Positions 1 to 64,000 of a stretch of 64,000 bases of DNA are shown here, piece by piece. The notes beneath the pieces are model-generated. The model made no database searches. It was given only the letters and a program-made list of their open reading frames with translations, and was not told where the DNA came from. The translations under genes were made by a program, and so were the position numbers. This DNA is from Chloroherpeton thalassium ATCC 35110 (lineage in GTDB: Bacteria > Bacteroidota > Chlorobiia > Chlorobiales > Chloroherpetonaceae), in the NCBI RefSeq assembly GCF_000020525.1, contig NC_011026.1, positions 1,408,001 through 1,472,000 on the forward strand. The letters are read 5' to 3'. Positions within the stretch are counted from its first letter, which is position 1; every line of letters begins with the position of its first letter.

Positions 1-548
1 GGAGAGTTTAAAATTAAAATTTTGGTCTTTGGCGTGAGCGCACTTTGAAGCTGCTCCGGCGTGATTTTAAAATTTGATTCCAAAGAAGTTTCGAGCACCA
101 CCGATTTTCCGCCCGCTAAATTGACCATTTCCGGGAAACTGACCCAATAAGGCGCTGGAATGATGACTTCGTCCTCGTCGTCGCAAAGCGCTAAAATGGC
201 GTTCGCAATAGCCTGCTTGCCGCCATTGCTGACGATCACTTCCTCCGGCAAATACGCCACGCCTAAATCTGCTTTAGTGGATTCAGCAATGGCCTTGCGT
301 AGTTCAGGCGTTCCTGCGTTTTCCGTGTACTTTGTAAAACCAGTTTGAACTGCATGAATGGCAGCTTCACAAGCGAAATCCGGCGTTGGAAAATCCGGTT
401 CGCCAGCCGAAAGGCTGATAACATCATGCCCTTCAGCTTTCATTTTTTTTGCCAATGCAGTAATCCGCATGGTTTCAGATTCTTGCATTCGCAGGACCCG
501 CTTTGCCAAAAAGCGCGCCGTATCCGTTGTTTCAACCGTACTTGTCAT
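1..548 (-). CDS. Aspartate aminotransferase-type PLP enzyme (partial, C-terminus outside window)
   Basis: Class I/II fold-type I aminotransferase, probably transferring the amino group between aspartate and 2-oxoglutarate in the cytoplasm. About 182 N-terminal residues are present; the gene runs off the left edge. Seen: the family stretch [10 protein letters not shown] at residues 47-56, followed by [14 protein letters not shown] and [14 protein letters not shown], the usual order before the cofactor-binding half. The PLP lysine is not in the window. The ATG at 548 is followed by about 20 residues before the conserved core, so a later ATG (residue 21 or 27) is possible. Family assignment is firm; exact substrate is inference. 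Confidence 0.9.
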
Positions 549-629
549 ATCACTTCTAAGTTTTGAAATCCCGTTTGAATTTCAGGAATTTATGTGGTTC
601 AACCAACCAACCCTAAATTTACTAAAAAA

Positions 630-1136
630 TCAGCGTTGATTTTTAGCGGTGGCGGCATGTTTTTCTTTGAGTCGCGATAAAACACAGGGCGGCACCAGAT
701 TGCTAATGTCTCCGCCCAGCCGCGAGACTTCCCGAATGATGGATGAGGCCAAATAGGTGTATTTTTCATTGGGCATTAAAAACACCGTGGTGATTTCGGG
801 ATATAAATTCCGGTTCATCAAGGCAATTTGAAATTCATATTCAAAGTCGATAAACTGGCGCAATCCGCGAATAATGGCCACAGCTTCTTTTCGATGCGCG
901 TATTCGGCCAAAAGGCCTTCTTGCAAAATTTCAACCTTCACGCCGCTATATCCAGCCACAGCCTCTTGGATCATTTCCATCCGTTCTTCGGCTGTGAAAA
1001 GCGGTTTTTTTTGGTTATTGACAGCGACAACAACCGTAATTTCATCAAAAATACTCAGAGCGCGTTCCAGCACGTCGATATGGCCGTTTGTAATCGGATC
1101 GAATGTGCCGGGGTAAATCGCACGGCGTATAGGCAT
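630..1136 (-). CDS. coaD: Phosphopantetheine adenylyltransferase
   Basis: Transfers AMP from ATP to 4'-phosphopantetheine, the penultimate step of coenzyme A synthesis. The 168-residue length is normal for the family. The nucleotidyltransferase signature [10 protein letters not shown] lies near the N-terminus with its TxxH-type histidine, and the C-terminal [15 protein letters not shown] region matches the family's phosphate-binding segment. ATG start. It lies 12 bases downstream of rsmD on the same strand; rsmD-coaD is a common bacterial pairing, which supports both calls. No unusual residues were noticed. Confidence 0.96.
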
Positions 1137-1148
1137 GTTTTTATAAAT

Positions 1149-1700
1149 TTACTGTTCTGTTTTTCCCCAACAAAAGAAGCTCACGTGGGTTGTTCCAAAG
1201 GTTTTTTCAAAATCAAAATAGGGTTCTTGGGCAAAAGAAAGTGATGAATGATGCTCTAAGATGAAAAATCCATGTTCTTTCAAAAGGCGTTTTTCAAAAA
1301 CGAGCTTTGCAAGCTGCTCAAGTTTTTCAAGACGATAAGGTGGGTCGCAAAAAATTAAGTCGAATGAATCGGTTGTCTTTTGCAAGAAACGAAAAGCGTC
1401 GGTGCGAAGCAGGTTGGTTTGGTGTTCAACCGATAGCGCCGCCGCCGAGGCCGTTAGTGTTTTCAGCGTTTTAGCGTCTTGCTCAACGAAAGTGGCGTGC
1501 TCAGCGCCGCGGCTAAGTGCTTCAAATCCTAAAATGCCGCTTCCGGCAAAAAGATCTAACACGTGAGCCGCCTCAAAATCGAAGCGATGAGCCAGGAGGT
1601 CAAAAATAGTTTGTCGCACACGTCCGGTTGTTGGCCTGACAGTGTGCGACGAAACGGTTTGTATGACGCGGCTTTTATACTTGCCTGCAATAATTCTCAT
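1149..1700 (-). CDS. rsmD: 16S rRNA (guanine(966)-N2)-methyltransferase
   Basis: SAM-dependent methyltransferase that modifies G966 of 16S rRNA. The 183-residue protein starts MRIIAGKYKSR, then shows the SAM-binding motif DLFAGSGILGFEALSRGA and the catalytic NPPF-like motif as CDPPYRL. The frame is open to 1814, but that would overlap the transketolase gene and add 38 residues with no family similarity; the ATG at 1700 gives the canonical RsmD start. Followed closely by coaD. The C-terminus ends FFCWGKTEQ, normal for the family. Confidence 0.93.
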   Translation of the reverse strand: MRIIAGKYKSRVIQTVSSHTVRPTTGRVRQTIFDLLAHRFDFEAAHVLDLFAGSGILGFEALSRGAEHATFVEQDAKTLKTLTASAAALSVEHQTNLLRTDAFRFLQKTTDSFDLIFCDPPYRLEKLEQLAKLVFEKRLLKEHGFFILEHHSSLSFAQEPYFDFEKTFGTTHVSFFCWGKTEQ

Positions 1701-1722
1701 TTTAGGCAAAAAGCCGTCTGGG

Positions 1723-2655
1723 TTAAAAGTCTCCGAAGCGTGTTTCTGGCAGTTCAGCGAGCGCTTTTTCGCCGTCAGCAGCTGACGGGGCTTTGCCGTG
1801 CCAGTTTGAGCCATCAGCCATTGAGCCTTCCATAAAGGAAACGCCTTTGCCCATGAGGGTTTTGGCCAAAATCACAACCGGTTTTCCTTTGCCGGAAAAA
1901 GTTTTTGCTTTTTCAACAGTTTGAACAAAATCCGCAATGCTATTGCCATCGCAGCTGAGCACTTCCCAGCCAAACGCTTTCCATTTGTCAGCAAATGGTT
2001 CAAGTCCCATAACCGCTTCGACTTCGCCGTCGATCTGTTGATTGTTATGATCTACAATTCCGATCAGGTTATCGGTTTTAAAGTGAGCAGCACTCATGGC
2101 TGCTTCCCAAATTTGTCCTTCCTGGCACTCGCCATCGCCCATCATGCAATAGACCGTGTTTGGTTTCCCGTCCGTTTTGAAGGAAAGCGCGGCGCCAATG
2201 GCTGCTGAAAGTCCTTGTCCAAGCGAGCCGGAAGCAATTCTTACGCCAGGAATGCAAGGATCCGTGGTCGGATGCCCTTGGAGGCAAGAATCTATTTTGC
2301 GTAGAAACGCTAACTTTTTTGTTGGAAAGTAGCCACTTCTGGCCAAAACGCTATACCATACAGGTGCGATATGGCCATTTGAAACAAACATAAAATCCTG
2401 ATTTGCTGCGGTGGCAAATTTTTCTGGGCTGTGGTCTAACAGTTTAAAATACATCGCTGCAAAAACATCTGCCAGTCCCAGTGAGCCGCCAGTGTGTCCT
2501 GACTTAGCTAAAACTAACATTCTAATAACATCGCGCCGGACCTGTCTTGCCATTTCTTCGAGGTCGGCAATCGAGCAGTTCGTCTTATCCAAAGCCGACT
2601 CTACTGCCGCATTTTTTTCTAAAGTTCCAACTTCTTCCACTTGCCGTATTAACAA
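1723..2655 (-). CDS. Transketolase, N-terminal (thiamine diphosphate-binding) half
   Basis: N-terminal subunit of a two-part transketolase acting in the pentose phosphate pathway. The 310 residues cover only the first half of a usual ~650-residue enzyme. Visible motifs: SGHTGGSLG near residue 52, GSLGQGLSAAIGAA, and the TPP/Mg motif GDGECQEGQIWEA with a downstream DHNNQQ asparagine. The protein ends cleanly at a stop after ETRFGDF, the normal end of split N-terminal subunits. The C-terminal pyrimidine-binding half is not adjacent: rsmD follows. The TTG start at 2655 is uncertain because no clear Shine-Dalgarno is visible; a GTG at 2640 is an alternative. Confidence 0.9.
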   Translation of the reverse strand: MLIRQVEEVGTLEKNAAVESALDKTNCSIADLEEMARQVRRDVIRMLVLAKSGHTGGSLGLADVFAAMYFKLLDHSPEKFATAANQDFMFVSNGHIAPVWYSVLARSGYFPTKKLAFLRKIDSCLQGHPTTDPCIPGVRIASGSLGQGLSAAIGAALSFKTDGKPNTVYCMMGDGECQEGQIWEAAMSAAHFKTDNLIGIVDHNNQQIDGEVEAVMGLEPFADKWKAFGWEVLSCDGNSIADFVQTVEKAKTFSGKGKPVVILAKTLMGKGVSFMEGSMADGSNWHGKAPSAADGEKALAELPETRFGDF

Positions 2656-2694
2656 ATTGAGTGTTAAAAAAGAATCTGACTGACCAACAAAAAG

Positions 2695-3270
2695 TTAACT
2701 TCTGTAATTTCGAAAAACTTCCTGCATGACATCGACATGCCGAAGTAAAATAAGCCCCCCAATGAACAATGCAAAATAAAATACCTGAATTGTTGCAAAA
2801 AACGGGATGGTGAAAAAGAGGGCAAGCGTTGCGAAAATGTTTTGAAAATGCACATTGCGCGAAACAAATTTGAGAAGCATCCAAAACGCACTCCAAAGTA
2901 TTGGAATAGCCGGCGCAAAAATTAGCGTACTTCCGGCTGCGGTGGAAAGTCCTCTGCCTCCCTTCAATTTGAGCCAAATTGGATAATTGTGTCCCAGCAC
3001 AGCAAAAAAAGAAGCAATCATTAAGTGGCGTTCCTCGTCGCCAAATACGTATTTGGCAATGAGCACAGACAAAATGCCTTTCATGGCGTCTAACACGGCG
3101 ACAGAAATGCCAATCATTTTTGATCCGGTCACGTCGAATGAGTTCATTGCGCCCACATTGCCGGTGCCAAGCGTGCGGATGTCTTTTTTGAGCTTATAGC
3201 GAATGAAAAGAAATGCAAATGGAATTGAACCGATGAAGTAGCTAAGTAGCGCAAGAAAAAAAAGCCTCAT
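2695..3270 (-). CDS. plsY: Acyl-phosphate:glycerol-3-phosphate acyltransferase
   Basis: Integral membrane enzyme that makes lysophosphatidic acid from acyl phosphate and glycerol 3-phosphate, the first step of phospholipid synthesis. The 191-residue protein is hydrophobic and carries the PlsY blocks SYFIGSIPFAFL, LGTGNVGAMN and GGRGLSTAAG, the last being the phosphate-binding loop (often GGKGVAT). Its ATG overlaps the stop codon of the upstream DedA gene by one base, so the two are probably translationally coupled. Confidence 0.95.
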   Translation of the reverse strand: MRLFFLALLSYFIGSIPFAFLFIRYKLKKDIRTLGTGNVGAMNSFDVTGSKMIGISVAVLDAMKGILSVLIAKYVFGDEERHLMIASFFAVLGHNYPIWLKLKGGRGLSTAAGSTLIFAPAIPILWSAFWMLLKFVSRNVHFQNIFATLALFFTIPFFATIQVFYFALFIGGLILLRHVDVMQEVFRNYRS

Positions 3271-3938
3271 TATGATTTAAGGTTTTCATCTTCAGCATCG
3301 AACTGGCTAGGATGATTTTTCATGTAGCGATTGATAATCAACGCCAATCCCAGCATGATCACAATGGTAATTACGACGCCATAAGCCGAAATATACTCGC
3401 CGACTTCCTGCCAATTATCGCCCAAAAGATAGCCGCCGCCAACTAACGCAATGTTCCAAAGTATCGCGGAAATGAGCGCTGTCAGGAATACGTACAACCA
3501 ATTCAGGTGCAAAAATCCTGCGACAACCGAAATGAGCGTGCGCGTGCCGGCCAAAAAACGATTGGCGGTCACCAGCGTGTAGCCATATTTTGAAAAATTC
3601 GCCTTCACGTAATCCATCTGTTCCGGCGGAAAAAATTTATAGGCCGCCTTTGAAATCCTTCGCTTGATTGGCCCGCCGCCTTCTTCATAAAGGCTTTCGC
3701 CGATCGAGCGCGACATAAAATAAACAACCATAAATCCAAGCACCGAGCCCGCGGAGGCCGACGCGATAGAAGCGACAAACGAGAGCTCGTTTGTCGCTAT
3801 CAAATAGCCCACAAAAGCCACCGGAACATCGCCTGGAATGGGTGGAAAAACATTTTCCAAAAACGCAATGAGGAACAGAAACGCATAAATCGTGCTGCCA
3901 TCAAGTGTGTTAAGATATGAGATGATGTCTTCGAGCAT
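3270..3938 (-). CDS. DedA family membrane protein
   Basis: Polytopic inner-membrane protein of the DedA (SNARE-associated/VTT) family, implicated in membrane lipid flipping and envelope homeostasis. Seen: 222 residues, an N-terminal segment FLENVFPPIPGDVP with the family's acidic and proline residues, and the later arginine-containing segment ANRFLAGTRTLISVVAGFLHL, a DedA hallmark. Several hydrophobic helices follow. It overlaps plsY by one base, so a role linked to phospholipid synthesis is plausible (inference). The exact substrate is unknown. Confidence 0.9.
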   Translation of the reverse strand: MLEDIISYLNTLDGSTIYAFLFLIAFLENVFPPIPGDVPVAFVGYLIATNELSFVASIASASAGSVLGFMVVYFMSRSIGESLYEEGGGPIKRRISKAAYKFFPPEQMDYVKANFSKYGYTLVTANRFLAGTRTLISVVAGFLHLNWLYVFLTALISAILWNIALVGGGYLLGDNWQEVGEYISAYGVVITIVIMLGLALIINRYMKNHPSQFDAEDENLKS

Positions 3939-3961
3939 AGTTCCTATTGGTGGCTACGAAG

Positions 3962-4669
3962 TTAATTGCCAAGGACGCGATGTCTGACCTCGATATACGC
4001 TTCTTCCACATCGCCCAAATCGAAGCGAAAGCGATCTTTATCTAATTTTTTCATGGTTTCAGCGTCCCACAAGCGGCAAGTGTCGGGGCTGATTTCATCA
4101 CCGAGCAAAATTTTTCCATTGTGGCGGCCAAATTCGAGCTTGAAGTCAACCAATTTCAGACCTCTTTCGAGAAAGAAAACTTGCAGTGCGGCATTGACTT
4201 TCGACGCTTCTTGTTTCACAAACTGAATTTCTTCAGCGCTCGCAATGCCCATTGCAACGGCGTGAGCATCGTTCATGAGCGGATCGCCAAGCGCGTCGTC
4301 TTTTAAATAAAGTTCCGCAATGGGAAATGGAAGCACTTGAGCTTCTTGAAGACCATAACGCTTCACCAGCGAGCCAGCAGCAATATTGCGCATCACAACT
4401 TCCGCCTTGATAATTTCAAGTTTTTTGCAAAGCATTTCGCGCTCGGAAAGCTTTTCTACGAAATGATTCTCAATGCCAAGCCCTGCTAAATGGGAAAATA
4501 AATGGCAGGAAACCTCGTTATTGACGACGCCTTTTCCAAGGATCGTGCCTTTTTTTAAGGCGTTAAAAGCCGATGCGTCATCTTTGAATTCTTGAATAAC
4601 AAGGTCGGGATTGTCGGTTGCAAAAATTTTTTTTGCTTTACCTTCATAAATCATATTGCCTTTTTTCAT
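3962..4669 (-). CDS. purC: Phosphoribosylaminoimidazole-succinocarboxamide synthase (SAICAR synthetase)
   Basis: Condenses CAIR with aspartate using ATP in purine synthesis. The 235-residue length is typical of the bacterial monofunctional enzyme. Visible family features: the N-terminal YEGKAKKIF, the central VVMRNIAAGSLVKRYG and the C-terminal LGDEISPDTCRLWD. ATG start at 4669; no strong Shine-Dalgarno is visible. It is divergent from the aminotransferase at 5055 and followed after 23 bases by the DedA gene. No other pur genes are nearby. Confidence 0.96.
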   Translation of the reverse strand: MKKGNMIYEGKAKKIFATDNPDLVIQEFKDDASAFNALKKGTILGKGVVNNEVSCHLFSHLAGLGIENHFVEKLSEREMLCKKLEIIKAEVVMRNIAAGSLVKRYGLQEAQVLPFPIAELYLKDDALGDPLMNDAHAVAMGIASAEEIQFVKQEASKVNAALQVFFLERGLKLVDFKLEFGRHNGKILLGDEISPDTCRLWDAETMKKLDKDRFRFDLGDVEEAYIEVRHRVLGN

Positions 4670-5054
4670 AGCAACACCGCGTTAGAATAGGGTTTCGAAA
4701 AGCCTGATAATAGCGATAAGCCAGCGATTAAACAAACCCAAAGCCGTGAAATCATTGCGGCTGAGTGGGTTATTGCGAATGGCGATGGCGTGCATTTTGG
4801 GTGAGGAAATGCTCGGATTGGAATGTTGCGGCAACTCAGAGCAAGCGTTTTTGAGAAAAATAAATATAGCAAAAACAGCGCAGCTCGAATTGCGTTATTG
4901 TTGCGATTTGCGAAGCGGAGTGATCTCAAATCCGTGATATTTTAATGCACTTTTCTTAACTTAAGAGCCGTCTAACTTACTTAAAGCCATTCAGTCGGCT
5001 TGAGAGCAAGAACTAAAACGGGTCCTTTGTACATTCAACCAAAAATTTTGCATT
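4670..5054. other. Non-coding divergent intergenic region
   Basis: This 385-base gap separates divergent purC and the class V aminotransferase gene, so it must hold both promoters. I could not assign -35/-10 boxes with confidence. A small hairpin (AAGCC ... GGCTT) sits at 4984-5001. Short open frames on both strands (for example 4746-4937) show no family features. No RNA gene recognised. Confidence 0.4.
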
Positions 5055-6188
5055 ATGAAAAAGCGTCTTTTTACACCCGGACCAACGCCAGTTCCTGAGA
5101 ATGTGATGCTCAGAATGGCCGCGCCGATTATTCACCACCGCAATCCTGAATTCGTGGAGATTCTCTCACGCGTTCATGCGGATTTGAAATATCTTTTTCA
5201 AACTGAGCAGCCTGTTGTTGTTTTATCATCTTCTGGAACGGGCGGCATGGAAGCTACGGTAACCAGTCTATTTTCACCTGGCGATAAGTTGATTACGGTC
5301 AATGGTGGTAAATTTGGTGAGCGCTGGGGGCAATTGGCCAAAACTTTTACAGGCAACTGTGTGGAACTCACGGTTGAATGGGGAACTGCAGTTCAGCCTG
5401 AGCAGATTCTGGAAGCGCTCAAAAATAATCCTGATACCAAAGGCGTTCTCATCACGCATTCGGAAACTTCAACTGGAACGGCCACTGATATTAAAGCTAT
5501 TGCGCAAATTGTTCGCGAAAATTCAGATGCGCTCATCTGCGTGGATGGTATCACTGCCGTCGGTGCTCACGAAGTGCGCTTTGACGAGTGGGGCTTGGAT
5601 GCTTGTGTCACTGGTTCTCAAAAAGGTTTGATGATGCCTCCAGGCTTGGCCATGATCGCGCTTTCAGAAAGAGCGGCAAAGGCGATTGAAGCTTCCAAAA
5701 CACCGAATTACTACTTCAGCTTGAAGAAGGCGTTGAAGTCTCATGCAAAAGATGACACGCCTTATACGCCGGCTGTTTCGCTCGTGATTGGTCTTGACGA
5801 ATCGCTTCAAATGATTAAAGCCGAAGGCATCGAAAACGTTTGGAAACGTCATGAGCGCCTTGCCAACGCTTGCCGCGAAGGTTGTGCTGCGCTTGGCATG
5901 AAGCTCTTCAGCAATTCGCCATCGTTTGCGGTTACGCCGGTTTGGTTGCCGGAAGGTGTGGATTGGAAAACTTTCAACAAAGCACTCAAAAGCGATAATG
6001 GGATCACAGTTGCGGCTGGCCAAGATGAATACAAAGGAAAGATCTTCCGTATTTCACACCTTGGTTTCTATGATGAGCTCGACATGCTGCTCGTTATCGG
6101 CGCGCTTGAGTTTACCTTGAAGCAAATCGGCCATCCATTCGAATATGGCTCGGGTGTTTCTGCAGTTCAAAAAGCGTTTCTTAGCTAA
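5055..6188 (+). CDS. Class V aminotransferase (serine/alanine-glyoxylate aminotransferase family)
   Basis: PLP enzyme of the alanine-glyoxylate/serine-pyruvate aminotransferase group. The 377 residues begin KKRLFTPGPTPVPENV, the typical N-terminus of this group. SSSGTGGMEA binds cofactor phosphate, VDGITAVGAHEV carries the PLP-contacting aspartate, and TGSQKGLMMPPG carries the Schiff-base lysine. Closely related proteins were long annotated as soluble hydrogenase small subunit; the sequence shows an aminotransferase. Substrate unknown; serine synthesis or glyoxylate metabolism are candidates. It is a single transcription unit ending at the terminator at 6252-6280. Confidence 0.9.
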   Translation: MKKRLFTPGPTPVPENVMLRMAAPIIHHRNPEFVEILSRVHADLKYLFQTEQPVVVLSSSGTGGMEATVTSLFSPGDKLITVNGGKFGERWGQLAKTFTGNCVELTVEWGTAVQPEQILEALKNNPDTKGVLITHSETSTGTATDIKAIAQIVRENSDALICVDGITAVGAHEVRFDEWGLDACVTGSQKGLMMPPGLAMIALSERAAKAIEASKTPNYYFSLKKALKSHAKDDTPYTPAVSLVIGLDESLQMIKAEGIENVWKRHERLANACREGCAALGMKLFSNSPSFAVTPVWLPEGVDWKTFNKALKSDNGITVAAGQDEYKGKIFRISHLGFYDELDMLLVIGALEFTLKQIGHPFEYGSGVSAVQKAFLS

Positions 6189-6251
6189 ATCTTGTTTTGC
6201 ACGATCGGCATTTCGTTGAGCGGAATTCCGATGGTCTGAATAGAAAACAGA

Positions 6252-6280
6252 AAAGGGGCGAAAAACCGCCCCTTTATTAT
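6252..6280. terminator. Bidirectional rho-independent terminator
   Basis: A 9-bp stem AAAGGGGCG / CGCCCCTTT with a 6-base loop, followed by a T-rich tail on the plus strand and with an A-rich 5' flank that gives a T-rich tail on the minus strand. It lies between the convergent aminotransferase and NUDIX genes and can serve both. Confidence 0.9.
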
Positions 6281-6320
6281 TTTGATAATTTATACTGAAA
6301 AAGCGCGTGTGCGTCGGCTT

Positions 6321-6836
6321 TTAGTGATTGCTATCGAGCACTTGCACTTCAGCGTTTTCGAAATGGTTATAGCCGCCTTGACGCAGCAGCTCAGCCAAAT
6401 CCGGCGGATAGATGTCGAATTGAGCCAATTCCGCTAATGGTAGCCAATTTGTTTCCAAAATCAGCTGATTGTCTTTCGGAAATTCGGGGTCGTAGCCGGT
6501 TTGCAATTTTCCTCCCGTAATGTCGCAATAGTAGCCGAGCGTCACAGAATGGTAGAAACTGCCCTTATTTTCTGCTGGCGGAAACGGATAGAGAAACTCT
6601 TTGACAAACACCAACTTCCCAACCGTACATTCATAACCCGTTTCTTCAAGCAATTCGCGTTTTACACCTTCCTCGAGCGTTTCGCCTTTTTCCAGAACGC
6701 CTCCAGGCAAAATCCAGTACGAATCAGATGATCCTTCGCGCCGCATCAAGCTTTTGTGCTTAACCATCAGCACGTGCGCGTTTTGATAACAGACGGCGCT
6801 TACTCGCAGCTTAACCAACTCTTTTCTGTCGATCAC
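6321..6836 (-). CDS. NUDIX hydrolase
   Basis: Hydrolase of nucleoside diphosphates linked to another moiety; substrate unknown. The Nudix box is complete: G-x5-E-x7-REUxEE-x-GU reads GVLEKGETLEEGVK followed by RELLEETGY. The 171-residue protein has N-terminal LVKLRVSAVCYQNAHVLMV, as in house-cleaning Nudix enzymes. The start at 6836 is GTG; no ATG exists before the conserved core and no clear Shine-Dalgarno is visible. Monocistronic, ending at the shared terminator. Confidence 0.9.
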   Translation of the reverse strand: MIDRKELVKLRVSAVCYQNAHVLMVKHKSLMRREGSSDSYWILPGGVLEKGETLEEGVKRELLEETGYECTVGKLVFVKEFLYPFPPAENKGSFYHSVTLGYYCDITGGKLQTGYDPEFPKDNQLILETNWLPLAELAQFDIYPPDLAELLRQGGYNHFENAEVQVLDSNH

Positions 6837-6933
6837 GTTTTTGTGTTTTGGGGATTATCAAAACAATTGTTTAGAGTAAAAAAACGATTGTTCCTTAAAA
6901 AAGTTTAGCAAGGCTTGTTGTTTTAACAAAATC

Positions 6934-8430
6934 CTAACGCATCATCTTCCGTTTTTCCCAGCTGGAGCAAACTCTTGAACTGGTGTTTTTTTGCGTTTCC
7001 TGCGCCGCGCCGTTTTGCTTGGCCTGGAAAATAGCTGCAGCAATGGCCGCCACTGCGCTTTGTTTTTCCCCGAGTGGCGCTTTTTCACGATTGAAATAAA
7101 AATTTTGGATAAAGTGCGTGTCAAATTCGCCGCTGCAAAAGGCTTCGTGTCGAAGGGCAAACTGGCAAAAAGGAATCGTGGTATCCACGCCCGCGATTTC
7201 ATATTCCGAAAGAGCGCGTCGCATTTTCAGAATCGCACTTTCGCGATTTTTGTCCCAAACAACCAGTTTGGCGATCATGGGATCATAATACATGGAAATT
7301 TCCGAGCCGGATTGAATCGCCGAGTCAGTCCGAATGCCGAAGCCGTTTGGCTCGACATAGTGCGGCACAACGCCCGTCGATGGCATGAAGTTTTCTGAAT
7401 CTTCCGCGTAGATGCGGCATTCGATGCTGTGTCCCATGATTTGCAAATCGTCCTGCGTGAAAGACAACGGCTCGCCTTGCGCAATTTTGACTTGCTCGCG
7501 GACCAGATCGATGCCTGTAATCATCTCTGTGACGGGATGCTCAACTTGCAAACGCGTGTTGACTTCAAGGAAATAAAATTTGCGATGTTTATCGACGAGA
7601 AACTCCACCGTTCCGGCATTTTCATAGCCGACTTCTTTGGCAATTCTCAGCGCGCATTCGCCCATTTCTTGGCGCATGTCAGGCGTTAGAATGCTCGACG
7701 GCGCTTCCTCGATAACTTTTTGATGACGGCGCTGAATGGAACATTCGCGCTCAAAAAGATAAGCGCCATTTCCGTACGAGTCACACAAAATCTGAATTTC
7801 AACATGGCGCGGGTTTTCCAAATATTTTTCAATATAAACGCGTCCGTCGCCAAATGCTGCCAGCGCTTCATTTCGGGCGGCATTGAATGAAGATGCAAAG
7901 AGCTCTTTCGATTCAACTTTTTTCATGCCTTTGCCGCCGCCGCCAGCAGTGGCTTTAATCAGCACTGGAAAGCCAACTTTTTCAGCAACCTGTGAGGCTT
8001 CTTGCAAATTTTCAATCGAGCCTTCCGTGCCGGAAGCAATCGGTAAATTAGCTTTGATGGCAATTTTTCGCGCCTCAATTTTATCGCCGAGTGCTTGAAT
8101 TACATCCGGTTTCGGGCCGATAAAAATCAACCCGCGTTCGGCGCAGGCTTTTGCAAACGCCGCATTCTCAGAAAGAAATCCGTAGCCCGGATGAATGGCG
8201 TCGCAACCGGATTTTTCGGCCACTTCAAAAATCTTTTCTTGAACCAAGTAGCTTTCTCGTGATGTAATGCCGCCAATGCAATACGCTTCGTCGGCAAGCT
8301 GATAAAAGCGAGCTTTTTTATCGGCGTCTGAATAAACTGCTACCGATTTGACGCCCATTTCTTTTAGGGTACGAAATACCCGAATTGCAATTTCTCCTCT
8401 GTTGGCGACTAAAACCTTCTGGATTGCCAT
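6934..8430 (-). CDS. accC: Biotin carboxylase (acyl-CoA carboxylase subunit)
   Basis: ATP-grasp enzyme that carboxylates biotin on a carrier protein, for acetyl-CoA carboxylase or a related acyl-CoA or pyruvate carboxylase. Visible: N-terminal KVLVANRGEIAIRV, HPGYGFLSENA, the glycine-rich ATP loop TAGGGGKGM, and the catalytic stretch FLEVNTRLQVEHPVTE. At 498 residues it is about 50 longer than E. coli AccC; the extra C-terminal tail (QAKQNGAAQETQ onwards) is Ala/Gln/Lys-rich and carries no biotin attachment motif. No carrier or carboxyltransferase gene is adjacent, so the parent complex cannot be decided from context. Confidence 0.93.
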   Translation of the reverse strand: MAIQKVLVANRGEIAIRVFRTLKEMGVKSVAVYSDADKKARFYQLADEAYCIGGITSRESYLVQEKIFEVAEKSGCDAIHPGYGFLSENAAFAKACAERGLIFIGPKPDVIQALGDKIEARKIAIKANLPIASGTEGSIENLQEASQVAEKVGFPVLIKATAGGGGKGMKKVESKELFASSFNAARNEALAAFGDGRVYIEKYLENPRHVEIQILCDSYGNGAYLFERECSIQRRHQKVIEEAPSSILTPDMRQEMGECALRIAKEVGYENAGTVEFLVDKHRKFYFLEVNTRLQVEHPVTEMITGIDLVREQVKIAQGEPLSFTQDDLQIMGHSIECRIYAEDSENFMPSTGVVPHYVEPNGFGIRTDSAIQSGSEISMYYDPMIAKLVVWDKNRESAILKMRRALSEYEIAGVDTTIPFCQFALRHEAFCSGEFDTHFIQNFYFNREKAPLGEKQSAVAAIAAAIFQAKQNGAAQETQKNTSSRVCSSWEKRKMMR

Positions 8431-8561
8431 ATCCTATTTGATTTTTTTCAATTAGTTCATCCAAAATTCATGACTTGCTTAAGATAGCAAAAGGCTTGAA
8501 TGTTCGGGGGATAATTATTTCTGTAATGTTGCGAATTATTTTTGCAGCAATCCGGCCAGCG

Positions 8562-8601
8562 TGAGCGAAGACTCAACGCGCTATCTTTTGCTCTTCGCTC
8601 A
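8562..8601. repeat. Inverted repeat downstream of bciB
   Basis: A perfect 10-base inverted repeat, TGAGCGAAGA and TCTTCGCTCA, separated by 20 bases, starting 18 bases beyond the bciB stop. It lacks a T-run on the minus strand, so it is not an obvious terminator. The TGAGCGAAG core resembles the TGAGC-type arms of the repeats at 35139-35224 and 52251-52315. Confidence 0.5.
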
Positions 8602-8619
8602 GCTGAGGCGCGGCGCTAT

Positions 8620-9876
8620 TTACTTTGGAATTCCGTATTCTTCCAGCACTTTATAGACGTGCTTCGGAACAATCGTCTCAAACTTTTCGGGATAAAAAAG
8701 CTTCACATAGTAATAATTGCGCAAAATGTGGAAATCGATAGTGTAGCGGGCAAACTCAAGTCCTTTGGGGCCTTTTTTGCTCATCATGTAGGTAATCAGC
8801 TTGCCAACCCAAATGGGAATGCGGCGACCAGTTTTGGCTGGCGCTTTGTTGCCAAGCTTGAGTTGTTCTATGGTGCGTTCGACGTTCATTTTAACGGCTT
8901 CGCGAGCGTCGCCAGAAGTTTCCTCCGGGTAAGTGTCCAATTCATCTTCAACGAACTTCAAAAGTTCCTCGCCTTTTTCGGTTCTCAGCAAAACCCACTG
9001 TCTTTTTTCGTTCGGCATAAAAGGTGCGCCAAGATAGCCGACCGTTAAATCCGAAAGGCTATTGACATAATCAAAGCAGCTCATGCAGCTTGGCGCAAAA
9101 ACGCCAATTTGCGAAAGTTCTTGTGGCAAGCTGAAATAAGGCACTTTTTCTATTCGGCCATTGTCGTGTTTCAGATGGACTTGAAAGTCCTGCATGAATT
9201 CGTAGTGGCAAAGCGTTTGGTGAGAACTCGAAATGCGCTCCAAAATCCAGCGCAGTTTTTCCGGCTTGACATTATCTGTACAAGGAATTCCTAAAACATA
9301 AATTTCTGCATCTTTGAGGTAAGGCGAGCGCTTCACGAAGTCTCTTAAAATATGCACATGGCAGGGCGCGCCAACAACAAGCAAGCGCTTCAGTTTTTTC
9401 TCGTAGGCTTCTCCAAGTGAAAGCAGCGCCGGAGCGAGCGCCGGTTTATTGCCTTTGGCTTTGAAAACATCCGCCGTGCTTGTGGCCAGCACCGGTTTGG
9501 GGACAAAAATATCATCTTGGCTATTTTGCACCGCTACCACGCCTTCCACAAATCCTGATTCGAGCGCCTTCGTGCAAATCCGCGTGATGATCCCGCTCCA
9601 TTGCGCGTGCGGAATTGGATTTTTGAGCTGCGCGACAAAGCGTTTTTTGGTGATGCCAAATCGAGATTCTTCGAAACTATTTGGATTGCGTTCGCGCCCG
9701 AAAAGCTCCGACTCCAAACCGCCCAGCCAGCCTACTCGAAATACACAACTTTGAATGCTTTCCTTTGCCGGCCAAGATTTAACCGAGCAAAGGCCACATG
9801 AACTGCACAGCGCTTCGCGTTTTCCTTTTTGCTTATCCACAATCTCCGCTTCAGATGAGTAGGTTGCTTGAGCCAT
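8620..9876 (-). CDS. bciB: 8-vinyl (proto)chlorophyllide reductase, BciB type (FrhB-like iron-sulfur flavoprotein)
   Basis: Reduces the C8 vinyl group of divinyl (proto)chlorophyllide in (bacterio)chlorophyll synthesis. BciB proteins belong to the F420-hydrogenase beta-subunit family and use ferredoxin. Seen in 418 residues: an N-terminal CSSCGLC cluster (C24, C27, C30) with C44 nearby; VVGAPCHV and LGIPCTDN cysteine loops; and APSCMSCFDYVNSLSDLTVG, the second cluster region. The longest frame opens with TTG at 9897, but the ATG at 9876 has a strong GAAGGAG Shine-Dalgarno at 9885-9891, so I use it. No other bch genes are adjacent. FrhB-family relatives with other functions exist, but the length, cysteine pattern and photosynthetic context favour BciB. 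Confidence 0.85.
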   Translation of the reverse strand: MAQATYSSEAEIVDKQKGKREALCSSCGLCSVKSWPAKESIQSCVFRVGWLGGLESELFGRERNPNSFEESRFGITKKRFVAQLKNPIPHAQWSGIITRICTKALESGFVEGVVAVQNSQDDIFVPKPVLATSTADVFKAKGNKPALAPALLSLGEAYEKKLKRLLVVGAPCHVHILRDFVKRSPYLKDAEIYVLGIPCTDNVKPEKLRWILERISSSHQTLCHYEFMQDFQVHLKHDNGRIEKVPYFSLPQELSQIGVFAPSCMSCFDYVNSLSDLTVGYLGAPFMPNEKRQWVLLRTEKGEELLKFVEDELDTYPEETSGDAREAVKMNVERTIEQLKLGNKAPAKTGRRIPIWVGKLITYMMSKKGPKGLEFARYTIDFHILRNYYYVKLFYPEKFETIVPKHVYKVLEEYGIPK

Positions 9877-9884
9877 TCGAAATG

Positions 9885-9891
9885 CTCCTTC
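9885..9891 (-). promoter_or_regulatory. Shine-Dalgarno of bciB
   Basis: GAAGGAG on the minus strand, 8 bases before the ATG at 9876. It decides the start over the upstream TTG at 9897. Confidence 0.8.
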
Positions 9892-9990
9892 TATCAAGTT
9901 TAATCGTTTCGCTAAAGTAAAGAACGGGCTTAAAATACATTCACTTTCAGGTTTATCAAAGCCGGAATTTCACAATGTTTTCCTTGAAGT

Positions 9991-10016
9991 AGCGCCGAGC
10001 AGAAAGCCACGGCGCT
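9991..10016. other. Hairpin downstream of the RND pump gene
   Basis: A 7-bp stem AGCGCCG / CGGCGCT with a 12-base loop, just past the pump stop codon. It could end the tetR-efflux operon but lacks a T-run on the minus strand, so it is not a standard intrinsic terminator. Confidence 0.4.
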
Positions 10017-10031
10017 CTGATTTTAGGGGGC

Positions 10032-13000
10032 TCAGTCGGAAATGGCGTTTCCGGTTTGGGTGGAATCTCCTTTCAGATTGGCCTGTTCAAACGAATCTGA
10101 TTTTTGGAACTTACTGGCAAAATTTCCAACCATGATCGTGAGGTTATCAAACCAAGTATAAACCACCGGAATTAAGACCAGCGTTAAAAACATTGAGCTC
10201 GAAAGGCCGCCGATGAGCGCCCATGCCAAGCCGCTTTTCCACTCCGAGCCGGAGCTGTGAGAAAGGGCAATGGGCATCATCCCAACAACCATGGTGAGTG
10301 TGGTCATCAAGATTGGCCGCAAGCGTTCGCGACCCGCTTCAAGGAGCGCGTCGTGCGTGTTCATGCCTTCTTCGCGCAATTTGTTCGTGAAGTCGACAAG
10401 CAAGATCGCGTTTTTGCCGACCAACCCAACGAGCATAATCACGCCAAGAATCGAGAAAATCGTCAAAGTTTTGGCGCTCAGTGCCAGCGCAAAAAGTGCA
10501 CCGATAATGGCCAGCGGAATCGAGAACAGTACGACAAACGGCCAGGTATAGGAATCGTACAGGGCAACCATAATTAAATACACAAACAAAATGCCAGCCA
10601 TGAACGCAAGGCCAAGCGTGTTTGACGATTCGGCTTGCTGTTTCATATCGCCGTCGTAGGTGATCGTGATGCTTTTGGGAAAAACGCCGCTCGCATAAGA
10701 CGCTGCAACTGTTTTCTTAATATCTGCGCCAACACTGCCGAGCGGACGCCCAACCAATTGCGACATTACCACCACCGAACTGTTTCGGTCTTTTCGTTGT
10801 AGCTTTGTGGGGCCGGTCGTTTGATATACATCGGCAAATTGCCCCAACTCGATAAGCTTGCCATCGCGATTTTTGATCGTGATGTTTTTCACATTTTGGA
10901 TTTTTGAACGGTCAAATTCATCCAGCATCACGCGAATGTCGTATTCATCAGCGCCATCGCGAAACTTTGCTTCGTCGTCGCCGGTGAATGCCACGCGCAA
11001 AGTCGAGCCCACTTCTGCAAGTGTTAAGCCCAAAGCCGCCATTTTTTCGCGGTCGATTTCCACGCGGGTTTCCGGTTTGCCTTCTTCGGAAGAGAGCCGC
11101 ACGTCGACTGTGCCCGAAATAACTTTTAAACTATCGGCCAAAGCCATCGCCGCGTGTTGCACCTCGCTGCGATTTGCGCCATTAACGACGAGCATAATGG
11201 GGGTATCGTCGGCTGTTCCGAAAATACCGATCGGGTTAATCCAGACTTTTATGCCAGGAATCTCCTGCACCTTGCGCCGAATTTCGTTGCTGATAATCTC
11301 CGTCGATCGTGCGCGTTCATCTTTTGGAACGAGCGTCACCGTAATCTGCGTGATGTTGTTGGACGATTGGCCAATAATTCCCTCGCTGGATGTGCCCACA
11401 TTGACGAACAGTTTTTTTACTTCGGGAATGGCGCTGATCACTTGCTCCACATGTTGCGAGATGTAGTTCGTTTGCTCCAATGTTGCGCCAGGATCGGTTT
11501 GAATGGTGACGGCAAACTCGCCTCTATCGGCAGACGACATAAACTCCGCGCCAACAAAGCCGCCGCCCAAAAGAAGGACTGACGAAATGAAAAGCAGCGT
11601 GGTAATTACACCAACTTTCCAACGATTTCCCAAACCCCATTTGAGCAGAGATATGTAGTTATCAGAGAATTTGTCATAGCCCGCTTCAAACGCAAGGGCA
11701 ATTTTCCCAAGCAATGTTTTTTTCGTCAACCGCTCGATTTTGGAAAAACGCGATGCCAAAGTAGGCGTGATCGTGAAGGAAACGAAAAGGCTAAGCAAGG
11801 TGGAAACCACCATCACAATCGCAAACTCGCGCATAATATTTCCGACCAAGCCGGTCGCGAGCGATAGCGGAAAAAATACCACCACATCCACCATTGTGAT
11901 GGATAGCGCCGTGAAACCGATTTCATTTCGTCCGCGCAAAGCCGCCGTTCGTCGATCTTCGCCCATTTCCAAATGCCGGTAAATATTTTCGAGTACCACG
12001 ATGGAGTCGTCTACCAAAATGCCGACGACAAGCGAAAGGGCCAGCAAGGTCATCAGGTTGAGCGTGTAGCCCAGCGCATACATGGCGATGAATGTGGAGA
12101 TCAACGACGCCGGAATGGCGACCATCACGATAAGCGAGTTGCGAATGCTATGCAAGAAAAGTAGCATCACCAAGGCAACCATCACCACCGCAATGGCGAG
12201 ATCGGACTTGACCGCGTCGGCAGCATCGATCGTGAAAAGCGACGCGTCTTGGGCGATATCGAAATTGAGTTTCATTTCAGAATTCAGCGATTCCAGCTTG
12301 CTCAAACTCTGTCGAACGTTTCTGCTCACTTCCACGCCGTTTGCGCCCGATTGCTTTTGAATCAAAACACCAACCGCTTCTCTGCCATTAACGCGGCTCA
12401 GTGCGGTGGTTTCTTTCTGGCCGTCTTGCACTTCGGCGATGTTGCGCAGCTTGATTTCATTTCCTTTTTCGTCGCGAGAGATAACCAAATTGCGAAGGGC
12501 TTCAATCGAGGAAAGTTTTCCCGCAATGCGAACAATGTATTGGCCGTCGTTGTCGTCAATTTTTCCGGTTGGAAAGTCCATGTTCGACGCTTTCAGCATC
12601 TCGGTGACTTCCAAAAGCGAGAGGTTGTAGGCGCGAAGTTTATCCGCGTCCAGATTAACCCGAATTTCTCGCTCGTCGCCGCCCACCAAAATGACCTGCC
12701 CGACGCCATCGACTTTGGCCAGTTCCGGCTTGACTTCGTCTTTCAAAAATTGGTAAAACTGCGTGTTGGGCATTTCCGCGGTTGCGCCGATTCGCAAGAC
12801 CGGCACTTCGTCGAGCGCAAACTTCGAAATAACGGGCGATTTGGCGTCTTCGGGGAAGGTTTCCAAAATTTCATTGACGCGCCGCTGAACATCTTGCAGC
12901 GCAAGGTCGACATCTTTTTCCTGGTCAAATTCAATGACCGTTGTCGAAATTCCTTCTGCCGCCGTCGAAGAAATGGTTTCAATTTTATCAATTCCCGAAA

Positions 13001-13211
13001 CGGCTTCTTCAACCGGTTTGGTGATCGACGTTTCAACCTCCGTGGGCGAGGCGCCCGGATAAACGATCGCGATGGACACATACGGCGGCGTGATTTTTGG
13101 CAGCAGTTCGTATTTCAACTGATTGTAGCTAAACAGCCCCAGCACACCTAAAACGGAAAAAATCACCACAACGAGCGTGGGTCGCTTGATGGATATTTCG
13201 GTAATCGTCAT
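10032..13211 (-). CDS. RND-family efflux pump, inner-membrane transporter (AcrB/MexB-like)
   Basis: Proton-driven tripartite efflux pump of the hydrophobe/amphiphile (HAE1) family. The 1059 residues show N-terminal ISIKRPTLVVVIFSVLGVLG (TM1), a periplasmic loop with YPGASPTEVE, and the TM4 proton-relay pair in GILVDDSIVVLENIYRH. The second half repeats the fold, ending with LVGLVGKNAILLVDF and GRERLRPILMT. The ATG at 13211 gives the canonical MTITEISIKRPT start; an upstream in-frame TTG at 13277 would begin 9 bases after the fusion-protein stop and cannot be excluded. It is the last gene of a tetR-MFP-RND operon. No TolC-like gene is present, so the outer-membrane partner must be elsewhere. 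Confidence 0.93.
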   Translation of the reverse strand: MTITEISIKRPTLVVVIFSVLGVLGLFSYNQLKYELLPKITPPYVSIAIVYPGASPTEVETSITKPVEEAVSGIDKIETISSTAAEGISTTVIEFDQEKDVDLALQDVQRRVNEILETFPEDAKSPVISKFALDEVPVLRIGATAEMPNTQFYQFLKDEVKPELAKVDGVGQVILVGGDEREIRVNLDADKLRAYNLSLLEVTEMLKASNMDFPTGKIDDNDGQYIVRIAGKLSSIEALRNLVISRDEKGNEIKLRNIAEVQDGQKETTALSRVNGREAVGVLIQKQSGANGVEVSRNVRQSLSKLESLNSEMKLNFDIAQDASLFTIDAADAVKSDLAIAVVMVALVMLLFLHSIRNSLIVMVAIPASLISTFIAMYALGYTLNLMTLLALSLVVGILVDDSIVVLENIYRHLEMGEDRRTAALRGRNEIGFTALSITMVDVVVFFPLSLATGLVGNIMREFAIVMVVSTLLSLFVSFTITPTLASRFSKIERLTKKTLLGKIALAFEAGYDKFSDNYISLLKWGLGNRWKVGVITTLLFISSVLLLGGGFVGAEFMSSADRGEFAVTIQTDPGATLEQTNYISQHVEQVISAIPEVKKLFVNVGTSSEGIIGQSSNNITQITVTLVPKDERARSTEIISNEIRRKVQEIPGIKVWINPIGIFGTADDTPIMLVVNGANRSEVQHAAMALADSLKVISGTVDVRLSSEEGKPETRVEIDREKMAALGLTLAEVGSTLRVAFTGDDEAKFRDGADEYDIRVMLDEFDRSKIQNVKNITIKNRDGKLIELGQFADVYQTTGPTKLQRKDRNSSVVVMSQLVGRPLGSVGADIKKTVAASYASGVFPKSITITYDGDMKQQAESSNTLGLAFMAGILFVYLIMVALYDSYTWPFVVLFSIPLAIIGALFALALSAKTLTIFSILGVIMLVGLVGKNAILLVDFTNKLREEGMNTHDALLEAGRERLRPILMTTLTMVVGMMPIALSHSSGSEWKSGLAWALIGGLSSSMFLTLVLIPVVYTWFDNLTIMVGNFASKFQKSDSFEQANLKGDSTQTGNAISD

Positions 13212-13286
13212 CGTACTAAATTTGAGAATTTTAGGATGAAACCCTTTTTCGTCACTCGCTTCTTTCTCTGCGCCCAATGACGGGTT

Positions 13287-14351
13287 TTATGGCATTTGGC
13301 TGACTATTTTCACAGGAATGCCGTTGCGAAGATTTTGTTGGCCGCTTAGCACAACGGTGTCGCCTTCTTTCAAGCCGTTGGAAATTTCCAAGCTGGTGCC
13401 GGTTGTGCTGCCCACTTCAATCTTTGTGAGTGTGGCTACGCCGTTTTCAACGACATACACTTGCGGTTCTTTGATGCTGCCAACAAGCACGCTACGCGGA
13501 AGCATTAAGCCTTCTTTGTCTTGAATCGATAAAAAGGTGACATGCCCAAACATGCCGGATTTAAGCGGATGCTGTTTGCTATTTTTTAGCGTGATTTCCA
13601 CAGGATAATTGTGCACCTGATCGGCTTTGTCGCTGATACTTTTGATTTTTCCATCAAAAATCACGTTCGGGTACACATCCGTTGCCACAGCCACGCTATC
13701 GCCAACTTTCAGTTTAAACACATCGGTTTCTGGCACATTTACATTGACTTTCAAGCGGGAAATATTCACCACATTGGCAACCACCATGCCGGGTTGCACC
13801 ATGTCGCCCAAGTCGACATCGCGCGCAGAAATCACGCCGGTTACCGGTGTTTTGATTTTGGTATCCTCGTATTGGCGGCGCGCCACAATGAAGTTGGCTT
13901 CGGCGGCTTCAAACGTCAATCGCGTGCTTTCGAGCTGCGACTCCGAAATGGCGCCTTGCTTAAATAGTTCTTGATAGCGCTCATAATCCTTCTGTGCTTT
14001 TTCGTAGTCGACTTTGCGCACTTTGAATTCAGCCAGCTTCAGCTCGTCATCGACTTGAACCAACACGGCGCCCGCTTGACGCCAATCGCCGATTTCAGAA
14101 AGCACATGGGTTACTTTTCCTTGGGTTTCAGAAATAATGGCGACATCGTTTTCGGCGACAATCGTTCCCACCATCGAAAGCGATTGCTTGACGAGCCCTT
14201 TTTTTACCGCTGTAACCGACACGGGAATTTCGCTTAACTTTGCGCCGGCAATATTGGCTTTGGCTTCCATTTCGCTTTTATTCTTCAGCAGAATGCCGAC
14301 AATTGCAGCAATTGCGACAACCACAACCACAATGAGCTTGGCCTTTTTCAT
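13287..14351 (-). CDS. RND efflux membrane-fusion protein (periplasmic adaptor)
   Basis: Adaptor linking the RND pump to an outer-membrane channel. The 354 residues have one N-terminal membrane anchor (KLIVVVVVAIAAIVGILL). Next come a lipoyl/barrel-sandwich half (ISETQGKVTHVLSEIGDWRQAG), a short alpha-hairpin (YEKAQKDYERYQELFKQGAIS), the second lipoyl half (IKTPVTGVISARDVDLGDMV) and a beta-barrel. ATG start. It sits 60 bases downstream of the tetR gene and directly upstream of the pump gene, consistent with one operon. Confidence 0.93.
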   Translation of the reverse strand: MKKAKLIVVVVVAIAAIVGILLKNKSEMEAKANIAGAKLSEIPVSVTAVKKGLVKQSLSMVGTIVAENDVAIISETQGKVTHVLSEIGDWRQAGAVLVQVDDELKLAEFKVRKVDYEKAQKDYERYQELFKQGAISESQLESTRLTFEAAEANFIVARRQYEDTKIKTPVTGVISARDVDLGDMVQPGMVVANVVNISRLKVNVNVPETDVFKLKVGDSVAVATDVYPNVIFDGKIKSISDKADQVHNYPVEITLKNSKQHPLKSGMFGHVTFLSIQDKEGLMLPRSVLVGSIKEPQVYVVENGVATLTKIEVGSTTGTSLEISNGLKEGDTVVLSGQQNLRNGIPVKIVSQMP

Positions 14352-14411
14352 TGTCCGATTTTCCTATGGGTGAAATTTTCAGTTATAAGTTATTTCTCTT
14401 GTGAAACACGC

Positions 14412-15077
14412 TTAGGTTGATGCGTCATTCTTGTCAGATTTTTTGACCTGAAAACTGCGAGTCATGCGATCTGAAATTTCAAGAACGAACTGCTCCGTAT
14501 CTATATCACTGAACATGGGCAGAATTTTCCGCTTTTCGGTTGAAAGCATAATGGCGCCCCAAGTGGCTGCCCACGCCATAAGCACCAGGATTTTGGCATC
14601 TGTAGATGGCTCGTAATGTCCTTGTGAAATGCCCTCTTCAACAACTTTCTGAAGCTTTTCGACGCCCGACATTTGAAGCAGGCGAATGTGTTGCAATTGA
14701 TTCTGATCGACCTTGTCGCTTAAAAGCCCTGAATCCATCATCATCATCACCTGATAATAATCATGGTGAGTTTGGGTAAATCCATAGTAAGCTTTGGTGA
14801 CATTGCGAACTTTTTCCTCAATCGATTCGCCGGCTTCGATGGCTTCGTCAAACATGTTGTGCAAGATATCCAGGCCGTCTTCCATCAAGGCTAAATACAA
14901 ATCTTCTTTGCTCTTGAAGTAGAGATAAAGCGTGCCTTTTGCTAATTGGCTGCGTTCAGCGATCATGTCCATCGAGGCTTGCTGAAAGCCTTTTTCAAAG
15001 AAAACTTCCGTTGCAGCTTTTAGAATACTTTTTCGGCGCTGTTCTTTTTCACGCTCTTTTCGGCTGGTAATTCCCAT
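14412..15077 (-). CDS. TetR/AcrR-family transcriptional repressor
   Basis: Likely repressor of the downstream efflux operon. The 221 residues begin MGITSRKEREKEQRRKSIL. The helix-turn-helix region ATEVFFEKGFQQASMDMIAERS, followed by LAKGTLYLYFKSKEDLYLAL, is a typical TetR N-terminal DNA-binding domain; the rest is the all-helical ligand domain. The longest frame starts with TTG at 15119 inside the palindrome at 15109-15125; the ATG at 15077 leaves that palindrome upstream as an operator. Ligand unknown. Confidence 0.9.
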   Translation of the reverse strand: MGITSRKEREKEQRRKSILKAATEVFFEKGFQQASMDMIAERSQLAKGTLYLYFKSKEDLYLALMEDGLDILHNMFDEAIEAGESIEEKVRNVTKAYYGFTQTHHDYYQVMMMMDSGLLSDKVDQNQLQHIRLLQMSGVEKLQKVVEEGISQGHYEPSTDAKILVLMAWAATWGAIMLSTEKRKILPMFSDIDTEQFVLEISDRMTRSFQVKKSDKNDAST

Positions 15078-15100
15078 GACATTCTGTAATGATGACGGTT

Positions 15101-15130
15101 GGTCATTTAATGACTTCAAGTCATTTAATG
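15101..15130. promoter_or_regulatory. Palindromic operator candidate upstream of the tetR-efflux operon
   Basis: A perfect inverted repeat AATGACTTCAAGTCATT (15109-15125; 8-base arms, one central base) is extended by near-symmetric TCATTTAATG flanks. It lies 31-48 bases before the TetR ATG at 15077. TetR regulators typically bind such palindromes in their own promoter; binding here is inferred. Confidence 0.65.
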
Positions 15131-15364
15131 GCGCAAAAGTAACGGAATGTTTCCGATTTTACAATCCACCATCCGATATTTTCAATTGAATTACAGGAAT
15201 TTAACAGCAAAAACGCGCCTTTTGCGAAGCCGTTGCTGAGCGCGTATAAGGAAGCTGTTTTACGGGCGTTCGAGGATTTTGGATCGAGGGAAAGATGCGT
15301 TTTTTCATTTTCAACGCGAAATCACTAAGTGAAAAGCGATCAACAATCGAGCGAAAATTTGGCT

Positions 15365-18247
15365 TTACTCAAAAATAGCAACCGGCTGATCTCGCTTTTC
15401 GACTTCAATATCTTGAAGCTGCGGCGCTTTTAAGCCGATTTTGAAATAATAACTCCGATACGTGCCAACGGGCGTCCACTGAAAACTCATTTGCCAACAG
15501 TGCAAATCGCGGTTGATGTAGATCGTTGGGAAATTGAATTTATGATCGCTGAAATTATAGGTGACGTAGGTTCTGAGTTGCCAGTTGGTTGTTGGCGAAA
15601 TTCGAAACGACGTGCTAAGCTGAGCGTCGAGTTCGGCAGGTTCAAGCGGGTCGCTTTCGTCTATGGTAAAGTTCATGTTGAGTGTCATTTGCCAAGGCAT
15701 GCCAAATTGCGTGTTTCGTCCAAACTCGCGGTTAAAGTCCGTTGGCACCAGTCCGCTACTCGATTCGTCCTGATTGTTTCGATTTAAACTATCCAGTGGG
15801 CTTTGCGCGCCTGGCAGGCTACCTTGTGGGCTACCTTGCAGGCTTTTGGATTTTTCCCCTTTCAGCGTTGAGGACATATTAAAACTGGCGCTGATGAGCC
15901 GCAGCGGTGAGCCGGTGTCTTTGATGTAAAGCTTGTTGATTTTATCGCCAGTTTCTTTGTCATAGGTGTAAAAATCGTAGGTAGCGCTGGCGCTGAGCGT
16001 TAAGTATGGAGAAAGGGTGGTGGTTGAAGCCGAAAGTTTCAGCTGTGAAATATTGAGCGAATCCGCCGCGAAGTTGTATCCAGAGGAAGCGGTAAGCGAA
16101 AGGAACTGAAACGTGGATTCCTCGCGGCTTGGGTCGTCGATAGCTTTGGTGCTGTCCATCGATTTGACTTTCGCTTCAAAAATGTTGGAAAGGCTGATGC
16201 CGAGCGTTTGGCTTTCGCCCGAGCTTGGGCTATAAAGCGAGTTTTCGAAGCGACTGTAGCGCACCTCGTCGCCATCTTCATCGATGTATGATTTATAATA
16301 GCCATAAGTGCCGCGAGAAAAATCGGGCGAGTAACTATAGCTCAAGTTTGGCACAAGCGTGTGGCGAAGGGCTTTTAGGCCAAGCAATCCTTCCAAAATG
16401 CCCGTGCCGAGCACGCCATAGAGGCGCGTTTGTACCGAGGTTGTCAGCGAGTATGTGTAGAATTTGTTCAAACCGCGTGTTTCTACTTCCGTGACCGTTG
16501 AGTCTTCCTCGTTAAAGATTTTTTCAACGGTTCTATCCACGAGATATTCATTGAGGGTAAGGCTGGTATTCACGTTGAAATTGCCAAAAAGTGTGGATTG
16601 CATAGAAAGCGGCATCGCAATTTTGACGCCGGAAACATCGCTGTAAGGCGCGGTGTGCTTAATTCTTCCCGTTGTGTTGATGCTTTGAGAAAAGGTCGCC
16701 TGAAACGCCGATGAAAAGGTGTGTTGCAAGCTCAGCTTCATGTTTGAAGTTGCCGTCCAGTTTGCCGTGTGGCTGCTTTCGGTGGTGTTGAACGAGCCGC
16801 TCATGGACGTACTTGGGGTGAATGCCAGCTTTTCCCAGATTTTATCGCCTGTGCTGCGTCGGCCTTTAAACGGATAAAATTGGCCTTGATAAAGCGAGAG
16901 CGAGAAGGACTCTGAAAGGTTTTTCTCGTCGAGCTCTTGCGTTCGTTGGTAGCTGAGCGAAAGGCTTCGCTGCCCTTCGGCAAAGGTTTTGGTGAATGAC
17001 GCGTAAGAAGTGGCTTGTTGGCTGATAATGTCTGTTGCATCAAATGTGTTCAGGCTGTAGGCTGTGGTATTTTGGCTGGCAAACTTCAGGTTAATTTTCG
17101 CTTTTGCTGACGGATCAAATTCCTGATTATGGGTGATTTCCACGTTCCAGCCATCGACTTTTTCAAAACCAGGATCGCCTTCTTCGTTATCGAATTCTCG
17201 TTGAAATTCCGCTGAAATGTTTCCCGATAGGTGATACCGCTCGGCATAACGAAAACGCGTGCGCATTCGCCAGCTTCCTTTCAAGCTGATGTCGCCTTCG
17301 TTCAGCCAATCCATGTAGTCGTTAATGTACCAGTAGTAGCCGCCTTCTGAAATGTTGTAGCCAATTTGGCTATCGTAGCCGTAGCTCGGAATAACGATGC
17401 CCGACGTTTGTCCCGATTTGGAAGGGAAAAACATAAATGGCAGGGCAAATAACGGCACGCCTTCCACATAAAGCACGAGTGGGCGAGCGATGACCCGATC
17501 GCCGGGAATGATTTTCATTTTCGCGCCATAAAACCAATAGTGCGGCGGATCGTGATTGCAGGTGGTGTAGCGTCCGCCTTCTACATAAAGCTCGCCAGTT
17601 TCGCGCCGTTTGATGTGCTCGCCTTTATAGTAGCCGTCATCGATTTGGGTATAAACTTCGGTGATTTTCCCTCGCTTGGTCTTGAAATTATACGTCATTT
17701 TTGCGGCTTCGTATTCGCCGCTATCGTCTTGAAAAACAGGAATGGCCAACCCAAATTTTGTGGAATCGAACGCCGATTCGGCGTGCAACTCGTTTTTCTG
17801 CATATCGATCGCAATTTCGGGCGCTTGCAGCTTAAACTCCTGATAATCGATTTTTCCTTCGCCGTGCAAATAGACCATTTTTCCGGTTAGGTCATAAATG
17901 ACGGAATCGCGAGCGGTGTAGTAGATAGCGCTATCAAGTGCGCCTTTTGGTTTTTTCGTTTTGCCAAGTTCGGTTTTAAGCGAGTCGGCGGTGTTTTGCA
18001 GCAAACTATCTTGTTGCAAACTATCGGGAAAAAGTTCGTGAAATTTTCTTGTGGCGGCGCTATCGGAAATGGCGAGAAGTTTTGCGGAGAGCGTTTGCGC
18101 TGAGTCTGGCACAGAAAAGGACGTATCTTGAAGGGCAGTCGTCGCCGCTGATGTTGCGGTAAGGCGCTCGCTGCTGGCACAGCCTTGAAAAAAAAGCTGC
18201 ATGCAGAAAAAGAGCAAAAAAACGCCAGAAAGAGGCTTACGAGTCAT
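15365..18247 (-). CDS. lptD: LptD-like LPS-assembly outer-membrane protein
   Basis: Large outer-membrane beta-barrel protein related to LptD/OstA, which inserts lipopolysaccharide into the outer leaflet. The 960 residues open with a secretion signal ending in FFQGC, which may be a lipobox. An OstA-like beta-jellyroll follows (YLHGEGKIDYQEFKLQAPEI, then ELHAESAFDSTKFGLAIPVF), and then a long barrel with alternating aromatic residues. The frame can begin with TTG at 18271 overlapping the upstream stop; the ATG at 18247 fits the signal peptide better. It follows the heparinase-family gene by 20 bases, so the two are likely co-transcribed. Confidence 0.8.
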   Translation of the reverse strand: MTRKPLSGVFLLFFCMQLFFQGCASSERLTATSAATTALQDTSFSVPDSAQTLSAKLLAISDSAATRKFHELFPDSLQQDSLLQNTADSLKTELGKTKKPKGALDSAIYYTARDSVIYDLTGKMVYLHGEGKIDYQEFKLQAPEIAIDMQKNELHAESAFDSTKFGLAIPVFQDDSGEYEAAKMTYNFKTKRGKITEVYTQIDDGYYKGEHIKRRETGELYVEGGRYTTCNHDPPHYWFYGAKMKIIPGDRVIARPLVLYVEGVPLFALPFMFFPSKSGQTSGIVIPSYGYDSQIGYNISEGGYYWYINDYMDWLNEGDISLKGSWRMRTRFRYAERYHLSGNISAEFQREFDNEEGDPGFEKVDGWNVEITHNQEFDPSAKAKINLKFASQNTTAYSLNTFDATDIISQQATSYASFTKTFAEGQRSLSLSYQRTQELDEKNLSESFSLSLYQGQFYPFKGRRSTGDKIWEKLAFTPSTSMSGSFNTTESSHTANWTATSNMKLSLQHTFSSAFQATFSQSINTTGRIKHTAPYSDVSGVKIAMPLSMQSTLFGNFNVNTSLTLNEYLVDRTVEKIFNEEDSTVTEVETRGLNKFYTYSLTTSVQTRLYGVLGTGILEGLLGLKALRHTLVPNLSYSYSPDFSRGTYGYYKSYIDEDGDEVRYSRFENSLYSPSSGESQTLGISLSNIFEAKVKSMDSTKAIDDPSREESTFQFLSLTASSGYNFAADSLNISQLKLSASTTTLSPYLTLSASATYDFYTYDKETGDKINKLYIKDTGSPLRLISASFNMSSTLKGEKSKSLQGSPQGSLPGAQSPLDSLNRNNQDESSSGLVPTDFNREFGRNTQFGMPWQMTLNMNFTIDESDPLEPAELDAQLSTSFRISPTTNWQLRTYVTYNFSDHKFNFPTIYINRDLHCWQMSFQWTPVGTYRSYYFKIGLKAPQLQDIEVEKRDQPVAIFE

Positions 18248-18267
18248 ATATGTTCTAATGCTAGGTT

Positions 18268-20307
18268 TCAACGGGTTTTTGTAGCCTCCGAAAGCGTGAA
18301 AATCACTTTAAAAGTCATTTCTCGAGTAAATCGTTTTCTAAATCTAACCACTTGATTTCGCTTGGCAACGCCATAGCGCGGCGAAAAAAAGCTCGGCTCT
18401 ACAAAGATTTCCTCATCTGTTCGCTCATAATCCACATCCAAATGGTTTGCCGTGTGGCCGCCCGTGACGAAGATTTTATTGTACGATGTTTTTTCTACCG
18501 ACAATTTCGGCGCAAAATGGTAGAAAATTTCTGCTGTATGTGTGCCGTTTCCATAAACGCGATCTTCAACCGTTAGGCGATTGATTTTTTTCTCGAATAC
18601 AAACTTGCGGTTGTGTGTGAGCGGATCTGAAAGATGAACTTTATAGGCATCGTGTTCAGCAACTAAAATATCATGATCCGCAGTGCTTTTCCAGTCCACA
18701 ATTTTCGGTGTGGTGTAGTCAGCTTTTACCTTAAAATCATTTTGAAATGCGGCCAATTCAAGCCCATCAATCATCACCGTGTTGTGGGCGCGTGTGCTGC
18801 GGAAATCGTTTCGGAGTTTTCTATCGGAAGTGTAGCAGTAAGTGCCGCTATCGACGAGATAGCAAGTGCCTTGAATCCAAAGTTCAAAGCTCAAGGTGTC
18901 GTTGTGGCCATGTCCGCCCCAGCCGTATTTGCCAAGTTCGCCGCAGTCTATAATGGCGTGCATCGACTTGGATCGCATGATCACAAATTGGCTGGCTTCA
19001 AACTGTTTTGAGCCAAGCTGAAGCGAATCGGAGCGCAGGCGCTGAAAGGTTTCCCAGCCATTTGTTCCCAAAAGCCACAGCGCTTGCTCGGAGAATTTAT
19101 CGCCCTCGAACTTCAGTTCGCGTTTATCAAAAAATGCCGCAGCGGCGCTTAGCACAGCGGTGTGGTCGTTGAAATCTTCCTCGGGATTAAACCAAAAAAG
19201 CCGGCCATCGTCGCTATCGCCAATGAGCGGGGCTGAGCCATCGGGGCGCGTGTAGCAGCGAATAAAGCGAAGCATGGCCATGAGTCTATCGCGAAATCGA
19301 AGCGAAAACGGCACTTGATTGATTTCTGCCAAAATCGATGCCGAAAGCAGCATTTCTGTCACCATTCGGTGATACGCGATGCTCATTTCGTAATTGACGC
19401 CGTCTGGATATGTTTGTCGTTGAATTTCGGATTCCAAAATCAGAACGGAAGTTTTGATCCAAGATTTGCCCTTTTCCGTGTGCTTGAAAAAAACGCCCAG
19501 CATGAAAAGCCCAACGGCGTTGGCGATTAAGTGGTTGCCGCTGCGCCGCGTGTATTCAAGGTTCGATTCTAAATACAAGCCGTGCTGATAGAGCATGATC
19601 AAAAAGCCCATCCAAAAGTTGGCGACCGTTTCGCCAGCTTCTTTTTCAAAATCGGCTTCTTCGCAGAAAAAATAAAATCCAGCGATCAAGTTGCAGGCGC
19701 GAATGGCCACTTCCATCGGATTCATCCAATTAATGCCGTAGCAAAAACGGTTTTCCTGATTCCAATGCAAAGCCAACGCCATGAATTTATCTTTAAAGCT
19801 GATTCGTCCGCTTAGCCAATAGGCTTTGCCAAGTGTCCAAACGAATTGAAACCGAGAGACCTCCCAAGGCACTTTCACATCAGCGCCATTTTCCGGCAAC
19901 CGAATAGAGGAATAGAACTGCTTCGAAGCCAAGCGCGTGTTTTTGATAAAATCCAATTGCCAATCAACGCGATTGCCGTACCAAAATTCCTTTCCAAAAA
20001 CGGTAATCGTATTTTTCATCAGCTTTTCAGCTCGCATCAAAGGGACGGGCATTGGGTCTATTTGAGAGAGGAGTTGCAGGAAAAAGTCCTTGCGATTTTC
20101 GGGATTGAAATAAAAACTATAACGCGAATGCTTGATGAATTCGGACAAAAATTCCTTTGCTGAAAGAAACGGCAGGTCTTTGGAAAAAGGAAAAAGTCTA
20201 TAAAATTTCGCCCCGCTAATTGGCTTTGCGAAGAAACGCTGCTTGAGAATGAAAAACTTTCTTTTGAAAATTTGGTTTTTGAGAATATCTAAATAAGTTT
20301 TTATCAT
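18268..20307 (-). CDS. Heparinase II/III family protein (polysaccharide lyase-like)
   Basis: Two-domain protein of 679 residues: an N-terminal alpha/alpha-toroid (roughly 60-390) and a C-terminal heparinase II/III beta-sandwich. The latter is marked by GHGHNDTLSFELWIQGTCYL, VDSGTYCYTS and FRSTRAHNTVMIDG, the conserved His/Tyr-bearing stretches of the family. No signal peptide is visible, which is usual when such proteins sit in polysaccharide-synthesis loci. ATG start. The substrate cannot be read from sequence; its position just upstream of the LptD-like gene suggests a link to surface polysaccharide (inference). Confidence 0.85.
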   Translation of the reverse strand: MIKTYLDILKNQIFKRKFFILKQRFFAKPISGAKFYRLFPFSKDLPFLSAKEFLSEFIKHSRYSFYFNPENRKDFFLQLLSQIDPMPVPLMRAEKLMKNTITVFGKEFWYGNRVDWQLDFIKNTRLASKQFYSSIRLPENGADVKVPWEVSRFQFVWTLGKAYWLSGRISFKDKFMALALHWNQENRFCYGINWMNPMEVAIRACNLIAGFYFFCEEADFEKEAGETVANFWMGFLIMLYQHGLYLESNLEYTRRSGNHLIANAVGLFMLGVFFKHTEKGKSWIKTSVLILESEIQRQTYPDGVNYEMSIAYHRMVTEMLLSASILAEINQVPFSLRFRDRLMAMLRFIRCYTRPDGSAPLIGDSDDGRLFWFNPEEDFNDHTAVLSAAAAFFDKRELKFEGDKFSEQALWLLGTNGWETFQRLRSDSLQLGSKQFEASQFVIMRSKSMHAIIDCGELGKYGWGGHGHNDTLSFELWIQGTCYLVDSGTYCYTSDRKLRNDFRSTRAHNTVMIDGLELAAFQNDFKVKADYTTPKIVDWKSTADHDILVAEHDAYKVHLSDPLTHNRKFVFEKKINRLTVEDRVYGNGTHTAEIFYHFAPKLSVEKTSYNKIFVTGGHTANHLDVDYERTDEEIFVEPSFFSPRYGVAKRNQVVRFRKRFTREMTFKVIFTLSEATKTR

Positions 20308-20490
20308 TGATGTTCTACCGTAGCGCTTAAGAATGCTTTGCTTGTTCGCATAGAAAACTTTTGGCGAAGTTTCGCATTTAAACTTCTGGGGACTGTCAGA
20401 GAAGCCTTTCGGACGCTTGCCAAGAGCCTGTTTAGCGTAAATTAAAACCTCGTTTCCGATATTCTAAATAATTACACGTGAAATAAATAA

Positions 20491-21732
20491 ATGAACGAAA
20501 AAGAATCAATTATTTCTGATGCCGAGCAGCGCAATCAGCCATACAGCGCACCTGATGCGCGAGGCTATTTTGGAAATTACGGCGGGAAGTTCATTCCTGA
20601 AACGCTGATTAAAAACGCCGCCGAACTGGAGGCTGAATATTTAGAGTGTAGGAACGATCCGGCGTTTTGGCAAGAATATCGGGATTTGTTGAAGAATTAT
20701 GTCGGTCGACCAACGCCGCTGTATTATGCAAAGCGGCTCAGCCAAGAACTTGGCGGCGCAAAGATTTATTTAAAGCGTGAGGATTTGTGCCACACAGGCG
20801 CACATAAAATTAATAACGCGATTGGCCAAGTGCTGCTCGCCAAACGAATGGGAAAAACGCGCATCATTGCCGAAACCGGCGCCGGCCAGCACGGCGTGGC
20901 AACCGCAACGGTTTGCGCCCTCATGGGACTCAATTGCTTCGTCTTCATGGGCGAAGAAGATATTGAGCGCCAAGCGCCGAATGTCGCTCGAATGAAATTG
21001 CTCGGTGCCACGGTGATGCCGGTCAGTTCGGGCAGTCGCACGCTCAAAGATGCCACCAGCGAGGCGATTCGCGACTGGGTCACCAACCCGGAAGACACAT
21101 TCTATATTGTCGGTTCGGTGATCGCAATGCACCCATATCCGATGATGGTTCGCGATTTTCAAAGTGTGATAGGCACGGAAACGCGCTCGCAAATTCTTGA
21201 AGCGGAAGGCCGTCTGCCGGAAAAAATTGTGGCGTGCGTGGGCGGCGGCAGCAACGCGATGGGCATGTTTTATCCGTTCCTAAACGATGTGCCGGAAGTA
21301 AAGCTTATCGGCGTGGAAGCGGCGGGCGAAGGTTTGGATAAACTTCATGCGGCGTCGCTCACCTGCGGCAAACGCGGCGTCCTTCATGGGGCGATGATGC
21401 GCGTCTTGCAAAACGCTGATGGGCAAATCGAACTGGCGCACTCCATTTCCGCCGGTTTGGATTATCCGGGCGTTGGGCCTGAGCATTGCCATCTTCAGGA
21501 AATCGGCCTCGCAAGCTACGAATCCGCCACCGACACAGAGGCGCTTCAAGCCCTGAAAACACTTGCTCGCACCGAAGGCATCATCTGCGCCTTGGAAAGC
21601 GCCCATGCCATGCACTTCGCCATCACCGAAGCGCCGAAAATGAAGCCAAGCGAAATCTTGGTTTTAAATCTTTCGGGCAGAGGTGATAAAGATCTGAACA
21701 CAATCATGAAGCACTTTGCCAATGAGTTGTAG
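20491..21732 (+). CDS. trpB: Tryptophan synthase beta chain
   Basis: PLP enzyme joining indole and serine to tryptophan. The 413 residues contain the N-terminal [15 protein letters not shown], the Schiff-base lysine in HTGAHKINN (K106), [13 protein letters not shown], and the phosphate-binding loop [10 protein letters not shown]. Length and motifs match the TrpB1 type that pairs with TrpA. No trpA or other trp gene is adjacent in this window, so trpB is separated from the rest of the pathway. ATG start; the 183-base upstream gap holds no recognised leader peptide. Confidence 0.97.
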
Positions 21733-22010
21733 ATGTTTCTAACGGTTTCTTTCTCCCCCACTTTTCCAAAATGCGATTCAAATTCAACGCGTCCCTTGCA
21801 AGAATAAATCATGAATTCGTAACGTTGTTCCTCTCAAAGAAGTGCGTAGCGGATCACAAATCGACGGCCTGGCGCAGCAAAAAGCTATTTAGAAATACAT
21901 CGTCAAATATTTGTATCATTCAATGTCTATCAGCAAAATTTGCATCAGTCGCAATATTGGCGTCATTTATAGCCATGTCATTGAACCAAAACAAGATCGC
22001 ATTGAAAAAT

Positions 22011-22397
22011 ATGAAACTATATATTGTTGCCATTTTGTCCATATTTGGCGGGATGCTCATTACCACAGGAATCGCTAAAATCAATGGTGTTTCAGCGGGG
22101 GCTATTTATGGCTATGGCCAAGAAAATCCAATCAGGGAAAATGAAAAGCTTCTTGCTGAGATTAACGAACTGAAGGCGAAGTTGGAAAAAGATCAACTGG
22201 AAATGGACACAACGCTCGCTTCGCTTCGTGCTATTATCATTGATCAAGAAAAGAAAATTTCAAAGTCAAAGGAATTTTTAAACAACATCTCTAATAATTT
22301 AGCGGAAGGAATAAAAAGTGAAAACCTTCAAAGAGCAGTTGCTAAAGAACTACGCAAAATCGCTGATTTTCTTGATAACAATTATGGTCTGGAGTAA
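22011..22397 (+). CDS. Small membrane-anchored coiled-coil protein, unknown
   Basis: Not recognised. The 128 residues begin with one hydrophobic segment (KLYIVAILSIFGGMLITTG, residues 2-20). A heptad-rich helix follows (NEKLLAEINELKAKLEKDQL through about residue 85), then a short helical tail. The frame is open further upstream and an in-frame ATG at 21975 is also possible; neither has a visible Shine-Dalgarno. Its last 80 bases overlap, in another frame, the start of the next gene, so the two are probably co-translated. Predicted topology: inner-membrane anchor with a periplasmic coiled coil, or the reverse. Confidence 0.6.
   Translation: MKLYIVAILSIFGGMLITTGIAKINGVSAGAIYGYGQENPIRENEKLLAEINELKAKLEKDQLEMDTTLASLRAIIIDQEKKISKSKEFLNNISNNLAEGIKSENLQRAVAKELRKIADFLDNNYGLE
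22306..22310 (+). promoter_or_regulatory. Shine-Dalgarno inside the upstream gene
   Basis: AAGGA, 7 bases before the GTG at 22318, lying within the coding sequence of the preceding gene. It supports the overlapping start. Confidence 0.65.
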
Positions 22398-22866
22398 TAT
22401 TTCGCTCGCCGCAGATTCGACGGAAGTCGCCATCACCGCCAATCAGTTGCGGGATTTAGCGCAAGCTTTGGATGATAATGCGGATAGAGATTTACAAAGA
22501 CGGCAAAAAATAAGAGATCAGATCGATAGCTTGGAATGTTTAGTGAAAAGCAAAGAGATTTCGATCGATTCGGCTAAACATGTAATAGAAAAACTGGATT
22601 TGCTTATAAAAGCTGAGCGAGAAACCGTAGCCAATATTGCAAGTAAGCACGACCAAATCGAACAGAATTATAATAAGTACGTTTTTAAAACAAGAGCGCA
22701 AAAAATAGTTCCGTTCCTATATGCAGCGGCGGCTGTTTTCATTGCTGATGGTGAGGTAGCGGATAAAATCTTATATGGATTAGCGGGTTATGGAGCAGGC
22801 TCTCTCGTGGAAAATACAGGTTATGGAATTTCTGCTGGCATAGCCTTTTTACTTTATAGATTTTAG
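22318..22866 (+). CDS. Exported coiled-coil protein, unknown
   Basis: Not recognised. The 182 residues begin with a signal peptide (positive MKTFKEQLLKNYAK, then LIFLITIMVWSNISLAA). A helical, heptad-like stretch covers about residues 40-110, and two hydrophobic segments rich in Ala and Gly follow (FLYAAAAVFIADGE; ILYGLAGYGAGSLVE), with a third ending AGIAFLLYRF. The GTG start at 22318 is preceded at 7 bases by AAGGA (22306-22310), so the 80-base overlap with the upstream gene is real rather than an annotation artefact. No lipobox is visible. The hydrophobic C-terminus suggests membrane association. Confidence 0.65.
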   Translation: MKTFKEQLLKNYAKSLIFLITIMVWSNISLAADSTEVAITANQLRDLAQALDDNADRDLQRRQKIRDQIDSLECLVKSKEISIDSAKHVIEKLDLLIKAERETVANIASKHDQIEQNYNKYVFKTRAQKIVPFLYAAAAVFIADGEVADKILYGLAGYGAGSLVENTGYGISAGIAFLLYRF

Positions 22867-23004
22867 AAATCTTTTATCTCATTGTACAAAAACGGCTTTC
22901 TGCCAAATAAATAAAATCCTCTTAAGTTCAGCTTTTCCTTTTCCTGAAATTACAAAGTGAAACGCTCTTTCAGTTCTTCATCGGCGACACGCCAAGCGCA
23001 TTCT

Positions 23005-23556
23005 TTAAATAAACCGGCTTAACTGCTGGTAAGCGTCTGCGGTATTGACGTTGAAAAACGCGGATTCAAAATCGTTTAGCGGCACTGTTTTCGCGGATGC
23101 GCTGGCAATAAAATCCATCATGCGGTAGCGATGTTCATGGAGCGCATGTTCAATTGGCGCGCAAAGGCTACGGTGATAAAATCCGCACAAAGGATGAACG
23201 CGCTCGCCGGCTTTCGGGACAATGATTTGCAAGGATTCGGCAATTTGGTGCTTTAGTGCATGAATCACTTCCGTGCGCATCAACGGTAAATCAACACTGA
23301 GGAAAAAATTCCACTCGGCAACGCTCGACGTTAACCCGCTATAAATGCCAACCAGCGGACATTGGGCGGAGCAATTATCAGCGACAAACGCCAGATTTGG
23401 AAAATGGCGAACTTTGCCAACTACGGCCACTTGTTCAAATTCCCTTGAAAGCATCTCAAATAGATGTTCCGTGAATGATGTTCCGTGAATTTGAGCCAAG
23501 GCTTTATCCGAGCCGAAGCGCCGGCTCATTCCGCCGGTCAAAATAAAAGCGTTCAT
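23005..23556 (-). CDS. mobA: Molybdenum cofactor guanylyltransferase
   Basis: Attaches GMP to molybdopterin to make the guanine dinucleotide cofactor. The 183 residues begin with the nucleotidyltransferase signature AFILTGGMSRRFGSDKAL. The metal-binding region FFLSVDLPLM and the family stretch HPLCGFYHRSL follow. ATG start. It overlaps mobB by four bases (ATGA), indicating translational coupling. After the stop, another frame reads 17-18 further codons of protein-like sequence, a weak hint of a C-terminal frameshift; the existing length is still within the family range. Confidence 0.92.
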   Translation of the reverse strand: MNAFILTGGMSRRFGSDKALAQIHGTSFTEHLFEMLSREFEQVAVVGKVRHFPNLAFVADNCSAQCPLVGIYSGLTSSVAEWNFFLSVDLPLMRTEVIHALKHQIAESLQIIVPKAGERVHPLCGFYHRSLCAPIEHALHEHRYRMMDFIASASAKTVPLNDFESAFFNVNTADAYQQLSRFI

Positions 23557-24041
23557 TTTTTTTGTGGCACAGATAGGTTGAGCACGGTTTGAAAATCGTT
23601 GGCGGCGACGATTGGACAGGAAACCGTGAGTTTTTCGTTTGAAATGACAGCTTGAATGCTCTCGTTTGTTAGGGCGTAGGGCTTGCGGCCTTCTGTGTGG
23701 TAAAGAAAAACCTCAATTTTTGTTCCGCTTAGACCTAAATTTCCTTCTATCACTAAAATGTCGCAATCTTGAAGCGCAGTCTCGACAAAGCTTTTGGATT
23801 TTTCCATATCTGCTGATTCTTGAAAAACCGCAGCGCCCTCCGGCGTGATGAATGCAGCGCGCAGCGCGCCAGCCTTGCGGTGGCGATACGAATCTTTTCC
23901 TTCAACATCGAGCATGTGCGCGTGAGGCGTATATTTAATGGATCCCACGCGATAGCCTTCGCGTTTCAGCCAGCTAATAAAATTTGTGACAAAAGCGGTT
24001 TTTCCTGCGTTTTTTTGCCCAACAATCGTAATGGTTCGCAT
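23553..24041 (-). CDS. mobB: Molybdopterin-guanine dinucleotide biosynthesis protein B
   Basis: GTP-binding accessory protein of molybdenum cofactor maturation. The 162 residues start RTITIVGQKNAGKTAFV, with a Walker A loop (GQKNAGKT). IKYTPHAHMLDVEGKDSYRHRKAGA follows, the conserved His/Asp/Ser-rich MobB block, and then DILVIEGNLGL, a Walker B-like segment. ATG start at 24041; its stop overlaps the mobA start. A molybdoenzyme must exist elsewhere in the genome. Confidence 0.92.
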   Translation of the reverse strand: MRTITIVGQKNAGKTAFVTNFISWLKREGYRVGSIKYTPHAHMLDVEGKDSYRHRKAGALRAAFITPEGAAVFQESADMEKSKSFVETALQDCDILVIEGNLGLSGTKIEVFLYHTEGRKPYALTNESIQAVISNEKLTVSCPIVAANDFQTVLNLSVPQKK

Positions 24042-24087
24042 CTCTGATTTGCTGAATGTTCCCGCAAAAGCGGGATTCTTTTCTTTG

Positions 24088-24117
24088 AAAAAAAAATGCC
24101 TGCTCGTGTGCCGGCAT
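24088..24117 (-). terminator. Terminator of the terC gene
   Basis: On the minus strand, ATGCC and GGCAT arms (with an inner GC/GC and one mismatch) around ACACGA are followed by a run of nine T. It lies 14-43 bases past the terC stop. Confidence 0.7.
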
Positions 24118-24130
24118 GGCGAATTTAAAA

Positions 24131-24853
24131 TTATCCCGCCGTAGAAGGTTTGCGGCGCTTGGCGGCACGAAGATTGAGAATTTCCACAAAAACGGAAAAG
24201 GCAATGGCAAAATAAAGATAGCCCTTGGGAATATGGAAGCCCATGCCGTCGGCAATCAGCGTAAGTCCAACCAAAATCAAAAAGCTCAAGGCAAGCACTT
24301 TCACCGAAACATGCTCTTCGATAAAATGGCTCAAAGGGCTGGACGCAAAGAGCATAATGATAACCGCAATGACAATTGCCGCAGCCATCACAGGAAGATG
24401 TTTCGCCATGCCAACTGCCGTGATGACGCTATCCAACGAAAAAATAACGTCGAGCAGCATGATTTGCAGAATCACGCCCCAAAAGCTGGTTGCTTTGGTT
24501 TCTTTTGAGGATTCTTCCGTGCCTTCTACTGTTGAGTGAATTTCAGTTGTGCCTTTTGCAAGCAAGAAAAGTCCGCCGCCAAATAAAATCAAGTCGCGAA
24601 GAGACACGCCATGATTGGCCACAGAAAAAAGCGGCTCGGAAAGCCCAACCAGCCACGCAATGCTGGCCAATAAGGCAAGCCGAGAAATGACGGCCAAAAG
24701 CAAGCCTGTGCGGCGAGCATTGGCTTGCTGCGAGACCGGCAATTTGCCAGTTAAGAGCGAAATAAATAGCAAGTTATCGATACCAAGAACAATTTCAAGC
24801 GCAGTGAGCGTCAGTAGACTTGCCCACAATTGCGGCTCTAATAGCCATTCCAT
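24131..24853 (-). CDS. TerC family integral membrane protein
   Basis: Polytopic membrane protein of the TerC family, implicated in metal ion (for example manganese) export or in tellurite resistance; the physiological role here is unknown. The 240 residues show the two acidic membrane motifs EIVLGIDNLLFISLL near residue 20 and DVIFSLDSVITAVGMA around 135, separated by a polar loop (TEIHSTVEGTEESSKET). ATG start. It is transcribed towards mobBA but has its own terminator. Confidence 0.9.
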   Translation of the reverse strand: MEWLLEPQLWASLLTLTALEIVLGIDNLLFISLLTGKLPVSQQANARRTGLLLAVISRLALLASIAWLVGLSEPLFSVANHGVSLRDLILFGGGLFLLAKGTTEIHSTVEGTEESSKETKATSFWGVILQIMLLDVIFSLDSVITAVGMAKHLPVMAAAIVIAVIIMLFASSPLSHFIEEHVSVKVLALSFLILVGLTLIADGMGFHIPKGYLYFAIAFSVFVEILNLRAAKRRKPSTAG

Positions 24854-25033
24854 GACTTTTTACGTTTAGATTAATCAGTTTTTGATAGCAGCATCGTTGC
24901 TCTGTTGCTAAGTTACCAGATACGTTATTTTTCCAAAACATTTGGCTGTACAAACCCAAAGAACCGATTTAGCGTGTAATGAAAAGCGTCTTGGCGCGAA
25001 TGGAAAAATTTTCGCGCCAAGTTGCAAGGCCAG

Positions 25034-25909
25034 TTAGTCATAAAGCCAAATCACCAAATACTTCGTTTTTTCCCAGAACAATTTTGGATTGACGACTTGG
25101 AGAATGGTTTCCTCGTCGCCTTTTTCCATGAGCTGATACGAATCCGACGCATGAGGCGAGAGAATTTCAAAATTATCTTTTGGGCGAGCGATCGCAAAGG
25201 AAAGCGTCTTGCGGGTATCGATTTTTTCAAAGTTCGCGGTATTGAAATCTTGTTTGAGCACGAGTTTTCGTCCCAGGCCGATCACGCCGCCTTTTCGTTC
25301 AGTAATGCCTTGCGCCGTTAGGTCGTCTTCGGTGGCAAGGATAAAATAAGCCGTGTTTAACGCCGAGCTTTGTGTTTCCAGAATTTCCGACTGCTCGTCG
25401 ATAAGTTGCGATTGCTCGGCTACTCTCACTTCAAGCCCTTCAATAGTTCCAACCAATCGCACGATTTCTCGTTTCAGCGAATCCACTTCATGCTCTCTTT
25501 CCGAAAGGGTTGCTCGTAAGGCTTCGATGAGCTTATTCAAGTTTTTACTATCGGTTCGTGACGCACGCATTTGCGCCTGCAGTTCATCTATTTTTTGTCG
25601 GTTGTCGTCCAGGTACGTGTCGATAGACGAAATATTTTCTTTCAAATAATCCGCCAGAGATTTGGCATCGCGGCGCACTTCGCCGGCTTCCACATCGGAA
25701 GAAACGCGCGATAAAACGCCTTGTTTTTGGCGAATGGCTTCCAAATTCTCGTGAATCTCGGTAATCGTTTGGGTGACGTCTTCGAGGTATTTTTGCTGCG
25801 AAGTTCGAATGGAATCTAACGTGGTTACTTGCTGCTCCAGTTTTTCAATTTTTTCAGCATTGCAGCCAGCCAAAAGCGCAATAAAAATGAGAATGATCAG
25901 TCGTTTCAT
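25034..25909 (-). CDS. Coiled-coil lipoprotein, unknown function
   Basis: Not assigned to a named family. The 291 residues begin with a lipoprotein signal (KRLIILIFIALLAGC, lipidated Cys16; Asn at +2). A long helical region follows, residues about 18-180, rich in Glu, Lys, Gln and Leu heptads (EKIEKLEQQVTTLDSIRTSQ; ALRATLSEREHEVDSLKREI). A C-terminal domain of about 110 residues appears beta-rich. It is probably attached to the inner face of the outer membrane. ATG start; single gene, with no clear operon partners. Confidence 0.8.
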   Translation of the reverse strand: MKRLIILIFIALLAGCNAEKIEKLEQQVTTLDSIRTSQQKYLEDVTQTITEIHENLEAIRQKQGVLSRVSSDVEAGEVRRDAKSLADYLKENISSIDTYLDDNRQKIDELQAQMRASRTDSKNLNKLIEALRATLSEREHEVDSLKREIVRLVGTIEGLEVRVAEQSQLIDEQSEILETQSSALNTAYFILATEDDLTAQGITERKGGVIGLGRKLVLKQDFNTANFEKIDTRKTLSFAIARPKDNFEILSPHASDSYQLMEKGDEETILQVVNPKLFWEKTKYLVIWLYD

Positions 25910-26154
25910 AAGTTTTTAAATTTAATTTCGGGTCACTTGAATGCTACAAATAAATGCTTCAACAGTTTTTGAAGACAAAAATACACAATCAAAAATTGTT
26001 CCAAAACCAGAGATTTATATATCAAATGCAGGTTTTCACTCAAAAGCCGTTCCTCATTTCAAATGAAATGGTAGAATCGGCTTTTGGCGCACTATTGAAT
26101 CTTTAAAGCAAGTTGCGTAATTTGACATCGCATCTCAAAATTATTCAAATTCAA

Positions 26155-26161
26155 AAAGGAG
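26155..26161 (+). promoter_or_regulatory. Shine-Dalgarno for a TTG start
   Basis: AAAGGAG, 9 bases before the TTG at 26171. A GTG at 26163 is in another frame and stops at once, so this site supports TTG initiation. Confidence 0.75.
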
Positions 26162-26170
26162 CGTGAAATT

Positions 26171-27778
26171 TTGAAGCGACTTGCGTTACTGAAAACCTTT
26201 TTGCTGAGCGCAATATTTTTTGCGTCGTCCATTTTTGCTCCAAAAGCCTTTGCCGGCGGAGAAACGTTTCCGGCTGGGCATTGGGCGTATGATATTATAG
26301 AGCAGCTGGTTGTGCGAGGTCATTTGAAAACCCTCTACGATGCCGCTAAACCGTATGAGCGGCTCGATGTGGCCAGAGCCCTGCTCGATTCGGATAAATC
26401 CGAAATTACCGATCGGCAAACGCTGTGGCTGTTTATCAAGCTGGAATATGAATTGGATAACGAGCTTAATTGGCTGCGCGATGAAGTGTTTCCAACCAGC
26501 GCAATGCGCGTAGGCGTGCGGCTCTCGGAAATTGCGCGCAAAGAGGATGGCGTGAGTTTTAGCCCAAAATTTCGCGGACGCGGGCGCTTGGCGCTTTTCT
26601 TTGGAGAAGATTTTGTGATTTATAATTCTTCGGTTGTCCAGCAAAACAATGCCTACGATATCGTTGCCAGAACAAGAACGTATGGCAAATCCACAGCCTA
26701 CACCGAGCAAGCCTATGCGGCATATCATGGAAAAACGTTTCGCTTAAAATTTGGCCGCGATTATATCAATTGGGGTTACGGACGAAACAGCTTGGCGGTT
26801 AGCAACACCGCTGGCAGCTTTGATCAGTTGATGTTTCAAATCAATACGCAGACCATTCGCTTTACCTATTTCACGGCGATGTTGGATAGATGGTGGGACG
26901 CCAGCGCCGATACGATGGAAATTGCATCGATGGCCGATCACATCGATAGATATTACACGGCTGAGCGATTAGATTTTAACCTGTTCAATAGCAATCTTCG
27001 GTTTGGCTTTTGGCAAGGCGTTGTTTATGGCGGAAAAAATCAGTCGATCGACTTCCGGTTTGCCAATCCGCTTTTGTTGTATCATGGCGAGCAGTACAAC
27101 GATGAAGAAGAAATCAATCCGCTTGGCGGCGTAGATTTGAGCGTTTATCCTTATGAGGGCGTGAATTTCTATGCAAGTTTTCTCGTCGATGATTGGCAGT
27201 TTGATGAGGAAGATGTCAATGATTTAGAACCGAACAATTGGGGCGGACTTTTCGGCGTTAGAGCAGCCAATGTGCTTCGCAAGTTTGACCTTTACGGCAC
27301 GGATGCTTTTTTTGAATTTACCAAAGTGACCAACCGCACATACAATCAGCGCGATGCGTTTGAATATCAAAAATTGGTGTTTGGTGACAATCCAATTGCG
27401 CATCCATTGGGCACGGATTTTGAATCGTTTGAGTGTGGGGTTTCTCATTGGCTTTATAAAGACTTGCAGCTCTCTCTGAATTTGAAGATGGTTGCCAAAG
27501 GTGAAGGAAATCTTGACGAATTTGATACGCCGTGGCTCGAAGATGGCGTGACGCTCGAAACCGGCTATGAGGAAGATTCTCCGACGGGAATTATCGAACG
27601 GACAAACACCTTAACGCTGGGGGTTTTTTACCAACCTGGAAGTTCTGTAAATGGTGAGCTCAAATTAGCACGCGTTTGGGTTGACAATGTGGATCATGTT
27701 GAAGGAAAGACGGACACGGATTTTCGCATTTTCATGCGCGTGATGGTGGAGTTGCAGCCAGTTTTCTCCCTGTTTTAA
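26171..27778 (+). CDS. Outer-membrane beta-barrel protein, Wzi-like
   Basis: Exported protein of 535 residues with a signal peptide (LLKTFLLSAIFFASSIFAPKAFA). An N-terminal helical domain follows (HWAYDIIEQLVVRGHLKTLY; ERLDVARALLDSD), somewhat like surface-layer-type domains. Then come amphipathic beta-strands with many aromatic residues (LKFGRDYINWGYGRNSLAVS; RLDFNLFNSNLRFGFWQGV), ending in an aromatic residue (VFSLF), as outer-membrane barrels do. The layout resembles capsule-assembly Wzi-family proteins; this is a moderate-confidence family guess. The start codon is TTG with a strong Shine-Dalgarno. Confidence 0.7.
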   Translation: MKRLALLKTFLLSAIFFASSIFAPKAFAGGETFPAGHWAYDIIEQLVVRGHLKTLYDAAKPYERLDVARALLDSDKSEITDRQTLWLFIKLEYELDNELNWLRDEVFPTSAMRVGVRLSEIARKEDGVSFSPKFRGRGRLALFFGEDFVIYNSSVVQQNNAYDIVARTRTYGKSTAYTEQAYAAYHGKTFRLKFGRDYINWGYGRNSLAVSNTAGSFDQLMFQINTQTIRFTYFTAMLDRWWDASADTMEIASMADHIDRYYTAERLDFNLFNSNLRFGFWQGVVYGGKNQSIDFRFANPLLLYHGEQYNDEEEINPLGGVDLSVYPYEGVNFYASFLVDDWQFDEEDVNDLEPNNWGGLFGVRAANVLRKFDLYGTDAFFEFTKVTNRTYNQRDAFEYQKLVFGDNPIAHPLGTDFESFECGVSHWLYKDLQLSLNLKMVAKGEGNLDEFDTPWLEDGVTLETGYEEDSPTGIIERTNTLTLGVFYQPGSSVNGELKLARVWVDNVDHVEGKTDTDFRIFMRVMVELQPVFSLF

Positions 27779-27891
27779 TTTTGTGGAAATCAAGTCTTGC
27801 CAAATAAAGATTTAGATAGGCAGCGTCAAAACGGCGTTGCCTTAATTATTTTATGGCTTGGTAAAAATGGCCATCGTATTGAGAAAGTTAG

Positions 27892-28304
27892 ATGGTAAAA
27901 ACGCATCATAAAATTATCAATGGCGACAGCCGCCGGATGTCTGAACTGCCAGATAATTCCGTGCATTTGGCGATTACTTCACCGCCTTATTGGCAATTGA
28001 AAGACACGGCACGCCGAACCAAATCGGGTTTCACGACAGTTATGAGCATTATATCAATAACTTAAACCTCGTTTGGAAAGAATGTTATCGCACGCTCCAT
28101 AACGGGTGCCGCTTATGTGTAAACATTGGAGATCAATTTGCGCGAGCCGTTTATTACGGGCGATATAAAGTCATTCCTATTCGCCAAGAGATTATCAAGT
28201 TTTGCGAATCCATTGGCTTTGATTACATGGGAGCGGTGATTTGGCAAAAAAGAGAAAGTTCTGAACTATGCGACTCAAACGTATCAATTGTCGCGACCGA
28301 ATAA
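27892..28304 (+). pseudogene. DNA (N4-cytosine) methyltransferase fragment, frameshifted and 3'-deleted
   Basis: Remnant of a beta-class DNA methyltransferase. From the ATG at 27892 the frame reads a protein-like start and then the catalytic motif TSPPYW followed by QLKD. After 28005 the frame is lost by an apparent single-base deletion. The next frame resumes at once with GTPNQIGFHDSYEHYINNLN, GCRLCVNIGDQFARAVYYG and GFDYMGAVIWQKR. The remaining methyltransferase sequence is absent and a restriction-endonuclease-like frame follows. The SPPYW motif points to N4-methylcytosine; together with the MjaI-like partner, a CTAG specificity is possible (inference). Non-functional as it stands. Confidence 0.8.
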
Positions 28305-28705
28305 AGTTGGTGCTGTGATGGCTCTGATTCGCGAATGCCAGCCAAAGTCGATGGAGGAATGGGAAAGTTGGTATTTTCAACATGCCCACACAAGTGCCAA
28401 AACACCAAGCAAAGTCACGAAAGAAAGCTTGGACGAACTTGGCGAGTGGCTTTACATCAAAATCAAGGAAATTGTAATTCCCGAGTGGACAGAGGCGTTC
28501 AGTCAGTTAACGCTTCAAGATTGTATCGATTACATTCACAACTTAACCATCAACAGAACTTACGACGGATTTCTTAGGGAAAAGTCCGTTGTGGAAGATA
28601 GTCTGGCTAAACGTTTCCCAAACGTGAAGTTTGAGGAAAGCGACCCCGAACTTGATCATGCTGGCGATATTGATTATCAACGAGATCAAAAAATTGGCTG
28701 AGTAG
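28240..28705 (+). pseudogene. MjaI-like type II restriction endonuclease remnant
   Basis: The frame KKEKVLNYATQTYQLSRPNK followed by VGAVMALIRECQPKSMEEWE resembles, from memory, the MjaI restriction endonuclease family. It has no start codon: a stop lies at 28237-28239 and the first start-like codon is TTG at 28288. At the 3' end it reads ESDPELDHAGDIDY and then runs into a stop at 28699-28701. In the adjacent frame, INEIKKLAE and a stop (28676-28705) look like the original C-terminus, so the catalytic second half (an expected Q/E-x-K after GDIDY) seems deleted. Dead restriction gene next to a dead methyltransferase. Confidence 0.65.
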
Positions 28706-28746
28706 ATAAATAGAAACACAAAGAATTTCGGAAAATTCGTTTTCTT

Positions 28747-28782
28747 AGTGCCCACCCGAAAAAAGGGTGCTGGCACTTTCTT
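28747..28782 (+). terminator. Hairpin terminator after the decayed restriction locus
   Basis: Arms AGTGCC / GGCACT with inner ACCC / GGGT around an A-rich loop, followed by TTTCTT. It ends the degraded locus before bamD. Confidence 0.6.
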
Positions 28783-28847
28783 AAATTTTCCGCATTTTGG
28801 TTGGCAATCATAAGCCACGCAATTTTAACGATGAGAAAAACACAAGA

Positions 28848-29807
28848 ATGATCACAGAAAAACAGCTTTTCGCCGATTTGATACAGAAACAGGCCGTGCA
28901 AAAATTTTCATGGATTTTCATCTTCGGCGCAATCCTCGGATTTTTTTCACTAACTGCTTGTAGCTCGGTTGCGCCGCCAGTTTCAGAAGCTCCCGCCGAC
29001 CAGTTCGATTACGCCAAGCGCCTTTATGAAGCAGAAGATTATCAAGATGCAATTATGGAATTGCAACGCATTTCCTACAATATTCGCGCCACTGAGCTTG
29101 AAGACGACGTGATGTTTTACCTGGCGCAGTCTTACTACAAAAGTGAGCAATATTTGCTCGCCGTCGATACATTCAAGCGGCTTGTAAGGAATACGCCGGG
29201 AACCAAGTTCGCTCGCGTGGTCTATTTTCAGATTGCCATGTGTTATTACAATCTCTCGATGCCTTACCAATTTGATCAGCAATACACGCAACTAACCATT
29301 CAGCAATTTCAGATCTATATCGATGGTTATCCGGCTGCCGATTCCGCTTCAATTGCGGCGCAAATTGCAGAACTGAACAATTATGCTGATCGTGAGAAAG
29401 ATAATCCTGAGTACCAAAAACTGTTAGGCAAGCTCAAAGCGCAATACGGACTCTACGATACGCTTCGCATTGCTGAGGAGAAAATTCGCGAAAGCCGCGA
29501 AAAGCTCGCAAGAAAAACCTTTGAATCCGCCGAACAATACATTCAACTTCGGGCTTATAAATCGGCTGAAGTGTATTTTGACGAGGTGATTCTTGGCTAT
29601 TCCGATAGCCCGTACTACGAAAAAGCTTTACTCGGGAAAATTGATGTGCAAATGACGCGGAAAAAATGGAGCGATGTGCTGGATACCATAGAAAAATATA
29701 AAGCCAGATTCCCTGAGAAAACTGAAGAAGTGGAAGACGCTTTCGAAACCGCTCAGCGTGAATTGAGCCTTTCTGTTAATTTGAACACGCCACCAGCTGG
29801 GCGTTAG
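28848..29807 (+). CDS. bamD: Outer-membrane assembly lipoprotein BamD (YfiO)
   Basis: TPR lipoprotein of the BAM complex, which inserts beta-barrel proteins into the outer membrane. The 319 residues have a signal with lipobox LTAC (Cys38). TPR repeats then begin DYAKRLYEAEDYQDAIMELQ and continue through YYKSEQYLLAVDTFKRLVRN and a tail of further TPRs. The frame opens upstream with TTG at 28797, but the ATG at 28848 gives a signal peptide of acceptable length. nadD follows after three bases, so the two form an operon. Confidence 0.87.
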   Translation: MITEKQLFADLIQKQAVQKFSWIFIFGAILGFFSLTACSSVAPPVSEAPADQFDYAKRLYEAEDYQDAIMELQRISYNIRATELEDDVMFYLAQSYYKSEQYLLAVDTFKRLVRNTPGTKFARVVYFQIAMCYYNLSMPYQFDQQYTQLTIQQFQIYIDGYPAADSASIAAQIAELNNYADREKDNPEYQKLLGKLKAQYGLYDTLRIAEEKIRESREKLARKTFESAEQYIQLRAYKSAEVYFDEVILGYSDSPYYEKALLGKIDVQMTRKKWSDVLDTIEKYKARFPEKTEEVEDAFETAQRELSLSVNLNTPPAGR

Positions 29808-29810
29808 GCT

Positions 29811-30410
29811 ATGAAAAAGATCGCTCTTTTTGGCGGTTCGTTCGATCCCCCACACTACGGCCATTTTGCGCTTTGCACGCTCACCAGAGAGCTTTTTTCG
29901 CCGGAAAAAATCATCCTGAGCATTTCTAAAAATCCGTTGAAAGGCTCGGCCAATGCGCCCGAAGCGCACCAACTTGCAATGGCGAAATTGATGGCTGAAG
30001 AGCTTGGGAAAACCGGTCCAGTTTTTGAAGTCAGCGATTGGGAGCTGCGCCGCGCGGGATTTTCCTACACCATTGAAACGCTTCGGCATTTTCATGCAAT
30101 CGAACCTAACGCTGAGTTGCTGCTTTGCATTGGTGAGGATAATTACCAGATTTTTGAGAAATGGAAAGCCTATCAAGAAATTCTTCAACTCGCGCATTTG
30201 GTGGTTTTTGCGCGATCTGGAACGCAGGGCGAGCAGCAATCATCGCGCATCATTCCGCCGGAACGCTACACTTGGGTTCAACTCGACTTGCCACTTTCTT
30301 CAAGTGATTTGCGACGCGAAATTGCAGAAGGCCAGGATTGGCAAGCCAAAATGCCTTCGTCAATTGCCGCGCATATTGCGGCGCATCGTTTGTATCAAAA
30401 CGAAAAATAA
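29811..30410 (+). CDS. nadD: Nicotinate-nucleotide adenylyltransferase
   Basis: Makes nicotinic acid adenine dinucleotide in NAD synthesis. The 199 residues begin with the nucleotidyltransferase signature ALFGGSFDPPHYGHFAL, including the catalytic HxGH. The second motif is SSSDLRREIAEG near the C-terminus (ISSTxxR-like). ATG start three bases after bamD. It resembles coaD in fold but has the NadD-type N-terminus and the LLLCIGEDNYQIFEKWK segment. Confidence 0.94.
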   Translation: MKKIALFGGSFDPPHYGHFALCTLTRELFSPEKIILSISKNPLKGSANAPEAHQLAMAKLMAEELGKTGPVFEVSDWELRRAGFSYTIETLRHFHAIEPNAELLLCIGEDNYQIFEKWKAYQEILQLAHLVVFARSGTQGEQQSSRIIPPERYTWVQLDLPLSSSDLRREIAEGQDWQAKMPSSIAAHIAAHRLYQNEK

Positions 30411-30431
30411 GGCGCAGCTTTTCGTATTGGC

Positions 30432-31301
30432 TTATTTTTTCTGAAGCGGATAAGTCACAAGTAACCCATTTTTTTTCCCTTCATTTGCAATCAGAAGCGA
30501 GCCGTCGGGCAGGAACGCGATGCCTTCCGGCTGCGCGTGAAGTTTTTTGTCTAACGGTTGCGCGTTTAATAACTCGCCTTGCGAAGAGATTTCCAGCACC
30601 AACTGTCCATGCGATGCAAGGATGAAAAATGTCCCCGAAAATGGATTTATCTCAATTCCTGAAGGATTGAAACGATCCGCGTTTGCTAATGCCATTACGG
30701 ATTTGATAGGAATTCGAAATCTTGGTTGCGAATTCAACCGATAGGTTTTAAGCGAAAAGGAAAAAACAACGCGATCTTTTTTATGATATTCACCCGGCGA
30801 CTCTTTGCAAGCGATAAGTAAGGCATTTGTTTTTTCGTCGAAGCAAAGGCCTTCAATGTCAAAAGCGCGGGAAAGGTCGGTGTCATATTTTTTGTAAGGT
30901 ACATATTCTTGATTTTCTCCTTCCGAAAATTCATACAAAAGCCCATCGCTCGAAATCAAATAAAACTGGTTGCGGGCATAAGCAATGCCTTCAAAATCCG
31001 CTTTCACAGCTTCTCTTCCAAACAGCCCACGATACGAAACAAAAAAGGATTTCAAGATTTTTCCTGTTTGCGAATCGAGCTGAAAGACTTCGCCGAGTTC
31101 GTCGTGGTGGCAAAAAAGCTTCCCTGAACTTGTTAGGCAAAGGCCAGAAATTTCCCTTAATTCAAAGCTAAGCTGCGTAATTTTGGCGGGTTTTCCATCA
31201 AGTTTATATTCAGAAAGAAGTGATTTTGGCTGTTGCTCAAGAGGTTTGAATCCCGTAAAAATAAAAAATCCTACTATCAGAAACTTTTTAATTCCTATCA
31301 T
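30432..31301 (-). CDS. SdiA-regulated-like beta-propeller protein, exported
   Basis: Secreted or periplasmic beta-propeller resembling the SdiA-regulated/YjiK family. The 289 residues start MIGIKKFLIVGFFIFTGF (signal peptide). Propeller-like blades follow (LREISGLCLTSSGKLFCHHD; DFEGIAYARNQFYLISSDG; DIEGLCFDEKTNALLIACKE; PSGIEINPFSGTFFILASHG; QPEGIAFLPDGSLLIANEG), with the recurring GI-x-(Y/F) pattern. Function unknown. The frame is open to 31505, but the ATG at 31301 starts directly at the signal peptide. It converges on nadD. Confidence 0.8.
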   Translation of the reverse strand: MIGIKKFLIVGFFIFTGFKPLEQQPKSLLSEYKLDGKPAKITQLSFELREISGLCLTSSGKLFCHHDELGEVFQLDSQTGKILKSFFVSYRGLFGREAVKADFEGIAYARNQFYLISSDGLLYEFSEGENQEYVPYKKYDTDLSRAFDIEGLCFDEKTNALLIACKESPGEYHKKDRVVFSFSLKTYRLNSQPRFRIPIKSVMALANADRFNPSGIEINPFSGTFFILASHGQLVLEISSQGELLNAQPLDKKLHAQPEGIAFLPDGSLLIANEGKKNGLLVTYPLQKK

Positions 31302-31413
31302 GACGCGCCTTTTTTTAGATTGAAAATGAACGAGAATGGCAGCAAAAATGCAGTTGTTGCGTTGGCTAAAATTGAAATAAACCTGTTCAGGGTAACCATT
31401 TAAAACGTAAAAC

Positions 31414-31971
31414 ATGATGAAAAAGTTACGCATTTGGTTTTCTCCTATCTTACTTTGGATTGCCAGTGTTGGGCTGGTTGCGTGCACTTCGCTTGAAGTC
31501 AGCACAAAATACGATCCCCTAACAGATTTTTACGGTTATAAAACATTTGCTTGGGTGCCGAACGAAAACGACCGGTCGTGCCTGGCCGCCGCCAACGAAA
31601 TGATATGGGATAAAATGAAGCAGGAACTCAAAGTGGGATTTGAGGAGCGCGGCTTTATTTTTTCCGATTCGACAAAGCCTGATTTTTATATCGCGTTTGA
31701 TGTCGCTGTGAAACCAATTTTGAGCACGGCCACCGTTGAGCAATTCACCTATCAACCGCTTTGGGGAAAATACGGCACGCGTTCGCTTTCGGCGCAATAC
31801 TACAACGAAGGCTCACTAATTCTGGATGCCATCGATGCGGAAACAAATGAGATGATTTGGCGCGGCACGGTCACGGGCGTTGTTGGGGAAGATCCTCACG
31901 AGATTAACGAGAAAATCCATGAAGCGGTAGAATTGCTCATCAGCTACTTTCCCGTGTGGTTCGACAACTAA
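31414..31971 (+). CDS. DUF4136 lipoprotein
   Basis: Small outer-membrane lipoprotein of the DUF4136 family, function unknown. The 185 residues have a signal with lipobox LVAC (Cys24). The typical DUF4136 start follows (VSTKYDPLTDFYGYKTFAWV), then EERGFIFSDSTKPDFYIAFDV and a C-terminal helix DPHEINEKIHEAVELLISYF. ATG start (two adjacent ATGs). Divergent from the propeller gene and converging on thiL. Confidence 0.85.
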   Translation: MMKKLRIWFSPILLWIASVGLVACTSLEVSTKYDPLTDFYGYKTFAWVPNENDRSCLAAANEMIWDKMKQELKVGFEERGFIFSDSTKPDFYIAFDVAVKPILSTATVEQFTYQPLWGKYGTRSLSAQYYNEGSLILDAIDAETNEMIWRGTVTGVVGEDPHEINEKIHEAVELLISYFPVWFDN

Positions 31972-32034
31972 CCGGATCGCGTTGGCAAAAAACTTTGCTC
32001 GGAATGGTGGGGGAAAAAACGCGTTCAGCAACAG

Positions 32035-33156
32035 TTAGAAATCGTCGTCTTCGCCCCAAACATCCTCATCGGCTTCGGATTCGTCTGATGGCTGGGCAAA
32101 ATGTTGGTAGCCGGTGACCTTGCGCAAATCAATTTCGCGAGCAAACATATCGAGCATGACGACGCCATATGCCTCTGGCTTAATTTCGCCGATAATTTTC
32201 ACATCGTCCGTTTCCTGAAGTTTTTCGGCATCTTCCGGCGAGAGCGTAAAGAGCAGTTCATAGTCTTCCCCGCCATAGAGGGCGTAAGTCGTGGCTTCTT
32301 CCTCGAATTCATCGGCGACATGGCGCGCATGGCTCATAATCGGGAATTTATTTTCCTCAATGATCGCGCCCGTTTTGGATTCCTTGCAGATGTGTTTGAT
32401 TTCGGAAGCAAGCCCGTCGGAAATGTCAATCATGGCAGTTGGCACAATGCCGCGTCGCTCGAAAAGCCGCACGATGTCGAGGCGTGCTTTCGGCAGCAAA
32501 TGTCGCGAAACGGCATCTTGATAATCTGCAATTTCAGGACGATAGTTTTCATCGACTGAACCGTCCTCTTTTAAATTGTCAAGCATCAACTTTCGCTCGC
32601 GCATCAGCACTTTTAAGCCGGCATGAGAACCGCCCAAAACGCCCGAAACACAAACCACGTCGCCAGGTTTTGCCGTGCTGCGCCGCGCGACTTTTTCTTT
32701 TTTCACCTTTCCGACGATCGTAACCGAAATAACCAACCCCGCAGTTGAGGCCGACGTATCGCCGCCCACAATGGCCAAGCCGTATTCTTTGGCTGCGTTG
32801 CTCATGCCTTTATAGAGCGATTCGACCATTTCAACGGAGAGTTTCTCAGAAAGCGCAATCGAAACCACCGCGTAAGTTGGCAGCGCGTTCATGGCGCAAA
32901 TGTCGGAAACATTGACGCTGATGGCCTTTGCGCCCAAATGTTCCATTGGGGTGGTGAGCAAATCGAAGTGGATTTGCTCGATCAGCAAATCGGTGGTCAC
33001 AACTTGATATTCCGTGTCTGAAAATTCAAGAATGGCGCAATCATCGCCGATGCCTTTTTTTAGGGAGTTCATTTGCGATTCGGTTTGTGAGGCAATAGCG
33101 CTTATTTTTTCAATTAGCCCAAACTCACCAATTTCAGAAATTTTCGTAAATGTCAT
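32035..33156 (-). CDS. thiL: Thiamine-monophosphate kinase
   Basis: Phosphorylates thiamine monophosphate to the active diphosphate. The 373 residues show GIGDDCAILEF, the Mg/ATP loop; VTTDLLIEQIHFDL; SVNVSDICAMNALPTYAVVS; GGDTSASTAGLVISVTIVG; DISDGLASEIKHI; and GGEDYELLFTL. This is the complete ThiL motif series. The N-terminus EIGEFGLIEKI is also canonical. The C-terminus has an acidic tail (ESEADEDVWGEDDDF) beyond the family core. ATG start. It ends only 60-odd bases from the convergent DUF4136 gene. Confidence 0.95.
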   Translation of the reverse strand: MTFTKISEIGEFGLIEKISAIASQTESQMNSLKKGIGDDCAILEFSDTEYQVVTTDLLIEQIHFDLLTTPMEHLGAKAISVNVSDICAMNALPTYAVVSIALSEKLSVEMVESLYKGMSNAAKEYGLAIVGGDTSASTAGLVISVTIVGKVKKEKVARRSTAKPGDVVCVSGVLGGSHAGLKVLMRERKLMLDNLKEDGSVDENYRPEIADYQDAVSRHLLPKARLDIVRLFERRGIVPTAMIDISDGLASEIKHICKESKTGAIIEENKFPIMSHARHVADEFEEEATTYALYGGEDYELLFTLSPEDAEKLQETDDVKIIGEIKPEAYGVVMLDMFAREIDLRKVTGYQHFAQPSDESEADEDVWGEDDDF

Positions 33157-33355
33157 TTCTTCGTAGATGTTTTTATATATTCAACCATTCAAGACGACTT
33201 CGCTAAAGCAGCTGGTATTTGCTTGCTGCGCATATTTTTTCGGCCAAATCGTTTTCTTTTTGATGCCAAGCCAACGCAGTTGACTCAGACCAACGGGTAA
33301 AATACAAACTTGGTATTCATTTGTAAATCTTTCTTAATCCCAATTGTCGTGATGC

Positions 33356-34297
33356 ATGGGCTTCTTTGATAAATTTAAGATTTCGCGCCTGAAAGAAGGG
33401 CTTGCGAAAACGCGCGAGAACATTAAGACCAAAATCACCAAGCTTGTCAAGGGACGAACGGAAATCGATGACGAATTCCTTGAGGAGCTGGAGCAAATTT
33501 TGATTTCTGCCGATGTCGGCGTTCAAACCACACTGGATATTGTGGATAAAATTACCGAACGCGCTAAAAATGAGCGCTACGCCTCGGAGGAAGATCTCAA
33601 CAATATGCTCATCGATGAAATTCAAAAAATGCTCTCCGATGCGCGCGACGCACACGTGGTTGACTTCGATGCGCCACTTCCCTCAACGCCCTATGTGATT
33701 TTGATTGTTGGGGTTAACGGGGTAGGCAAAACCACCAGCATTGGAAAAATGGCCTACAACTACAAAACGGCGGGAAAAAAAGTCTTGATTGCCGCAGCCG
33801 ATACCTTCCGCGCAGCCGCTACCGAACAACTTGAAATTTGGGCAGAGCGCGCCGGCGTCCCGATTGTTGGCCAGCGTCAAGGTGCTGATCCGGCTTCCGT
33901 TGTGTTTGATTCTGTTAGTTCAGCCGTTTCCAGAGACATGGATGTGGTGCTTGTCGACACCGCAGGTCGCTTGCACAATAAAATTCACTTGATGGAAGAG
34001 CTTTCCAAAATTATGCGCGTGGCACAGAAAAAAGTCCCTGATGCGCCGCATGAAGTGCTGCTTGTCTTAGACGCGTCCACTGGACAAAACGCGATTAATC
34101 AAGCCAAGGAATTTATGAAAAGCGTGAAAGTCACGGGCTTGATTCTCACCAAGCTCGATGGCACAGCAAAAGGCGGTGTCGTGATTGGCATTTCGCGAGA
34201 ACTCAACATTCCAGTGAAATATATCGGCGTTGGAGAAAAAATCGAAGACTTACAGATTTTCGATCGGCAGAAATTCATTGAAGCTCTTTTGAAATAA
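33356..34297 (+). CDS. ftsY: Signal recognition particle receptor FtsY
   Basis: SRP GTPase receptor that docks ribosome-nascent-chain complexes at the membrane. The 313 residues have a four-helix N domain (residues about 1-95) and then the G domain: [15 protein letters not shown] (G1), [28 protein letters not shown] (G3), [13 protein letters not shown] (G4) and [13 protein letters not shown]. There is no acidic A domain, as in many short FtsY proteins. ATG start. Confidence 0.96.
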
Positions 34298-34364
34298 AAA
34301 AAGCGATTGCTGCATAAGTAGGAATTGTTTTTGGCAAAGACCGTCAAAATTAAAGTGATGAAAC

Positions 34365-35069
34365 ATGAATCAAAACGGATCGCAGTTTTCGGAAATCAAG
34401 AAAAGTTCAGATTTCGCAAAGTATATAGATCACACGCTGCTCAAGCCGGATGCGACATGCGAGCACATAATTCACCTTTGCTCGGAAGCGAAAAAGTATC
34501 AATTTGCATCGGTTTGTGTGAATCCTCATTTCGTTTCGCTTTGCGTTGAACAGCTCAGCGACACGGGCGTGAACGTTTGCACCGTAATCGGTTTTCCGCT
34601 GGGCGCAACAACCACAAAAGCCAAAGCCTATGAAACGCATCTGGTTTGCGAGCAGGGTGCTTCGGAAATAGATATGGTTATCAATATTGGTGAATTAAAA
34701 TCGCGGAATTTGGAATTTGTTGAGCGCGATATCGAAGCGGTTGTCACGGAGGCCAAGCGTTATAATTCGCTCGTTAAAGTCATCATTGAAACGGCACTTT
34801 TGAGCGACGAGGAAAAAGTGAGTGCGTGCCAATTTGCCCAAAATGCCGGCGCCGATTTCGTTAAAACATCAACGGGATTTGCTTCCGGCGGCGCAACCTT
34901 TGCCGATGTGGCGTTGATGCGAAAAACGGTTGGCGAAAAAATGGGCGTAAAAGCTTCCGGCGGCATTCGCGATTATGTCACAGCCAAGCAGATGATTCTG
35001 CATGGTGCAACGCGAATCGGCGCAAGTGCTTCGGTCAAAATTTTGGAAGAAGCGATGATGGAGAAGTAA
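34365..35069 (+). CDS. deoC: Deoxyribose-phosphate aldolase
   Basis: Cleaves 2-deoxyribose 5-phosphate to glyceraldehyde 3-phosphate and acetaldehyde. The 234 residues contain the N-terminal [16 protein letters not shown] and [36 protein letters not shown] has the proton-relay lysine, DFVKTSTGF the Schiff-base lysine, and [10 protein letters not shown] the third conserved lysine. ATG start. It follows ftsY by 67 bases and may be co-transcribed. Confidence 0.96.
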
Positions 35070-35138
35070 TCTGTCATCGATAGCGGGTAATTTTTCCGAA
35101 GTGGAAAAAAATAATTTTTGAATGACAAACTTGCGCAT

Positions 35139-35224
35139 TGTCATGCTGAGCCAGCTTCGGCGAAGCATCCATATCCATGTGTTCGGTAAAATTGGAATCT
35201 TCGGCAAGCAGCCTCAGAATGACA
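35139..35224. repeat. Imperfect inverted-repeat element (REP-like)
   Basis: An 86-base element with termini TGTCATGCTGAG and CTCAGAATGACA (inverted, one mismatch). The arms match the pattern TGTCAT-N-CTGAGC..GAAG..TC seen as dispersed intergenic repeats in many genomes, and resemble 52251-52315. It lies between deoC and the ABC gene. Confidence 0.65.
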
Positions 35225-35336
35225 TGATTCTTTTTTATCATCGGTAGCTAGACTTGGGACGAGTAAGCCAAGAATCCACAAGCCTGACAAATGGACGGCT
35301 TTATTGTTTTTTTAACCTCAATCTTGAACCGCTACC

Positions 35337-36356
35337 TTGAAAATTCGCTTAGAAAATATCACAAAAAAATATGGCGACTTTGTCGCGCTGGACAATGTGA
35401 GTTTTAGCTGCGAAGATGGGGAATTTTTTTCCGTGCTTGGCAAATCGGGGAGTGGCAAAACTACGCTGATTCGCATCATCGCCGGTCTGGAAAAACCCGA
35501 TAGCGGCAAAGTTTTTTTCAACGATCAAGACATCGCCATTTTGCCGCCGCACAAACGCTACGCCGTGATGGTGTTTCAAAACTACGCGCTTTTTCCGCAT
35601 TTGGATGTTTTTGAAAATGTCGCGTTTGGCTTGCGCGAACGCCGAATGCCGAGCGCCGAAATTCAAAAGCGCGTTTCGGAAACGCTTCGCACGCTAAATA
35701 TTGAAGATAAAATTCGGCGGGAAGTCTCCGAGCTTTCCGGCGGTGAGCAGCAGCGAGTGGCGCTGGCGCGTGCGTTGGCGTTGGATTCGCGTGTCATTTT
35801 GTTTGACGAGCCGCTTTCGAACTTAGATGTCGTTTTGCGGCGCGAGCTTCAAAAAGAACTGAAGGCGCTTCAGCGCGAAACGGGACGCAATTTTATTTAC
35901 ATCACGCATGATCAAGAAGAAGCGCTCATGCTTTCCGATAAATTGATGGTGCTGGAAAGAGGCAGTGTTCGCGAGCTGGGCACGCCGGTGGAAGTGTATG
36001 AGTCGCCAAAGTCGCTTTTTGGTGCAAGTTTTATTGGGTTAACCAACGTGTTGAAATTTGAGCGTGCGGGAAAAAATTCGATAAAAACTGAAACCGGTTT
36101 AACGCTTTCTCTTGAAACAGAACCAACGGGCGACGAATTCGATGTGGTCATAAGAGCTGAACATATTAAGCCAAGTTGTGGAAATGCTGAAAAAAACGCG
36201 TTTCATGCAAAAATCAAAGCAAGTTATTTCAAAGGCTCGTTTTTTGAATATGCCATTGACGTGCAAGGCATTCGCATGACGATGATTGCAACGGAGCATT
36301 TGAAAAAAGAAGTTCAAATTTGTATTAAAAAGTTTTTTATCTTTTCTGATGAATAA
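35337..36356 (+). CDS. Orphan ABC transporter ATPase (PotA/CysA-like, with TOBE-like tail)
   Basis: ATP-binding subunit of an import-type ABC transporter. The 339 residues show Walker A GKSGSGKTT, the Q-loop VFQNYALFPHLDVFENVAFG, the signature LSGGEQQR, Walker B VILFDEPLSNLD, and the H-loop THDQEEAL. A C-terminal regulatory (TOBE-like) region of about 100 residues follows. The TTG start gives the canonical KIRLENITKKYG, with no clear Shine-Dalgarno. No permease or binding protein is adjacent, so the substrate (spermidine, sulfate, iron, molybdate and others are possible) cannot be told. Confidence 0.85.
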   Translation: MKIRLENITKKYGDFVALDNVSFSCEDGEFFSVLGKSGSGKTTLIRIIAGLEKPDSGKVFFNDQDIAILPPHKRYAVMVFQNYALFPHLDVFENVAFGLRERRMPSAEIQKRVSETLRTLNIEDKIRREVSELSGGEQQRVALARALALDSRVILFDEPLSNLDVVLRRELQKELKALQRETGRNFIYITHDQEEALMLSDKLMVLERGSVRELGTPVEVYESPKSLFGASFIGLTNVLKFERAGKNSIKTETGLTLSLETEPTGDEFDVVIRAEHIKPSCGNAEKNAFHAKIKASYFKGSFFEYAIDVQGIRMTMIATEHLKKEVQICIKKFFIFSDE

Positions 36357-36424
36357 GAAAGCCGCAGCGCGTGACTTTTTTGCGGCGTAGAATGGTTATA
36401 GATGTTTTCAGGAACTTAAATTTG

Positions 36425-36733
36425 ATGGTTATGTTTAGGATGTTCTCTCATTTTCTGGGGCATTCCTCTGAAACTTCAGCTCAGAAACAGATGATGGTTC
36501 AAGCCATTGAAGAACCAGTCGTTGAAGTCGAGGCGGAGGAAGAAGTCAGGCAGATCAACTGTGCAACGGCTTGCATGAATTGTGATAATTATGATGATGG
36601 CCGTCATCATTGCAAAAAAATGGGATATCCAATTCCTCATGATTTGTCACTGGCAAATCCCTGCAAAGGAAACAACTTTACGCTAAGAGTATTTAAAGGC
36701 GACCGTCTTGCGCAACTTCGAAGAATGCACTAA
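36425..36733 (+). CDS. Small cysteine-rich protein, unknown
   Basis: Not recognised. The 102 residues have an N-terminal helix, an acidic Glu/Val-rich linker (VVEVEAEEEV), and a compact cysteine cluster: CATACMNCDNYDDGRHHC then NPC, giving five Cys and two adjacent His. A metal- or [Fe-S]-binding role is possible but unproven. The frame starts upstream at 36371; the ATG at 36425 follows AGGA (36410-36413) at 11 bases. Its last codons (LAQLRRMH) and its terminator lie in the first copy of an exact 89-bp repeat. Confidence 0.6.
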   Translation: MVMFRMFSHFLGHSSETSAQKQMMVQAIEEPVVEVEAEEEVRQINCATACMNCDNYDDGRHHCKKMGYPIPHDLSLANPCKGNNFTLRVFKGDRLAQLRRMH

Positions 36734-36796
36734 GGCAAGATTGTGTTGGAAATCAACTAAAAGTTTAAGCAGACATTAAAACCGTCTGCTTTTTTT
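36708..36796 (+). repeat. 89-bp direct repeat, copy 1
   Basis: Copy 1 covers the last eight or so codons of the cysteine-rich gene, its stop and the intrinsic terminator. It is identical to 37324-37412 over 89 bases; identity ends in the T-tract. Confidence 0.95.
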
Positions 36797-36798
36797 TT
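36767..36798 (+). terminator. Rho-independent terminator, copy 1
   Basis: An 8-bp stem AAGCAGAC / GTCTGCTT with a 9-base loop and a run of T, closing the transcript of the cysteine-rich gene. Confidence 0.9.
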
Positions 36799-36880
36799 AA
36801 ATAGTTATGCAGAAAAAATTTCCCTTATATTTGCAATCTCTAAAACAATAAATTCATCATTATAACCCTACTCATTCAAA

Positions 36881-37304
36881 ATGAAAAATTTGTTATTCCT
36901 CTATTTTTTAACGCTATCTGTGATTTTTACTACGGGTTGCGCTACAGTTTTCAAAGGTTCTGATTCAGAAGTGAAGTTGCTTGGAGTTAGTAGCGCTACT
37001 GAGGTTCGCCTTGGTGGTAAAAATGGCAAAAAAATAAAAAACTCAGGATACAGAATATGCATCTCCCACGGGAGCGTTCATGACGGGAAAGCGTTTTGTT
37101 CTTGATGCAAACAAGTCTTACTTGCTGCATGTTAAAGACGCCGAATACGAAAGTTCAGAAGTCTTGGCTTCAAAAGTAAGTCCTACCTATCTTTTCTTTG
37201 ATATATTATTTGGGTTAGTTCCACTTATTATTGACTATGGGACAGGTTCTATTTACTATTTTCAGAACGTAGAGATTGAAAAAGAAGCCCCTCAGAATCC
37301 GTAA
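36881..37304 (+). pseudogene. Lipoprotein gene split by a frameshift
   Basis: Two frames appear to belong to one small lipoprotein. The first starts MKNLLFLYFLTLSVIFTTGC (lipobox TTGC, Cys20), then ATVFKGSDSEVKLLGVSSA and VRLGGKNGKKIKN. The second carries GKRFVLDANKSYLLHVKD, FFDILFGLVPLIIDYGTGSI and YYFQNVEIEKE. The join is in an A-rich run near 37029-37040: restoring one A gives a continuous reading through KKTQDTEYASPTGAFM. Either a sequencing error, a real inactivation or slippage. The gene lies between the two copies of the 89-bp repeat. Confidence 0.65.
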
Positions 37305-37323
37305 TTTTTGTCTTTTCATTTTG

Positions 37324-37412
37324 TTGCGCAACTTCGAAGAATGCACTAAGGCAAGATTGTGTTGGAAATCAACTAAAAGTTTAAGCAGACATTAAAACCG
37401 TCTGCTTTTTTT
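37324..37412 (+). repeat. 89-bp direct repeat, copy 2
   Basis: Second copy of the end-of-gene plus terminator segment at 36708-36796, offset 616 bases. It carries the coding tail without the gene body. Confidence 0.95.
37383..37412 (+). terminator. Rho-independent terminator, copy 2
   Basis: The same AAGCAGAC / GTCTGCTT stem and T-run as copy 1, now downstream of the frameshifted lipoprotein. Confidence 0.9.
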
Positions 37413-37565
37413 GTTTTTGGCAAATCGAAAAACACAAATAGCCGTGCCAATCCAAGCGGCGCGATCAAATTCTAAAATTTTGTTAAAATCCATCCGCTCA
37501 TTTGAGTTTCCGCACCAAGAGGGCTAACTTTCGCTCGACTTTTTCTTAATGAATAATCAACTGTA

Positions 37566-38372
37566 ATGGATACATCCTCATATATTTTTTGGGACATGAG
37601 TCCCGACATGTTCAGTTTGGGGCCAATTACCATTCGTTGGTACGGTGTTTTTTTTGCGCTCTCTTTTTTGTGTGGCTTATACCTCATGACCAAAGTGTTT
37701 GAGCATGAAAAAAAGCCGGAAGACGATATCAATTACCTTTTTTATTACATGATTGCCGGCACGGTGATCGGAGCGCGTTTGGGTCACTGCTTCTTTTATG
37801 AGCCGGATTACTACCTTGCGCATCCCGCCGAAATTATAAAAGTTTGGCATGGCGGTTTGGCCAGTCACGGCGGTGTGCTTGGGATTCTCACAGCCGTGTA
37901 TTTTTATTCGCGCAGCCGACCGGAGCAGTCACTTGCTTGGGTTTTAGACCGCATCACGCTACCTGCTATGCTCGGCGCGGGTTTGATTCGTTTAGGAAAT
38001 TTGTTCAACTCTGAAATCATCGGCATACCCACCGATGTGTCGTGGGCATTTATCTTTGCTCGCGTCGATCTGCTGCCTCGCCATCCCGTCCAGCTTTATG
38101 AATCGATTGTCTACTTTCTCATTTTCGGCTTTCTGATGCTCGCTTATTGGAAATGGGATTGGGGGAAGCAGCGTGGCTTGCTTTTAGGAACAATACTCAC
38201 GAGCGTATTTTCAGCCCGATTTTTACTTGAATTTTTTAAAACGCGTCAAGCCGATTACGGCCACGACCTGCCATTGAGCGTCGGCCAGTGGCTCAGCATT
38301 CCAGCTGTCATCATCGGCGTGCTTCTGATTTTTCAAAGTGTGAAGCAAGCGCAGTTGGAAAAGACGAGCTAA
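37566..38372 (+). CDS. lgt: Prolipoprotein diacylglyceryl transferase
   Basis: Membrane enzyme that transfers diacylglycerol to the lipobox cysteine, the first step of lipoprotein maturation. The 268 residues begin with a hydrophobic region after SPDMFSLGPITIRWYGV. The hallmark VWHGGLASHGGVLG (HGGL motif) and the signature RLGNLFNSEIIG are both present. Multiple transmembrane segments. ATG start. It fits a genome with many lipoproteins, of which this window holds about ten. Confidence 0.96.
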   Translation: MDTSSYIFWDMSPDMFSLGPITIRWYGVFFALSFLCGLYLMTKVFEHEKKPEDDINYLFYYMIAGTVIGARLGHCFFYEPDYYLAHPAEIIKVWHGGLASHGGVLGILTAVYFYSRSRPEQSLAWVLDRITLPAMLGAGLIRLGNLFNSEIIGIPTDVSWAFIFARVDLLPRHPVQLYESIVYFLIFGFLMLAYWKWDWGKQRGLLLGTILTSVFSARFLLEFFKTRQADYGHDLPLSVGQWLSIPAVIIGVLLIFQSVKQAQLEKTS

Positions 38373-38493
38373 AACGAGGTTTTCAGAAAAATGTATTTTT
38401 AGACTTGCTGGCTTTGATATGTAGAAAAATTGCTGGATATTTCGCATTTTTGCTTTATATTTAAAGCTTTGCTACTGTTTGCGTGGAAAAGAT

Positions 38494-39219
38494 ATGATGG
38501 ATCGCTTGAATTGCGTTTGCCCGGATGGAGAATTTCTTTTGATCGATAAGCCTTTGGGGTGGACTTCGTTTGATGTAGTAGCGCGGATTCGCACTTCCTA
38601 TAAAAAAAACGGGTTGAAAAGAAAAGTCGGTCATTGCGGAACACTGGACCCGCTTGCGACAGGGCTTTTGATGTTGGCGACGGGGAAGAAAACGAAAGAA
38701 ATTTCCTCAATTGAAATTTTGGATAAGGAATATACCGGCGCAATAAAACTCGGTGTCAAAACACCAAGCTACGATGGGGAAACCGAAGAATTCGATTTTT
38801 GCGAAACATCCCATTTAACCAGCAGCGAAATCCACGAAGCGGCAAGGCAATTTCTTGGAAAGCAGCAGCAAAAACCGCCGATGTTTTCGGCAACTTGGCA
38901 CAAGGGGAAACGGCTTTATGAGCACGCCCGCCAAGGCAAAGACATTCCCGAACGAAAATCGAAAGATGTGGAAGTTTTTGCGTTTGACATCACGGGCATT
39001 GAGTTGCCAATTGTCAGGTTTCGGCTGCAGGTGACCAAAGGAACTTATGTGAGAAGTATTGCAAATGATTTTGGCGAGCGCTTGGGTGTCGGTGGTTATT
39101 TAACCGAATTGCGGCGAACCAAAATTGGCGATTTCTCAATTTCGCAAGCGGAAACTGTTTCCGACATTTTGGAAAAAATTGTAAAAACAGCCGAAGCTCA
39201 TCAAGCTAATTTGACTTAA
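38494..39219 (+). CDS. truB: tRNA pseudouridine(55) synthase
   Basis: Makes the T-loop pseudouridine of tRNAs. The 241 residues contain FLLIDKPLGWTSFDVV; the catalytic aspartate in VGHCGTLDPLATGLL; QKPPMFSATWHKGKRLYEHAR; and VTKGTYVRSIANDFG. The longest frame starts with TTG at 38479; the ATG at 38494 (or 38497) is the more normal start. It lies upstream of ribF, a frequent bacterial order (truB-ribF-rpsO), which continues here. Confidence 0.95.
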   Translation: MMDRLNCVCPDGEFLLIDKPLGWTSFDVVARIRTSYKKNGLKRKVGHCGTLDPLATGLLMLATGKKTKEISSIEILDKEYTGAIKLGVKTPSYDGETEEFDFCETSHLTSSEIHEAARQFLGKQQQKPPMFSATWHKGKRLYEHARQGKDIPERKSKDVEVFAFDITGIELPIVRFRLQVTKGTYVRSIANDFGERLGVGGYLTELRRTKIGDFSISQAETVSDILEKIVKTAEAHQANLT

Positions 39220-39275
39220 CCTTGTCTGTGAAATGTTTTTAGCAACCAATTAATTACCGTTCGCATTTCGTACCA

Positions 39276-40256
39276 ATGCAAATTATCCTTTTCAGACACG
39301 GTGACTTTTACGATTGGGAAACCAATACGCAAGTCAATTTTGATGCGGTACGCTCGGCGGTGACGATTGGTTCTTACGATGGTGTTCATTTAGGCCATCG
39401 CGCGATTTTGGCAAGGCTCGTGAAAAGCGCGAAAAAACAAGGCTTGCGAAGTGTTTTAATTACATTTGAACCACATCCGAGACTGGTTTTACGGCGGGAA
39501 AAAAAGCGTCAGCTTAAGCTGATAACGACCTTTGAGGAAAAAAAATCACTGCTTGCGCCACTCGGACTCGATGTCGTTTTGGTTCTTGAATTTGACAAAG
39601 CCTTTTCGGAAATTCCGGCGCAGACATTTGTCAAGGATATTTTGGTGAAGCGGGTCGGGCTGGCGGACATCGTCATCGGCTACGACCACAATTTTGGGAA
39701 AGATCGGCAAGGCACCATAGAAACGCTCAATTCGCTTTCTCAATTATATGGATTTACGGTTGAGGAGACCGCAGAGCAACTTGTTCATGGCAAGCATGTT
39801 TCCAGCACGATCATCAGAGGGTTGCTCGAAGCCGGCGAGATTGACGAGGTGAATCATTTGCTCGGCAGGCCATTTCGCTTGACGGGAAAAGTGGTTGAAG
39901 GCTTCAAGGTTGGTCGCACTATCGGCTTTCCGACGGTTAATTTGGAGCTCACGAACCCGTATAAGCTTATCCCGAAATCGGGCGTTTATGTCGGCGATGT
40001 ATCCATCAACGGTGTGTGCTATCGCTCGATGATGAACATCGGTTTTAAACCGACGGTGACAAATGAGCATAAGCTTTCTATTGAAGCGCACATTTTGAAT
40101 TTTGATAAAGATCTTTACGGCCAAACGCTTTCGTTTGCCTTAATTTATAGAATTCGCGACGAGATTAAATTTGTAAACCTGCAAGCACTCAAAACACAGC
40201 TTGAAAGCGATAAACGAGTGGCGGCTTCGTTTAAGCGAGAGTTTACCTGTTTCTAA
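39276..40256 (+). CDS. ribF: Bifunctional riboflavin kinase / FAD synthetase
   Basis: Converts riboflavin to FMN and FMN to FAD. The 326 residues have the N-terminal nucleotidyltransferase domain (VTIGSYDGVHLGHRAIL; IGYDHNFGKDRQG; VSSTIIRGLLEAGEI). The C-terminal riboflavin kinase domain follows (KVGRTIGFPTVNLEL; PKSGVYVGDV; IEAHILNFDKDLYG). ATG start. Part of the truB-ribF-rpsO run. No FMN riboswitch is visible upstream. Confidence 0.95.
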   Translation: MQIILFRHGDFYDWETNTQVNFDAVRSAVTIGSYDGVHLGHRAILARLVKSAKKQGLRSVLITFEPHPRLVLRREKKRQLKLITTFEEKKSLLAPLGLDVVLVLEFDKAFSEIPAQTFVKDILVKRVGLADIVIGYDHNFGKDRQGTIETLNSLSQLYGFTVEETAEQLVHGKHVSSTIIRGLLEAGEIDEVNHLLGRPFRLTGKVVEGFKVGRTIGFPTVNLELTNPYKLIPKSGVYVGDVSINGVCYRSMMNIGFKPTVTNEHKLSIEAHILNFDKDLYGQTLSFALIYRIRDEIKFVNLQALKTQLESDKRVAASFKREFTCF

Positions 40257-40305
40257 TGAAGATTTAATTACAACATAGTTATAACACAAAATCATTTGTT
40301 TTGAC

Positions 40306-40575
40306 ATGTCAATAACGAAAGAGAAAAAAACAGAATTGATTACACGTTACGGTGGTGCGGCGACAAATACCGGTTTGCCGGAAGTTGAGATTGCGATTAT
40401 GACCGAGCGCATTAATAATTTGACGGAACACCTCAAAGTCCACAAAAAAGACAATCACACACGCAGCGGGCTTTTGAAATTGGTCGGTAAGCGCAAAAGA
40501 CTTTTGAACTATCTCACCAAAGTGGATGTGTTGCGCTATCGTAAAATTATTGCTGAACTGAACATTCGTAAGTAA
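40306..40575 (+). CDS. rpsO: 30S ribosomal protein S15
   Basis: Primary 16S rRNA-binding protein of the small subunit. The 89-residue length is standard. It contains [40 protein letters not shown] and [17 protein letters not shown], the highly conserved S15 core. ATG start. In many bacteria S15 represses its own synthesis through its mRNA leader; no such structure was analysed here. Followed by two hairpins. Confidence 0.98.
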
Positions 40576-40587
40576 GTCGGCGCAGCG

Positions 40588-40616
40588 TCGTTTTTTCAGT
40601 CAAAAAACGGCTTTTT
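40588..40616 (+). terminator. Weak hairpin after rpsO
   Basis: An 8-bp A/T-rich stem CGTTTTTT / AAAAAACG around CAGTC, followed by GCTTTTT. Possibly a first termination site, weaker than the next one. Confidence 0.45.
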
Positions 40617-40660
40617 GCGAAAAAAAGCGAGAATGAAATATTCTGCCGTTGAATGCCTCG

Positions 40661-40691
40661 AAGGCGATTTTAAAAGTAAAATCGCCTTTTT
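40661..40691 (+). terminator. Rho-independent terminator of the truB-ribF-rpsO operon
   Basis: An 11-bp stem AAGGCGATTTT / AAAATCGCCTT with a 6-base loop, followed by T residues. Confidence 0.85.
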
Positions 40692-40737
40692 GCACTTTGT
40701 CAAAAATTCACTTCAAAACGAGTAGCCAATCGAAACT

Positions 40738-41388
40738 ATGGACGTTCGGTTAATTTCAATCACAAAACCCAGCTTGGCCATAGACGGAAACGAACTCACG
40801 CCGGAAGGTCTGATGGCCTACTGCGCCCGAGTTTCCAGCCCGAAGCAAGAGAATCCTGATTATGCAAAATTGCTGAGTTATTGCATCAAAAATCGTCACT
40901 GGAGCATTTTTGAAATGGCTGACATGACGGTGGAAATTACAACGTCGCGGGCGATTGCGCAGCAGATTTTGCGGCATCGGAGTTTTCAGTTTCAAGAATT
41001 TAGTCAACGTTATGCCAAAGTTCAGCAAGTCGAGCAATACGACGCAAGACGGCAAGACGTGAAAAATCGCCAAAACTCCATAGATGATTTGCCCGCCGAC
41101 GTGCTGGCTTGGTTCCACGAGGCGCAGGACGACGTGCAAAAACTCGCTTTTGAAAAATACGAGGAAGCTTTGGCGAAAGGTGTTGCGAAAGAGTGTGCGC
41201 GTTTTTTACTCCCGCTCGCCACGCAAACCCGTCTTTATATGAAGGGGTCAGTCAGAAGTTGGATTCATTATTTGGAAGTTCGCTGCGACCCGTCTACGCA
41301 AAAAGAGCATCGTGACATTGCGCTGAAAATCCGAGAGATATTTCAAGCCGAATTTCCGACCGTTGCCAAAGCGTTGGATTGGGCATAA
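40738..41388 (+). CDS. thyX: Flavin-dependent thymidylate synthase
   Basis: Methylates dUMP to dTMP using methylenetetrahydrofolate and FAD-bound hydride. The 216 residues carry the ThyX signature RHR-x7-S (RHR at 79-81, SFQFQEF, then S89), followed by [26 protein letters not shown] near the C-terminus is also typical. ATG start. It is a single gene after the rpsO terminator. A ThyA was not seen in this window. Confidence 0.95.
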
Positions 41389-41605
41389 GCGAAATATTTT
41401 ACCGATTGAAAAACCCTCACCCAACGGCGCGGACTTGCTCTGCCTTTGCCCTGTTTTATCAAATTTCATTTATTGCGTATCCGTGCGATTTTCCCCCTAT
41501 CAAGCAAAAATAACGTGACATTCAAAATCAAGATGATTAGATTTAAAGGCTATGACCGATTTTAGCGTCACAAACCTGTTTTAGCGAATTGCAAACGGAG
41601 GCATT

Positions 41606-43660
41606 ATGAGATTAGATGGAAGTTCCGGCAAATTTGAATTAAGCTGCCCATACAGCCCGGCGGGTGACCAACCGAAAGCCATCAAGGAATTGACCGAAGG
41701 TGTCTTGCGCGGCGATAAACACCAAACATTGCTCGGCGTAACTGGTTCGGGAAAAACCTTTTCCATCTCAAATGTCATTGCAAATGTTAATAAGCCAACG
41801 CTTGTAATTAGTCATAACAAAACGCTGGCTGCGCAGCTTTACGGCGAGTTTAAACAGTTTTTTCCTAACAACGCCGTTGAGTATTTTATCAGCTACTACG
41901 ATTTTTATCAACCCGAAGCTTACTTGCCCTCAACGGATAAATACATCGCCAAAGATTTTCGCATCAACGACGAAATTGATCGCCTGCGGCTTCGTGCCAC
42001 GAGCGCCGTTTTGAGCGGACGAAAGGATGTGATTATCGTTAGTTCCGTGAGTTGCATTTATGGCTTGGGCTCGCCGGACGAGTGGGCGTCCCAGATTATT
42101 TTCCTTGAAACGGGCATGGAAAAATCGCGGCGCGAGCTTTTAAACGAGTTGGTTTCAATTCACTACACGCGAAACGATGTGGAGCTGGTGCGCGGCAAGT
42201 TTCGCGTTCGCGGCGACATTATCGACATCGTGCCGGCTTATGAGGATTACGGCGTAAGGATTGAATTTTTTGGCGATGAAATCGATAGGCTGCAACTCTT
42301 TGAGATTAAAACCGGCGATGTCTTCGAGGAGGTTTCCGACTTTGCGATTTATCCAGCCAAGCAATTTGTCACGATGGAAGAGAATTTGCATAAGGGCATC
42401 AAAGCGATTGAAAAAGAACTGGCCTCGCGGCTCAATGTGTTGCGCAGCGAGGATAAATTGGTGGAGGCGCAACGCTTGGAAGAACGCACGCGCTACGACA
42501 TCGAGATGATGAAAGAACTTGGCTATTGCTCCGGCGTGGAAAATTACTCGCGCCATTTGAGCGGTCGCGGCGAGGGCGAAAAGCCATATTGCTTACTGGA
42601 TTATTTTATTGATAACGATTATTTGGTCGTCATTGACGAGTCGCATGTCACCTTGCCGCAGATTCGCGCGATGTATGCTGGCGACCGCTCGCGCAAGTCG
42701 ATTTTAGTCGAGCACGGTTTCCGCCTGCCGTCGGCGTTGGACAACCGTCCGCTGAAGTTTGAGGAGTTTCAAGCGATGACGCCGCAAACAATTTATGTGA
42801 GCGCCACGCCGGGCGATTATGAATTGCAGCAATCTGGCGGCGTGGTGGTCGAGCAAATTATTCGTCCGACAGGCTTGCTCGACCCGAGCATCGATGTGCG
42901 TCCGGTGAAAAATCAAATCGACGATTTGCTGGCGGAAATTCGGATGCGAGCCAAAATTGGCGAAAAAATCCTAACGATGACGCTCACCAAACGCATGTCG
43001 GAAGATTTGCAAGATTATCTGGAAAAAGTGGGCGTTCGTTCGCAATATCTGCATTCCGAAATCAAGAGCCTCGATCGCGTTCAAATTTTGCGCGAACTTC
43101 GCATGGGCGAATTTGATGTGCTCGTCGGCGTGAATCTTTTGCGCGAGGGATTGGATTTGCCGGAAGTCTCGCTCGTCGCCATTTTGGACGCCGATAAAGA
43201 AGGCTTTTTGCGCGATAAAAAATCGCTGTTACAGATTTCCGGGCGCGCGGCGCGAAATTCGAACGGCAAGGTCATTTTTTACGCGGACAAAATGACGGAA
43301 TCGATGCGGGCAGTGATTAATGAAACCGAGCGCCGCCGCGCCATCCAAATTGCCTACAACGAGGCGAACGGCATTGTGCCGAAGACGATTCACAAGTCGT
43401 TGGAACAAGTGATGACGTCCACGAGCGTTGCCGATGCGCAGCGTCGCCAAAAACGCGCAAGAATGCAGGTGGAAAGCGGCGTGGAAAACTTGCTTGAGGA
43501 GGTCATTGAGAAAATGACGAAGGAAGAAAAATTGGCGATGATTGATCAAATGACGGAGGAAATGGTGGATGCGGCTGAACGTACGGATTACGAAAAAGCC
43601 GCATACCTGCGCGACGAAATCCGCCGGCTGCAAAATGCGCTGAATGGACAAAAGTCATAA
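41606..43660 (+). CDS. uvrB: Excinuclease ABC subunit B
   Basis: Damage-verification helicase of nucleotide excision repair. The 684 residues have Walker [12 protein letters not shown] (residues about 42-52), the beta-hairpin region [20 protein letters not shown], motif [13 protein letters not shown], motif [11 protein letters not shown], and motif [11 protein letters not shown]. The C-terminal UvrC-binding UVR domain reads [19 protein letters not shown] start. Full length and intact. Confidence 0.98.
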
Positions 43661-43923
43661 CAAAATGGTAATATTTGCTAAATACGAAAATTGCAGCCTA
43701 ACTTATAGATTGTATTCTAAATATTTGGCATAGATTTTCCGACTAAATGAATCCTGATGAGATAGCTAAAGGGATAAGCAGGGGTTTTGGTAAAAAACAT
43801 TTGTTTTCCTAACTTCGACGATCGATAGGGGGAGGTTTATCTACATTTATGAGTGATTTTACAAGATGGCATGTGGTTTGCCATGAAGGAGTGCTAAGGC
43901 TTTAATTTACTACTTTTAAAAAT

Positions 43924-44838
43924 ATGTCCAAATCGAAACGTTTCTACTATTCAGAAGAGGATTGCAGGTTCATTCAAACTGAGGAAGGTATACAATCAGT
44001 CTTTAAAAAGGTTACAATTATTGGTGCAATTTCGATCGCGGTATCTGTTGGTTTTGTAAAATTTTACGCAGAAGATTTGTTAGTTGATAAAAAACAACAG
44101 CAGCTTCAATCAAAGCTGGTAAAGCTGACGGAAAGTTTGAATCAGATGAATGTAAAGCTTGCGGATCTCTCAAAGTCGGACGATTTGCTGCGTCAAAAGG
44201 TCAATTTGCCAGTTTTAAGTGAAGACGAAAAAGAAATGGGAGTTGGTGGCTCGCGCGAGTTAGCGCTTGAAGATGGCGTGCCATCGGAGTTGATTAACGA
44301 GTCTGAAAAGTTAATTGACCAGATGGGCAAAAAAGTTGAGCAGCAGCAGGCGAGTTATCTTGAGATCATGCGAAAATATGAAACCAACCAAAAGCTCTTT
44401 GATTGCATTCCTGCTATTCGGCCAACAGACGGTAAAATTACAAGTGGCTTTGGAATGAGATTTCATCCGATTTACAAAGTTCGTCGTTTTCACGCCGGCC
44501 TAGATTTTTCCGCATCAATCGGCACACCGGTTTATGCAACAGGAAATGGGGTGATTCAGCATGTTATCACCGATGGCGGCTATGGAAAGTTGGTGATCAT
44601 CGATCACGGTTTTGGCTACAAAACGGTATACGCTCATCTTTCAGAGTTTAATGTTCATTCAGGACAGCAAGTCAAGCGCGGCGATGTGATTGCATATTCA
44701 GGAAATACAGGTGTTTCAGAGGGGCCGCATGTGCATTATGAGGTTATTAAAAATGGGGTAAAAATGAATCCAGTTAATTTTATGTTTGATGATTTGAGCC
44801 CATCTGAATATATTGCGTCCCTTGCTGAAGTAGAGTAA
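43924..44838 (+). CDS. M23-family metallopeptidase (LytM-like), membrane-anchored
   Basis: Probable peptidoglycan endopeptidase or divisome-associated LytM protein. The 304 residues have an N-terminal anchor (VTIIGAISIAVSVGFVKF), a coiled-coil region (about 55-165) and a C-terminal M23 domain. The domain carries SGFGMRFHPIYKVRRFHAGL with D following (Zn-binding HxxxD), YKTVYAHLSEF and GPHVHYEV (the second HxH). All zinc ligands are present. ATG start with GAAGGAG at 43884-43890, too far away (over 30 bases) to set the start. Confidence 0.92.
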   Translation: MSKSKRFYYSEEDCRFIQTEEGIQSVFKKVTIIGAISIAVSVGFVKFYAEDLLVDKKQQQLQSKLVKLTESLNQMNVKLADLSKSDDLLRQKVNLPVLSEDEKEMGVGGSRELALEDGVPSELINESEKLIDQMGKKVEQQQASYLEIMRKYETNQKLFDCIPAIRPTDGKITSGFGMRFHPIYKVRRFHAGLDFSASIGTPVYATGNGVIQHVITDGGYGKLVIIDHGFGYKTVYAHLSEFNVHSGQQVKRGDVIAYSGNTGVSEGPHVHYEVIKNGVKMNPVNFMFDDLSPSEYIASLAEVE

Positions 44839-44903
44839 AAATCAGAAAACTATACAGCCGAACAAGTAATTCAATATTAAATTATAAATCATCGAATCTC
44901 CAT

Positions 44904-45131
44904 ATGTTCTGGAATTTAGATTTAGCACGTTATCTTGTAGATGCTCCTTGGCCAGCAACAAAAGACGAGTTAATTGATTACGCGAATCGAATTGGCGCAC
45001 CTCAAGAGGTTGTAGAAAATCTTGAGGAATTGCAAGATGGCGATGAACAGTATGAAAGCATTGAGGAGGTTTGGCCTGATTTTCCAACGGACGAGGATTT
45101 CTATTATAACGACGAGGACACAGAATTTTAA
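44904..45131 (+). CDS. DUF2795 family small acidic protein
   Basis: Small soluble protein of 75 residues with a DUF2795-like fold (LARYLVDAPWPATKDELIDY, then ANRIGAPQEVVENLEELQ) and an acidic tail (FPTDEDFYYNDEDTEF). Function unknown. ATG start. Its stop codon lies within the stem-loop of the terminator immediately downstream. Confidence 0.8.
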   Translation: MFWNLDLARYLVDAPWPATKDELIDYANRIGAPQEVVENLEELQDGDEQYESIEEVWPDFPTDEDFYYNDEDTEF

Positions 45132-45145
45132 TTCTGTGTCCTTTG
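45115..45145 (+). terminator. Terminator overlapping the stop of the DUF2795 gene
   Basis: A 12-bp stem AGGACACAGAAT / ATTCTGTGTCCT with a TTTA loop that includes the TAA stop, followed by TTT. Confidence 0.85.
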
Positions 45146-45244
45146 CCAAGTTCCCTCGCATGTTAGGTTCATGCTACACGGGTTTCGCGCTTTGGCAATA
45201 GATCTGCATTGATATCGTTTGCTCTGTTATATAGATGCTACATA

Positions 45245-47593
45245 ATGATCGGTAAGGTTAATGCTCTTTTATTGAGAGTTTTGGCCTTTTGGCTGCTTTT
45301 AGCGCCATTTGTATTTATCACATTTCCCGCGTTCGCTCAATCAAGTACAGGGTTGCAGCCCCCAGTTTTCATCGACAAAATCGAGTTGACTGGTAATCGT
45401 GCAATTAGTTCCGCCGACATAATATCTGAGATGAGGACTCGTGAAAATACCACTTATATGGGGTTTTTTCGTCCTTGGCTTGGAATTAACCGATTTACTC
45501 AGCACCTCTTTGCTGATCCTAATGGCGGCGCGTATGCTTTTGCTACCCCTCTTGTTTCCGATTCCAGTGGCCTAAAAAATTGGATCCAGCGGATGTTGGG
45601 TGAAGCTCCTCGTGAGTTTTCTGCTCGCGAATTTGAGCTCGATATTGTCCGCCTAACAGAGTTGTATGCGTACAATGGCTTTTATGCGGTGCGAATTGAT
45701 ACGACCATTATTTATCAGGAGGCAGGGCGACGCGTTTCGCTAAAAGTTAAAATTAGCGAAGGTCTTCCAACGCTAATTGATAGCATTCGCTACGAAGGGT
45801 TAGATTCCGTTTCGCCGCAGCTTCGCGAAAAACTTCCTGATGATTCAGAACTTCACATCGGTGATATTTGCTCTATCGAACGAATTCTAAATGAGCGAGA
45901 TCGTCTTGTCGACTTGTTTAGGGAAAATGGTTATAACTTTATAGCCGCAGATAGCATTTCGGTAACGCTTGATACGTTGCGTCAAAGTGCCGGTGTTTAT
46001 TTTCTGGTGCGATTGCCAGAGCGCCTAACTTACGGTGAGGTAAGCGCAATTGTTCATAATGCGCAAGGTGCTGATTCCGCAAATCAGCTCAAAGAAAGCT
46101 TGGACGATGAAGTTGGCATCAAAGTGTATAGCAGCAAGCGGCTTTCGCACAAGCTGCTTCGTCGCGCTATTCAATATCGCCCTAAAGATTTAACACAAGC
46201 GTCTCTCCGCCTGAAAACACTTCAGCAGTTGAACCAATTGGGCATTTTTGAATCCATCTATATTCGCAACGATTCGGTTCAGCATAAGCAGCTTTTTTCA
46301 ACGATTCATCTTCAGCTTGCGCCGCAACATCAAATCAAACCAGAGCTCCTTATCGATAATCGAAATAGCGAGCCATTTTTTGGTTTATCGCTGGGTTATT
46401 TGAATCGCAATTTGTTTGGCGGCGCTGAAAGTTTCAACATTTCTACCAGTGCGGGTATTCAGCTTTCCTATAATCAAAACCTTTTGGAAGGTATTGAATC
46501 TAAAGGTGGCTTTTTTGATGGATTGCCTTACAACATCGAGGCGGTTGCTGATATTGGTATTCCCTATCTTTTTGGGTTAGGAAATCGCTTCAATACGAGT
46601 GTGCAGTATTCTTTTACCCAATTGCCGATTTTGCTAAAACAGCAGCGCGCGCTTATCCGATTTCGTGTGCAAGGTGGCGCCAATCAGTACCAACGGATCA
46701 CATTTGATATATTGGAATTGGAATTGGTTTTGAACGATTCGCTAAATGCTTTCCGAGAATTGTTCGAAGAAAAAATCGCTGAAAACATTGATGTCGATCC
46801 AACCGATGAAGATGAAATAACGACGGCTATCGATAGCTTGCTCGAGAAACGATTGAACCCAACCATCCGATTTGATTTTCTTTTTTCTAATCAAATCGAC
46901 TCGCGCCGCGACTTTGATGTTCGCTGGTCTTTTACGGCGGAAGAAACGGGAAGCATCACCTACTTGGTCGATCGATTTATCGACACAAAGTCGCGAGAGG
47001 GTTTCACGGACGACGACCCGCAGATTTTTGGCCTGCCATATTCTCAATATTATAAATTCAGTTCGCAGTTAAGCCTGGCGTTTTCATCTGGACGAAAAAC
47101 CCAGCTTGCAACTAAATTTTTGATAGGCTTCATGTCGCCGTATGGTAAGGCTGACCAAACGCCACAAGAACGTCGTTTCTATTCTGGTGGTGCAAACAGT
47201 ATGCGAGGCTGGCCTTACAATTCGCTCGGGCCTGGTAGAAATCCAAGCGAAACGGTTTCAAATCTTGGCGCCGATATTAAAATCGAAAGCAGTGTGGAAT
47301 ATCGCATTAGCTTTTTCACATTTCTAAATCAGGCTTCTGGCGTGGTTCTGTTTTCCGATGTGGGAAATATTTGGAATCGCACTGGTGAATATGCGTTTGT
47401 GCTGGGAAATTGGGTTCAAGAATTAGCTTGGGATGCGGGCTTTGGACTCAGAATTGGTACGCCAATTGGCCCAATTCGCCTGGATTTTGCCTATCGAATT
47501 TTTGACCCGACAAACTCAGATGACGGCTGGGAAATTAAAAAATGGGCTTTTCCAAAATTCAACTTCAATTTTGCCATTGGTGAGGCTTTTTAG
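45245..47593 (+). CDS. Omp85/BamA-TamA family outer-membrane protein
   Basis: Outer-membrane translocase or assembly protein with POTRA domains and a 16-strand-type barrel. The 782 residues begin with a signal peptide ending PAFAQ (cleavage about 31). POTRA-like sequences follow (FIDKIELTGNRAISSADIIS; DIVRLTELYAYNGFYAVRID; GDICSIERILNERDRLVDLF), then the barrel with the family's L6 motif FYSGGANSMRGWPYNSLGPG, ending AIGEAF. The frame starts TTG at 45209; the ATG at 45245 is preferred. Whether it is BamA itself or a paralogue cannot be decided without the genome. Confidence 0.85.
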   Translation: MIGKVNALLLRVLAFWLLLAPFVFITFPAFAQSSTGLQPPVFIDKIELTGNRAISSADIISEMRTRENTTYMGFFRPWLGINRFTQHLFADPNGGAYAFATPLVSDSSGLKNWIQRMLGEAPREFSAREFELDIVRLTELYAYNGFYAVRIDTTIIYQEAGRRVSLKVKISEGLPTLIDSIRYEGLDSVSPQLREKLPDDSELHIGDICSIERILNERDRLVDLFRENGYNFIAADSISVTLDTLRQSAGVYFLVRLPERLTYGEVSAIVHNAQGADSANQLKESLDDEVGIKVYSSKRLSHKLLRRAIQYRPKDLTQASLRLKTLQQLNQLGIFESIYIRNDSVQHKQLFSTIHLQLAPQHQIKPELLIDNRNSEPFFGLSLGYLNRNLFGGAESFNISTSAGIQLSYNQNLLEGIESKGGFFDGLPYNIEAVADIGIPYLFGLGNRFNTSVQYSFTQLPILLKQQRALIRFRVQGGANQYQRITFDILELELVLNDSLNAFRELFEEKIAENIDVDPTDEDEITTAIDSLLEKRLNPTIRFDFLFSNQIDSRRDFDVRWSFTAEETGSITYLVDRFIDTKSREGFTDDDPQIFGLPYSQYYKFSSQLSLAFSSGRKTQLATKFLIGFMSPYGKADQTPQERRFYSGGANSMRGWPYNSLGPGRNPSETVSNLGADIKIESSVEYRISFFTFLNQASGVVLFSDVGNIWNRTGEYAFVLGNWVQELAWDAGFGLRIGTPIGPIRLDFAYRIFDPTNSDDGWEIKKWAFPKFNFNFAIGEAF

Positions 47594-47918
47594 TAAAAAA
47601 CACAGTTTTTCTATTCTTAACTTGAAAGGTAGCTGTATTTTATACACAACTTATTTTATTTTTTATACTTAGCCGGCGTCATATTGCTAAAAGTTAATTC
47701 TTTGTTAAAGAAAAATTAATCTTAAGGGCTTACTTTTCTGGATGTTTTTTTTCGTCTTTCTCCCAAGTTTTATAATCAGTACAAGTATCGGTTCATTGAT
47801 TTTTTGAATAGATGCAGCTTGCAACATCTATTTAGGAAGTTTGTAGAATACTATCTCGTTTCAACATGGCTTTTTCAATAATTATCAACAGATGCTCACA
47901 GCGTGATATTATAATTTT
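47594..47918. other. Non-coding region
   Basis: This 325-base A/T-rich gap follows the Omp85-family gene. No gene, RNA or strong terminator was recognised; it presumably holds the promoter of the small gene at 47919. Confidence 0.3.
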
Positions 47919-48203
47919 ATGTTAGAATCAACACTGAAACTGGCTAAGGACAACGAAGCATTTAATCGGCTCTTAAAAGCGTTGTTTATTTTAGAAGGCC
48001 ATATGGCCACTTTTGAAAACGAAGGGGTTCAAATCATTGAAGGCTACTTTCACATGTGGAATAATGGAGAGTTTCATCCCGATCATGTTCCCATGAACCC
48101 AGAAGAATTTCTTTTGCTCATCCGTCAAGAAATTTCTTACGACATTTCTGAACTGACGAAAGAGGTGGTTCAGAATGTAACACATAATTATAACGGGGCT
48201 TAA
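47919..48203 (+). CDS. Small hypothetical protein
   Basis: Not recognised. The 94 residues look soluble and mostly helical: LESTLKLAKDNEAFNRLLKA, HMATFENEGVQIIEGYFHMW, then EEFLLLIRQEISYDISEL. ATG start at 47919. The composition (no long hydrophobic run, balanced charges) looks like a real protein rather than a random frame. It stands alone, converging on the gene at 48352. Confidence 0.55.
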   Translation: MLESTLKLAKDNEAFNRLLKALFILEGHMATFENEGVQIIEGYFHMWNNGEFHPDHVPMNPEEFLLLIRQEISYDISELTKEVVQNVTHNYNGA

Positions 48204-48351
48204 AGACTTCTATCTATGTGCTAATTGCATAACCAAAAAGCTAACACACACGAACGCGTCTTCGCTTTATGGTTCTTACGTCCCTCAAAAATGCGTGGTC
48301 GCAAGTTCTGCGGCGCCGACAAAATTGTGAATGCGTAAATTAGCGGCTTTT

Positions 48352-49563
48352 TTACTTATCAAGTAAAATGACTTTTCCCGTTTTGTCGACAATAATGGGA
48401 CTGTTTTTCGAAACCGCTTGTGATTCTGTGGTGGTTTGGTTTGCATAGCAGCGCTCTAAGAAAAATCGATCCTTGCAAAAAGCGAAAAACGCCTTTTCGT
48501 TTAGAAGCCATAAAACGTAAAAGCGTTTTTCCTTTTCATAAATCAGATAGTGAAGATCGTTTTGCTTAAACTTTTCTATCATTTCTTTTGCGTGTGGCAC
48601 GGGATTGAGCCAAGGATGACGAATCATGTTCCATTTGCCATTTTCCCCATCAACGGTATAGACATATCTTACCAGAGAATAGGATAAAAAACGGCGCAAC
48701 TTTTCTAAGTAATAAGGCTGATTCGAATCGATATAGCCCTCAATTTCAACTTCATTGACAGGCGAAACATATAGCCGAGCTATCAGCTTGGTGAGTTCAT
48801 CAGATGAACGATTTGGAATCATCGCGGATGACCAAGAAAGACCGCTTTCGAGAAATCGAAGGAGCAAGCCTCTGAAGCGAACGGCGGGATTGTATTTTTT
48901 TATCAACTTGCTGAGCGCCGCGCCACCAGCGCCAGCCAAGCTGAAGAAAATCATAACGGTTAGGCTTGTCCAAAAACGCTCTTCCTCCTCTGCTTTTTTT
49001 CGTTTCAGGTATTCAGCATACCAATCGATCTGATTTTTTGGATCTTCTAAAAGGTTGTTTGGCGCAGTGAACGGATTAACCGAAATCCAAACTGGAAATA
49101 CTGGAATTTGCACTTTTTGAACTTTGCCCGCTTGAGATAGAAACGACTCAAAATTCAAAATGCCTTTTTGCAACAGCACGTCTGTGGCCAGCACTTCGCA
49201 ACTTGCTTCCAGTGGCACAATTAAATAATTCCCTGAATCAGAGAACGAAATTTCTATTTTTCCCGTGTTCCAGGTTCTATAAAGCTGGCCATTGCGCATT
49301 TGATATCGCCAAACGCGCCAATCGCCAAAATGAATGTGGTTTGTCTGATAATTTGGCTGCGAGTCCTTCATTTCGAACGTCAAATTGCTAATGGCCACAG
49401 CCGAATACAACCGATACGAAATGGTGACATTTTCGCCTGGATTCACGGAATGCGTTTGAACTTCAGGAATCAGGAAAATGTCGGGTTCTGCTTTGTAGCT
49501 GGCGCGGCTTTCGGCTAAAGCCACGAAAAGAAAAAAGAAAATAACGGCGAGTGTTTTGTTCAT
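48352..49563 (-). CDS. Exported single-pass membrane protein, unknown
   Basis: Not recognised. The 403 residues have a signal peptide (TLAVIFFFLFVALAESRAS) and a beta-rich extracytoplasmic part of about 170 residues. One transmembrane helix lies at about 198-218 (WTSLTVMIFFSLAGAGGAAL), followed by a cytoplasmic domain of about 180 residues rich in basic and aromatic residues. The layout resembles BatD-like proteins, but no motif proves that. The frame opens further upstream (an ATG at 49587); the ATG at 49563 begins exactly at the signal peptide. It lies 28 bases after the preceding lipoprotein gene, probably in one operon. Confidence 0.65.
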   Translation of the reverse strand: MNKTLAVIFFFLFVALAESRASYKAEPDIFLIPEVQTHSVNPGENVTISYRLYSAVAISNLTFEMKDSQPNYQTNHIHFGDWRVWRYQMRNGQLYRTWNTGKIEISFSDSGNYLIVPLEASCEVLATDVLLQKGILNFESFLSQAGKVQKVQIPVFPVWISVNPFTAPNNLLEDPKNQIDWYAEYLKRKKAEEEERFWTSLTVMIFFSLAGAGGAALSKLIKKYNPAVRFRGLLLRFLESGLSWSSAMIPNRSSDELTKLIARLYVSPVNEVEIEGYIDSNQPYYLEKLRRFLSYSLVRYVYTVDGENGKWNMIRHPWLNPVPHAKEMIEKFKQNDLHYLIYEKEKRFYVLWLLNEKAFFAFCKDRFFLERCYANQTTTESQAVSKNSPIIVDKTGKVILLDK

Positions 49564-49591
49564 CGGCACAAAAGTTTCAGTCGGCATGCGG

Positions 49592-50005
49592 CTAATCAAT
49601 AATGATAAAATCGCTCTTGTACTCATCTATATCGAAGAATTTCACTTTTAGCTTTTCACCGGCAGCAATTTCAAAAGTTTTTGAAACCTGCTCTAAAGAA
49701 AATACGGCGTAGTAAGTAATCTGATATTTTCCTGGCTTTAGAAAATAGTCTTTGTTCCCTTTCAGGGTAAACTGCATTTTAAATTTTTCCGCTCCCTCAT
49801 CAATTCCTTCTATTACAAACAACTTCGGCGAAGACGTTTCATTCACAACAGAAAGCGTTGCTTGGCTTTCTTCCGATGCAGAAACAGGCTCTTCTGTAAA
49901 GAGTTTTCTAAACCGGATTTCGTGAACCACATTTTGAGAGCTTGCGCAAGAAATTAGCAACACAACAGAAATCAACCCGATAGTGGTGATCAGATTTTTT
50001 TTCAT
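49592..50005 (-). CDS. Small lipoprotein, unknown
   Basis: Not recognised. The 137 residues have a lipoprotein signal (KKNLITTIGLISVVLLISC, Cys20) and a beta-rich remainder (KLFVIEGIDEGAEKFKMQFT; YFLKPGKYQITYYAVFSL; KTFEIAAGEKLKVKFFDID), resembling an immunoglobulin-like or PEGA-like fold. ATG start. Probably co-transcribed with the membrane protein at 48352. Confidence 0.65.
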   Translation of the reverse strand: MKKNLITTIGLISVVLLISCASSQNVVHEIRFRKLFTEEPVSASEESQATLSVVNETSSPKLFVIEGIDEGAEKFKMQFTLKGNKDYFLKPGKYQITYYAVFSLEQVSKTFEIAAGEKLKVKFFDIDEYKSDFIIID

Positions 50006-50372
50006 TATTGATGAAATTTAAATTGATTCTATTTCAATATTTTAAAAACACTTAAAATGGTAATCCTATAAGATGAGGATTTTCAAATGAAAAAGTGCAA
50101 ATAGCTTTAGTATGTCAAGAATTATATTATCTTTTGGTGCTTTTTATGCACCTTAGTACCTTATTATTTAGTGCTCCCGAGCTGCTCGGCCTTTGTGCTC
50201 ATCGTACACTCATCATCGTAGTATTCCATAGTTAAAAGTGCTAAGCATGGCTGACAAAGCGCATGTTGGCAGGCAGTTCATTTTAATAGCATAAGTTTAT
50301 ACGTGCTTGAACGAGCGCGGATAGTAAGGATAAACTTTTCTTTTAAAATTGATAACCCTGGAGGACATGTCA
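50006..50372. other. Non-coding leader region of the KamA gene
   Basis: This 367-base gap between the divergent lipoprotein and KamA genes must hold both promoters. A hairpin AATCCT / AGGATT at 50062-50081 is visible. No known riboswitch was recognised. Confidence 0.3.
50360..50364 (+). promoter_or_regulatory. Shine-Dalgarno of the KamA gene
   Basis: GGAGG, 8 bases before the ATG at 50373. It favours that ATG over the TTG at 50349 and the ATG at 50367. Confidence 0.75.
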
Positions 50373-51770
50373 ATGCAGAAGTGTGACATAACTAATTTGC
50401 CCGACGCTGAGTTTTCGTTTATCCCTGAAAATGCGCCAAAGTTTGCAACCTACACGCTTAAAAATTTCCGAAATATACAACAGTTGAAGCACTTACCGGA
50501 GGATGTCGTTTCTGCCATCGCGGTTGTTGGGCATGTGTTTCCATTTAAGGTCAATAGCTATGTGACTGAAAAATTGATTGATTGGGGAAATGCGCCAAAC
50601 GACCCGATTTTCACGCTCACCTTTCCGCAAAAAGGCATGTTATTGCCTCACCACTACGAAATCGTTCAAGCCCTTTTAGCCGAAAACGCCCCAAAATCGA
50701 AATTAGCCAAAGCAATTAATCAAATTCGCGAAGAACTCAATCCACATCCAGCCGGCCAGCTTGAATTCAATGTGCCAAAATTGAACGGCCAGAAAATTGA
50801 CGGTTTGCAGCACAAGTACAATGAAACCGCGCTCTTTTTTCCAAGCGAAGGCCAATCTTGCCACGCCTATTGCACTTACTGCTTCCGATGGCCGCAATTC
50901 GGTGAAAATGACGATTTGAAAATCGCCACCAACCAAATTGAAAATGTGATCGCTTACCTAAAGCATCATACGGAAATTTCTGATGTGCTAATTACCGGCG
51001 GCGATCCGTTAACGATGAGTGCAAAATCTCTCTCGAAATATGTGCTTGCGCTTCTTAGCGAGGACTTGCCACATATTCGAACAATTCGTATCGGCACAAA
51101 AACCTTGACTTATTGGCCATATCGGTTTTTAACAGAAAAAGACTCTGAGCAATTGCTGGACGCGTTTCGGATGATTGTTCGCAGCGGCAAGCACCTGGCG
51201 TTGATGACGCACTTCAATCATCCAGTCGAGCTTGAAACGCCTGAAGTGGCCGAAGCTATTCAGCGCATTCGAGAAACCGGCGCTGTGATTCGCACACAAT
51301 CGCCCATTATACGCGGCATCAACGACGACGCGAAAATTTGGTCAGCGCTTTGGAAGCGTCAAGTTAGCTTGGGACTCGTGCCGTATTACATGTTCATTCC
51401 ACGCGACACTGGGGCGCAGCATTTCTTCCGTATCTCGCTGGTTCGCGCATGGGAAATCTTCAAAGAAGCGTATCAGCATGTAAGTGGGATTTGCCGAACC
51501 GTGCGCGGTCCAAGCATGTCAACAAATCCGGGAAAAGTGCAGGTAATGGGCGTCTGCGAAGTGAACGGGCAAAAAGTGATTTCCTTGCAATTTTTGCAAG
51601 GTCGCAACCCAGATTGGGTGCTCAGACCGTTTTTCGCGGAATTTAGCGAATCGGCCTTTTGGCTCAGCGAGTTGTCGCCCGCGTTCGGCCAAGAATCTTT
51701 TTTCTATGAAGAAGAACTTGCTGAGTTGACCAAACCGATCGAGGATGATTGTTTGGAAGCGGTTTGTTAA
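50373..51770 (+). CDS. KamA-family radical SAM protein (lysine 2,3-aminomutase-like)
   Basis: Radical SAM enzyme related to lysine 2,3-aminomutase. The 465 residues carry the cluster motif CHAYCTYCF (C163, C167, C170), then DVLITGGDPLTMSAKSLSKY and HLALMTHFNHPVEL. The PLP-lysine region of true aminomutases (GGGGK) is replaced by STNPGKVQV, in which a Gly-Lys pair remains. The C-terminal extension (about 70 residues) ends acidic. The substrate cannot be read from sequence; beta-lysine or EF-P lysine are known KamA-family options, but no partner gene is nearby. Confidence 0.85.
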   Translation: MQKCDITNLPDAEFSFIPENAPKFATYTLKNFRNIQQLKHLPEDVVSAIAVVGHVFPFKVNSYVTEKLIDWGNAPNDPIFTLTFPQKGMLLPHHYEIVQALLAENAPKSKLAKAINQIREELNPHPAGQLEFNVPKLNGQKIDGLQHKYNETALFFPSEGQSCHAYCTYCFRWPQFGENDDLKIATNQIENVIAYLKHHTEISDVLITGGDPLTMSAKSLSKYVLALLSEDLPHIRTIRIGTKTLTYWPYRFLTEKDSEQLLDAFRMIVRSGKHLALMTHFNHPVELETPEVAEAIQRIRETGAVIRTQSPIIRGINDDAKIWSALWKRQVSLGLVPYYMFIPRDTGAQHFFRISLVRAWEIFKEAYQHVSGICRTVRGPSMSTNPGKVQVMGVCEVNGQKVISLQFLQGRNPDWVLRPFFAEFSESAFWLSELSPAFGQESFFYEEELAELTKPIEDDCLEAVC

Positions 51771-51862
51771 TTTTCTGGAAAAATGAAAATCCCCCATATT
51801 TTTTTGTCGGCCACTTTGGTTTCAAAAAGTGGCTTTTGCTTTTGATGGCGAGGTTGCTTTTT

Positions 51863-52186
51863 TCAATCAAATCGATGGCTCAAGTTCAGACCGATGACGC
51901 CGATGATGATGACCGCGATGGAAATGATTTTCATCGGATTGACGCTTTCCTTAAACCACACGATGCCGATGAGCGCGATAAGCACCGTCCCGAGTCCCGA
52001 CCAAACCGCGTAGGTGACGCTCACTTCCAATTCTTTGAGCGCGTAAGTGAGCGAGGTGAAGCTCAGCGCGTAAAAGACGAAAATCATTGCAGATGGCCAA
52101 AATTTGCTAAATCCGTCGGAAAGCTTCATGGAAGTCGTGCCGGAAACTTCCAGCAAAATGGCTAAAATGAGATAAATCCAACTCAT
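51863..52186 (-). CDS. Small multidrug resistance (SMR) transporter
   Basis: Four-helix drug/proton antiporter of the EmrE/QacE/SugE group. The 107 residues have the essential membrane glutamate in ILLEVSGTTSMKLSDGF (Glu13), TYAVWSGLGTVLIALIGI and the C-terminal IISIAVIIIGVIGLNL, all standard SMR positions. The frame opens at an upstream ATG (52234); the ATG at 52186 gives the typical length. Substrate (quaternary ammonium compounds, guanidinium and others) unknown. Confidence 0.92.
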   Translation of the reverse strand: MSWIYLILAILLEVSGTTSMKLSDGFSKFWPSAMIFVFYALSFTSLTYALKELEVSVTYAVWSGLGTVLIALIGIVWFKESVNPMKIISIAVIIIGVIGLNLSHRFD

Positions 52187-52250
52187 AGATCGTTTCAGTT
52201 CAAAATTTATATAGCCAATTATAGCGAAGCGCATAATTATTTAAAACCCA

Positions 52251-52315
52251 TGTCAGGCTGAGCGGAGACGATGCCCTGCTATTTAATGCGTCCTTCGTCT
52301 CCGCTCAGGACGACA
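52251..52315. repeat. Imperfect inverted-repeat element (REP-like)
   Basis: A 65-base element with arms GTCAGGCTGAGCGGAGACGA and, inverted, CTGAGCGGAGACGAAGG; the inner 14 bases (CTGAGCGGAGACGA) pair perfectly. The arms share the TGTC..CTGAG pattern with 35139-35224. It lies between the SMR gene and the lipoprotein operon. Confidence 0.65.
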
Positions 52316-52351
52316 CAAATTTTAGCATGTAAGTAATTATGCTCTTAGCCA

Positions 52352-52377
52352 TAAAAAAAGCCGGCAAGGCGCCGGCT
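52352..52377 (-). terminator. Terminator of the three-lipoprotein operon
   Basis: On the minus strand, a 7-bp stem AGCCGGC / GCCGGCT around GCCTT is followed by a T-run, 30-55 bases after the last stop codon (52407). Confidence 0.85.
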
Positions 52378-52406
52378 CAATTTAACATTTCGTTCGGTTC
52401 TGTTTT

Positions 52407-53453
52407 TTACTCGCCAAAAAGTTTCTTCAAAACGCCATCCGTCAAGTCTGGCAATTTTTTTAGCGCATCCGTCGCGGCTTTTTCCGTCGCTTGCGAAACG
52501 CTAAGCTGCCCTGTGCGTCCCGACGCCGAAAGGCTCGCGAGCGTTTCTTGCGAATGGCTGCCTTCGGCGGAAATGGAAAGATTCCAGCGGCAATAATACC
52601 ATCCGCCAACTTTTTCGTTCGAAGCATTTCTTTCTAAATCAAGCGAGAAAAGAACATCAAAATTCTGTGAAGCGTCTGTTTGCGTTTCCGTAATCGAAAG
52701 TCCGCGTTGGGTGAGTGCATCGATAAATGGTGCAACGAGTCGTTCGGGCGTGTTCGCATCAGTTTTCAATCCAAGCTTAACTTCATTTTTCAAAAAGCGA
52801 TCGATAGCGGCACGTTCTTCGCCAATGTTGTAGCCAGGCTGAACTGCGCTAACCGCATCAGGCTCAACGACTCGCAAATCGGTAGCAAGCATTTCGCGCG
52901 AATTGAGCAAGCTTTTGCGTTGTACATACGATCTGATTTTCTCAAGCTTATCGGCACTTTGCTCGGAAATGGCTTTTTGCGATTTGTATTCGCTATCCAA
53001 TTCTTTGATGCGCGAGGTTAAAATTTCCTGTGCTTTTTCGCGTTCGAGCACGGCCAGCGCGTAGTAGCGTCCGGCGTTTTCGTCGCGCCAGATTTCCGCA
53101 ATTTCCGTTCCTTCAAGTGTTTTATCCAAACCTTCATCATACTTCACGGTCGTTTTTTCCAGCATGGACGAATTTTGCCGGTTTTGAATTTCTTCAGAAA
53201 TCGTTGTTCGTGTCTGCGATTTTAAATCGACTTTAAACACTTTGCCGATGTTCGCGCGTGCGTTTTGTTCGGCAGTTGCGCGTGTGATGCCTGAGCCAAC
53301 GCCCGTCATGTAGAACGCATCGGGATAGTTTCGGCTTTTGCCCTCAACCCAGTCAGGGCGGGCTTGTGTGGTGTGAAGCGGCTCGGCTTGCTGCGTGCCG
53401 GCGCAAGCAAAAAGAAAAAAAGCCAGTGCGATAAACGAAATCGTGCGTGACAT
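52407..53453 (-). CDS. LPP20-like lipoprotein
   Basis: Outer-membrane lipoprotein of the LPP20 group, function unknown. The 348 residues have a signal with lipobox FLFAC (Cys17). The LPP20 region follows (DWVEGKSRNYPDAFYMTGVG, then TRATAEQNARANIGKVFKVD), then a helical stretch and a second domain of about 150 residues. The frame opens at 53546 inside the upstream gene; the ATG at 53453 starts at the signal peptide, 10 bases after the TPR gene stop. Last gene of the operon. Confidence 0.82.
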   Translation of the reverse strand: MSRTISFIALAFFLFACAGTQQAEPLHTTQARPDWVEGKSRNYPDAFYMTGVGSGITRATAEQNARANIGKVFKVDLKSQTRTTISEEIQNRQNSSMLEKTTVKYDEGLDKTLEGTEIAEIWRDENAGRYYALAVLEREKAQEILTSRIKELDSEYKSQKAISEQSADKLEKIRSYVQRKSLLNSREMLATDLRVVEPDAVSAVQPGYNIGEERAAIDRFLKNEVKLGLKTDANTPERLVAPFIDALTQRGLSITETQTDASQNFDVLFSLDLERNASNEKVGGWYYCRWNLSISAEGSHSQETLASLSASGRTGQLSVSQATEKAATDALKKLPDLTDGVLKKLFGE

Positions 53454-53463
53454 AGTGCTAAGA

Positions 53464-54888
53464 TTAATTGACATCTGGGAAAACTTTAAAAGTGATCGTG
53501 TTCGGCTTGATTTCAGTTGTAGTTTGCCCAACAACGCGCGTTCCATTTTTCACAATTAACTGATAAGTGCCGGGCGTGCTACGAAATCTCGCCACTTGAA
53601 TTTGATGTGGAAGCGTGCGCCAAGTTCTCACATCAGCGGCTTCGGAGGCCGAATAGCCAACGTCCAAAAGCGCGCCAAATAGCGCGCCGCCAAGCGCTGA
53701 AGTCTGTTTTTTTGCTTTCTTTTTGGCGGCTTCAACAGCCAAAAACTTCAAAACTGCGCGCCCGCCTGCTTTTAGATAAATTAAATCCAGGCGATTTTGA
53801 AGATTCTTTTTCGCGATTGCGGTCACATCTTGGCCAACTTCCGCCGTTGTTCTTTTTAAGCCGTCGGCGCTGGCAAGCCCAACTTGATAAACGCGTGTGC
53901 CAAGCTCGCGCGATTTGAACTTCGGAACAGCCATTGCAAATGTGTGCGACATGCCATCTCTGTCAAAAATGGTCGGACTGATTTTCACTTCTTCTTTGAT
54001 CGGTCCTTGACCGGAATAAATCAAAATAAACAAGCTGCCTTCCGATAGGCTTTTGGGCTGGTAAGTTTTGCCGAAAAGCTGTTCGTAATGTTCTAAATCA
54101 TCCTCAAAGTCCAACTGATAAGCCGTGCGCAAAATGTCGTCGGCAAGCGATTCTGGCATTTTGGTGCCGTACTGTTTTTCATAAAGCTGATAGCCTTCGT
54201 AGGCTTTGACGTAAGAAATATAGGCGTCGTTCAGTTCGCCTTCGGCCTCATAAATCGCGCCCATCAAGTAGCGCACAAACGCATCTTTTTGATAGACATT
54301 TTTTCCCTGATATCGGCGTGAATATTCGCTCAGTTTTACATCGACTTTTCGAGCTTCAACCAGCGCATCTTCTAAATTTCCCATGCCGACATAGTTCAGC
54401 GCAAGAAACAAATTGACAAAAACCTTCTCAAAATCTTCACCTTCATAGGGCAATTCATTGTCGTTTGTAAGCAACGAAACCGCAGCTTGAGAAATGCTTT
54501 TCGTGTAAAGCAGTTGCATTTCTTTTTCTGCTGCAAAAAAATGCTGGTTGCTTTCGTCATATTGGCCGGCGTAGTGATCGAGTAACCCGAGTTCGAGGTT
54601 GTAAAGAACCGAGCTTTTGGTGCCAAACTCACTTTGATTTTTTGCGAGTTGTGCGGCAGCTTGGGTATAATTTCCAGCAACCAAGTTGGTTTCAACTGTT
54701 TTGTAAAATGCCGTGTTCATTCCAGCGCAACCGCTGAAAATCATAGCGGAGAAAAGGGCTATGAGAAAAATCGTCTGTTTGTGAATCTTCGGTACGCGAT
54801 AGCCAGACGCATTTTTCCGAAGAAAAACGGCAATAGATGCAATCGCTACGAAGTGATTGTGTTGCAAATCAATTGGGTGTTCTGCCAT
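53464..54888 (-). CDS. TPR lipoprotein (COG3014-like)
   Basis: Lipoprotein of 474 residues with tetratricopeptide-like repeats. The lipobox is FSGC at Cys54 when counted from the ATG at 54888; the 36-residue stretch before the hydrophobic core is unusually long, so the real start may be further in, possibly at a non-ATG codon. TPR-like helices run at about 60-250 (ETNLVAGNYTQAAAQLAKNQ; EDALVEARKVDVKLSEYSRR; GELNDAYISYVKAYEGYQLY), followed by a beta-rich C-terminal half. It lies between LpoB-like and LPP20-like genes, a grouping known from other genomes and probably linked to peptidoglycan synthesis (inference). Confidence 0.78.
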   Translation of the reverse strand: MAEHPIDLQHNHFVAIASIAVFLRKNASGYRVPKIHKQTIFLIALFSAMIFSGCAGMNTAFYKTVETNLVAGNYTQAAAQLAKNQSEFGTKSSVLYNLELGLLDHYAGQYDESNQHFFAAEKEMQLLYTKSISQAAVSLLTNDNELPYEGEDFEKVFVNLFLALNYVGMGNLEDALVEARKVDVKLSEYSRRYQGKNVYQKDAFVRYLMGAIYEAEGELNDAYISYVKAYEGYQLYEKQYGTKMPESLADDILRTAYQLDFEDDLEHYEQLFGKTYQPKSLSEGSLFILIYSGQGPIKEEVKISPTIFDRDGMSHTFAMAVPKFKSRELGTRVYQVGLASADGLKRTTAEVGQDVTAIAKKNLQNRLDLIYLKAGGRAVLKFLAVEAAKKKAKKQTSALGGALFGALLDVGYSASEAADVRTWRTLPHQIQVARFRSTPGTYQLIVKNGTRVVGQTTTEIKPNTITFKVFPDVN

Positions 54889-54902
54889 TGGCTGCTCAAT
54901 TT

Positions 54903-55535
54903 TTAGAAGGTCACCCCGCTTTGTGAAACTGATTTTTTGATTTTTTTCTCGCCAATCCACACTTTGCGATTGTTCTCAAGATTGATAAGCTCAAGATTGA
55001 TCTGGTAGAACTTCACTTTTTCGCCGCCATCTTGATCGATAATACTTGCGATAGAACCAATCACCATAAAATCCGCGCCGGTTTCTTGGCCGGGTCCTTT
55101 TTGTGTGTCTTCGGATGCGTTGAGTGCTTGATCGATGCGTTCGTCTCGCACTTGCTGGCGTTCATCAGTGCTGGCTACAAAGTCTACTTCGCCAGAGTTA
55201 ATCAACGCGCGCTCGATGTCCTTGACAAATGTTTGCACATTAATATGTTCGTGCGAGCGATTTTTAATTCGCCCAACAATAAGCACCGGTTTTCGCTGAT
55301 TGTCGTGAATGAAATTTTCCAGCCAAGCTTCGGCGAGCACTTGTTCAATCATCGCTTTGGAGACCAAGCGCGAATCGGTGTCGTTCCAGTCGCCGCTAAT
55401 ATCCGTAGTGCTATTTTCTGCAAGGCGCTGAACGCTGATCGATGATCCTGAACTTGCACACCCGGAAAAAAGGCTAAAATTCATCAAAAGGAGAAATGAA
55501 AAAATAGTGCGAGAAAAAGCTTTGGTTATCGGCAT
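54903..55535 (-). CDS. LpoB-like penicillin-binding-protein activator lipoprotein
   Basis: Lipoprotein of 210 residues with signal and lipobox LFSGC (Cys26). The remainder matches the LpoB/peptidoglycan synthase activator fold: DTDSRLVSKAMIEQVLAEAW, PVLIVGRIKNRSHEHINVQT, ALINSGEVDFVASTDERQQV, ETGADFMVIGSIASIIDQDG and LINLENNRKVWIGEKKI. LpoB activates PBP1b from the outer membrane in E. coli; that role here is inference. ATG start. First gene of a three-lipoprotein operon. Confidence 0.82.
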   Translation of the reverse strand: MPITKAFSRTIFSFLLLMNFSLFSGCASSGSSISVQRLAENSTTDISGDWNDTDSRLVSKAMIEQVLAEAWLENFIHDNQRKPVLIVGRIKNRSHEHINVQTFVKDIERALINSGEVDFVASTDERQQVRDERIDQALNASEDTQKGPGQETGADFMVIGSIASIIDQDGGEKVKFYQINLELINLENNRKVWIGEKKIKKSVSQSGVTF

Positions 55536-56127
55536 GATGAAAATGGGTTTATTTTAACTTTATCTCTTGATTTTTGAATATACAGCAGAACTCAATTCGC
55601 ATCAATTCTTTTCTTTCTCCCCAATTCAAAAGCTAAAACAACTGCTATCCGGCATAAAGCCGCAGCATCTCAGTGATTGAATGTGAAAAAAAACACTTAC
55701 AAAGGAAAAAAAACGATGAACGATAGGATATAAATTGAGGAAGAAAATGCAGTGTAAATTTCTATTATTAAAGATTTATGAGGCGATTTTGGTTGGTTTC
55801 TGAGAACGATAGGCATGTTTTGAAAATCAAGTTTGGCAGTGTAAATTTCCGCTTAGTTAAAAAAATAAGGGGTTCTGGGAGAACCCCTTGTGCGAACAAG
55901 CCCTAACGCAAGAAGTAGATGTGATACGGGGGACTTTTTTATTATGTGTATTTTGTAGCTTGGAACTGTGACAAATCTACTCTCTCTTTGTAACTCAAGA
56001 ATAATTCGTTGATAATTTATCGATAATTGCTAAAAATTTTTTGCAATAAAATTATCCTAACGAATTTCTCCTCTTAGAAATCCTTCACGAACACACGCAT
56101 TTAAGCCAGTTTTACAAAAATCTATTA
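55536..56127. other. Long non-coding region, 592 bases
   Basis: Lies between divergently oriented ends: upstream of the lpoB-like operon (minus) and downstream of the ccmC-like gene (minus). It contains the hairpin at 55850-55889 and A/T-rich sequence. No tRNA, SRP RNA, 6S RNA or tmRNA signature was recognised, although a small RNA is possible. No convincing ORF was found on either strand. Confidence 0.4.
55856..55889 (-). terminator. Terminator-like hairpin in the long intergenic region
   Basis: A 10-bp stem AAGGGGTTCT / AGAACCCCTT with a 3-base loop. On the minus strand it is followed by ATTTTTTTAAC, so it is an intrinsic terminator for minus transcripts, about 240 bases past the ccmC-like stop. 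Confidence 0.75.
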
Positions 56128-56823
56128 TTACGCAGGCTCTTCGGCAGCGCGAGCTTCCAGTTTAGCGGAAAGTGTTGCGGAGCGGCTTCGGAGGTTGTGC
56201 ATCCAAAAATAGAGTGCGGCAAATCCAATCATTGCGGCGTAGAGCGTTAAGCGAATGATCATATCGGTTGACCCGGAAACCGATGGATTCACATCGGGAT
56301 TGTTTTTTTCCGGCGCGCCCGGGTGCAAGCCTGGCACCATTCTGGGTAAAATGAAATACAGGAAAATCACCGGCGGAAACGCGAAAATGCTATACACGGA
56401 AGAAAGCGACGCTCGCTTTTCCGGCACTTCAACCGCGGAGCGGAGCGCGAAATAAGCCGAATAAATCAGAAAGAGGAGAAAGATGGTGGTTTGGCGCGGG
56501 TCCCAATGCCAATAAGCGCCCCACATGAATTTTGCCCAAATCGCGCCGGTTGCCATCGCTAAAATATTAAACAAAAAACCGAGCCCGGAGGCCGCTTCGG
56601 CTTTCAAATCATCTTCAAGGTTTTTGTGGCGCAAGTACCGAAAGCCAAACCACATGGACGAAAAAAATGCGAGGGTCGCCGCAATCGACATGGGAACGTG
56701 GAAGTACATATTTTTCGTGGTTTCATCCAGCATTCCCACTTTGTTTGGCGAAAGGATCGCAAAAACAATGACGAGCGAGAGCCAAATATAAATTCCGATT
56801 TTCAGAGGCAATTGCTTAACCAT
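56128..56823 (-). CDS. ccmC: CcmC-like cytochrome c biogenesis (heme handling) protein
   Basis: Polytopic membrane protein of the CcmC/CcsA heme-handling family. The 231 residues have six or so transmembrane helices, the heme-binding tryptophan-rich segment WGAYWHWDPRQTT, and conserved periplasmic histidines (FHVPMSIAA; GLHPGAPE). The frame opens at 57084, but the ATG at 56823 gives the canonical MVKQLPLKIGIY start and avoids overlap with the exchanger gene. No other ccm genes flank it here. Confidence 0.88.
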   Translation of the reverse strand: MVKQLPLKIGIYIWLSLVIVFAILSPNKVGMLDETTKNMYFHVPMSIAATLAFFSSMWFGFRYLRHKNLEDDLKAEAASGLGFLFNILAMATGAIWAKFMWGAYWHWDPRQTTIFLLFLIYSAYFALRSAVEVPEKRASLSSVYSIFAFPPVIFLYFILPRMVPGLHPGAPEKNNPDVNPSVSGSTDMIIRLTLYAAMIGFAALYFWMHNLRSRSATLSAKLEARAAEEPA

Positions 56824-56846
56824 AGAAGTCTTAATCGTTGAAGCGT

Positions 56847-57953
56847 TCAAGTAGATTTTTGAGATGCTTTTTGGCGCATCAGCCGAAGGGCTCGTACTGT
56901 CACAAAAATCAGTAAAAGCGTTGTTACTGGAAGAAGGCCTTTCATGAGAAACTCGTTGTAGAGCGGAAACAGCGGGTGTGAAGTCGTTGAAAAATATAGC
57001 TCCATCACATAGCTTGCATATAAAACTAAGAAAAACAATCCTTCCCAGCGTGCCACAATTCCATTGAAAAATATAGGCATACAAAGCAGCGCCACGCCAA
57101 TCATGATGGGAATGTCGAAGTGAATGGCGGCATCAGTGACCGTAAGTCCGCCTGGTGCAATAATGCTGGAAACTCCCAGCACCAGCAAAATATTAAACAA
57201 GTTGCTTCCAACAGCATTTCCAACCGCAATGTCGCGCTCGCCTCGCAAACTGGCAACAACCGAAGTGGCCAGCTCTGGCAACGAAGTTCCAACCGCAACA
57301 ATCGTGAGGCCAATGACAAACTCGCTTACGCCAAAGGCTTTTGCGATGATGATCGCGCCATCCACGAGCAAATCAGAGCCGAAAACCAACATCACAAGGC
57401 CAATAACAATGAAGCCAGGATTTATCAACCAGCGCTGCATGGCGCTTTCCTGTTCATCTATGCCGTATTCTTCGTTTGCCGCTTCTTGTTCTGCTTTGCT
57501 TTGTTTGCGACTTTGTATCACAAGAAAAGAGGTGTAGCCAACCACGCCAAGAAAAAGCACCACGCCATCTATCAAACTAAGATTGCCGTCGAGCCCTAAA
57601 AGCAATAGCAAAATGGAGACGCCGATCATCAGCGGAACATCCAAGCGAACCAATTGTATGGACACCGTCAGCGGCGCAGCAATGGCCGAAGCGCCCAAAA
57701 CCAACAAAATATTTGCAATGTTGCTGCCAACCACATTTCCAAGGGCAAGGTCGGCTTGGCCTGCGAAACTCGACTGCACACTGACGGCAATTTCTGGCGA
57801 ACTTGTGCCAAATGAAACAACCGTCAATCCAATAACAAGCGGAGAAATTCCAAACATCACGGCTAAGCGCGAGGCCCCGCGAACCAGCACCTCAGCACCA
57901 AAAACCAGCAAAACAAATCCGCCAACCAAAAGCAGAATTGCAGAAAAATCCAT
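56847..57953 (-). CDS. Calcium/sodium antiporter (CaCA family, YrbG-like)
   Basis: Inner-membrane cation exchanger with two homologous halves. The 368 residues carry the two alpha-repeats: VSFGTSSPEIAVS with GNVVGSNIANI in the first half, and VAVGTSLPELATS with GNAVGSNLFNI in the second, both with the ion-binding Glu and Asn. A polar loop (QSRKQSKAEQEAANEEYG) separates the halves. ATG start. It precedes the ccmC-like gene by 23 bases. Confidence 0.93.
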   Translation of the reverse strand: MDFSAILLLVGGFVLLVFGAEVLVRGASRLAVMFGISPLVIGLTVVSFGTSSPEIAVSVQSSFAGQADLALGNVVGSNIANILLVLGASAIAAPLTVSIQLVRLDVPLMIGVSILLLLLGLDGNLSLIDGVVLFLGVVGYTSFLVIQSRKQSKAEQEAANEEYGIDEQESAMQRWLINPGFIVIGLVMLVFGSDLLVDGAIIIAKAFGVSEFVIGLTIVAVGTSLPELATSVVASLRGERDIAVGNAVGSNLFNILLVLGVSSIIAPGGLTVTDAAIHFDIPIMIGVALLCMPIFFNGIVARWEGLFFLVLYASYVMELYFSTTSHPLFPLYNEFLMKGLLPVTTLLLIFVTVRALRLMRQKASQKST

Positions 57954-58262
57954 AGTTCAGTGATATTTATCAGGTTTGCATGTGCGCGCAACATACAAAA
58001 TTTTTACGAAAGAGCGTTTGGCTAATAGCGTAGAAATCAGCAGCCCGGCTTCATCGGCATTGGATGAAAATGAACTTTTTTGGGAAATGAAGCTTCGGAG
58101 CCGTGTGGCGCGTCAGTCTCCGAGCTTATGTTTTCTAAACGCAGGCGCAACAAAGGAACGAACTTGAGTCGTCAAAACATAGCTATTGGAATAGGAATCG
58201 GTGGGCGAAACCGAGCCTGCTGATTTTATGCGACGATAAACCATTTTAAATCTAATACGCCG
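57954..58262. other. Divergent intergenic region with possible structured leader
   Basis: This 309-base gap lies between the divergent exchanger and hydroxylase genes. A hairpin with one bulge (AAGCT-T-CGGAG / CTCCGAGCTT) is at about 58090-58127, and a potential multi-helix structure is at 58141-58220. The short ORF at 57976-58167 has no family features. Confidence 0.4.
58141..58220 (+). ncRNA. Candidate structured leader RNA
   Basis: A closing stem GCAGGC (58141-58146) / GCCTGC (58215-58220) encloses three short hairpins. These are ACGA(A)CT-TG-AGTCGT, CTATT-GG-AATAG (58183-58194) and TCGGT-GGGCGAA-ACCGA (58198-58214). It lies 42 bases before the ATG of the hydroxylase gene. The cloverleaf-like layout is not a tRNA (the last loop lacks TTC and there is no CCA context), so it may be a leader element or chance. 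Low confidence. Confidence 0.3.
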
Positions 58263-59042
58263 ATGGCCTCACAAGATTTGCTTCAACAAATTTCCTTTGG
58301 CATAACGGTTTTGGCTGGGCTGTTACTTTGGCTCTTGGAAGGCTTTTTCCCATTTTTTGCGGGTCGCGCGCGGCGAGGCACGCACACGCTGAAAAATCTA
58401 TCGATGGCAGCGCTCAACATGCTGATTCTCATTCCAGGCAGCGTGCTGACGGCTTTTGCACTTAGTGTTTCAGCGAGGTTTTGGCCGGGCATCCACCTGT
58501 TGGGATTGCCGTTCGCTCTGCAAACGCTGGTTTTTATTTTGCTCATCGATCTTTGGATGTACATTTGGCATAGGCTCAATCACCAAATGAATTTTCTTTG
58601 GCGTTTTCATGCGGTGCATCACAGCGATCCAGATATGGATGTCAGCACGGCTTGGCGTTTTCACTTTGTAGAAATTTTTCTTTCCGAAATGATTCGCTTG
58701 CCGGTGCTCATGCTGATTGGCGCAGAAATCCAGGCGCTTTTGCTTTACACGATTTTGATGACGCCTGTAATCGCCTTTCACCATAGCAATCTTCGTTTGA
58801 CCGAGCAGCTTGACGCGCTACTGCGGAAGATCATTCCGTCGCCCAACATGCACCGGATTCATCACTCGATTTTCCGAGAGGAGCACGACTCGAACTATGG
58901 AAGTCTGTTTTCGTTTTGGGATAGAATTTTTGGAAGCTTTAAAATAAAATCCGGCATAAGCGCCATGAAGATCGGGCTTGATGGGGAACGCGAGCCTGAA
59001 GCGCAAGCCTTGCCAGCGCTGCTTAAACGGCCATTTCGCTAA
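58263..59042 (+). CDS. Sterol desaturase / fatty acid hydroxylase superfamily membrane protein
   Basis: Membrane di-iron hydroxylase or desaturase; candidate substrates include fatty acids, hopanoid or sterol-like lipids, and carotenoids. The 259 residues show the histidine boxes HRLNH (H103, H107), HAVHH (H116, H119, H120) and, near the C-terminus, HRIHH, plus further HH in AFHHSNLRL. Four hydrophobic segments surround them. ATG start. Single gene between divergent and unrelated neighbours, so the substrate is undefined. Confidence 0.88.
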   Translation: MASQDLLQQISFGITVLAGLLLWLLEGFFPFFAGRARRGTHTLKNLSMAALNMLILIPGSVLTAFALSVSARFWPGIHLLGLPFALQTLVFILLIDLWMYIWHRLNHQMNFLWRFHAVHHSDPDMDVSTAWRFHFVEIFLSEMIRLPVLMLIGAEIQALLLYTILMTPVIAFHHSNLRLTEQLDALLRKIIPSPNMHRIHHSIFREEHDSNYGSLFSFWDRIFGSFKIKSGISAMKIGLDGEREPEAQALPALLKRPFR

Positions 59043-59269
59043 GTGAAAATGTTGCTTAAACTTCCCCTGCCGCGCTCGGATAATGTTGCCAAAACGAGCG
59101 TGATCCAAAATTCTAAAATGCCAACGGGATAAAATCGATTTTCAGACCCTAACGCTTTTGCGATTTAATTTTACCGTTTGGGGATTTTTACCGCCGAAAA
59201 TCTATTGAATGTGCTCGAAATTGCGTAGGTTTCGCAAAAACTGTTTAACCTTTAAGCTGATGTACCGCG

Positions 59270-60004
59270 ATGGCAAAGGTGTTTATCTTATGTGCGGGCG
59301 GGTCTTCGAAGTGGGGCTACTACCTTGGCATTCCAAAGCCGCTCATTCAAATCAATAAAGAACCCCTGCTTCATAGAACGCTGCGGCTGCTAAAAGGCCA
59401 TAAAATTTCGGATGTAACGATTGTTGCCACCGACCCAATTTTAGAGCAGAAAGGCTATTCATTTTTTAAGCCAGAGGCTTCGCGCTGGTTTGTCGAGACG
59501 GTGCTTTCAACAGAATCACTTTGGCAGGAGCAAAATATTTTTTTGATGGGCGATGTGTTCTATACGCAGGAAGCCATTAAAACCATTGTTGCATCGGCAG
59601 ATAAGCTGAAGTTTTTTGGTCGGCCTGGAAAAAGCATGTATTCGCACAAAGCGCATGGCGAAGTGTTTGGCATCACGTTTTCAAACGAAGCCAGCCAGCA
59701 AGTGAAAGCGCATGGCGAAAAAGTGATTCAAGCGGCAAAATCTCTTGGGCATGGGAAAGCTTGGCAGCTTTATCGCAGTTTAGCGGGTTTTGGATTGGAT
59801 GAAAAACAAGTGGAAACCGCGTATTTTCAAGTCATCGATGATTTTACCGACGATTTTGATACGCCTGAAGAATACGATTTAGCGATTTTCCGATACAACT
59901 TTGTCGCTTCAAGAAATCCCATAAAACAGCTTTTACTTTGGATTTGGGTCCGCGTGCTCGACCCGATTTCAATTAAATTGTTTGATAAACCTATTTATGC
60001 CTAA
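59270..60004 (+). CDS. MobA-like / sugar-nucleotide-type nucleotidyltransferase
   Basis: Predicted NTP transferase, 244 residues. The N-terminal signature KVFILCAGGSSKWGYYLGIP, then KPLIQINKEPLLHRTLRLL, matches the nucleotidyltransferase loop with its conserved lysine, and FLMGDVFYT is the metal-binding DxD-like region. The C-terminal 60 residues include a hydrophobic segment (IKQLLLWIWVRVLDPI). Substrate unknown. ATG start. It precedes the DUF1350 gene by about 45 bases and may be co-transcribed. Confidence 0.75.
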   Translation: MAKVFILCAGGSSKWGYYLGIPKPLIQINKEPLLHRTLRLLKGHKISDVTIVATDPILEQKGYSFFKPEASRWFVETVLSTESLWQEQNIFLMGDVFYTQEAIKTIVASADKLKFFGRPGKSMYSHKAHGEVFGITFSNEASQQVKAHGEKVIQAAKSLGHGKAWQLYRSLAGFGLDEKQVETAYFQVIDDFTDDFDTPEEYDLAIFRYNFVASRNPIKQLLLWIWVRVLDPISIKLFDKPIYA

Positions 60005-60048
60005 CGTTCATTTGTTTGTCATTTTCAAAAAACCAAAATCATCTAACG

Positions 60049-60915
60049 ATGCCCCAATACAAAAAAATTTGTAATAGCCATGTTGCGATTCCTGAAAAAC
60101 CAATTGGCGTGGTCGAATTCTATGGTGGCCAGTTTTTTGGACAATTTCCGCTTGGCTCGTACGAATACTTTTTGCAATGCCTTTACGAGGCCGGCTATGC
60201 GGTGATTGCTGTGCCTTATGAATTCAGTACAAATCACATTGCCGTTGCTCGCAAGCTTTTGACGGTGCGCGACTGTGTCAAAAAAGCTTTTCCAGAACTC
60301 GAAGACCTGACTTTTTTCTGGATTGGGCACAGCTTGGGTTGCAAACTCATTGCTATGCTCGAAGCTTGGACGGAAAAGGAAACCAACCGCTTGGTTTTGC
60401 CCGCATCATACAAAAGTATGGCCGAAGCTGAAGAGCTCGCACAGCTTTCCGGTATTTACGATCAGCCTTCTGTGCTATTGGCGCCAGTTTTTGCTGACAA
60501 TGACGATTTAGTTCCATTTCCGCCAATATCTTATTTGATCGATAAAATCGGACTCGGTGTGAAACCAACCCGTCAAGAAGTTCGCGACGAAATCGAACGA
60601 AGCGATCTTTTCAATTTGACAGGTATTGTGTGTTTCAAGGACGATGACGTCGCCGGTCATTTCAGCTCTAACGCGGAGAAAAAAGATGTGCCTTGGCTGA
60701 TTGAAAAACTTTCGAAACCAGGACGCACCGATGAATTTTACAAGCAAGAACTTCCTGGCGGACATTTAAAGCCTAATGGTGACTATTGCTGTCAGCATGT
60801 GTTTGGTGTACAAATGGTGGCGGGTGTTCTTGTGGTTCCAACCATTCAACATGCGCCGCGCGATTTAGAGCCCGTGGTTCTGACTATGTTGAACAAATTG
60901 GGTGAAGGTATTTAA
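60049..60915 (+). CDS. DUF1350 alpha/beta-hydrolase-like protein
   Basis: Member of the DUF1350 family, found in cyanobacteria, plastids and green sulfur bacteria; function unknown. The 288 residues have VVEFYGGQFFGQFPLGSYEY, YAVIAVPYEFSTNHIAVA, and a nucleophile-elbow-like FWIGHSLGCKLIAML (GHSLG), then a GGHLKPN histidine region. The frame opens at 60016; the ATG at 60049 is the canonical start. It probably acts with the nucleotidyltransferase just upstream. Confidence 0.8.
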   Translation: MPQYKKICNSHVAIPEKPIGVVEFYGGQFFGQFPLGSYEYFLQCLYEAGYAVIAVPYEFSTNHIAVARKLLTVRDCVKKAFPELEDLTFFWIGHSLGCKLIAMLEAWTEKETNRLVLPASYKSMAEAEELAQLSGIYDQPSVLLAPVFADNDDLVPFPPISYLIDKIGLGVKPTRQEVRDEIERSDLFNLTGIVCFKDDDVAGHFSSNAEKKDVPWLIEKLSKPGRTDEFYKQELPGGHLKPNGDYCCQHVFGVQMVAGVLVVPTIQHAPRDLEPVVLTMLNKLGEGI

Positions 60916-61033
60916 GAGTGGCTTTACAAATGATTCGTGTTAAAAACGGCGTTCAGAAACATATTTGCGTCAGGGTCGTTCTTTTTAATACAACGAAGTA
61001 AATGACTTGTTTTTTGAACTAAACCCATGTTTT

Positions 61034-61297
61034 ATGAGTACGCAAAAAGAAAAAATGGATGAAGCAATTGAATTTTTGAACCAACAACGCGACGAATTAA
61101 AACTAAAAATCCATCTGGCCAAGCAAGACGCAAAAGATGAGCTTGAGAAACTTGAAGTTAAGCTTTCCAGCTTAAAGTCGAAAGCGAAGCAAATCGAAGC
61201 CGATGCGTCGGAAGCTTCTGAAGATATTCAAGAGGCCGCAATGGCGCTGGTGAATGAGATTAAAGATGGATTTGAAAAAGTAAAAAGTCATTTTTAA
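61034..61297 (+). CDS. Small coiled-coil protein
   Basis: Not recognised beyond a predicted coiled coil. The 87 residues are almost entirely heptad-like helix (QQRDELKLKIHLAKQDAKDE; LEKLEVKLSSLKSKAKQIEA), with a short acidic tail and no signal peptide. The frame opens at 61007; the ATG at 61034 is preferred. Followed by a strong terminator. Confidence 0.65.
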   Translation: MSTQKEKMDEAIEFLNQQRDELKLKIHLAKQDAKDELEKLEVKLSSLKSKAKQIEADASEASEDIQEAAMALVNEIKDGFEKVKSHF

Positions 61298-61324
61298 CCG
61301 AATTGATCACTTTTCTCATGGTTT

Positions 61325-61359
61325 TGCTCTCATGCTACGGCATGGGAGCATTTTTTTTT
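61325..61359 (+). terminator. Rho-independent terminator with a UNCG-type loop
   Basis: An 11-bp stem TGCTCTCATGC / GCATGGGAGCA (one T-G wobble) closed by a TACG loop, followed by nine T. Confidence 0.9.
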
Positions 61360-61501
61360 GCAGGTCGCATGTTAGCTAAAAAGCGGTTTCCATGAAGACT
61401 CGGACTCGCATTTTGGGGAAAGGGAAAAGAAAAGCATCTTTTTTTTTCGTATAAAAAGCGATTTTTCATAAACATTGAAGCGAAACAGAAACAGACGAGT
61501 T

Positions 61502-62026
61502 ATGGCAAAGAACCTTGAAGACCTTTTTGGCGGCACAAAAAAATCCAATCAAAAATCCTTCATTGACGCGTATTCAAAATTTTTTGGAAAGCTTGGGTTT
61601 TTGTTGGATGGTGTTGCGTCCTCAAAGCTCAGATGGAAACCCAATCCGAAGCAGTTTTCCGTTCGTGAAATGATTTGCCACTTTGTTGAGCATGAAGCGT
61701 TGGCCATAACAAACCTCAACTCGATGCTTTGCGCATCGTCTGAAAACCCACCAAAGCTCGTTGAACTCGATACCATCGCGCTGTCTGAAAAATGCGAATA
61801 CAACGAGCAAAACGAATTATATGCGTTAGATTCGCTGAAATATATTCGCAAATACATGACCGAAGTGCTCAAAGGACTTAGCGATGCGCAGTTTGAAAAA
61901 ACGGGCATATTGGCTAATGGAAAAACCATTACGCTAAAAGCGTTTCTTGAAGCTCATAATGAACATACGGCAAATCACTTGCGCGAAATGGAGCTCTTGG
62001 TGGAAGACTTAAAAATGCGTGACTAA
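61502..62026 (+). CDS. DinB-superfamily protein
   Basis: Helical protein of 174 residues resembling the DinB/YfiT metal-binding superfamily. FSVREMICHFVEHEALAITN and EAHNEHTANHLREMELLVED supply histidines placed like the metal triad. Function unknown, possibly thiol-dependent (as in some DinB proteins). The frame opens at 61475; the ATG at 61502 gives MAKNLEDLFGG. Not clearly linked to its neighbours. Confidence 0.7.
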   Translation: MAKNLEDLFGGTKKSNQKSFIDAYSKFFGKLGFLLDGVASSKLRWKPNPKQFSVREMICHFVEHEALAITNLNSMLCASSENPPKLVELDTIALSEKCEYNEQNELYALDSLKYIRKYMTEVLKGLSDAQFEKTGILANGKTITLKAFLEAHNEHTANHLREMELLVEDLKMRD

Positions 62027-62306
62027 CCAAAACGGTAAGGGTTTCCTTGCTTCTTATTATGAGGTGAGGAGATTACCAATTTTTAACTTTTAGCTTTAAG
62101 AAAAATAATCGAGAAAATTGCATATTAAAGGCGTCGTGCAGAATGTAGTTTCAACCGCAAGTCTTTGATATTCCCCGAATTTTTGAACATGAAGGCGCAG
62201 GGGAATTTGGAGGCAAAAGTCAAGCCATGAACTTGAAAAATATATTTGCCAAAGGGTTTCTGCACAATCCTACAAGATGAAAAATTAAAACCAAATCCTT
62301 TGTAAT

Positions 62307-63098
62307 ATGCCGCAAGTAGAAATAAATGGAACACTTTTCCACGCCGATTTAGAGGACTCCATACTTGATGTTGCAAGAAAAGAAAAAAGTCATATAGGAT
62401 ATTCATGTGGCGGAAATGGGGCTTGCCAAACATGCGAAGTGGTTGTGCATGAAGGCATGGAAGCGCTCTCCGAAATTAACCCAACGGAAATGGCCTGGCT
62501 AACGCCGCAAAAGCGCGAAGAAGGGCACCGTTTGGCCTGTCAGGCTAAAATTGTTCAGGATGGTATTCCTATTCGTGTGACAACGCGAGTTCAAATGCTG
62601 ATGGAAATTTTTACAAAGACGTTTAACAAAGAAGATCGTGCAGAGGATACGCCAGGGCCTGATCCAAAAGCGGTTTCTGCTTTCATTAAGTTTATTGGGA
62701 AAGAAACGGTTTCCCATTTAGCCGTTGTCCCTTCTGCGGCAATGAATTCAGCTTTCAAACTGGTCGAGGGAGACTACTCGCCGAGTACCATCAAAGAAGC
62801 GCTAAAAGCATGGCGGGAACAAATACCAGATATCGAGCCCAGATTTGATAAACTTTCAGACGCCGTCGCTAAACTTTCCCAAATGAAGCCGGAAAATTTG
62901 CCAAAATCGTTGCAACCGGTGTTTGAATCCGCCGAGCCGCTTGCGAAAGGACTTTCAGAGTTGGTTGGCAATTTTATCGGTGCAGCGGCAAAAGGCAATC
63001 CGTTTGCACCGAAAAAGCCGCGCCCAGGTGTGCACCACATAGATATTGAAATGCCTGAGAAAAATACAAAGCACTTCAGTGAAGAAAATAACGGATAA
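62307..63098 (+). CDS. Chlorosome envelope-type protein with [2Fe-2S] ferredoxin domain (CsmI/J/X family), paralogue 1
   Basis: Iron-sulfur protein of the green sulfur bacterial chlorosome envelope. The 263 residues start MPQVEINGTLF. The plant-type [2Fe-2S] motif is complete: C34-x5-C40-x2-C43 within SCGGNGACQTCEVVV, and C78 in HRLACQAK. The remaining C-terminal part (about 150 residues) is the CsmI/J/X-specific region, likely binding the chlorosome surface. ATG start. The next gene is a paralogue with the cysteines at identical positions. Which of CsmI, CsmJ or CsmX it is cannot be fixed from sequence alone. Confidence 0.85.
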   Translation: MPQVEINGTLFHADLEDSILDVARKEKSHIGYSCGGNGACQTCEVVVHEGMEALSEINPTEMAWLTPQKREEGHRLACQAKIVQDGIPIRVTTRVQMLMEIFTKTFNKEDRAEDTPGPDPKAVSAFIKFIGKETVSHLAVVPSAAMNSAFKLVEGDYSPSTIKEALKAWREQIPDIEPRFDKLSDAVAKLSQMKPENLPKSLQPVFESAEPLAKGLSELVGNFIGAAAKGNPFAPKKPRPGVHHIDIEMPEKNTKHFSEENNG

Positions 63099-63190
63099 CC
63101 GAATCTTAAATAAATTCTTCGCGTTGTTCTGGTGTTTTCTGTTCTGATGGAAAAATTGATTTCACTAACCTTAAATATTAGTAATTACTT

Positions 63191-63916
63191 ATGCCAACAG
63201 TTGAAATTAATGGACAAAAGTCTCAGGCATTCGTCGAAGAAACCCTATTGGCCGTAGGCCGCAGAGAAAAAAGCCATATCGGTTATGCGTGTGGCGGAAA
63301 TGGTCTTTGCCAAACTTGCGATGTTGTTGTGCATGAAGGTGGAGAATTGCTTTCTGAGCCAAACGAGGTAGAAAAGGCATGGAATCCGCAAAAAAAATTG
63401 GACGACGGCCATCGTTTGGCATGCCAAGCGCGTGTGATGAAAGAAGGTACGGTCACGCTCACCACTCGCCCTGAAAAAACAAAGATGCTTTATGAAGAAG
63501 CGTTTGGCATGGCGGGCGAAGACGGTAAAAAGCACACCAATATGGCAGCTATCGGTGAACTGATGGCCTTCATTGGAATTGAAACCGTTGAGCACACCGT
63601 TCGGATGCCGTTTGTCTTTATGAACGCATTCCAGCGAATTTCTGCCGGTGAATTAACTGAGCAGGCCAATCAAGATATTCAAGAAGCGTGGAAAGAGCGC
63701 ATGCCTGAAATCCAAGAGTTGATGAGCAAATCAACCTTCGGTGTTTCGGACTCGCTGACGCCACTTCTCGGATCGCTAACAGCCACAGTTCAAAATTTAT
63801 TTGGTTCTTTAACGGGCATGTTTGGCGGTGGAAATCCACAAACAGCGGAAGCTTCCTCTGAAGGAACAGCATACACCGTTCAGGACTTGCCAATTGAACT
63901 TGGTAAAAAAGCTTAG
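63191..63916 (+). CDS. Chlorosome envelope-type protein with [2Fe-2S] ferredoxin domain (CsmI/J/X family), paralogue 2
   Basis: Second member of the tandem pair. The 241 residues start MPTVEINGQKSQAF and share cysteines C34, C40, C43 and C78 with the first, in ACGGNGLCQTCDVVV and HRLACQAR. The C-terminal portion differs more (SLTATVQNLFGSLTGMFGGG, hydrophobic and glycine-rich). ATG start, 92 bases after the first gene. The two may exchange electrons between chlorosome quinones and soluble carriers (inference from the family). Confidence 0.85.
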   Translation: MPTVEINGQKSQAFVEETLLAVGRREKSHIGYACGGNGLCQTCDVVVHEGGELLSEPNEVEKAWNPQKKLDDGHRLACQARVMKEGTVTLTTRPEKTKMLYEEAFGMAGEDGKKHTNMAAIGELMAFIGIETVEHTVRMPFVFMNAFQRISAGELTEQANQDIQEAWKERMPEIQELMSKSTFGVSDSLTPLLGSLTATVQNLFGSLTGMFGGGNPQTAEASSEGTAYTVQDLPIELGKKA

Positions 63917-63951
63917 TTGTTTTTTTATTTAACTCTAAAGGATTTTTCCTT

Positions 63952-64000
63952 ATGCAGCTCGAGGTCACCATTAAACGATTCAATCCTGAAAAGGATAGTG
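63952..64000 (+). CDS. Probable succinate dehydrogenase/fumarate reductase iron-sulfur subunit (partial, 5' end)
   Basis: Only the first 16 codons are present: MQLEVTIKRFNPEKDS. The pattern TIKRFNPEKD is typical of the N-terminus of the SdhB/FrdB subunit, which carries a [2Fe-2S] domain first. It follows the second chlorosome gene by 35 bases. A short fragment, so the assignment is tentative. Confidence 0.45.
   Translation, partial: MQLEVTIKRFNPEKDS

What the first reader, a model, noticed from the sequence alone, without database searches (positions are those of the whole stretch)
36708..37412. Exact 89-bp direct repeat bracketing a 616-bp insert-like segment
36708-36796 is identical to 37324-37412. 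The repeat holds the last codons of the cysteine-rich gene, its stop and the whole intrinsic terminator. Between the copies lies only a small lipoprotein gene. This is what a tandem duplication, or insertion of a cassette carrying its own copy of the terminator, would leave. Recombination between the copies would remove the segment in one step.
Basis: seen in the sequence. Interest (0 to 1): 0.6.

Follow-up and report, generated by a model that had tools for sequence, protein, structure and literature searches.

The report
Gene insertion with duplicated target terminator
A small, probably broken lipoprotein gene seems to have been spliced in behind a host gene, and the event copied the last 89 bases of that gene, terminator included, to the far side; the same scar, at other genes of this bacterium, brackets a restriction system and a toxin-antitoxin pair, so it is a recognisable but already described way for genes to enter chromosomes.

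Summary
The left copy is the native end of the cysteine-rich gene: its coded tail (RLAQLR) is conserved in other Chlorobiales. The right copy is therefore the duplicate. The lipoprotein gene between them is broken by a frame change and is absent from 40 related genomes, while scattered homologs occur elsewhere in the phylum. In about half of the same genome I found the same geometry at 2-3 further sites: ksgA's 3' end (87 bp, identical) around a TdeIII-type restriction-modification pair; a mutase gene's 3' end (about 108 bp, 84%) around a RelE-type toxin/HTH antitoxin pair; possibly a 37-bp terminator around a porin-like gene. This matches 'insertion with long target duplication', described from Helicobacter pylori. 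Best reading: a ~527-bp foreign piece was inserted, the 89-bp target was duplicated, the host gene stayed intact, and the insert gained a terminator. A copy of the 89 bp made past an already resident gene is not excluded, because no empty-site strain is held. New member of a known kind; modest interest.

The parts
36425..36733 (+). host gene: small cysteine-rich protein (C-x2-C ... H-x-C ... NPCKG motif), likely start ATG 36425 or 36431; longest ORF from GTG 36371
   Evidence: aligned with 8 relatives of other Chlorobiales, conserved motif and C-terminal RLAQLR; beside the ABC ATPase gene in L030, L034 and L036
36708..36796 (+). left 89-bp copy: native 3' end of the cysteine-rich gene, stop codon, spacer and intrinsic terminator
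   Evidence: exact repeat; coding part conserved across genera
36767..36798 (+). left intrinsic terminator: stem 36767-36774/36784-36791, T run to 36798
   Evidence: sequence, fold
36797..37323 (.). 527-bp inserted segment, 34.9% GC against a genome mean of 45% (lowest 4% of genome stretches of that length)
   Evidence: no other copy in the genome
36826..36833 (+). TAnnTTTG, a Bacteroidota-type -7 promoter-like box upstream of the lipoprotein gene (weak: 21 such sites on the + strand of the window)
36881..37105 (+). lipoprotein gene, N-terminal part (signal peptide with TTGC lipobox); homology to the family ends near 37040, after which it reads out of frame
37038..37304 (+). lipoprotein gene, C-terminal part in the +1 frame
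37324..37412 (+). right 89-bp copy: derived duplicate, no gene body before it; now terminator of the lipoprotein segment and insulator before lgt
   Evidence: exact repeat; unlike flanks
37383..37412 (+). right intrinsic terminator: stem 37383-37390/37400-37407 and T run
   Evidence: sequence, fold
37566..38372 (+). lgt (prolipoprotein diacylglyceryl transferase), next gene downstream
   Evidence: Pfam LGT, E 2.6e-68

Best explanation
[quoted passage not shown] A foreign piece of about 527 bp carrying a small lipoprotein gene was joined into the chromosome at the terminator of the cysteine-rich gene, and the 89 bp of target (gene end, stop, terminator) ended up on both sides. Shown: exact repeat, native left copy, insert absent from relatives, same geometry around restriction-modification and toxin-antitoxin modules in this genome. 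Inferred: that the event was a break (or an exposed long single strand) repaired with capture of foreign DNA and re-synthesis of the target on the second side. The position at a gene's 3' end leaves the host gene whole, gives the insert a terminator and shields lgt from read-through. The lipoprotein gene has since lost its frame (or had lost it on arrival, or the frame break is a sequencing error).
For: Exact 89-bp repeat, four unlike flanks; only two copies in the genome. Left copy encodes the conserved RLAQLR tail found in seven of eight relatives. Lipoprotein: no clear homolog in the 40 other genomes (best E 0.096) but homologs in 13 of 393 other genomes sampled across the phylum. Same geometry elsewhere in 1.66 Mb of this genome: ksgA 3' end, 87 bp identical, around a TdeIII-family restriction enzyme plus a DNA methylase; mutase gene 3' end, 108 bp at 84%, around RelE plus HTH. 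Neither module lies within about 1.5 kb of those genes in the relatives looked at, apart from one marginal 60-aa match. The published pattern has this form (PMC1643837; PMC3031569).
Against: No strain with an empty site is held, so the order of events is inferred. The described insertions mostly carry restriction-modification genes; this one carries a lone lipoprotein gene. The site is also a synteny breakpoint: in relatives a BadF-type ATPase gene follows, here that gene is at genome position 939827, so the repeat might be part of a larger rearrangement.
Confidence: 0.6

Rival explanations
1. Local copying: the lipoprotein gene was already between the cysteine-rich gene and lgt, and a replication or repair template switch placed a second copy of the 89 bp behind it.
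For: Geometry is the same; the duplicate gives the lipoprotein gene a terminator, which could be selected; the cysteine-rich gene and lgt are in a lineage-specific order.
Against: Does not explain why the same geometry brackets foreign modules at ksgA and the mutase gene; lipoprotein gene absent in relatives.
Confidence: 0.2
2. Campbell-type integration: a small circle (or concatemer) carrying the 89 bp and the lipoprotein segment integrated by one homologous crossover in the 89 bp, for example re-entry of a circle excised in a sister cell.
For: Gives exactly two identical direct copies with the insert between.
Against: Needs a donor that already carried this species-specific 89 bp; no other copy known in the own genome. 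It only moves back the question of how the first insert arose.
Confidence: 0.1
3. Site-specific integration: the 89-bp copies are attL and attR of a tyrosine integrase that uses gene 3' ends; the insert is a decayed or non-autonomous element.
For: Integrases often use 3' ends of genes and rebuild them (general knowledge).
Against: No integrase-sized ORF in this insert nor between the ksgA copies; at the mutase gene only an unassigned 572-aa ORF without Pfam match is left. The repeats at the cysteine-rich gene and ksgA share no more than a 6-base word, as expected by chance.
Confidence: 0.04
4. Assembly artefact: reads collapsed or duplicated at the repeat.
For: Only one assembly of the species was available to me.
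Against: Single contig of 3,293,456 bases; all four flanks differ, and parallel structures occur elsewhere in the genome.
Confidence: 0.04

Closest known systems
Insertion with long target duplication (Nobusato, Uchiyama, Ohashi, Kobayashi 2000, Gene 259:99-108; H. pylori)
   Same: Insert without transposase or integrase, flanked by direct copies of host target, long (around 100 bp, from memory) and variable; in this genome a restriction-modification pair at ksgA shows it in the classical form.
   Different: Here the insert is a lone, frame-broken lipoprotein gene, the target is a gene end with its terminator, and no empty-site strain is available to prove the direction. The original paper was not readable here; it is known through PMC1643837 and PMC3031569.
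Integrative elements of tyrosine integrases at gene 3' ends
   Same: Direct repeats made of a gene's 3' end bracket the element.
   Different: No integrase, no common core, insert only 527 bp.
Tandem duplication by slippage or unequal exchange
   Same: Direct identical copies close to each other.
   Different: The spacer is not repeated; only the 89 bp are.

Membership tests
Insertion with long target duplication | long direct copies of target sequence at both ends of the insert | tested here: met
   89/89 identity, left copy is native gene end
Insertion with long target duplication | related strain or genome with one copy of the target and no insert | tested here: inconclusive
   no sister strain found; relatives lack the lipoprotein gene but have other downstream genes
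Insertion with long target duplication | insert lacks transposase/integrase and terminal inverted repeats | tested here: met
   only lipoprotein ORFs; longest inverted exact match between the insert's end 60-mers is 9 nt and not terminal
Insertion with long target duplication | association with restriction-modification genes (frequent, not obligatory) | tested here: not met
   none at this locus; met at ksgA in the same genome
Integrase att-site element | integrase gene inside, or shared att core with sister elements | tested here: not met
Tandem duplication | whole unit including spacer repeated | tested here: not met

The most novel reading that the evidence does not exclude
This lineage has an active, unidentified process that inserts non-autonomous gene cassettes (lipoprotein, restriction-modification, toxin-antitoxin) at gene 3' ends with 40-110 bp target duplications, keeping the host gene and supplying the insert with its terminator.
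Probability: 0.1. Interest if true: 0.6.

Novelty: new member of a known kind. Interest (0 to 1): 0.35.

Why it matters
Long target duplications are a suspected route by which genes without any transposase enter chromosomes, and the mechanism is still open as far as I know. A single genome with several scars of different age (two identical pairs, one at 84%), all at gene ends, one of them around a lone lipoprotein gene, suggests that the pattern is not confined to restriction-modification genes and offers sites to test it outside Helicobacter.

Tried and rejected
Further copies of the 89 bp in the genome: none. Lipoprotein C-part relatives on plasmids or phages: none. Pfam/NCBIfam names for the cysteine-rich protein and the lipoprotein pieces: none. 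Empty site in a sister genome: the one other genome of the same family lacks the cysteine-rich gene, and a scan of one genome for each of 84,980 species gave only other genera. Common core in the repeats as integration site: at chance level for the pairs with the 89-bp repeat; the longest shared word, 8 nt between ksgA and the 37-bp terminator, gives P 0.07. Other repeat pairs in the survey were mostly coding paralogs, CRISPR-like arrays or multi-copy TGTCATTCTGAG-type repeats and were set aside.

Full report
Observation. The two 89-base stretches 36708-36796 and 37324-37412 are identical, 616 bases apart start to start. They are the only exact repeat of 24 bases or more in the window, and chance is excluded. 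All four flanks differ, and the own genome (one contig, 3,293,456 bases) holds no third copy. Size and gene content fit Chloroherpeton thalassium ATCC 35110; that name rests on my memory, not on a tool result.

Which copy is native. The repeat begins inside the codons for R-L-A-Q-L-R-R-M-H-stop of a small cysteine-rich protein. In relatives of other Chlorobiales families the same protein carries G-N-R-L-A-Q-L-R-(A/S)-(L/M) at its end in seven of eight aligned sequences, and in three relatives the gene lies directly after the same ABC ATPase gene. The left copy is therefore the old gene end. The right copy has no gene body before it and is the duplicate.

What lies between. The 527 bases hold one lipoprotein gene whose reading frame changes near 37040: the N part runs 36881-37105, the C part is open from 37038 to 37304. 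Homologs in other Bacteroidota are single ORFs of about 121-149 aa, so this copy is a pseudogene unless the base count is a sequencing error. No clear homolog was found in the 40 other genomes of the order, nor on plasmids or phages. The segment has 34.9% GC, lower than 96% of equally long genome stretches, though partly intergenic segments are usually AT-rich.

Surroundings. In the nearest genome held (same family) the order is thiL, ftsY, deoC, ABC ATPase, BadF-type ATPase, without the cysteine-rich gene; in another family ABC ATPase, cysteine-rich gene and BadF-type ATPase follow each other (L036). Here the BadF-type gene lies at genome position 939827 and lgt follows instead. The repeat therefore sits at a lineage-specific junction.

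Not an isolated scar. I surveyed stretches amounting to 1.66 Mb (about half the genome) for two-copy direct repeats. Eight pairs remained that are not multi-copy repeats or lie deep inside coding repeats; besides the finding, two share the geometry '3' end of a gene here, same sequence without the gene there, foreign module between'. At ksgA, 87 identical bases bracket a TdeIII-family restriction enzyme and a DNA methylase; the gene now ends ...LYEQV, the far copy goes on ...LYEKVKEA and is probably the original tail. At a gene for a methylmalonyl-CoA-mutase-like protein (named from its sequence; no domain search was run on it), about 108 bases at 84% bracket a RelE-family toxin and an HTH protein, an older case. 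In the relatives examined these modules are absent within about 1.5 kb of the two genes, save one marginal 60-residue match. A weaker further case is a 37-base terminator repeat around a porin-like gene.

Explanation. The common geometry is that of insertion with long target duplication, found by comparing two H. pylori genomes and often tied to restriction-modification genes (described in PMC1643837, and PMC3031569). The original paper could not be read here. The step I infer and cannot show is the mechanism: most simply, capture of foreign DNA during repair of a break, with the target copied on both sides. Gene ends may be common sites simply because duplication there leaves the host gene intact.

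Rivals. A second copy of the 89 bases placed behind an already resident gene gives the same final sequence; only a strain with the empty site or with one copy can decide. Circle integration, integrase att sites and assembly error are less likely, for the reasons listed. Zero differences in 89 bases put an upper bound of about 3.3% on divergence since the duplication, unless gene conversion has kept the copies alike.

Verdict. Observation confirmed; 'insertion' supported, 'tandem duplication' not. New member of a known kind, made somewhat more interesting by the restriction-modification and toxin-antitoxin parallels in the same genome.

Noticed in passing
L093:11217-13868 (genome 1351217-1353868): TdeIII-family restriction-modification pair inserted at the 3' end of ksgA with an exact 87-bp duplication; the gene's last codons differ from the far copy's tail.
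   Followed up: partly
L117:9609-12697 (genome 1009609-1012697): RelE-type toxin/HTH antitoxin pair and an unknown 572-aa ORF bracketed by a decayed (84%) copy of the 3' end of a methylmalonyl-CoA-mutase-like gene.
   Followed up: partly
L090:17029-18798 (genome 897029-898798): Exact 37-bp terminator repeat after a FecR-domain gene and after the following porin-like gene.
   Followed up: partly
L087:3906-4514 (genome 403906-404514): Tandem duplication of about 275 bp containing a strong terminator (three terminator copies) behind a dehydrogenase-like gene.
   Followed up: no
L092:3880-5561 (genome 1203880-1205561): A 36-77 bp repeat (AAGGGTTTTAACCCGCTTCAACTTTC...) in three copies, with complementary ends such as GCATACAAC/GTTGTATGC, separates small unrelated genes; may be an integron-type cassette array.
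   Followed up: no
L064, L065, L067, L077 and, by translation, window 35074-35241: Multi-copy interspersed repeats of the TGTCATTCTGAG...GAAGAATCC type, in local arrays.
   Followed up: no
window 36425-36733: Small cysteine-rich protein (CxxC...HxC...NPCKG) conserved in several Chlorobiales families, no Pfam or NCBIfam match.
   Followed up: partly
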